This document shows, in pieces, positions 1 to 25,199 of a DNA stretch of 25,199 nucleotides. Position numbers and translations under genes: made by a program. Location: positions 1 to 25,199 of IMG/VR virus record IMGVR_UViG_3300046369_000062; one strand, given 5' to 3'. The notes under the pieces were generated by a model. It was given only the letters and a program-made list of their open reading frames with translations, was not told the DNA's origin and did not search any database. The stretch comes from a virus. How positions within the stretch are numbered: the stretch's first letter is position 1; each line of letters begins with the position of its first letter.

Positions 1-240
1 TTTGTAAACGACCAACTTAAATGGCGTAGAGAACGTATAGAAGATTTAACAAGAGAATTAGCAAAAAGCAGAGACAAAGCTGATAACTACAAAAAGCTAT
101 ACGAAAACGAGTTAGACATTGTATCACGATTTATACCGTTACTAAAACTTATAGAAAAAGACAACGATCTTGATTTTAAAGTAGTTGATACATTAAAAAA
201 GCATTTAGAAAGACATAACTTTAACACAGAAACTTTATAG
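1..240 (+). CDS. C-terminal fragment of a coiled-coil protein, 5' truncated by the window edge
   Basis: Frame 1 is open from the first base to a TAG at 238-240, giving 79 residues with no in-frame ATG, so the start lies upstream of the window. The visible part is highly charged (many K, E, R and D) with hydrophobic residues at heptad-like spacing over the first 45 residues, which suggests a coiled coil, followed by a short helical tail. No catalytic motif is visible. The next gene starts two bases after the stop, so it belongs to the same operon as the DNA-metabolism genes downstream. I do not recognise the family. Confidence 0.75.
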   Translation, partial: FVNDQLKWRRERIEDLTRELAKSRDKADNYKKLYENELDIVSRFIPLLKLIEKDNDLDFKVVDTLKKHLERHNFNTETL

Positions 241-242
241 AT

Positions 243-788
243 ATGGCACTAGCAATAAACGAAGAAAGAAAAGCTACTATAGACTGGATCGAAGAAGGCA
301 AGGTTTGGTCAGGAGCAGACAATACATCTATGAAAGAACATAGAGTATCATTTAAAAACGGTGACATAGCAGTATTTAATTACCCTGCAAGTAAAGAATA
401 TCCTTTTAAAAAAGGTGATGTAGTTACATATTTATTAAATGAACGAGAGGATAAGTTCACAAAAAAAGTTAAACAAAACGGTAAACAAATGAAAAAAGTA
501 GAAGAACAACAACCTGCACAAACAGCAAGTCAACAAAATAATGTATCTTTAACACAACAACAAAGTATTGCATTATCTGTTGCTAGTAAATTAGGTTTCG
601 AAACTGTAACATCTGCACCTTGGCAAGAAACATTAAAGATAAAAGCTAAGAAAGATCAAATACAGAAAGACGAAACACCTGATACAGCGTCAGCGAGATT
701 ACAAGCAGAAGCACAACAGAAATTGTTAACGTCTATTGCTCAGATATCTATTGCATACTATAATCTATTAACAACTAAACCACAATAA
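243..788 (+). CDS. Possible OB-fold single-stranded DNA-binding protein
   Basis: 181 residues. The first 75 or so are beta-rich with alternating hydrophobic residues, with the segment KEHRVSFKNGDIAVFNYPAS followed by a GDVVTYLLN strand, a pattern typical of small OB-fold domains in phage ssDNA-binding proteins. A Gln-rich linker follows (about residues 88-108), then a more helical C-terminal region starting at QSIALSVASKLGF. It lies directly upstream of a small protein with an SSB-type acidic tail and a DnaB/RecA-fold ATPase, so a role at the replication fork or in recombination fits. The fold assignment is inference from pattern; there is no diagnostic motif and the tail lacks the SSB tip. 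The ATG is two bases after the previous stop. Confidence 0.5.
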   Translation: MALAINEERKATIDWIEEGKVWSGADNTSMKEHRVSFKNGDIAVFNYPASKEYPFKKGDVVTYLLNEREDKFTKKVKQNGKQMKKVEEQQPAQTASQQNNVSLTQQQSIALSVASKLGFETVTSAPWQETLKIKAKKDQIQKDETPDTASARLQAEAQQKLLTSIAQISIAYYNLLTTKPQ

Positions 789-789
789 G

Positions 790-1083
790 ATGGCACAGAA
801 AACAGATACAGTATTTATAAACGGTCTTTACACATATCTAAATGATAAAAGTTTTATAGTCTGCAAAAGCAGTCTAAACGTAGAGAAATTTTTAGAACAA
901 TTAAAAGATCCTGATGTACAAAAACACGTTAGAGAAAACGAAGGTTACTTAAAATTTGTTACAATGCTTGGAAAGTCAGGCAAACCATATAGCAAATTAG
1001 AAAACAATAATTACAAAGAAGTAACAAGTAAGGAACACAGTCCTGATCGAAATTCTACAGACGATGACGGACTACCGTTCTAA
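790..1083 (+). CDS. Small replication-associated protein with SSB-like acidic C-terminal tail
   Basis: 97 residues. It ends in STDDDGLPF, close to the DDDIPF tip through which bacterial SSB recruits replication and repair proteins. The body (residues 8-75) contains a short beta-strand pattern, FINGLYTYLNDKSFIVCKSS, then KFLEQL and a GKSGKPYSKLENN segment. I associate this arrangement with a widespread family of small phage proteins that may bind ssDNA. It starts one base after the preceding gene and its last 20 bases overlap the ATPase gene. The overlap means the acidic tail is encoded in the bases that also encode the start of the ATPase. Seen: the tail motif. Inferred: ssDNA binding or partner recruitment. 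Confidence 0.6.
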   Translation: MAQKTDTVFINGLYTYLNDKSFIVCKSSLNVEKFLEQLKDPDVQKHVRENEGYLKFVTMLGKSGKPYSKLENNNYKEVTSKEHSPDRNSTDDDGLPF

Positions 1084-1984
1084 TACAGTCTCTTTAAAAT
1101 CTCAAGTTAGTAGACTAAATGATATTCGTAATGGAAAGATAAAAGAAGGTTTACGACTTGGGATTGATGAGATAGACGAGTACTGGAGATTTAAATTTAA
1201 CAGTTTTAATCTAGTACTTGGACACGCGTCAACAGGAAAAACTACAACACTACTTTATTTATTGCTTTTATATGCTCGTAAGTACGGACTTAAATTTTTA
1301 ATTTATAGTGCAGAAAATGAAGCGTCAAGTATTAGTAAAAAACTTTGTGAGTTTCTTGTTGGATTACCATTTAATAAAATAGAACAAAACGTTTGGAAAG
1401 AAAAAATTGAATGGATACACGAACATTTTAGATATATTGACATAGACGAAACATTTACATCTAGCGAATTACTTACAAAAGCAGAAGTAATTAAAAACGA
1501 ATTCGACTTTCACGGTTTTGTTATAGATCCATATAATTCATTAGTTAGAGATAGAGAGTTAATGAGATCATACGGTGCACACGAGTACGACTATGCGATA
1601 ATGTCAGATATGCGACTATTTACAAGACGAAATAAATGTTCGATCTATTTAGTAACACACGCTGTTACAGAAGCACTTAGACATAAACACCCTAACGGAC
1701 ATAAATTTGAAGGATATATACAACCCCCTAGTGCAGGATCTGCAGAAGGTGGTGGGAAGTTTTTAAATAAAAGCGACAATTTTATGATCTTACATAGAAT
1801 GACAAATCACCCTGAATTATGGACGCATACATATATAGCTATAATTAAGATAAAAGAGATCGACAGCGGTGGCAGACCAACACCATTAGATAATCCTATA
1901 GAATTAAAGTCATTACCTAATAATGTAGGGTTTAGTTTAAATAGCAGAAATTTATTACATTTGGTAAAAAAGATTGATTCTTGA
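1064..1984 (+). CDS. DnaB/RecA-fold replicative helicase-like ATPase
   Basis: 306 residues. Walker A is GHASTGKTT (residues 53-61), Walker B is the hydrophobic strand GFVIDP (151-156), and a sensor-like LVTHA (196-200) follows, the order seen in DnaB, Twinkle and RecA/KaiC-type ATPases. A conserved acidic residue follows the second strand (YSAEN, 81-85). The protein has the single core ATPase domain and no primase or DnaB N-terminal domain, so it is a short helicase-like version; phages often encode a separate primase. A loader or recombinase role is also possible. The ATG at 1064 lies inside the preceding gene (20-base overlap), which suggests translational coupling. Confidence 0.8.
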   Translation: MTDYRSNTVSLKSQVSRLNDIRNGKIKEGLRLGIDEIDEYWRFKFNSFNLVLGHASTGKTTTLLYLLLLYARKYGLKFLIYSAENEASSISKKLCEFLVGLPFNKIEQNVWKEKIEWIHEHFRYIDIDETFTSSELLTKAEVIKNEFDFHGFVIDPYNSLVRDRELMRSYGAHEYDYAIMSDMRLFTRRNKCSIYLVTHAVTEALRHKHPNGHKFEGYIQPPSAGSAEGGGKFLNKSDNFMILHRMTNHPELWTHTYIAIIKIKEIDSGGRPTPLDNPIELKSLPNNVGFSLNSRNLLHLVKKIDS

Positions 1985-2561
1985 AATAGCATATAAGAAA
2001 CATAAGGATTGGTTAAGAATATGTAAATCTTTCGACTGCAGTAATGACGACTGCCAAGATATTGTCAGCGAGATGTATCTTAAAATAGATGACTTAACAA
2101 AAAAAGGTAAAGATCTTAGGTACGGTGACAACGACATAAATTATTGGTATTTATATAAAATGATCTTTCACGCTTGTTTAAGAACAAAACAAATGAACAA
2201 CAGGCGAAGTGATGTTATATTTTCTGCAAGTTTAAATAGTCCAAGTAATCATACTAATAATGATATGCAGTCTGATTTAGGTTGTACTGTATCGCTTCAT
2301 AATATAACTGCAAATATTAACGACAACGTATTGCAAAATAAACTGCAAGATTTTACAGCACATTATGAAAGTAAGTTAGTGTGGTATGACATTGCAATAT
2401 TTGAATTAATTACAGATGGAAAAAAAATATCACAGTTAAGCAGAGAAACAAACATAAGTTACAAATCATTAAGAAATACATATTTAAAAGTAAAAGAATT
2501 TATAAAACAGGAATATGAAAAATACGATTGGATTAGGGGACATAGTGGAAAAGATAATTAA
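1974..2561 (+). CDS. Sigma-70-like or helix-turn-helix transcription regulator
   Basis: 195 residues. The N-terminus reads YKKHKDWLRICKSF, then DDCQDIVSEMYLKI (about residues 25-38), matching the region 2 pattern of sigma-70-family factors (the DIVQEVFLKL-type helix). Near the C-terminus, KISQLSRETNISYKSLRNTY (151-170) resembles a region 4-like helix-turn-helix. A low-complexity Asn/Ser stretch lies between. Start: the first in-frame candidate is TTG at 1974, overlapping the previous stop by 11 bases; the next ATG would remove the region 2-like helix, so TTG is preferred. Role: it could direct host RNA polymerase to phage promoters, such as the late element described below; that link is inference. 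Alternative: a DNA-binding regulator without polymerase binding. Confidence 0.6.
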   Translation: MILEIAYKKHKDWLRICKSFDCSNDDCQDIVSEMYLKIDDLTKKGKDLRYGDNDINYWYLYKMIFHACLRTKQMNNRRSDVIFSASLNSPSNHTNNDMQSDLGCTVSLHNITANINDNVLQNKLQDFTAHYESKLVWYDIAIFELITDGKKISQLSRETNISYKSLRNTYLKVKEFIKQEYEKYDWIRGHSGKDN

Positions 2562-2682
2562 TATTATTACATTAGGATATGGAAAACGCATAGCAACTTG
2601 GGTAGCTAAATTATTTGGTTACAAAGATTGTGGTTGCGATAAAAGGAAAAAAGATCTAAATAAAATACAAATAAAAAGATGA
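2545..2682 (+). CDS. Small conserved phage protein with a CGC motif, GTG start
   Basis: 45 residues from a GTG at 2545, with an AGGGGA purine run a few bases upstream. It overlaps the end of the sigma-like gene by 17 bases, and its TGA stop overlaps the next ATG (ATGA, 2679-2682). The peptide has an amphipathic hydrophobic half (KIINIITLGYGKRIATWVAK), then FGYKDCGCDKRKKDLNK. Small proteins with a hydrophobic helix followed by a CGC-plus-basic tail recur in flavobacterial phage genomes as I recall them; their function is unknown. The two-sided coupling and the conserved-looking tail argue that it is a real gene despite its size. Metal binding by the two cysteines is possible but unsupported. 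Confidence 0.6.
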   Translation: MEKIINIITLGYGKRIATWVAKLFGYKDCGCDKRKKDLNKIQIKR

Positions 2683-2921
2683 CACAAAAAGTGCAAATGT
2701 TAAAGGTTGACTATGATCAATGGTCAAAATTTAAAGGAGTAAAAAACAACACAATAGCAGAAAGCGAACTGAGATTAATCGAAAATTTACACGCGAAGTA
2801 TTTTAACCACCCACTAGAAAGTTTATGTACTTGTAGAGGAGAACACATTAAAGGGCAAATACAGTTGTTTGTAAATGAGCTAAATGTTATTTATAAAAAT
2901 GGGTATAAAAGAAGTACATAG
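2679..2921 (+). CDS. Small conserved phage protein of unknown function with a CxC motif
   Basis: 80 residues. It starts on the ATGA overlap with the preceding small gene. Two predicted helices (about residues 25-45 and 60-75) flank a short segment with two cysteines (SLCTCRGEH, about 48-56), and the C-terminus reads QIQLFVNELNVIYKNGY. The layout helix, CxC, helix ending in ELNxIY recalls short proteins seen in other Bacteroidota phages, without known role. It sits in the middle of the DNA-metabolism operon and overlaps the nuclease candidate downstream. No catalytic motif is visible. Confidence 0.6.
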   Translation: MTQKVQMLKVDYDQWSKFKGVKNNTIAESELRLIENLHAKYFNHPLESLCTCRGEHIKGQIQLFVNELNVIYKNGYKRST

Positions 2922-3330
2922 ATGGGAACAAGTGGTAGTAGACATATTAAATATAGACGGTTGGAATATAGAATGGTCAGGTGGTAGTTATAAACATTAT
3001 GACGCAGAGGGAATAACACGCAAAGGAAAAAAGTGTGTAATAGAAATGAAGTTTAGGCATAAGTATTATGAAACTAAAATGCTAGAAAAAGGTAAATATG
3101 AAAACTTAATGGCAATGGATAAAGATATACATAAATTATATTTAGTATTTGATCCTAAAGGAATGTATATATTTTGGTTAAATAATTTAGAGTTGCCAAT
3201 ATTAGACAAAATAAATTGTCCAGATACTACGTTATGGACTAAGACAAAAAAAGAAAAAGAAGTATATTTGTTAGAAGAATCACAAGCAAGTTATATAAAC
3301 AATGAATCAAAATTTAATAGATGCTTATAA
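2884..3330 (+). CDS. PD-(D/E)XK-type nuclease candidate
   Basis: 148 residues from ATG 2884; an internal ATG at 2899 (MGIKEV) is an equally good start and would shorten the overlap with the upstream gene. Residues 37-58 (KHYDAEGITRKGKKCVIEMK region) give D40 and then E54-x-K56 on a hydrophobic strand, the D...ExK signature of the PD-(D/E)XK nuclease fold, preceded by a helical segment and GWNIEWSGG. A KYENL helix follows, as in small Holliday-junction-resolvase-like or VRR-type nucleases. Role would be processing branched or recombination intermediates. The core motif is seen; enzyme type and substrate are inference. Confidence 0.55.
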   Translation: MLFIKMGIKEVHRWEQVVVDILNIDGWNIEWSGGSYKHYDAEGITRKGKKCVIEMKFRHKYYETKMLEKGKYENLMAMDKDIHKLYLVFDPKGMYIFWLNNLELPILDKINCPDTTLWTKTKKEKEVYLLEESQASYINNESKFNRCL

Positions 3331-3610
3331 AAAGCTAGACGCAATAAAAGAGTTCGAGAACGATAGTAACATACAGATTGTTTTAGAACAATTAGGAAAG
3401 TGGAAAGGTAAAGCGCAAGATAATAAACAATTAAAACAAGTAATAGAAGCGTTTTTAGATATACAATGGCATATAATAGAATTAAAAAGAGATAGAGATC
3501 TAGCATTAAAAGCAGTAATGCAATATAAGTTTCAAAGAGATAACGCAGTAAACGAAAGAAACGAAGCAAGAGAACAATTAAAAAAGTATGAGGATTCACA
3601 TTTTAACTGA
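3302..3610 (+). CDS. Coiled-coil protein of unknown function
   Basis: 102 residues, overlapping the preceding gene by 29 bases. The composition is almost entirely K, E, Q, D, R, N, A, L and I. The segment from about residue 53 (IQWHIIELKRDRDLALKAV) to the end (NERNEAREQLKKYE) has continuous heptad-like spacing, so one long coiled coil is likely. No enzymatic motif is seen. An antisense frame of equal length over the same bases is a shadow of the repetitive coding strand. Function is unknown; it could be an adaptor or a small structural or regulatory protein of the early region. Confidence 0.65.
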   Translation: MNQNLIDAYKKLDAIKEFENDSNIQIVLEQLGKWKGKAQDNKQLKQVIEAFLDIQWHIIELKRDRDLALKAVMQYKFQRDNAVNERNEAREQLKKYEDSHFN

Positions 3611-3839
3611 TATTGTAGGACAACAACCAAGCGAAGAAGTAGAAGACAAACTATTAGATACAGTCAATACTTTATGGATAAGATTAGACGCTGTACCTGA
3701 AGTAGGAAGTCTAGTTGAAATAGAATTATATACTTTTATTTTTAGACTAGAAATGGAGAATAAAAAATACGAATTAAAAGACAAAAACAACTTACACATT
3801 ACATTAATTTATAGAATGATCTATGAAGAATACGACTAA
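3588..3839 (+). CDS. Hypothetical protein, 83 residues
   Basis: A short acidic protein that begins inside the end of the coiled-coil gene (23-base overlap) and ends inside the start of the next gene (17-base overlap). The central part (VPEVGSLVEIELYTFIFRLE) looks like two or three beta strands, suggesting a small beta-barrel or SH3-like fold, and the C-terminus is strand-like (NNLHITLIYRMIY). Overlap on both sides supports translation as part of the operon. I do not recognise the family. Confidence 0.6.
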   Translation: MRIHILTDIVGQQPSEEVEDKLLDTVNTLWIRLDAVPEVGSLVEIELYTFIFRLEMENKKYELKDKNNLHITLIYRMIYEEYD

Positions 3840-4134
3840 ACACGACAAAAGAAAACAAATGCCAGTCTATACTGGAGTACTTAAATATTTTCCAACTGCA
3901 ATATTAGAAGTAAGTAAAGTAAGTCAGCAAGGAAATAAACAACACCACCCTGACAAAGAATTACATTGGGATAAATCTAAAAGCAAAGATCATTTAGATG
4001 CAGGAGTAAGACATATAATTGATCATAGTAATCACCCAATAGATGAGGACGGAATGCTACATTTAGCAAAAGCAGCTTGGCGAATACTAGCAGCATTACA
4101 AGAGTACAAAGACACACACATAACAAAAACATAA
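3823..4134 (+). CDS. dATP/dGTP diphosphohydrolase-like protein (dGTP_diPhyd_N / DUF5664 type)
   Basis: 103 residues. The pattern matches the phage family annotated as dATP/dGTP diphosphohydrolase N-terminal: KYFPTAILEVSKVSQQGNKQ (21-40), a W in LHWDK (49), DAGVRHIIDH (59-68) and DEDGMLHLAKAAWRILAALQ (74-93). In all-alpha NTP pyrophosphatases such helices carry the acidic and histidine residues that hold metal ions. The usual role is hydrolysis of purine dNTPs, which can alter nucleotide pools or protect modified DNA synthesis. In phages with 2-aminoadenine DNA a related activity accompanies PurZ; no PurZ or matching polymerase is visible here, so only a nucleotide-pool role is suggested. The start overlaps the upstream gene by 17 bases. 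Confidence 0.65.
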   Translation: MKNTTKHDKRKQMPVYTGVLKYFPTAILEVSKVSQQGNKQHHPDKELHWDKSKSKDHLDAGVRHIIDHSNHPIDEDGMLHLAKAAWRILAALQEYKDTHITKT

Positions 4135-4138
4135 AACA

Positions 4139-4915
4139 ATGAACACACAAGTACAATTATTAGACGGTAAAAATTACAATCAAACAGAACTATTATCCAA
4201 AATGGTAGATGACAAATTCTACTATGGGTTTATGAATACGTTCGCATTTAGTAGCAGTACAATAAAACTATTACTAGAGTCACCTAAAACATATTACAAT
4301 GTTATGAAGTATGGATCGCCAACAAGTCAAGCTATGCGAGATGGTCTGTTATTTCATTTATTAATATTAGAGCCTGAAGTCTTTGATAAAAAAATATTTG
4401 TAGATGTACAAAGTAAAAACACAAAGAAATACAAATTAGCAAAAGAAGAACACGGAGAAGTTTATACATTAAAAGAAAAGAATGACGCAGAAAGATTAGC
4501 AGAATCGTTTTACAGAAATGAACCTGCTATGCAAATGATAAAAGGTTGTAAAAACGAAACACCTGCTGTCGGATTAGTACAAGGAAAACCGTTTCGTGCT
4601 AAAGCAGATTTGTTGCATAAGAATTATATATGTGATATAAAAACTACAAACAATATTAAAAGTTTTGAGCATAGTGCATTTAACTTTCACTATGACGTAC
4701 AAGCATATATTTATACTGAATTATTTAATCAACCTAATTTTAGATTTATTGTAGTAGACAAAGGATCAAGAGATATTGGAATAAGTCAACCTGTTTCAAA
4801 AGAGTTTATACAAAGTGGCAGAGATAAAGTTGCATACGCATTAAATATATATCAAAAGTATTTCGAAACAGATGAAGTAGAATTAGATGATTATTACATA
4901 GACATAGAATTATAA
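4139..4915 (+). CDS. RecE-like PD-(D/E)XK exonuclease (DUF3799 type)
   Basis: 258 residues. Motifs in order: a start helix with FSSSTIKLLLESPKTYY (37-53), GLLFHLLILEPE (69-80, conserved His in the helix before the core), E140 in NETPA, FRAKADLL (152-159, D157), ICDIKTT (164-170, D166-x-K168), and the helix DVQAYIYTELF (186-196) with Gln and Tyr. This is the layout of the RecE / lambda-exonuclease-like C-terminal nuclease domain. It would degrade one strand of duplex ends for single-strand annealing recombination. No clear RecT or Beta partner is visible; the OB-fold candidate at 243-788 could serve that role but this is speculation. The ATG lies four bases after the upstream stop. Confidence 0.8.
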   Translation: MNTQVQLLDGKNYNQTELLSKMVDDKFYYGFMNTFAFSSSTIKLLLESPKTYYNVMKYGSPTSQAMRDGLLFHLLILEPEVFDKKIFVDVQSKNTKKYKLAKEEHGEVYTLKEKNDAERLAESFYRNEPAMQMIKGCKNETPAVGLVQGKPFRAKADLLHKNYICDIKTTNNIKSFEHSAFNFHYDVQAYIYTELFNQPNFRFIVVDKGSRDIGISQPVSKEFIQSGRDKVAYALNIYQKYFETDEVELDDYYIDIEL

Positions 4916-4936
4916 TTATTAACAAAATTTATTAAC
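4916..4936 (+). repeat. Two direct TTATTAAC repeats upstream of the DnaA-like gene
   Basis: In the 29-base gap before the ATG at 4945, TTATTAAC occurs at 4916-4923 and 4929-4936, 13 bases apart start to start. The first copy partly resembles a DnaA box (TTATCCACA) with two central differences. The second copy reads TTATTAACTTAG, close to the TTATTAACTTTAG that contains the promoter -7 element near 9904. It could be an operator, an autoregulatory binding site of the DnaA-like protein, or a promoter element. A/T-rich gaps produce such repeats by chance fairly often, so this is weak. Confidence 0.35.
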
Positions 4937-4944
4937 TTAGCATT

Positions 4945-5367
4945 ATGTTTACATACAAAATAATAAAAGACGTAAAAAATATTACTGGAGTAAATTTCTT
5001 TCAAAAGAAACGTGCAATGGAATATGTAGAAGCAAGATCATTCTTTGTGCATATACTTAAAAACTATTATAAATTAAGAAACAAAGACATTATAGATTTA
5101 TTTAATGATATGGGATTTCCTATGGATAGTGCAACTTTGTGTCACTCGTTAAAAATGTTTGAGATATATAATAATAACAATCAAAGAATGAGAGATTGGT
5201 TTGGTGCATTATTTGAAATACCTGACTTTAGAAATATATCAAATGCTAGAGCATACATAGCGTTAAAAGTTAATGATTTGCCTGACGATGCAATATTTAA
5301 AATGGCAGCACAAATGCAAACTTTATTAAAAGACAAAGAATATGAAGAAGTAACATTTGATTGGTAA
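4945..5367 (+). CDS. DnaA domain IV-like DNA-binding protein
   Basis: 140 residues. Residues 22-75 read like the DNA-binding domain IV of DnaA: KRAMEYVEARSFFVHILKNY (an AR motif and helix), then KDIIDLFND, then DSATLCHSLKMFE (61-73), which corresponds to the DnaA signature DHATVLHAxKxxE. No AAA+ ATPase domain is present, so it is a stand-alone DNA-binding module followed by about 65 residues of unknown helical sequence. Such a protein could recognise a phage origin, or act as a repressor or competitor at DnaA boxes. The first real gap in the early operon (29 bases) precedes it and contains a direct repeat. The assignment rests on motif resemblance by eye. Confidence 0.55.
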   Translation: MFTYKIIKDVKNITGVNFFQKKRAMEYVEARSFFVHILKNYYKLRNKDIIDLFNDMGFPMDSATLCHSLKMFEIYNNNNQRMRDWFGALFEIPDFRNISNARAYIALKVNDLPDDAIFKMAAQMQTLLKDKEYEEVTFDW

Positions 5368-5369
5368 TT

Positions 5370-5915
5370 ATGAAACAACAAATATCTATAGACAAGGTAA
5401 TACCTAACAGCGATAACCCAAGAGTAATAAAAGACTATAAGTTTAAAAAACTTGTAAGTAGTTTAAAATCGTTTCCAGAAATGTTAGAAAAACGACCAAT
5501 AATTGTAGACGAGAATATGGTTGTGTTAGGTGGCAATATGAGATTAAAAGCGTGTACACAAGCAGGTCTAAAAGATATATGGATAGACATAGCAGAAGGT
5601 TGGACAGACGAACAGAAAAAAGAGTTTGTTATAAAAGATAATACAAGCTATGGTGAATGGGATTGGGATCTATTAGCAAACGAATACAATACAGATCAAT
5701 TAACAGATTGGGGAATGGACGTATTTAATCCATCACTTGATGTAGATTTTACACCTGACTACAACCCTAATTCTGATCAACGTCAACTTACAAAAGAAGA
5801 ATACGAAAAAAGAAAACAGCAACTAGATAATAAAAATTTAGAAACTGATAGAGATTTTATACAATGTATCTGTCCAAATTGTTTTCACGAATTTAACGTA
5901 GACGCTAAACAATAA
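5370..5915 (+). CDS. ParB/Srx-like domain protein with C-terminal zinc ribbon
   Basis: 181 residues from ATG 5370, three bases after the upstream stop; a TTG nine bases earlier is less likely. Core ParB-like motifs: NSDNPRVIKDYKFKKLVSSL (near 14-33), KRPIIVDENMVVLGGNMRLK (41-60, with the GGNMR box at 54-58) and FVIKDNTSYGEWDWDLLANE (86-105). The last segment is typical of ParB domains fused to phage adenine methyltransferases, but no methyltransferase follows. Instead the chain ends with a CxC-PNC cluster (C166, C168, C171), a half zinc ribbon. ParB-fold proteins bind CTP or act as nucleases, and DNA binding is likely. It opens the accessory cassette that contains the PAPS-reductase-like protein and a second ParB-like protein. 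Confidence 0.75.
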   Translation: MKQQISIDKVIPNSDNPRVIKDYKFKKLVSSLKSFPEMLEKRPIIVDENMVVLGGNMRLKACTQAGLKDIWIDIAEGWTDEQKKEFVIKDNTSYGEWDWDLLANEYNTDQLTDWGMDVFNPSLDVDFTPDYNPNSDQRQLTKEEYEKRKQQLDNKNLETDRDFIQCICPNCFHEFNVDAKQ

Positions 5916-5918
5916 TAA

Positions 5919-6200
5919 ATGAACAAGCTAACATTACACGAACAGGCTTGTAAGACTCTGTCTGAAACAAAGTTTACATTCGCTAAGAGTATGCCAAAAA
6001 TACCACACGATTGGAGTGCTAGAGAAGAATGGAATAGTGACAAAGAGTTTGAGGATATGGTAATTTATATAAGAGAGTATGGAGTACCTGAAAAGTTTTG
6101 GAGAAAAACATATATTTATCTTTATGCAAACGGATATAAGTATTGGACACTAGGCAACCCTATAGAAACTACAAGAATAATTAACAGAGTAAAAGTGTAA
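5919..6200 (+). CDS. Conserved phage protein of unknown function with YWTLG motif
   Basis: 93 residues. Distinctive elements: IPHDWSAREEWNSDKEFEDM (28-47), then VIYIREYGVPEKFWRKTYIY, then YKYWTLGNPIETTRIINRVK (73-92). I recall the pattern W..R..W, IR..G.PE.F and YWTxGxPi..T..INR from other Bacteroidota phages, where it also sits near DNA-modification-like genes, but no function is known to me. It starts three bases after the ParB-like gene and its stop overlaps the GNAT start (TAATG), so it is part of the same cassette. The aromatic-rich end suggests a small globular protein rather than a coiled coil. Confidence 0.65.
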   Translation: MNKLTLHEQACKTLSETKFTFAKSMPKIPHDWSAREEWNSDKEFEDMVIYIREYGVPEKFWRKTYIYLYANGYKYWTLGNPIETTRIINRVKV

Positions 6201-6586
6201 TGGAGATTAAACTTACATATGATATTAATAGTGTATGTAAAGATCTAGTCGAGTTATCAAAGAAAGAGGGTTTGTTGTTTAATAAAAATATATTGTTTTT
6301 TATATTATATAATAATACAGAAGTCGTTGGTTTTTTTGGTTTAAAAATACATACAAAGACAGCAAACATTAAGTGTGATTATGTTACAAAAAAATACAGA
6401 GGTAACAAGTTACTAACTAAAATGATTATACATAGAATAAATTGGTTGCGAAAACATAAGCCATCTGTTAATAAAATATCTTTAACGACAACACCAATGG
6501 CAACTAATTCACATTTAAGATGTGGTGCAAAAATTGTAAAGACATATAAAAACGGAATAACAAAATTAGAGTATGAAATTTTATAG
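6200..6586 (+). CDS. GNAT-family N-acetyltransferase
   Basis: 128 residues. The central strand EVVGFFGLKI (41-50) is followed by the acetyl-CoA-binding motif YVTKKYRGNKLLTKMI (61-76), where RGNKL stands for the R/Q-x-x-G-x-G/A loop, then a late motif with NSHLRCGAKIVKTYKNG (103-119). This is the GNAT fold in a short form. It would transfer an acetyl or other acyl group to a protein, small molecule or modified base; the substrate cannot be read from sequence. It is encoded between the YWTLG protein (1-base overlap) and the PAPS-reductase-like gene (14-base overlap), so it may take part in the same pathway. Confidence 0.75.
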   Translation: MEIKLTYDINSVCKDLVELSKKEGLLFNKNILFFILYNNTEVVGFFGLKIHTKTANIKCDYVTKKYRGNKLLTKMIIHRINWLRKHKPSVNKISLTTTPMATNSHLRCGAKIVKTYKNGITKLEYEIL

Positions 6587-7745
6587 CAATACAAATGTTT
6601 ATGATGAATCAATAAAAAGGATCGAATACTTTTTTAATGAGTTCGAAGAAGTTGTTGTAGGATTTTCAGGTGGCAAAGATAGTACTGTAACATTACATTT
6701 AGCTTTAGAAGTAGCAGAGAGATTAAATAAGCTACCATTAAAAGTTTTGTTTATAGATCAAGAAGCAGAGTGGCAAGGTACAGTAGACTACGTTAAAAAG
6801 GTTATGTACAATCCTAAAGTAAAACCTATGTGGTTTCAAATGCCAATAGTAATAACTAATAATGCGTCAACAGAACACAGATATTCTTATTGTTGGGACG
6901 CTAAAAAGAAAGACGAATGGTTGCATAAACAAGACAAGATAAGCATAAAGAAAAATATATATAAAACAGAAAGGTTTCACGATTTATTTAAAGCAATATT
7001 TGAAGTAGAGTTTGCAAATAAATCAGCTTGTTATTTAGCAGGTGTCAGAACACAAGAAGCACCTAAACGATTAATGTCATTAACATCAGGATTGACATAC
7101 AAAGATATTACATACGGAAAGCAACTTACAAAGAGATTAGGACACTATACATTTTATCCTATATATGACTGGGAAATAAAAGATGTTTGGAAATACATTT
7201 ACGATAATAATATTGAGTACAATAGAATATATGACGAGATGTACAAACACGGAGTAAACACGAATGATATGAGAATATCAAACTTACATCACGAAACGTC
7301 TATACAGAACTTATTATTAGTGCAAGAGATCGAGCCTGACACTTGGAACAGGGTTAGTTCTAGGATAGCAGGAAGTAATTCAATAAAACATCTTAAAACA
7401 GACGCATTTAAATGTCCAAAAGAATTACCTTATATGTTTAAAGATTGGGAAGAATATGCTTTTCACTTAGCAGACAATCTAATAAAAGAAGACAAGTATA
7501 AAAATGCACTATACAAAAGAATTGATAAAACAAAGAAATACATTATAAATGATTTTATAAAACAAGATGTTTATAGAAATATAATAAACACTATTTTGTC
7601 AAGTGATTGGGATTTTACAAAACTAAATAACTTTTTGTCATCACAATATTTTAATACTGTAAAAAAATATGTAGACGGAAAGATAAACAAAGACAACATT
7701 GCAATTAACAGAAAATATGATAAATACATAAAAGGTTTAATATGA
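6573..7745 (+). CDS. PAPS-reductase-family protein, IbrA-like (PP-loop)
   Basis: 390 residues. The N-terminal PP-loop VVVGFSGGKDSTVTLHLA (27-44, SGGKDS 32-37) binds ATP or an adenylated substrate. FIDQEAEWQGT (60-70), the GVRTQEAPKR box (157-166) and YPIYDWEIKDVWKYI (195-209) follow the order of the PAPS reductase superfamily. The C-terminal 180 residues go beyond a CysH enzyme and fit the longer DUF3440-type proteins represented by IbrA of Escherichia coli. An IbrB-like ParB protein follows directly with an ATGA overlap, the known partner arrangement. Proposed roles for this branch include nucleic-acid or nucleotide modification by sulfur or adenylyl chemistry; none is proven here. It differs from DndC by its partner genes. 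Confidence 0.8.
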   Translation: MKFYSNTNVYDESIKRIEYFFNEFEEVVVGFSGGKDSTVTLHLALEVAERLNKLPLKVLFIDQEAEWQGTVDYVKKVMYNPKVKPMWFQMPIVITNNASTEHRYSYCWDAKKKDEWLHKQDKISIKKNIYKTERFHDLFKAIFEVEFANKSACYLAGVRTQEAPKRLMSLTSGLTYKDITYGKQLTKRLGHYTFYPIYDWEIKDVWKYIYDNNIEYNRIYDEMYKHGVNTNDMRISNLHHETSIQNLLLVQEIEPDTWNRVSSRIAGSNSIKHLKTDAFKCPKELPYMFKDWEEYAFHLADNLIKEDKYKNALYKRIDKTKKYIINDFIKQDVYRNIINTILSSDWDFTKLNNFLSSQYFNTVKKYVDGKINKDNIAINRKYDKYIKGLI

Positions 7746-8398
7746 TAAAAGAACTTAAAGAATATTTAAAGACTGCAAAACTAAATGAAGAAGAACAGAT
7801 AATCTTTTTCGAAAAGTTAAAAGAGTTAATACACGAACAATCCCCACTAAAAGATCAACCTGTTAATAGAGTTTTATGGGTAGACATAAATGATGTTTCA
7901 CCGAATGATTACAATCCTAATAGTGTTGCAAAAAAAGAAATGGGTTTGCTATACACGTCTATATTACACGATGGATATACACAACCTGTAGTTACAATTT
8001 ACGATAAGGACAGAAAGAAATATATTATAATAGATGGGTTTCATAGATACTTTACTTGTAAAAGCAATAAAGATATACTAGAACGAAACAAAGGAAGGTT
8101 GCCGATTGTAGTATTAAATAAAAACACTAACGATAGAATGGCAAGTACAGTTAGACATAATAGAGCAAGAGGAATGCACAGCGTTACAGGTATGTCGTCT
8201 ATGGTATTTAATATGTTAGATAATGGTTGGGAAGATAACGATATTTGTAATGAATTAGGAATGTCGGTAGAGGAGTTAGTGAAACTAAAACATATTACTG
8301 GATTCTCAAAACTATTTAAGAACAAAGAATACAGCAAATCTTGGCAAACAAAGAATCAAATACTATTAAAAAAGAAATATAAAAATGACAAAATCTGA
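7742..8398 (+). CDS. IbrB-like ParB-domain protein
   Basis: 218 residues. After a helical N-terminus, ParB-like motifs appear: WVDINDVSPNDYNPNSVAKK (46-65), HDGYTQPVVTIYD (76-88), YIIIDGFHRYFT (94-105, DGFHR box) and the basic RHNRARG (138-144). A helix-turn-helix-like segment, GWEDNDICNELGMSVEELVK (162-181), and a KEYSKSWQ motif near the end (195-202) complete the IbrB pattern. It overlaps the PAPS-reductase gene by four bases, so the two are translationally coupled and likely work together, with this partner contacting DNA. It overlaps the terminase small subunit start by 14 bases. Seen: motifs and pairing. Inferred: DNA binding and shared function. Confidence 0.78.
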   Translation: MIKELKEYLKTAKLNEEEQIIFFEKLKELIHEQSPLKDQPVNRVLWVDINDVSPNDYNPNSVAKKEMGLLYTSILHDGYTQPVVTIYDKDRKKYIIIDGFHRYFTCKSNKDILERNKGRLPIVVLNKNTNDRMASTVRHNRARGMHSVTGMSSMVFNMLDNGWEDNDICNELGMSVEELVKLKHITGFSKLFKNKEYSKSWQTKNQILLKKKYKNDKI

Positions 8399-8741
8399 CA
8401 TACTAAAAGACAATTTACTAAAAGCGTTAGAAAAATCATTAGGTGTTGTTACTGCAGCTTGTAGACAAGCAGACTGTAGTAGAGAAACATTTTACAAGTA
8501 CTGTAAAGATGATCCTGAATTTAAAGCAAAGGTCGAAGACATATCTAATATAGCTATTGACTTTGCAGAGAGTCAGCTACACAAACAAATACAAGACGGA
8601 TCTACATCTGCTACAATATTCTATTTAAAGACTAAGGCAAAACAAAGAGGTTATGTAGAACGTCAAGAAATTACAGGAGCAGAAGGAATGCCAACAAACT
8701 TTTTAATAGAGATAATTGACACAACTAAAGATACAGACTAA
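8385..8741 (+). CDS. terS: Terminase small subunit
   Basis: 118 residues. The N-terminal helix-turn-helix, VVTAACRQADCSRETFYKYC (21-40), is followed by DDPEFKAKVEDISNIAIDFA, then QIQDGSTSATIFYLKTKAKQ and RGYVERQE. This is the layout of small terminases of the phage BC6A51 type: HTH for pac or cos recognition, then an oligomerisation helix pair. It would recognise viral DNA and load the large subunit. It lies immediately before the large terminase gene and overlaps it by 26 bases, and its start overlaps the IbrB-like gene. Confidence 0.85.
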   Translation: MTKSDILKDNLLKALEKSLGVVTAACRQADCSRETFYKYCKDDPEFKAKVEDISNIAIDFAESQLHKQIQDGSTSATIFYLKTKAKQRGYVERQEITGAEGMPTNFLIEIIDTTKDTD

Positions 8742-9879
8742 TATTGTTTATAAGCACCTATTAAACACAGACAAAAAAATTATAGTTGAACAAGGTGGAA
8801 CAAGATCAGGTAAAACATATAACATTTTACTGTGGATTATATTTGAGTATTGCGCAAAACAAAATGACAAGGTAATTACTATATGTCGTAAAGCATTCCC
8901 TAGTACACGTGCGACTGTTCTAAGAGACTTTATGAGTATCTTACAAGGGTTTAGTATATACAACGAAAGATATCACAACAAATCGAATTCAGAGTATTAT
9001 CTATTTGGCAACCTTGTAGAGTTTATTTCGTTAGATCAACCACAAAAAATACGTGGACGAAAAAGAGATCTATTATTTATTAATGAAGCAAACGAATTAA
9101 CATACGAAGATTTCTTTCAATTAAATATTAGAACATCTGAAAGAATTATTATTGACTATAATCCATCGGAAGAGTATCATTGGATATATGATGAAATATT
9201 AGATAGGGACGATTGCGAATTTCACATTACAACATATTTAGATAACCCATTTTTAGATCCTACATTAGTTGAGGAAATTGAAAGACTTAGAGAGACAGAC
9301 GAGTTGTATTGGCAAATCTATGGTAAAGGACAACGAGGAAGTAGTAAAGCAATAATCTTTACACACACATTATGCAAAACGATACCAGAGGACGCCAAAT
9401 TTATTTCTTATGGTTTAGACTACGGTTACACAAATGATCCTACAGCGATGGTCGGTATATGGTTAAAAGACCATACGATATATATTAAAGAGTATCTTTA
9501 CAGAACTATGATGACAGCTAGAGATATACATAATGCTTTTAGAGATATTGGCGTTGCAAGAAATATGATCTTTAGTGACTCTGCAGAGCCTAGACTAAAT
9601 GACGAATTACGCAGAATGGGTTGGAACATTAAACCGAGTATTAAAGGAAAAGATAGTGTAAACGCAGGTATTGATTTATTAAAGCGTTACAAGATTAATA
9701 TTGTAGATGATAGTAGTAATGCAATACAAGAGTTTAGAAATTACAAGTGGATAGAAGATAGATCAGGAAAACTTACTAATGTTCCTGAAGATAAGAACAA
9801 CCATATTATTGACGCCCTAAGATATGGAACATATAGTATAATATCCAAACCTACATTTGGCAAGTATACAGTCGTATAA
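8716..9879 (+). CDS. terL: Terminase large subunit (ATPase and nuclease)
   Basis: 387 residues from a TTG at 8716. Walker A is QGGTRSGKT (26-34), Walker B is RDLLFINEAN (117-126, catalytic E124), and IIIDYNP (144-150) fits the coupling motif. The RNase H-like nuclease domain shows its three acidic residues in YGLDYGYTNDPTA (D235), MIFSDSAEPR (D288) and NHIIDALRYG (D366). Both the motor and the cutting domain are therefore complete, and the length is near the usual 400. The TTG start keeps the LKIQTNIVYKHLL helix before Walker A; the next possible starts would remove it. It packages DNA into the prohead at the portal. Confidence 0.93.
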   Translation: MTQLKIQTNIVYKHLLNTDKKIIVEQGGTRSGKTYNILLWIIFEYCAKQNDKVITICRKAFPSTRATVLRDFMSILQGFSIYNERYHNKSNSEYYLFGNLVEFISLDQPQKIRGRKRDLLFINEANELTYEDFFQLNIRTSERIIIDYNPSEEYHWIYDEILDRDDCEFHITTYLDNPFLDPTLVEEIERLRETDELYWQIYGKGQRGSSKAIIFTHTLCKTIPEDAKFISYGLDYGYTNDPTAMVGIWLKDHTIYIKEYLYRTMMTARDIHNAFRDIGVARNMIFSDSAEPRLNDELRRMGWNIKPSIKGKDSVNAGIDLLKRYKINIVDDSSNAIQEFRNYKWIEDRSGKLTNVPEDKNNHIIDALRYGTYSIISKPTFGKYTVV

Positions 9880-9911
9880 TTTGCACACGCAGTATTTTTT
9901 TATTAACTTTA
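9880..9911 (+). promoter_or_regulatory. Bacteroidota-type promoter
   Basis: TTTG at 9880-9883, a 20-base spacer, then TAACTTTA at 9904-9911. The consensus for the main sigma factor of Bacteroides and relatives is TTTG, about 19-21 bases, TAnnTTTG, so only the last base of the -7 element differs. The element begins directly after the large terminase stop and precedes the ATG at 9935 by about 24 bases. It would drive the small genes 9935-10917, which end at a terminator. Confidence 0.6.
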
Positions 9912-9934
9912 GTTCATAATCAATAATTAATAAT

Positions 9935-10135
9935 ATGAGAATACAACACATTAGAGTAAATAAAAAACAATACAATATAGATAAACCTAGATTTAAAACA
10001 ACTTATTATATAGTAAGTTGGATAGAAGACGATATACGAGCAATTAGACGTGTTGAAACTTTTGACAATTTAGAATCTGCAAACATCTTTGCATTCGAAC
10101 TTAAGAAAAATCAATATCTTTTAAATAATTTATAA
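9935..10135 (+). CDS. Hypothetical small protein, 66 residues
   Basis: A short basic protein with a beta-rich centre (TTYYIVSWIEDDIRAIRRVE, about 23-42) and an amphipathic C-terminal helix. It is the first gene behind the 9880-9911 promoter, and the next ATG is two bases after its stop. No known motif is visible. The strand-strand-helix arrangement could be a small nucleic-acid- or protein-binding fold. Expression early or in mid infection is suggested by the host-type promoter, unlike the late genes downstream. Confidence 0.6.
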   Translation: MRIQHIRVNKKQYNIDKPRFKTTYYIVSWIEDDIRAIRRVETFDNLESANIFAFELKKNQYLLNNL

Positions 10136-10137
10136 TT

Positions 10138-10467
10138 ATGGCACAAACAGAAATAAAATTAGAAGTAAACGATATTCTCTACAGTAGTTGGGGATACGAT
10201 CAAACTAACATTGACTATTATAAAGTCAAAAGATTAGTAGGCAAAACTATGGTAGAAGTAGTACAGATAGAATCTAAGTTGGCAGACGAACAAAGAAGTC
10301 ATACAACTAATAGCGTTCTACCTTATCCTGCAGCTGAATACAAAAAAGTATACAGAAGAAAAATACATAACTACGATAAACCTGGAGTTAACATTAGTTC
10401 TTTTCAATGGGCTTCTTTATGGGACGGCAACCCTAAACACGAAACAAACGCACACTATGGACACTAA
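10138..10467 (+). CDS. Conserved phage protein of unknown function (WGYDQTN type)
   Basis: 109 residues. The opening KLEVNDILYSSWGYDQTNID, then YYKVKRLVGKTMVEVVQIE, later VYRRKI and a C-terminal SFQWASLWDGNPKH with a final TNAHYGH, match a small family found in many phages and plasmids (WGY-Q-TN, Y-V, GKTM, then A..WDG near the end). The fold is probably a small beta-barrel. The function is not known to me. It follows the previous gene by two bases and overlaps the next by 11. Confidence 0.65.
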   Translation: MAQTEIKLEVNDILYSSWGYDQTNIDYYKVKRLVGKTMVEVVQIESKLADEQRSHTTNSVLPYPAAEYKKVYRRKIHNYDKPGVNISSFQWASLWDGNPKHETNAHYGH

Positions 10468-10699
10468 AGATATGAGCAAACAAAAATTACCTAAATGGTT
10501 TAAAGGTTGCATCTATGATGAAGGTGCAGAAGTAGTCAACCCTTTTACAGGACTATGCTATACATTAAACAACGTAGAGTTAAGTATGTACGATTATATT
10601 AAAGGTTGCGAAATGATCAGCGACTGGGACGGACTTAGAAAAGGTCTAGATTGGTTTAGAGGTGCAAACGCAAAAGCATACTTAGTATTACTTGATTAA
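10457..10699 (+). CDS. Conserved phage protein of unknown function (WFKG / NPF type)
   Basis: 80 residues; an internal ATG at 10472 (MSKQKLPKWFKG) is an equally likely start. The sequence LPKWFKGCIYDEGAEVVNPF, then LNNVELSMYDYI and a terminal LDWFRGANAKAYLVLLD, matches a short protein widespread in marine phages, including T4-like cyanophages, as I remember it. Its function is unknown. The TAATG junction couples it to the next gene. Confidence 0.65.
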   Translation: MDTKDMSKQKLPKWFKGCIYDEGAEVVNPFTGLCYTLNNVELSMYDYIKGCEMISDWDGLRKGLDWFRGANAKAYLVLLD

Positions 10700-10917
10700 T
10701 GGAAAAACAAGTAAAATCAATATCACAAACTGTAACGGCATTTACAAAAGTATTTTGTCATTACGATTTAGAGTTTCTAAAACTTTTAGATGTATCACAA
10801 CTAGAAGATCTATTTATACAAGACGCTTTTAATGATCCTTTAAAACATAGAGCGTTGCAATTAGATAAAGATAAAATCAATTTTGAAATTATAAAACAAG
10901 AACTTACATCTACATAA
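10699..10917 (+). CDS. Hypothetical small protein, 72 residues
   Basis: A short helical protein starting on the TAATG overlap with the preceding gene. It has hydrophobic patches in FTKVFCHYDLEFLKLLDVSQ and a charged C-terminal helix. It is the last gene before the terminator at 10964-10991, so it closes this small operon. No motif or family is recognised. Confidence 0.6.
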   Translation: MEKQVKSISQTVTAFTKVFCHYDLEFLKLLDVSQLEDLFIQDAFNDPLKHRALQLDKDKINFEIIKQELTST

Positions 10918-10963
10918 TATTCCTTTTTCGTGAATATTTTTCATATTAATTGGTTTTAGTCAC

Positions 10964-10991
10964 AGGTGCTTCGTAGATGGGCACCTTTTTT
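10964..10991 (+). terminator. Rho-independent terminator
   Basis: AGGTGC (10964-10969) pairs with GCACCT (10981-10986) across an 11-base loop, followed by a run of six T (10986-10991). It separates the small-gene operon from the first late tail gene and lies just upstream of the promoter element at 10997. Confidence 0.75.
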
Positions 10992-10996
10992 ATTGC

Positions 10997-11028
10997 AAAA
11001 AAAAACTTACATTTGTTATTATATATTT
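10997..11028 (+). promoter_or_regulatory. Late-gene start element, copy 1
   Basis: Nine A (10997-11005), 10 bases, then TTATTATATATTT (11016-11028) ending on the ATG at 11029. The same arrangement occurs at four other gene starts in the late region. A Bacteroidota -7 match TACATTTG also lies at 11008-11015 but lacks a TTTG partner at the right distance. If TATATA is the core promoter, transcription would begin at or near the start codon. Confidence 0.6.
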
Positions 11029-11688
11029 ATGAAACTATCAGTAAATGTACCGACAGAATTAAATGAATTGACATTAGGTCAGTATCAAAAGTTTTTAAAG
11101 GTGCAAAAAGATAATGGGGACGGAATATTTGTTGCACAGAAAATGATCGAGATATTTTGTGGAATAGATCTTAAAGACACTTTTAAAATTAAGATTACAG
11201 ATATTAATGAAATAGTCGCAATACTAAATGACATCTTAGATGTTAAACCTGACTTAATAAACAGATTTAAATTAGATAATGTAGAGTATGGATTTATTCC
11301 AATATTAGAAGACATATCATTAGGTGAGTATATAGACATAGAAACACACTTACAAAGTTGGGACGATATGCATAAAGCTATGAGTGTTTTATATAGACCA
11401 ATAGCACAATCACATAAAGACAAATATAATATAATTGAATACGAAGCATTAGAAACTAATGTGATGAAAGATATGCCGTTAGATGTTTGTTTTAGTTCGG
11501 TGGTTTTTTTTTACAATTTAGGAATCGAGTTGTCGAGCAATATGATGGATTATTTGACGGATCAGGAAATGAACAATCTTTCGACAGATCAAGTCAATTC
11601 AATGAAAGATGGGGGTGGTATTCTGCAATTTACCAACTCGCTGAAGGACGTATTACAGAATTCGAAAATATCACTAAACAAAAACTAA
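11029..11688 (+). CDS. Tail assembly chaperone, short form
   Basis: 219 residues from ATG 11029; an earlier in-frame ATG at 10966 falls inside the terminator and is rejected. Features: VPTELNELTLGQYQKFL (7-23), the central LEDISLGEYIDIETHL, then HKAMSVLYRPI and MPLDVCFSSVVFFYNLGIEL before the end. This series is typical of the first tail gene in flavobacterial siphophages. It would bind the tape measure and hold it for tail tube assembly. It stands first in the tail module and has a downstream frame in the -1 register with no start codon, the G/GT-type arrangement of chaperone genes. The chaperone name is inference from order, family likeness and the frameshift. Confidence 0.65.
   Translation: MKLSVNVPTELNELTLGQYQKFLKVQKDNGDGIFVAQKMIEIFCGIDLKDTFKIKITDINEIVAILNDILDVKPDLINRFKLDNVEYGFIPILEDISLGEYIDIETHLQSWDDMHKAMSVLYRPIAQSHKDKYNIIEYEALETNVMKDMPLDVCFSSVVFFYNLGIELSSNMMDYLTDQEMNNLSTDQVNSMKDGGGILQFTNSLKDVLQNSKISLNKN
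11504..11512 (+). promoter_or_regulatory. Probable -1 ribosomal frameshift site (nine T)
   Basis: Nine consecutive T run from 11504 to 11512. In the zero frame the codons are GTT-TTT-TTT-TAC, so two Phe tRNAs can re-pair fully after a one-base backward slip. The -1 frame opens only 8 bases before this run (its previous stop is TAG at 11493-11495). Slippage of RNA polymerase on the T tract is an alternative mechanism with the same product. Confidence 0.65.
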
Positions 11689-11780
11689 CAAAATCTTTAA
11701 ATGTATTACTATATATAAAAGAAAAAAACGAAGTAGAACAAGCAGAATTAAAAGCAAATGCAAGGAAACGTAGCCATTAG
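11511..11780 (+). CDS. Tail assembly chaperone, -1 frameshift extension
   Basis: The -1 frame is open for 89 codons from 11511 to the TAG at 11778-11780 and contains no ATG, GTG or TTG at all, yet it reads as a protein: QFNERWGWYSAIYQLAEG, then ITEFENITKQKLTKSL and YIKEKNEVEQAELKA. The WGWY..IY.LA..dit.f segment is a familiar second half of chaperone products in related phages. A slip at the nine-T run would give a 250-residue fusion (161 zero-frame residues plus 89). It overlaps the last 178 bases of the short form and 23 bases of the next gene. Such long forms usually contact the tape measure while the short form coats it. Confidence 0.65.
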   Translation, partial: LQFRNRVVEQYDGLFDGSGNEQSFDRSSQFNERWGWYSAIYQLAEGRITEFENITKQKLTKSLNVLLYIKEKNEVEQAELKANARKRSH

Positions 11781-12231
11781 ATCATATTACAAAGTAAGTG
11801 AATTACTAGAAGATTCATTACTAAACAACAACATTACAAAGACTGTTACAATAGGAGACGTGTCAGATGTAGATCTAGGTAAACAAACAATATTTCCATT
11901 AGCACATTTTATAGTAAATAATGTAGTGTCAACAGAACAAACATTAGTATATAATATTACTGTTCTTGTTATGGATATCAAAGACACTAGTAAATCAAAC
12001 GAAACAGATAAGTTTAGAAAGAATACAGATGAGCAAGATATATTAAACACACAACTAGGCGTGTTAAATTTATTAATGCAGAAACTAAGGTTTGGAGATT
12101 TACATACAACAGGTTATAGATTAGTAAACGATCCTAGCTGTGAGCCATTTGTTGACAGGTTTGAAAACAATTTAGCAGGTTGGAATGCAGACTTAGAAAT
12201 AGAAATGCCAAACGATCAAAACGTATGTTAG
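11758..12231 (+). CDS. Tail completion / terminator-like protein
   Basis: 157 residues. The pattern IFPLAHFIVNN, then VYNITVLVMDIKDTSKSNE, DILNTQLGVLNLLMQKLRFGDL and DRFENNLAGWNADLEIEMPN is typical of a protein encoded after the tail chaperone in Bacteroidota phages and similar in position and strand-helix layout to tail terminator (gpU-like) or head-tail connector proteins. It would cap the tail tube or join it to the neck. It overlaps the frameshift extension upstream by 23 bases and the next gene by 7. The assignment is by context and family memory. Confidence 0.55.
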   Translation: MQGNVAIRSYYKVSELLEDSLLNNNITKTVTIGDVSDVDLGKQTIFPLAHFIVNNVVSTEQTLVYNITVLVMDIKDTSKSNETDKFRKNTDEQDILNTQLGVLNLLMQKLRFGDLHTTGYRLVNDPSCEPFVDRFENNLAGWNADLEIEMPNDQNVC

Positions 12232-12800
12232 TATATTCTGACAAAATAAATGAAAGACTAGTTGAATTCTTTAAAGCTATACAAAAACAAGCTAGACAGA
12301 ATTTAAGCAAGGGAACAAAGCTGCAAAGAAAGAAGCGACCAATAAACAATACTAAAAGACTTTACAATAGTATTAAGTACGAGAAGGTGTCAGAAACGGA
12401 CGCAGGGATTGCATACGGCTTATTTATGGAAGCTTATGGAGATTTTATAGATAAAGGGGTTAAAGGAACAAAAAGTAATTACAGGGTTAATAAGAATACG
12501 CCATTTAAATTTACAACAAAACCCCCACCGAGTAATGCTATAGGTGCTTGGGCAAAAGCAAAGAAGATAAGATTTAGAGATACAAAAGGAAGATATGCAA
12601 AAGGTAACTACAAACAGATAGGTTATGTTCTTGCAAGAAGTATCTATGAAAAAGGAATAAGAGCAAACAACTTTTTTACTATTCCATTTGTTAATGAGTT
12701 TAAAAAATTACCACAAGATCTGCAGAACATATTTAGTGATGACTTAGTGATAGAAATGATAGACAGTATGATAGAAGCAGGATTAATTAAAAGAATATAA
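12225..12800 (+). CDS. HK97 gp10-like tail completion / neck protein
   Basis: 191 residues from ATG 12225; a TTG at 12180 in the same frame would add 15 basic residues overlapping the previous gene and is less likely. Key segments: INERLVEFFKAIQKQARQNL, AYGDFIDKGVKGTKSNYR, PSNAIGAWAKAKKIRFRD and YVLARSIYEKGIRANNFFTI. The order gly-rich loop, basic helix, A-sI-ekGi, FF is common in HK97 gp10-like proteins of siphophages, which act in the neck or in tail completion. Very basic overall. The stop overlaps the next ATG (TAATG). Confidence 0.6.
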   Translation: MLVYSDKINERLVEFFKAIQKQARQNLSKGTKLQRKKRPINNTKRLYNSIKYEKVSETDAGIAYGLFMEAYGDFIDKGVKGTKSNYRVNKNTPFKFTTKPPPSNAIGAWAKAKKIRFRDTKGRYAKGNYKQIGYVLARSIYEKGIRANNFFTIPFVNEFKKLPQDLQNIFSDDLVIEMIDSMIEAGLIKRI

Positions 12801-13858
12801 TGGCAACAATATTATTAAGATCACCGTATTACGAAACACGCAGTCAAGCATACGTTAGTCCAAATGTAGCGAAAAGTGCAACACTAACTTTATCTGTTGG
12901 GGGAACACAAATTAGTGAGATGAGCAAAGACTGTGTATTAACAGGAACTACTAATCAGGAAACAGGAACAGTAAGTTTTGAAATAGCAGACTTATGTAGA
13001 GATTATCTTGAGATTACATTTAACGATTCATACACACCACAATTTATTGCAATTACAGGTACGCTTACTTTTAAAAACAAAACAGTAGATGAAATAAATA
13101 CAGGGCAAACCCCTGCAACTGTAGGAAACGCTGTGTCAATAACACATAAAGGTTTAGATGGTTACTATGAATTTATGGAAGGTTTGGGTATAGGTAACAC
13201 ACCACCTAATAGTGCTAAGACTATAGCGCAAAACGATTTACTTGTAGATACAACCTTAACAACATCACGCACTAATCCACCTACAGGAAATACTGTACAG
13301 TTATATTATCCTGATAACACAGCAGGAAAGATACCATATTGGGACGGATCATCAATAGTTTATAGTTCCTTTTCTGCAAGTGCTACAACTGCTACTGTTA
13401 TTAATACAGTCTTTGTTATTAATAGAGTTTGTAATAAACATACAGCATATAAGGTTACATTTGTAAACAAGTACGGAGCATTACAAGATTTTTACTTTAA
13501 CGGAAAGACTACAGAAAATATTAAAGTAGAAACAACAAAGTTTAAAAGAAATATAAATAATACAAGCTTTGAGTATGACAAACAAAAACATAGCATAAAA
13601 CAATTTAATACATTAGCAAACGAAGGTCTAATATTGAATACGCCACCTATGAGTTACGATAGTGTAAATGAGTCTATGAAACAATTACTAGTTAGCGAAC
13701 AGGTATGGATTAGAAAAGTAATGGGGGGATCAGAACAAACAGTACCAATTATCATTACAAGTAATCAACAAACAATAAAGACAGGATTAAATGACAAAAT
13801 TATACAGTATACAATAACAGCAGAATATGCTTTTGATTATATAAGTAATATTAGATAA
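12800..13858 (+). CDS. Tail structural protein, Bacteroidota-phage type
   Basis: 352 residues, beta-rich and low in charged residues. The first 120 residues form strand-like Thr/Ser-rich sequence (KSATLTLSVGG, then ETGTVSFEIADLC). Later CNKHTAYKVTFVNKYGALQD leads into FYFNGKTTENIKVETTKF, a segment I recall from tail proteins of flavobacterial phages where it precedes the large tail protein. It probably belongs to the tail tip or distal tail. Both neighbours overlap by one base (TAATG). No enzymatic domain is visible. Confidence 0.55.
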   Translation: MATILLRSPYYETRSQAYVSPNVAKSATLTLSVGGTQISEMSKDCVLTGTTNQETGTVSFEIADLCRDYLEITFNDSYTPQFIAITGTLTFKNKTVDEINTGQTPATVGNAVSITHKGLDGYYEFMEGLGIGNTPPNSAKTIAQNDLLVDTTLTTSRTNPPTGNTVQLYYPDNTAGKIPYWDGSSIVYSSFSASATTATVINTVFVINRVCNKHTAYKVTFVNKYGALQDFYFNGKTTENIKVETTKFKRNINNTSFEYDKQKHSIKQFNTLANEGLILNTPPMSYDSVNESMKQLLVSEQVWIRKVMGGSEQTVPIIITSNQQTIKTGLNDKIIQYTITAEYAFDYISNIR

Positions 13859-16800
13859 TGAACAATATTGAGTTATACACAAAACTACCTAACGAAACAA
13901 ATTACACAAGGTTAGATCTTTATGGTGATGAAACAATATCACTTACAAGAGTAATACAAGATGTAAAAGATCCAGGCAAAATCTTTACTGATTTTACAAA
14001 AACATTTAGTGTTCCTGCTAGTAAAGTAAATAATAAATTTTTTAAGCATTATGAAAATTTTACGCAAAGTTCAACCTTTTCTTTTGACGCAAGAAAAAGA
14101 GTAAGTGCTAAAATAGAATTAAACAGTCTGCCGTTTCAAAAAGGAACAGTTAGACTAGAAGGAGTAGATTTAAAAAACGGTACAGCTAACGCATATAAAA
14201 TTACGTTCTTTGGGGAGCAAAACCTTAAAGGTATATTAGGAGATCTTAAATTAAAAGATTTAGACTGGCTTTCTAATTTTGACACAAGTTATACATCAAC
14301 TAAAATTATTGATGGTTTATCGAGTGATGGTACAGGATCGGTTACAGTTGACAGCGTAGCTTATCCTGCACCTCTTGTAACTGCACTTATAGGAAATTCT
14401 ATGCGAGGTTTCTATTCTTCATCACAAACCCCTGCATATTTTGATACTACAAAAAAAGAAATAAATAAATCAGGTGGTAATTTAAATCCTAGTCAAGCTA
14501 CAGCTTTATCTGGTTATTATTGGAAAGACTTAACATTTAGCATTAGACTATATGTAATAATTAAAGCAATAGAAAATTCAGATATTACTAAAGGTTTAAT
14601 AAAGTTTAGTGACGATTTTTTTAATACAACAAATGTAGGTTTTTATAATTTGTATATGCTATGTCAAAGAAACGCAGGTAAAGTATTAGAAGGTTTTGGC
14701 GATTCATATACACCTAATCAACAATCAAATACAGGTTATTTCGAGGCAACTATTGCAGCAGATCACGAAGACAAACTAAATTTAACTAAAACTACAATAA
14801 ATCCATACGGTTTAACTACAGGACAATTATTTCAATTTACACTTACAGTTAACTTTGGAACAATAAGCGATTCTATTTTTGTAGATCTATATGAAGTAAA
14901 TTCTAACAGACTTGAAACAACATTCACATATACAACTAGTCAGACTGGTGGAACGAGAAGTTATCAAATTGGTAACGGAACTTATAAGCTTGTTTTTAGA
15001 AGTAATGCACAACAAACTGTTACAAGTTTTAGTATTAATTTAATAGACACTTTTGATACAAACAGCACTACAAGTATTGCGACAGGAGATTTAGATACGA
15101 GCTTTGTTATTCCTAGTGGAGCATTTACAGTACAAAACAGTATACCTGATATGAAAATTTTAGATTTTTTAAGTGGGTTATTTAAAATGTTTAATCTTAC
15201 AGCTACAACTAAAAATGGTTTAACTACAGTAGACACATTAAATAATTTTTATACTGACGGAACAGTTACAAATATTTCAGAGTTTGTAGACAATACAACA
15301 AAAACAGTTGACAAAGCTTTACCGTATAGATCTATTAACTTTAGATATGAAGACACAGGAAATATATTAGCTAAACAACACAACGAGCAATTTCAATCGG
15401 ATTGGGGCAGCGTAAGTTATGATGACGATGGAACATTAGACAGTAATAATAATACTTATGAAGTAATTCTACCATTTCAACATATGAAGTTTGAAAGGTT
15501 GTATGACGGTACATCAATTAAAAACATACAAGTAGGGCATTTGTTAGATGACAAACAAGAAGCATATTTAGGAAAGCCGTTATTGTTTTATCCTATACAT
15601 ACAACAGAAATACCGTCACCAACATCATTTAATTTAATAACAGAAATAAGTGGATATGATGCAGGATCTAATAATACAGAAGCAACACAATCTGCATACT
15701 GGATTCCTAGCAATACTCCTGCATTATTAAATAACGATACTGGATACCCTGAAACAATACATTTTGGTTTAGAAGAAAACGAATGGAATGCTCCTGATAC
15801 TACTTGGACAGACTCAATATTTGAAAAATATTACAGATCGTATATAGAGAATGTTTTTAGAACGTCAGAAAGACTAACAAAAATAAAAGCAAAACTACCT
15901 TTAAAGTTTTTACAGAATTATAGTTTAGCAGATGAATTACAAATAAACGATCTTACATATAGAATAAATAGCATAACAACTAATTTACAAACTGGAGAAG
16001 CGTCATTAGAATTATTAAATGGTAGAGAAGCTATTGCAGCAACAGGAGCAGCTACAGTTAGCACAACAATTTCTTCTACTAATAATGCGAACGCAAATAC
16101 AGCTTGTGGGCTTACACTAAACACAACAGTTTATTATACTGGATCTTTAGGTAATGGGACTCGATTATTTACAACAAACGGTTTAACGACAGCTTATGCA
16201 GGTTCTGGAAACTATCATAGATTCCCTAGTAATTATTATGGAACTATAGATGTTAACGGTTATATATCTAACTATAATCCCTGTCCAACACTTGCTCCTG
16301 TTATGACAACAAGTACAGCAACAAATGTAACTTATAGTTCTTTTACATTAAATGGTAGTTTAGATATTGCAAACGGAACAGTATCTGCTAAAGGTTTTTA
16401 TTGGGGAACAAATGCAACATATTCAAATAATACAAAAGAAGTTGTTTCAGGAACAAGCACAGGAAGTTTCTCATTAAGTAAAACATCAGGAATTGTAGCA
16501 GGTACAACATACTATGTTACAGCTTATGGAATTAATCAACACGGAGAAGGAGTAGGTACAACACTTAGTTTTGCAACTGCAGCGTCACCAAATGCACCAA
16601 CTGTAGTAAATTTAGCAGAAACAAATATTGCAGAAACTAGCTTTACAGCAAACTTACAGATTACAGCAGACGGTGGACAAACTATTAATGGAGCAGGGTT
16701 TTATATGGGAACTAATAATTCTAGTGCTACTGCAAACACGCATTATGATATATCTCCTGCACCAAATAGCATAGGAAGTAAATCATATAATTTTACAGGA

Positions 16801-17517
16801 CTATCTGCATCTACAAATTATTATTATTGGGGAACAGCAACAAATACATTTAGTGCTACAAAAGGAGTAGCGTCAAGTTACGAAACTGTAACAACGGCTG
16901 CAACACCAAATTGGACAACACATACACCTATAAGATATCACGCTACAGATCCTTATTTAGCGTGTGTGTCAACAGCATATAATAGAACTGTATATTCATC
17001 AGGATTAAATAATACATTTGGAGCAGGGTTAGTAATATATGATAACAATGGATTAACGACATTAGCAGCAAATGGTTACTATTCATATCAAAACTATGTA
17101 TATCAAGTTACAAGTGGTAATGGAACTTTAGGAGCACAGTCAGCTTGTTCTACAAATATAAGAAGATTAAGATTAAGTGCTAACTATCCATCTACATCAT
17201 ATACGAGTTCTGCTGCAGCGTGTTCATCTACTTTAGGATCTGTATACGCATATTATAGTGGAACAGTATCTGCAAATATGCAGACTTGGACTGATACAAC
17301 TTTAACAACAAAATTTACAGGAGCAGGTAAACAGAGTTATCCAACACACTATCAACCGACACAATATGCAGTAAAGTTTGTTAGACAAGCATATAACAGT
17401 ACATATAACTTTTGGGCAGACATAGGTACAAAATCTTTTGTAGGACAGATAGACGCAAACGGAATATTTGTGCGTAGTTATTACGATTATGCAAATGGTC
17501 AACTACAATGTCCATAA
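13858..17517 (+). CDS. Large tail tip / receptor-binding protein with FN3-like domains
   Basis: 1219 residues. The N-terminal 740 residues begin with IFTDFTKTFSVPASKVNNKF and FKIT-type strands typical of a large tail protein in flavobacterial phages. After a Thr/Ser/Ala linker (about 726-748) the C-terminal part is modular: a Cys-bounded unit (750-809), two fibronectin type III-like domains (about 810-905 and 910-1016, each with a YY.aYg or YYwGtA motif), then two more Cys-bounded units (1036-1097 and 1122-1218). The modular end suggests adhesion to surface glycans or proteins, and it is the likely host-range determinant. It precedes the tape measure instead of following it. No chaperone or peptidase motif was found. 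Confidence 0.7.
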   Translation: MNNIELYTKLPNETNYTRLDLYGDETISLTRVIQDVKDPGKIFTDFTKTFSVPASKVNNKFFKHYENFTQSSTFSFDARKRVSAKIELNSLPFQKGTVRLEGVDLKNGTANAYKITFFGEQNLKGILGDLKLKDLDWLSNFDTSYTSTKIIDGLSSDGTGSVTVDSVAYPAPLVTALIGNSMRGFYSSSQTPAYFDTTKKEINKSGGNLNPSQATALSGYYWKDLTFSIRLYVIIKAIENSDITKGLIKFSDDFFNTTNVGFYNLYMLCQRNAGKVLEGFGDSYTPNQQSNTGYFEATIAADHEDKLNLTKTTINPYGLTTGQLFQFTLTVNFGTISDSIFVDLYEVNSNRLETTFTYTTSQTGGTRSYQIGNGTYKLVFRSNAQQTVTSFSINLIDTFDTNSTTSIATGDLDTSFVIPSGAFTVQNSIPDMKILDFLSGLFKMFNLTATTKNGLTTVDTLNNFYTDGTVTNISEFVDNTTKTVDKALPYRSINFRYEDTGNILAKQHNEQFQSDWGSVSYDDDGTLDSNNNTYEVILPFQHMKFERLYDGTSIKNIQVGHLLDDKQEAYLGKPLLFYPIHTTEIPSPTSFNLITEISGYDAGSNNTEATQSAYWIPSNTPALLNNDTGYPETIHFGLEENEWNAPDTTWTDSIFEKYYRSYIENVFRTSERLTKIKAKLPLKFLQNYSLADELQINDLTYRINSITTNLQTGEASLELLNGREAIAATGAATVSTTISSTNNANANTACGLTLNTTVYYTGSLGNGTRLFTTNGLTTAYAGSGNYHRFPSNYYGTIDVNGYISNYNPCPTLAPVMTTSTATNVTYSSFTLNGSLDIANGTVSAKGFYWGTNATYSNNTKEVVSGTSTGSFSLSKTSGIVAGTTYYVTAYGINQHGEGVGTTLSFATAASPNAPTVVNLAETNIAETSFTANLQITADGGQTINGAGFYMGTNNSSATANTHYDISPAPNSIGSKSYNFTGLSASTNYYYWGTATNTFSATKGVASSYETVTTAATPNWTTHTPIRYHATDPYLACVSTAYNRTVYSSGLNNTFGAGLVIYDNNGLTTLAANGYYSYQNYVYQVTSGNGTLGAQSACSTNIRRLRLSANYPSTSYTSSAAACSSTLGSVYAYYSGTVSANMQTWTDTTLTTKFTGAGKQSYPTHYQPTQYAVKFVRQAYNSTYNFWADIGTKSFVGQIDANGIFVRSYYDYANGQLQCP
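16105..17511 (+). repeat. Three divergent Cys-bounded domain repeats in the tail protein
   Basis: Three protein-level copies start at Cys 750, 1036 and 1122 and end at Cys 809, 1097 and 1218 of the tail protein (bases 16105-16284, 16963-17148 and 17221-17511). Shared pattern: C, several residues, T-VYYSG or similar, then L-F/Y/W-T-N/D-GLTT, AG-G-Y, then DxNG before the closing C (first and third copies). Two FN3-like domains are inserted between copies 1 and 2. DNA identity is low, so these are old duplications or independent domain gains. Confidence 0.5.
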
Positions 17518-17545
17518 AAAAACAGAATTAAGTTATTATATATTT
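17516..17545 (+). promoter_or_regulatory. Late-gene start element, copy 2
   Basis: Seven A (17516-17522, beginning within the TAA stop of the large tail protein), 10 bases, then TTATTATATATTT (17533-17545) ending on the ATG at 17546. Identical core to copies 1 and 5. Confidence 0.6.
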
Positions 17546-17695
17546 ATGATACATAGCATTATCGAATTATTAAAATATTCTAAGAGCAAAAGCGAAATAG
17601 TGCAAATAGCTAAAGGCAAGTATAAATTGCCAAATAGTGTAAAGGAAGCGTTTAACCAAATTAAAACCGAAATCAAGTGGCAGTCAAAAAAGTAA
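17546..17695 (+). CDS. Small protein of unknown function ahead of the tape measure
   Basis: 49 residues from ATG 17546, set by the late start element that ends on it; an in-frame upstream start at 17468 would read back into the tail protein and is rejected. The peptide is basic and helical (HSIIELLKYSKSKSEIVQI, then KLPNSVKEAFNQIKTEIKWQ), with no membrane segment. Its last 19 bases overlap the tape measure start, so it probably couples translation of that gene. It could be a small tail chaperone or only a leader peptide; no family is recognised. Confidence 0.55.
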   Translation: MIHSIIELLKYSKSKSEIVQIAKGKYKLPNSVKEAFNQIKTEIKWQSKK

Positions 17696-19440
17696 TTGAG
17701 TTAGAAGTAGATCTTAAAAAAGCAGCAGATGACATTCGTGATATTCGTGAACAATTTGTTGATCTACAAAAATCTGTAGAGGGCGTAGAAAAACAAGGTA
17801 AAAAAACTAATGACAATCTAAAAAAAGGTTTTAAAGGTTTAAAAGGTGCAGTAGAAAAGATTAAAAAAGGATTTAGTTCTATGGGTATGGCATTAAAAGC
17901 AATACCTGTTTTATTAGTAGTAGAAGCATTTAATGTATTTAAACAAGTACTAGGAGAAAATCAAAGGGTGTCAGACGCTTTTGCTATAGCATTTGGTACA
18001 GTATCAAATATATTTAATGACTTTATAAATTTTGTATTAGATAATTCAAGTACTGTAGTAGAATTTTTTAAAGCAATATTTGAAGATCCATTACAAAGCA
18101 TTAAAGATTTAGGTAGTGCTATTAAAGCAAACATTATAGAAAGATTTGAATCTGCATTAGAAGCAATAGGATTTTTAGGTGACGCAATAGTAAAAGTATT
18201 TAAAGGAGACTTTGCAGGAGCAGCAGAATCAGCAAAAGAAGCAGGTAAAGAATTAATTGACTCTGTAACTGGTGTTGATGATACATTTGACAAAGTAGCT
18301 AATACTGCAGAAAAAGTAGTTAAAACAATAAAAGAAGTTGCTACTAGTGCATTTGAAGGTGCAAAAGCAGAAGTAGATTTAGCAAAAGCTGCAGAGATAG
18401 CAGCGGCAGAACAAGAAAAATTAAGATTAGTAAACCTTAAAGCTGCAGAAGAACAAAGACAAATTCGTGATGATGTTAGTGAAACAATAGATAATAGAAT
18501 TGCAGCTAACAAAAAATTAGGTGAGATACTAGAAGCAGGAATACAACAAGAATTAGAATTAGCACAAATACAAGCAGACGCAGCAGCTGCAGCACTAGCA
18601 AACAATACTACAAAAACAGAATTAATAGCAGCAGATATTAGAGCACAAGCTGCACTATTAGAAATAGAAGAAAGGTTGGGTGGTCAGAGATCTGAACAGA
18701 TAGTTAATGAAACTAGTTTATTAAGAGAGAAATTAGATCTACAAAACGCTGAAGCTATAGCAAATAGCGAAGAAACATTGCGTACGTTAGAAGGGCAGAA
18801 AATGATCGAAGATGGTATATTAGATCGTCTAGCTTTAGAAAGACAAGTTGCAGAAGAACAGAAACGAATAGCACAAGAACAATTTGATAATACGGCTGCA
18901 ATATTTAAAGAAGGTACTATTGAATATGAAAACGCTTTAAAAGAAAGAAATGCAGCAGAAGAAAATTACAACAATATAAATGTATCTTTAAAGAAACAAG
19001 AAGAAGAAGCAAAACTTGCAATAGTATCTGACGGTTTAAGTGCAGTTGGATCGCTATTAGGAGAAGCGTCTGTCGCAGGTAAAGCAGTAGCTGTAGCACA
19101 ATCTATTATAAATACATATCAAGGTATGACAAAAGCATTAGGACAGACAGGTATATTCGGTGTTGTAGCTGCAGCAGGAGTATTAGCGTCAGGTATGGCT
19201 TCTGTAAAAAAGATAATATCTACTAAAGTTCCAGGTGCTAATGATAATGTAGGTGGTGGTGCTATGAGTAATACTGTAACAGAAACAGCACAAATACCTG
19301 CGTTTAATGTAGTAGGATCTTCGCCAATTAATCAAATAACAGAAGCATTAAATAAACCACAAAGAGCATTTGTAGTATCTAGTGATGTAACAACAGCACA
19401 ACAATTAGACAGAAATATTATAAACGAAAGTGGAATATAA
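17677..19440 (+). CDS. Tail tape measure protein
   Basis: 587 residues from GTG 17677. The N-terminal 60 residues are coiled coil (VDLKKAADDIRDIREQFVDL), followed by a hydrophobic stretch with GMALKAIPVLLVVEAF (about 70-86) and alternating hydrophobic helices to about 240. A long Ala/Glu/Gln-rich coiled coil runs from 240 to 460. A hydrophobic segment, GVVAAAGVLASGMASVKKI (about 515-533), and a Thr/Ser-rich tail close the chain. AVAVAQSIINTYQGMTKALG just before this segment is typical of tape measures in Bacteroidota phages. At about 1.5 angstroms per residue the tail would be near 90 nm. It sets tail length and may help DNA entry. Confidence 0.85.
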   Translation: MAVKKVIELEVDLKKAADDIRDIREQFVDLQKSVEGVEKQGKKTNDNLKKGFKGLKGAVEKIKKGFSSMGMALKAIPVLLVVEAFNVFKQVLGENQRVSDAFAIAFGTVSNIFNDFINFVLDNSSTVVEFFKAIFEDPLQSIKDLGSAIKANIIERFESALEAIGFLGDAIVKVFKGDFAGAAESAKEAGKELIDSVTGVDDTFDKVANTAEKVVKTIKEVATSAFEGAKAEVDLAKAAEIAAAEQEKLRLVNLKAAEEQRQIRDDVSETIDNRIAANKKLGEILEAGIQQELELAQIQADAAAAALANNTTKTELIAADIRAQAALLEIEERLGGQRSEQIVNETSLLREKLDLQNAEAIANSEETLRTLEGQKMIEDGILDRLALERQVAEEQKRIAQEQFDNTAAIFKEGTIEYENALKERNAAEENYNNINVSLKKQEEEAKLAIVSDGLSAVGSLLGEASVAGKAVAVAQSIINTYQGMTKALGQTGIFGVVAAAGVLASGMASVKKIISTKVPGANDNVGGGAMSNTVTETAQIPAFNVVGSSPINQITEALNKPQRAFVVSSDVTTAQQLDRNIINESGI

Positions 19441-19470
19441 AAAAAACACTAAATAAATTATTATATACTT
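19439..19470 (+). promoter_or_regulatory. Late-gene start element, copy 3
   Basis: Eight A (19439-19446, beginning in the TAA stop of the tape measure gene), 11 bases, then TTATTATATACTT (19458-19470) ending on the ATG at 19471. One base differs from copies 1, 2 and 5. Confidence 0.6.
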
Positions 19471-20640
19471 ATGAGAATAGTTGAATTAATATTAGATGAA
19501 GAACAAGAGTATTCTGGAATAGAAGCAATATCTATCGTAGAGAAACCTGCAATCGAAGAAGATTTTATTACACTTAATAAAGATGTAGAGTATAAACTTG
19601 CAGAAGTAGATGAAGAAAAAAGAATACTACTTGGCGCATTATTAATACCTAATAAACCTATTTTACGAATGGGAGAAGATGGAGAGTATTATATTTATTT
19701 TTCTAAAGACACGGTGCGTAAAGCAAGTGAATTATATTTAATGGAAGGTAATCAGAATAATGCAACACTAGAACATCAAATGCAATTAAAAGGTTTAAGT
19801 CTAGTTGAGTCTTGGATTGTAGAAGATCAAGAAAAAGATAAAACTGCATTCTACGGTTTAAAATATCCTGTAGGTACTTGGGTGGGATCTGTTAAAGTAA
19901 ACAGCGATAAAGTATGGCAAGAGTTTGTAAAGAGTGGTGCAGTTAAAGGTTTTTCAATAGAAGGCTATTTTCAAGATAAGTCTGCAAAAAAAGAATCTAA
20001 TCTTTCTGCTATAGAAATGCAAGAAGCAGAACATTTATTATCAAACATAAAAGACATTGTATCAGGAGTTAAAGTAACACTAGAGTCTTATAACGATTAT
20101 CCTGCTTCTGTAAAGAATAATGCAAAGAGAGGTATTGAGTTAAACGCAAAAGTAAATAATAAATGTGCAACAGACGTTGGTAAAATAAGAGCACAGCAAT
20201 TAGCAAAGGGAGAAAACATAAGCGTAGCTACTATTAAAAGAATGTACAGCTATCTATCAAGAGCAGAAGAATACTATGATCCAAATGATTCTAAAGCGTG
20301 TGGTACAATATCATATTTATTATGGGGTGGACTATCTGCAAAGAATTGGGCAAGAGGTAAAATGAATGAACTTAATTTATATACCGAAAAAATAAATGAC
20401 GAGTATGCAATAATTGATGATCGTTTAGCATACAGTACTCCTGAAAAAGCAGAAGAAATAGCAAAGAACATAGGTTGCGAAGGACATCATACACACGATT
20501 TCGAAGGACAAACTTGGTATATGCCGTGTGACGCACACGAAACAGCATTAAAAAAACCTTGTTGGAATGGTTACGAGCAAATCGGAACTAAGATGAAGAA
20601 CGGTAAAAAAGTGCCAAACTGTGTACCTATAAAAAAATAA
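19471..20640 (+). CDS. XkdF-like prohead protease with C-terminal accessory domains
   Basis: 389 residues. Residues 1-170 match the S78-type phage serine protease XkdF (Peptidase_S78_2): ATLEHQMQ (98-105, His 102), YPVGTWVGSVKV (132-143) and GAVKGFSIEGYF (156-167, Ser 162) give the expected catalytic His and Ser. Three further modules follow: YPASVKNNAKRGIELN through YLLWGGLSAKNWARGK (210-297), a metal-site-like GCEGHHTHDFEGQTWYMPC (335-353) and GYEQIGTKMKNGKKVPNCVP (368-386). Each recurs in phage head genes as I recall, but the four together make an unusual multidomain protease. The first domain would process the prohead; the roles of the others are unknown. Confidence 0.75.
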   Translation: MRIVELILDEEQEYSGIEAISIVEKPAIEEDFITLNKDVEYKLAEVDEEKRILLGALLIPNKPILRMGEDGEYYIYFSKDTVRKASELYLMEGNQNNATLEHQMQLKGLSLVESWIVEDQEKDKTAFYGLKYPVGTWVGSVKVNSDKVWQEFVKSGAVKGFSIEGYFQDKSAKKESNLSAIEMQEAEHLLSNIKDIVSGVKVTLESYNDYPASVKNNAKRGIELNAKVNNKCATDVGKIRAQQLAKGENISVATIKRMYSYLSRAEEYYDPNDSKACGTISYLLWGGLSAKNWARGKMNELNLYTEKINDEYAIIDDRLAYSTPEKAEEIAKNIGCEGHHTHDFEGQTWYMPCDAHETALKKPCWNGYEQIGTKMKNGKKVPNCVPIKK

Positions 20641-20642
20641 CT

Positions 20643-20678
20643 ATGAATTGTAACTGCGAATATTGTATTTGTAAATAA
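20643..20678 (+). CDS. Possible Cys-rich micro-ORF (11 residues)
   Basis: MNCNCEYCICK, with cysteines at a CxC-xx-CxC spacing, ends on the TAATG that starts the next small gene. It starts two bases after the protease stop. The paired cysteines and the coupling are suggestive, but 11 residues is within chance, and it could simply allow re-initiation at the next gene. Confidence 0.25.
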   Translation: MNCNCEYCICK

Positions 20679-20821
20679 TGCCAAAAAAAGAAAACTACTT
20701 TAAAACACCTAGTAGAACGTCACCTAAAAGCAGTAGACGTGCTTGTCTATGCAGCGATAATACTTATAGTCGTAAATGCTGTGACGGATCTATGGAAGCG
20801 CAAGGCATAGGGCGTGTATAA
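20678..20821 (+). CDS. Small Cys-rich conserved phage protein
   Basis: 47 residues from ATG 20678. After a basic Ser-rich start (TPSRTSPKSSRRACLC), the cysteines are arranged as CLC, then KCC, followed by DGS and an EAQGIGRV end. The motif RRACLC...YSRKCCDG...QGIG is one I recall in short proteins of many flavobacterial phages, often near head genes, so it is likely real despite its size. Metal binding or disulfides are possible. The function is unknown. The late start element, copy 4, follows 21 bases after its stop. Confidence 0.65.
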   Translation: MPKKENYFKTPSRTSPKSSRRACLCSDNTYSRKCCDGSMEAQGIGRV

Positions 20822-20842
20822 AAAACAGCGTTTAAAAATGTC

Positions 20843-20871
20843 AAAAAATATATAGTACTTATTATATATGT
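20843..20871 (+). promoter_or_regulatory. Late-gene start element, copy 4
   Basis: Six A (20843-20848), 10 bases, then TTATTATATATGT (20859-20871) ending on the ATG at 20872. It has one base difference from the most common form. It sits in the 50-base gap after the Cys-rich gene. Confidence 0.6.
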
Positions 20872-21498
20872 ATGAATGCTACAGAAATTTTATCAAAGGT
20901 CAAAACTTTATTAGGGGTTGATCCTAGTAATGTAGACGTAAAGCTTGAAAGTGTTTCTTTAGAAGAAATAACTTTAGAGAATGGTACTGTATTATCTGCA
21001 GAGAAATTTGACGCAGGTAATGAGGTATTTATTAAAACAGATGACGAAAACGTACCATTACCAATGGGAGAGTATGAGTTATCAGACAATAGAATATTAA
21101 TCGTTAAAACAGAAGGTATGATAGAAGATATCAAAAATTCAGAGGAAGTAGTGGAAGAAACTGCAAAAGCAGTAGAAGACACAAACTTAGAAGAAGCACC
21201 TGTTCAAGAAGAAGAAAAATCAGAAATGAACTATGCAACTAAGGAAGAACTTACAGCTTTAGCAGAATCTGTGGAAGAAGTTAAGGGACAACTACAAGAA
21301 ATCATTGACACAATCGGTGGTGAAAAAAAGGAAAAAGAAGAAATGGCTAAGCAAGAAGAATTATCTAAACCTGCTTCAGAAGGAATTAAACATTCTCCTG
21401 AAACAAGTGAAACAAAACTTGGTGCTAGATATGCTACGAATTCGAATCAGAATACTACTTACAACAGAGTATTACAAGCAATAACTAATAATAATTAA
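20872..21498 (+). CDS. Scaffolding-like head assembly protein
   Basis: 208 residues. Residues 30-88 form a beta-rich domain (VSLEEITLENGTVLSAEKFD, then PLPMGEYELSDNRILIVKTE) that recurs in head assembly proteins of related phages. From about 88 to 160 the chain is a long acidic helix rich in E, A, K and Q (EEVVEETAKAVEDTNLEEAP, LAESVEEVKGQLQEII), typical of scaffolds. The end is Ser/Thr/Asn-rich, disordered. It lies between the protease and the capsid genes, where scaffolds are encoded. Protease and scaffold would act together in prohead assembly. No sequence motif is decisive. Confidence 0.6.
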   Translation: MNATEILSKVKTLLGVDPSNVDVKLESVSLEEITLENGTVLSAEKFDAGNEVFIKTDDENVPLPMGEYELSDNRILIVKTEGMIEDIKNSEEVVEETAKAVEDTNLEEAPVQEEEKSEMNYATKEELTALAESVEEVKGQLQEIIDTIGGEKKEKEEMAKQEELSKPASEGIKHSPETSETKLGARYATNSNQNTTYNRVLQAITNNN

Positions 21499-21510
21499 AA
21501 ATAATTTAAA

Positions 21511-21927
21511 ATGTCAACAACAACAACTATTTCAAATGACGTTACTAGAATTTTTTCTAAACAAGAGACGTTAACTGCTGCACAAACATTAGCTGCTGCA
21601 GATTCAGGAAAGACATTCCTAATAAGTGGTACAGGTTATACTGTAACATTACCTGCTCCTACGGCAGGGTGGAGTGCAAAGTTTATCGTAGCTGCTGCAT
21701 TTACTACTGACTGTGTTGTACAAACACCTGCTGATAATAGAGATATCTTAAACGGTGGTGTAATTGTAAACGGTGCAATCGTAGAAGCTGACGCAGTAGA
21801 TCAAGTAACTTTTGAAGATGGTGCAGAAAGCATTGGAGATCACATTGAAATTTCAAGTGATGGTACAAGCTATTTCTTATCAGGTAATGGTAATGCAGCG
21901 TCATCAATAACAGTAGGGGAACTATAA
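21511..21927 (+). CDS. Capsid decoration-like protein
   Basis: 138 residues. Ala/Thr-rich and beta-rich: LTAAQTLAAADSGKTFLISG, then YTVTLPAPTAGWSAKFIVAA, with a Gly/Asp-rich end (DGTSYFLSGNGNAAS). The pattern L-aaDSGKtFlls-a-tvTLPaptaGwsf-fi is common in small head or fibre proteins of marine phages. Its location immediately before the major capsid gene favours a decoration or head-stabilising role. The start is 12 bases after the scaffold stop, preceded by an A-rich tract. Confidence 0.5.
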   Translation: MSTTTTISNDVTRIFSKQETLTAAQTLAAADSGKTFLISGTGYTVTLPAPTAGWSAKFIVAAAFTTDCVVQTPADNRDILNGGVIVNGAIVEADAVDQVTFEDGAESIGDHIEISSDGTSYFLSGNGNAASSITVGEL

Positions 21928-21951
21928 TAATAATAAATAATAAATTTTAAA

Positions 21952-22881
21952 ATGGCAACAACTAATAATTTAACAACAACATATGCAGGAGAGTTTGCAG
22001 GTAAGTATATCTCTGCAGCATTATTGAGTGGGAAGACTTTAGCTGAAGGAAATATTACAGTAGTTCCTAATGTAAAGTATAAGCAAGTAATGAAAAAAGT
22101 TTCAACTAACGGTATTGTAAAAGATTCTACTTGTGACTTTGATCCAACTTCGACACTTACTCTAACAGAGAGAATTTTACAACCTGAAGAATTTCAAGTT
22201 AACTTACAGTTATGTAAGCAAGATTTTCAGTCAGACTGGGAAGCAGTACAAATGGGTTATTCTGCATTTGATAATTTACCACCACAATTTAGTGACTTTT
22301 TAATTGCACACGTTGCAGATAAAGTTGCTCAAAAAATGGAGCAAAATATCTGGGCAGGTACTAACGCTAACGCAGGAGAATTTGACGGATTTAAAACGAC
22401 ATTACTAGCAGACGGTGATGTAAATGACGTTGCAGGTCAAGCAAGTACTTCTGCAAACGTAGCAGCAGAAATTGGTAAAGTAGTAGATGCTATTCCATCA
22501 ACAATTTACGGTGATGAGGATCTAGTTATCTATGTACCAAACAACATCTACAGAAACTACATTAGAAGTTTAGGTGGATTTGGTGCTAACGGTTTAGGTG
22601 CAGCAGGTACAAACAGCGAAGGTAACCAATGGTATAATATGGGTAATGCTGTATCGTTTGATGGTATTCAGTTAGTATTAGCTACTGGATTAGCAAGTGA
22701 TACAATGGTAGCTGCTCAAAAATCAAACTTGTTCTTTGGAACTGGTCTAATGTCAGATCAAAACGAAGTTAAAGTAATTGATATGGCAGACATTGATGGA
22801 TCTCAAAACGTAAGAGTAGTGATGAGATTTACTGCAGGAATACAGCACGGTATCGGATCTGATATTGTACTTTATTCATAA
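21952..22881 (+). CDS. Major capsid protein (HK97 fold)
   Basis: 309 residues. The N-terminus TTYAGEFAGKYISAALLSGK, an N-arm, then DFDPTSTLTLTERILQPEEF, CKQDFQSDWEAVQMGYSAFD, a long spine helix with FLIAHVADKVAQKMEQNIWA, and the end RVVMRFTAGIQHGIGSDIVL are characteristic of major capsid proteins in flavobacterial phages. Length fits a small HK97-type capsid protein with a short or absent delta domain, since the scaffold is separate. It follows the scaffold and decoration candidates and is followed by a strong terminator, as expected for a highly expressed gene. The upstream gap is A/T-rich with no late element. Confidence 0.85.
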   Translation: MATTNNLTTTYAGEFAGKYISAALLSGKTLAEGNITVVPNVKYKQVMKKVSTNGIVKDSTCDFDPTSTLTLTERILQPEEFQVNLQLCKQDFQSDWEAVQMGYSAFDNLPPQFSDFLIAHVADKVAQKMEQNIWAGTNANAGEFDGFKTTLLADGDVNDVAGQASTSANVAAEIGKVVDAIPSTIYGDEDLVIYVPNNIYRNYIRSLGGFGANGLGAAGTNSEGNQWYNMGNAVSFDGIQLVLATGLASDTMVAAQKSNLFFGTGLMSDQNEVKVIDMADIDGSQNVRVVMRFTAGIQHGIGSDIVLYS

Positions 22882-22900
22882 TAAATAATTGTATAACAAT

Positions 22901-22938
22901 AAAGGGTAGGTGGCACTATACTACCTACCTTTTTTTTT
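22901..22938 (+). terminator. Rho-independent terminator after the capsid gene
   Basis: GGTAGGT (22905-22911) pairs with ACCTACC (22923-22929) across an 11-base loop, followed by nine T (22930-22938) and preceded by A residues. The following gene at 22951 lacks a late start element, so it is probably served by read-through, which would keep its level below that of the capsid. Confidence 0.8.
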
Positions 22939-22950
22939 AAAAAATAAGAT

Positions 22951-23523
22951 ATGGCTTGTACATTAACAACAGGAAGAAAATTACCGTGTAAACAGTCGGT
23001 CGGTGGATTAAGCAAAGTATATATGGCAAAATATGGTACATTAGGTGCTGCAACTATTTCAAGTGGAAATATTTCTGCATTATCTGGAACACCTTCATTT
23101 TTTCAGTATAACTTAAAAGGTGCAACTAGTTCTATGACAACTAACATTATTAGTTCAAGAGATACTGGTACTACAGTTTATGAAACAACTTTAGAATTAA
23201 CTTTTACACATTTAGACGCAGCAACGCAAGAAGAAATAAAACTAATAGCAGCTGCGAGACCACACATTGTAGTACAGGACAACAATAGAGTAATGAGCTC
23301 TAGCGTTAATCCTGATACTGATAATAGTGCTAATCATTTTATGATTGGATTCCATCAAGGAGCTGAAGTAACTGCAGGAACTATTGTTAGTGGTGCAGCA
23401 TACGCAGATTTAAGTGGATTTACGTTAACATTTACAGCAACGGAAGTAATACCACCTTTATTTATTACAGGACAGGTAGTTACTGCGTTACAAAGTACAA
23501 CGCAAATAGATCCAACAGCATAA
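22951..23523 (+). CDS. Major tail (tube) protein candidate
   Basis: 190 residues. The start CTLTTGRKLPCKQSVGGLSK is a common opening in Bacteroidota siphophage tube proteins, then strand-rich sequence with TTVYETTLELTFTHLDAATQ and IVVQDNNRVM. The end MIGFHQGAEVTAGTIVSGAA, then YADLSGFTLTFTATEVIPP fits the dLsGytLtfta.E-pp strand pair of tail tubes. It would polymerise around the tape measure. It is placed in the head module after the capsid, as in some phages, while the rest of the tail module lies upstream. It sits between two terminators. Confidence 0.65.
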   Translation: MACTLTTGRKLPCKQSVGGLSKVYMAKYGTLGAATISSGNISALSGTPSFFQYNLKGATSSMTTNIISSRDTGTTVYETTLELTFTHLDAATQEEIKLIAAARPHIVVQDNNRVMSSSVNPDTDNSANHFMIGFHQGAEVTAGTIVSGAAYADLSGFTLTFTATEVIPPLFITGQVVTALQSTTQIDPTA

Positions 23524-23548
23524 CAATTTTTTGTTTTTGTGTGTTTAG

Positions 23549-23577
23549 AAAGGGGGGTTTTTTAATTCCCCTTTTTT
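23549..23577 (+). terminator. Rho-independent terminator
   Basis: AAAGGGG (23549-23555) pairs with CCCCTTT (23568-23574) across a 12-base T-rich loop, followed by more T to 23577. It closes the tail tube gene, and copy 5 of the late element follows 7 bases later. Confidence 0.7.
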
Positions 23578-23584
23578 ATTATGC

Positions 23585-23614
23585 AAAAAACATCTTTTTT
23601 TTTATTATATATTT
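23585..23614 (+). promoter_or_regulatory. Late-gene start element, copy 5
   Basis: Six A (23585-23590), 11 bases including a T run, then TTATTATATATTT (23602-23614) ending on the ATG at 23615. The core is identical to copies 1 and 2. Confidence 0.6.
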
Positions 23615-24046
23615 ATGAAGATTCTGACAACAAGTGCAAACGCACAAACAATTTCTTTCTATCCAAGAGCATATGATACACCTGTAACATTGTATATGAG
23701 GGATAACAGTACGAATGCAACTGTTAAAACGCAGAACTTAACCTTAACAAGAACAAAAGACAAAGCTTCAATATCAAATACGTTTACATTAATAGAAGGT
23801 AGATTTTATGATTTGAGATTAACGCACGGAGTAGGTGCTAATTGGAATACTTTTACAACTAAATGGGAAGCAGCTACTGATAATTGGGAGAATATAATAT
23901 CATCAGAAAATGATGTATATTTGGATAAAGTGTTTTGTACAGATCAAACTATAGATCAGTCAAACAACGATTATTACAGTATTAATAGTGGGGAATATAC
24001 AGAAACAACAAGTTATCCAAACGATGACTATATAATAATAAGCTAA
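23615..24046 (+). CDS. Tail- or neck-associated structural protein, unknown
   Basis: 143 residues, beta-rich: ILTTSANAQTISFYPRAYD, then TVKTQNLTLTRTKDKASISN, TFTLIEGRFYDLRLTH, and later VYLDKVFCTDQTIDQ and YYSINSGEYTE. The series aQtI.f.pr.y, Y-l and iyLdKvFCT.q resembles small proteins encoded by the portal or neck of Bacteroidota phages. Function is not clear; a neck or fibre attachment role is a guess from its place just before the portal. The start is fixed by the late start element, and the stop overlaps the portal ATG by one base (TAATG). Confidence 0.55.
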   Translation: MKILTTSANAQTISFYPRAYDTPVTLYMRDNSTNATVKTQNLTLTRTKDKASISNTFTLIEGRFYDLRLTHGVGANWNTFTTKWEAATDNWENIISSENDVYLDKVFCTDQTIDQSNNDYYSINSGEYTETTSYPNDDYIIIS

Positions 24047-25199
24047 TGAGTAAAGTTAGAGTAGTAAATTTAAGCACATACACAGCACCAAAGATTACAG
24101 AAAATAAACAAAATGATTTTGTAGCTTATGGTGAGGACAACAATTATTACCAATATCTAATAGACCAATATCAAGGGAGTCCAACAAATAATGCGATTAT
24201 AAATGGTATAACAGAAATGATATATGGTAAAGGTTTATCTGCAACTAATAGTGATAAAAAACCTATGGAGTATGCAGAAGCAATTACATTATTTAAAAAA
24301 GAAGATCTAAAAAAGATTTGTTCAGACTTTTATTTATTAGGACAAGCTACTTTACAAATTTATTATAATGTTGATCGAAGCAAAATAGTTAAGGTAGAGC
24401 ATTTTCCTGTACAAACTTTACGTGCAGAGAAAGCAGACAAAAACGGTGAGATAAAAGGTTTTTATTATTTTCACGATTGGTCAAAATTTACACCTAGAGA
24501 TAAAGCAAAAAGAATACCTGCTTACGGATCAGGTAATAATGCAATAGAGATTTTATGTATTAAACCATATAGAGCAGGGTATTTTTATTATACACCTGTA
24601 ACATATCAAGGAGCATTACCTTATTGTGAATTAGAAGCAGAGGTTGCTAATTATCACATTAATAATATACAAAACGGAATGGCACCTAGTATGTTAATGA
24701 ATTTTAACAATGGTACACCTGACGAAGAAAGCAGAGAATTAATAGAGAGAAGGATATATGAAAAATTTTCAGGATCTAGTAATGCAGGTAAATTTATACT
24801 AGCATTTAACGACAATGCAGAAAGTGCAGCAACTATAGATCCAGTACAATTATCAGACGCACATAATCAGTATCAATTTTTAAGTGATGAAGCTACAAAT
24901 AAAATACTCGTAGGGCATAGATTATCTTCGCCATTACTGTTAGGTATTAGAACAGGAAATAATGGCTTAGGATCAAACGCAGATGAGTTAAAACAAGCAA
25001 GTATACTCTTTGATAATATGGTTATTCGAGTACAGCAAGAATATATACTTGACGCATTAGATTCTATACTAGCATTTAATAATGTATCACTTAATTTATA
25101 CTTTAAAACATTACAACCTTTAGAATTTACAGATTTAGAAGGTAACATTGTAGATGACGAAACAAGAGAAGAAGAAACAGGAGTAGAAGATAAAGATGA
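24046..25199 (+). CDS. Portal protein, 3' truncated by the window edge
   Basis: 384 codons of an open frame from ATG 24046 to the window end, without a stop. Landmarks: FVAYGEDNNYYQYLIDQYQG, then NNAIINGITEMIYGKGL, SDFYLLGQATLQIYY, VEHFPVQTLRAEKAD, IKPYRAGYFYYTPVTYQGAL, NYHINNIQNGMAPSMLMNFN, KFSGSSNAGKFILAFND, DPVQLSDAHNQYQFLSDEAT and LYFKTLQPLEFTDLEG. The collection is characteristic of portal proteins in flavobacterial phages. Portals form the 12-fold ring at one vertex through which the terminase pumps DNA. The gene lies far downstream of the terminase and after the capsid, an unusual position. The acidic end (DDETREEETGVEDKD) is partial. Confidence 0.88.
   Translation, partial: MSKVRVVNLSTYTAPKITENKQNDFVAYGEDNNYYQYLIDQYQGSPTNNAIINGITEMIYGKGLSATNSDKKPMEYAEAITLFKKEDLKKICSDFYLLGQATLQIYYNVDRSKIVKVEHFPVQTLRAEKADKNGEIKGFYYFHDWSKFTPRDKAKRIPAYGSGNNAIEILCIKPYRAGYFYYTPVTYQGALPYCELEAEVANYHINNIQNGMAPSMLMNFNNGTPDEESRELIERRIYEKFSGSSNAGKFILAFNDNAESAATIDPVQLSDAHNQYQFLSDEATNKILVGHRLSSPLLLGIRTGNNGLGSNADELKQASILFDNMVIRVQQEYILDALDSILAFNNVSLNLYFKTLQPLEFTDLEGNIVDDETREEETGVEDKD

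Follow-up and report, generated by a model that had tools for sequence, protein, structure and literature searches.

The DNA window analysed here, the whole 25,199-nucleotide stretch of virus record IMGVR_UViG_3300046369_000062, carries five genes that belong to a widespread viral cassette, built from a fixed core and interchangeable enzymes. The core, which encodes a ParB-like protein (ParB1), a small protein termed YWTLG, an IbrA-like PP-loop ATPase and an IbrB-like ParB protein, is kept together across viral loci, usually before the terminase genes, and is joined by varying tailoring enzymes. On balance, we favour the view that this is an operon for the base hypermodification of phage DNA, in which the four-gene core is served by exchangeable finishing enzymes. 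Modification of DNA had also been the guess of the original prediction, and is still the best guess.

All five predicted open reading frames were present on the plus strand, with ends that overlap or nearly touch, and the genes are real, overlapping and operon-like. ParB1 (5370..5915) starts with ATG, an alternative TTG start at 5361 being possible, and is followed by the 93-residue YWTLG protein (5919..6200), a core family without a library match. The third gene (6200..6586) encodes a GNAT acyltransferase, the variable tailoring gene of this locus, and its predicted identity was borne out by a match to Acetyltransf_1 (PF00583, 7.9e-6). The IbrA-like ATPase (6573..7745; phrog_2302, 7.7e-80; PAPS_reduct, PF01507, 1.5e-18) and the IbrB-like protein (7742..8398; phrog_2159, 4.1e-72) are coupled by an ATGA overlap, as had been proposed; the YWTLG and GNAT genes have TAATG in common, and the GNAT and IbrA genes overlap by 14 nt. 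IbrB in turn overlaps by 14 nt the gene for the small terminase subunit, TerS (plus strand, 8385..8741; phrog_4044, 8.9e-10), a neighbour outside the cassette, and the operon thus continues straight into TerS and the large subunit, TerL (plus strand, 8716..9879; PF04466, 1e-22; PF17288, 1.2e-19). The predicted placement before the packaging genes therefore holds in the window, and a terminase was recognised in 73 of the 83 complete loci listed below, usually within 0.6 kb.

Upstream of the cassette lie genes for a DnaB/primase-type helicase (1064-1981) and an exonuclease-VIII-like protein (DUF3799; 4139-4912), and between them one for a 103-residue protein (3823-4131) with a dATP/dGTP diphosphohydrolase N-terminal domain (PF18909, 3.5e-12). 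The last was considered as a member of the system and rejected, as it is not linked to the cassettes of other loci. A recent import of the cassette was likewise discarded on composition, its GC content being within the range of the window. Further downstream, the product of 19471-20637 has protease-like N-terminal and unrelated C-terminal PHROG matches, and is perhaps a fused maturation protease.

The neighbourhood of these genes in other viruses was surveyed by querying IMG/VR with IbrA and, independently, with YWTLG, the best 80 matches being retained, such that the survey covers the clade near the window. The 147 loci found were reduced to 104 after redundancy removal; amongst these listed loci, IbrA was present in 99, YWTLG in 97 and both in 92. 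All four core genes occurred within 5 kb in at least 83 non-redundant viral loci, a recurrence that led us to dismiss a chance grouping. The window's own upstream genes (the exonuclease, the helicase and two unknown genes), used as a control, recurred in just 1-13 of the 104 loci, many contigs being short upstream. Where one partner was missing, it was mostly cut off by the end of the contig, two YWTLG loci without IbrA (L083 and L058) showing no obvious cut of this kind. The 83 complete loci listed are compact, with 367 of 382 adjacent genes lying within 20 bp, and display six gene orders: that of the window in 66, ParB1 last in 13, and other orders in four. That the membership stays constant while the order changes favours a functional link over synteny by descent. 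Of the five genes predicted to travel together, the four core members do so, but GNAT (34 of the 83) stands outside the fixed core, being one insert amongst several that can replace one another.

At least one tailoring enzyme was recognised in 76 of the 83 complete loci listed, and none in the other seven; the joint encoding of base-modifying and decorating enzymes that marks a hypermodification cluster was thus found in these 76. Apart from GNAT, the inserts comprised a DPPW-type protein with weak DNA-methyltransferase matches (28 loci), three glycosyltransferase-like families (25, 8 and 4 loci), an AdoMet decarboxylase (12 loci; PF02675, 3.8e-21), a class I methyltransferase (10 loci; Methyltransf_25 match), an HxD..H oxygenase-like family (5 loci), and a TylF-like methyltransferase and a cupin (one locus each). 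Pfam support is limited to the AdoMet decarboxylase, the class I and TylF methyltransferases and GNAT. The largest glycosyltransferase-like family is assigned on a match to phrog_854 (glucosyltransferase, 2e-6), and the other two, the DPPW-type and the oxygenase-like families on weaker PHROG matches or motifs (DPPW, HxD..H). Tailoring inserts also matched the DNA methyltransferases phrog_498, phrog_67 and phrog_3008. Tailoring genes were denser inside than outside the cassettes (0.44 versus 0.02 per kb), a difference biased upward because the HMMs were seeded from cassette genes. Several inserts are fused to core proteins: YWTLG is joined to a methyltransferase in L013 and L148, to a glycosyltransferase-like domain in L089 and to AdoMet decarboxylase in L064, and in L074 IbrA shares its reading frame with a glycosyltransferase-like domain. 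The cassette GNAT matches GNATs of the PDB by sequence; an hhalign comparison of 22 cassette GNATs with one Mom sequence of phage Mu gave a probability of 0.9% and no usable alignment.

YWTLG constitutes a core protein family that is absent from the Pfam, PHROG and NCBIfam libraries searched, and is recognisable by the motifs FAK(T/S)M, PH, YWTMG and IINR. Its AF2 model (pLDDT 90) had no convincing PDB match (best E 0.7; best VIA Z 4.0), the sole notable fold match being an unnamed viral protein (A0A516LRX9, 1.1e-6), and the modelled fold gives no function. A strict pattern search of approximately 85,000 bacterial and archaeal genomes returned, as a lower bound, at least one MAG contig with YWTLG, which itself encodes the full core.

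ParB1 has a ParB/Srx fold with a GGNxR box, a conserved DN and a C-terminal CPxC, and matches phrog_620 (8e-27). It also matches phrog_498 and the PADLOC model MTase_II, in that the same domain forms the N-terminus of DNA methyltransferases, and we propose it as a putative DNA-targeting subunit. The zinc ribbon previously ascribed to this protein is overstated: one CPxC pair is conserved (C171 in 91 and C174 in 90 of 97 sequences), which amounts to half a ribbon. The DGFHR and TVRHNRARG boxes of IbrB are near-invariant in 96 sequences, and this protein is proposed to be a DNA- or NTP-binding partner of IbrA.

A PAPS reductase or sulfurtransferase of the PP-loop superfamily is expected to need a cysteine. 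In an alignment of 96 IbrA sequences, SGGKDS, D62/E64, R159/E162/R166, D199/D204/W206 and R234 were invariant or nearly so, yet no cysteine was invariant, the best column being C107 (70 of 96). The C-terminal catalytic cysteine (ECGxH-type) of PAPS/APS reductase (CysH) had no conserved counterpart in these sequences, nor did the alignment contain conserved sulfur-transfer cysteines of the DndC/SspD type, for which a sulfurtransferase dyad has been described (PMC10853773). The nearest solved relatives by sequence are FAD synthase and CysD; by fold, FAD synthase (VIA Z 15.9), CysD (15.4) and the reductases (at most 14.7) are nearly tied, and approximately 130 C-terminal residues are scarcely covered by these matches. 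The intact PP-loop, the lack of an invariant cysteine and the proximity to FAD synthase and CysD argue for IbrA as a putative adenylating enzyme, rather than one of PAPS reduction or phosphorothioation, and the sulfur chemistry previously offered for the PP-loop protein is thus unlikely. The proposed likeness to enterobacterial ibrAB stands as regards the adjacent PP-loop/ParB pair, but the relationship is distant: cassette IbrA is 31% identical to that of phage PhiR5_2, and the cassette proteins form a clade of their own that excludes the E. coli phage protein, with two Flavobacterium pair-only proteins nested inside.

In the mechanism that we propose, the two ParB-fold proteins would guide the other components to phage DNA (cf. 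DpdB and DpdA), where IbrA would use ATP to adenylate and so activate a base (a phosphate being less likely), and then attach a small nucleophile to it, much as lysidine synthetase or FAD synthase does. YWTLG may assist in holding the modified base or a donor, or in presenting either to the tailoring enzyme (GNAT in the window's phage), which would cap the new group, and the product could shield phage DNA against nucleases of the host or tag it ahead of packaging. We infer, in this scheme, which bond IbrA makes, what YWTLG does and how the phage benefits. DNA is the presumed substrate because of the two ParB proteins, the DNA-methyltransferase-like inserts, the fusion of the ParB1 domain to DNA methyltransferases and the terminase neighbourhood; distant IbrA loci without YWTLG speak against hypermodification. 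More tentatively, the cassette may represent a new class of base modification that is widespread in viral DNA, in which a PP-loop adenylating enzyme, two ParB proteins and YWTLG act on finished DNA, and the outer acyl, methyl, glycosyl and possibly aminopropyl groups are exchangeable and differ between phages. Phage 'PAPS reductases' and IbrAB are routinely filed under sulfur metabolism or gene activation, whereas we argue that one large clade of IbrA proteins forms the core of a modular pathway of modification. If this is true, unseen and variable bases are predicted in many uncultured phage genomes, and a common annotation puzzle would be explained.

Elements of the proposal have counterparts in known systems. 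Iyer et al. in 2013 reportedly predicted lysidine-like (PP-loop) and AdoMet-derivative DNA modifications in phages. Established hypermodification clusters (Mu Mom, T4 hmC glucosylation, thymidine hypermodification and 7-deazaguanine) likewise comprise phage-encoded GNAT, glycosyltransferase, methyltransferase and oxygenase classes, but the cassette differs in its core of PP-loop, two ParB and YWTLG proteins, and in a GNAT that is not alignable to Mom. The IbrA/IbrB genes of the E. coli ECOR-9 island and PhiR5_2 are also side by side in one operon, though in the E. coli phage locus the pair stands alone, without the YWTLG, ParB1 or tailoring genes of the cassette. Dpd offers a precedent in which a ParB-like protein partners an enzyme that works on finished DNA: DpdB, a ParB-like ATPase, helps the TGT DpdA to insert preQ0 into DNA (PMC12839542); the cassette has no TGT, instead has a proposed PP-loop adenylating enzyme, and is viral rather than part of a host defence island.

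Several other explanations were weighed against hypermodification of DNA. The same enzymes might modify a different target, namely tRNA, a free nucleotide (as a decoy or signal), a host protein or a superinfection-blocking surface glycan. Glycosyltransferases, a TylF-type O-methyltransferase and GNAT are also a palette for glycan tailoring, and the substrates of CysD, FAD synthase and TilS relatives are sulfate, FMN and tRNA; this is nevertheless unlikely given the features that point to DNA, namely the two ParB-fold proteins of the core, the DNA-methyltransferase links of inserts and ParB1, and the position before terminase. Less probable still is that IbrA and IbrB serve chiefly to regulate (co-activate) genes of the phage or its host, the role from which enterobacterial ibrAB takes its name, while the remaining genes are passengers: the family is annotated as 'co-activator of prophage gene expression' and ParB folds bind DNA, but the cassette clade is distinct from the E. 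coli phage protein, the PP-loop active site is intact, and the tailoring enzymes and YWTLG are constantly in company.

The sulfur-based readings fare worse. A minimal phosphorothioation or other sulfur-insertion system using a host cysteine desulfurase is suggested by weak DndC and SspD profile matches (1e-9 to 1e-4; DndC, 8.8e-9), and Dnd, Ssp and BREX-4 also have a PAPS-reductase-family PP-loop protein, DndB being of the ParB superfamily. This is highly improbable in view of the absence of an invariant IbrA cysteine, the tailoring enzymes that would have no role there, and the lack of DndD, DndE or Ssp partners in the window; as originally predicted, this is not a standard Dnd/Ssp set, with no DndD/E or SspB/C amongst the five cassette proteins or the listed inserts. 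An auxiliary PAPS reductase for sulfate assimilation accords with the PF01507 match and with the annotation habit for phage homologues (e.g. PMC6145125), but is scarcely credible considering the missing ECGxH-type cysteine and the constant linkage to ParB genes and terminase.

The prediction of a modified base is directly testable because cultured Microbacterium phages encode the cassette. Rasputia, Hendrix and Leaf harbour genes for IbrA, a YWTLG-methyltransferase fusion, GNAT and glycosyltransferase(-like) proteins; amongst isolate phages, YWTLG was detected in these Microbacterium phages by HMM alone, tblastn with three members giving nothing significant, and for the glycosyltransferase-like and DPPW inserts, too, tblastn retrieved no relatives from isolates. 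IbrB, ParB1 and terminase were examined in Rasputia, where the cassette spans the ends of the linearised record, with glycosyltransferases, GNAT (gp154), YWTLG-methyltransferase (gp155) and IbrA (gp156) at one end and IbrB (gp1), ParB1 (gp2 and gp3), an HTH protein and terminase at the other. The Hendrix genome is circularly permuted (PMC7302621), hence genes at the two record ends are neighbours.

More distant relatives lack parts of the set. Bernardo, Laroye, PJN03, prophi79-1 and 031MP004 encode IbrA and at least two ParB genes without YWTLG, mostly beside terminase, and three of these loci adjoin a methyltransferase. Small methyltransferases with a common ARRVxPE motif lie beside IbrA/ParB genes in Arthrobacter, Bacillus and Mycobacterium phages (L154:5528-6106, L155:7079-7630 and L158:7971-8576). 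Streptococcus, Fusobacterium and E. coli phages have the IbrA/IbrB pair only. In the first two (L160:5998-9349 in Fusobacterium; L152:4767-7817 in Streptococcus), the pair has as its neighbour a large gene, unannotated or for a helicase, which makes this a second and different IbrAB context, and in Fusobacterium phage phiFN37 a ParB gene adjoins a queuine tRNA-ribosyltransferase (L160:10745-12933) approximately 3.5 kb from IbrAB.
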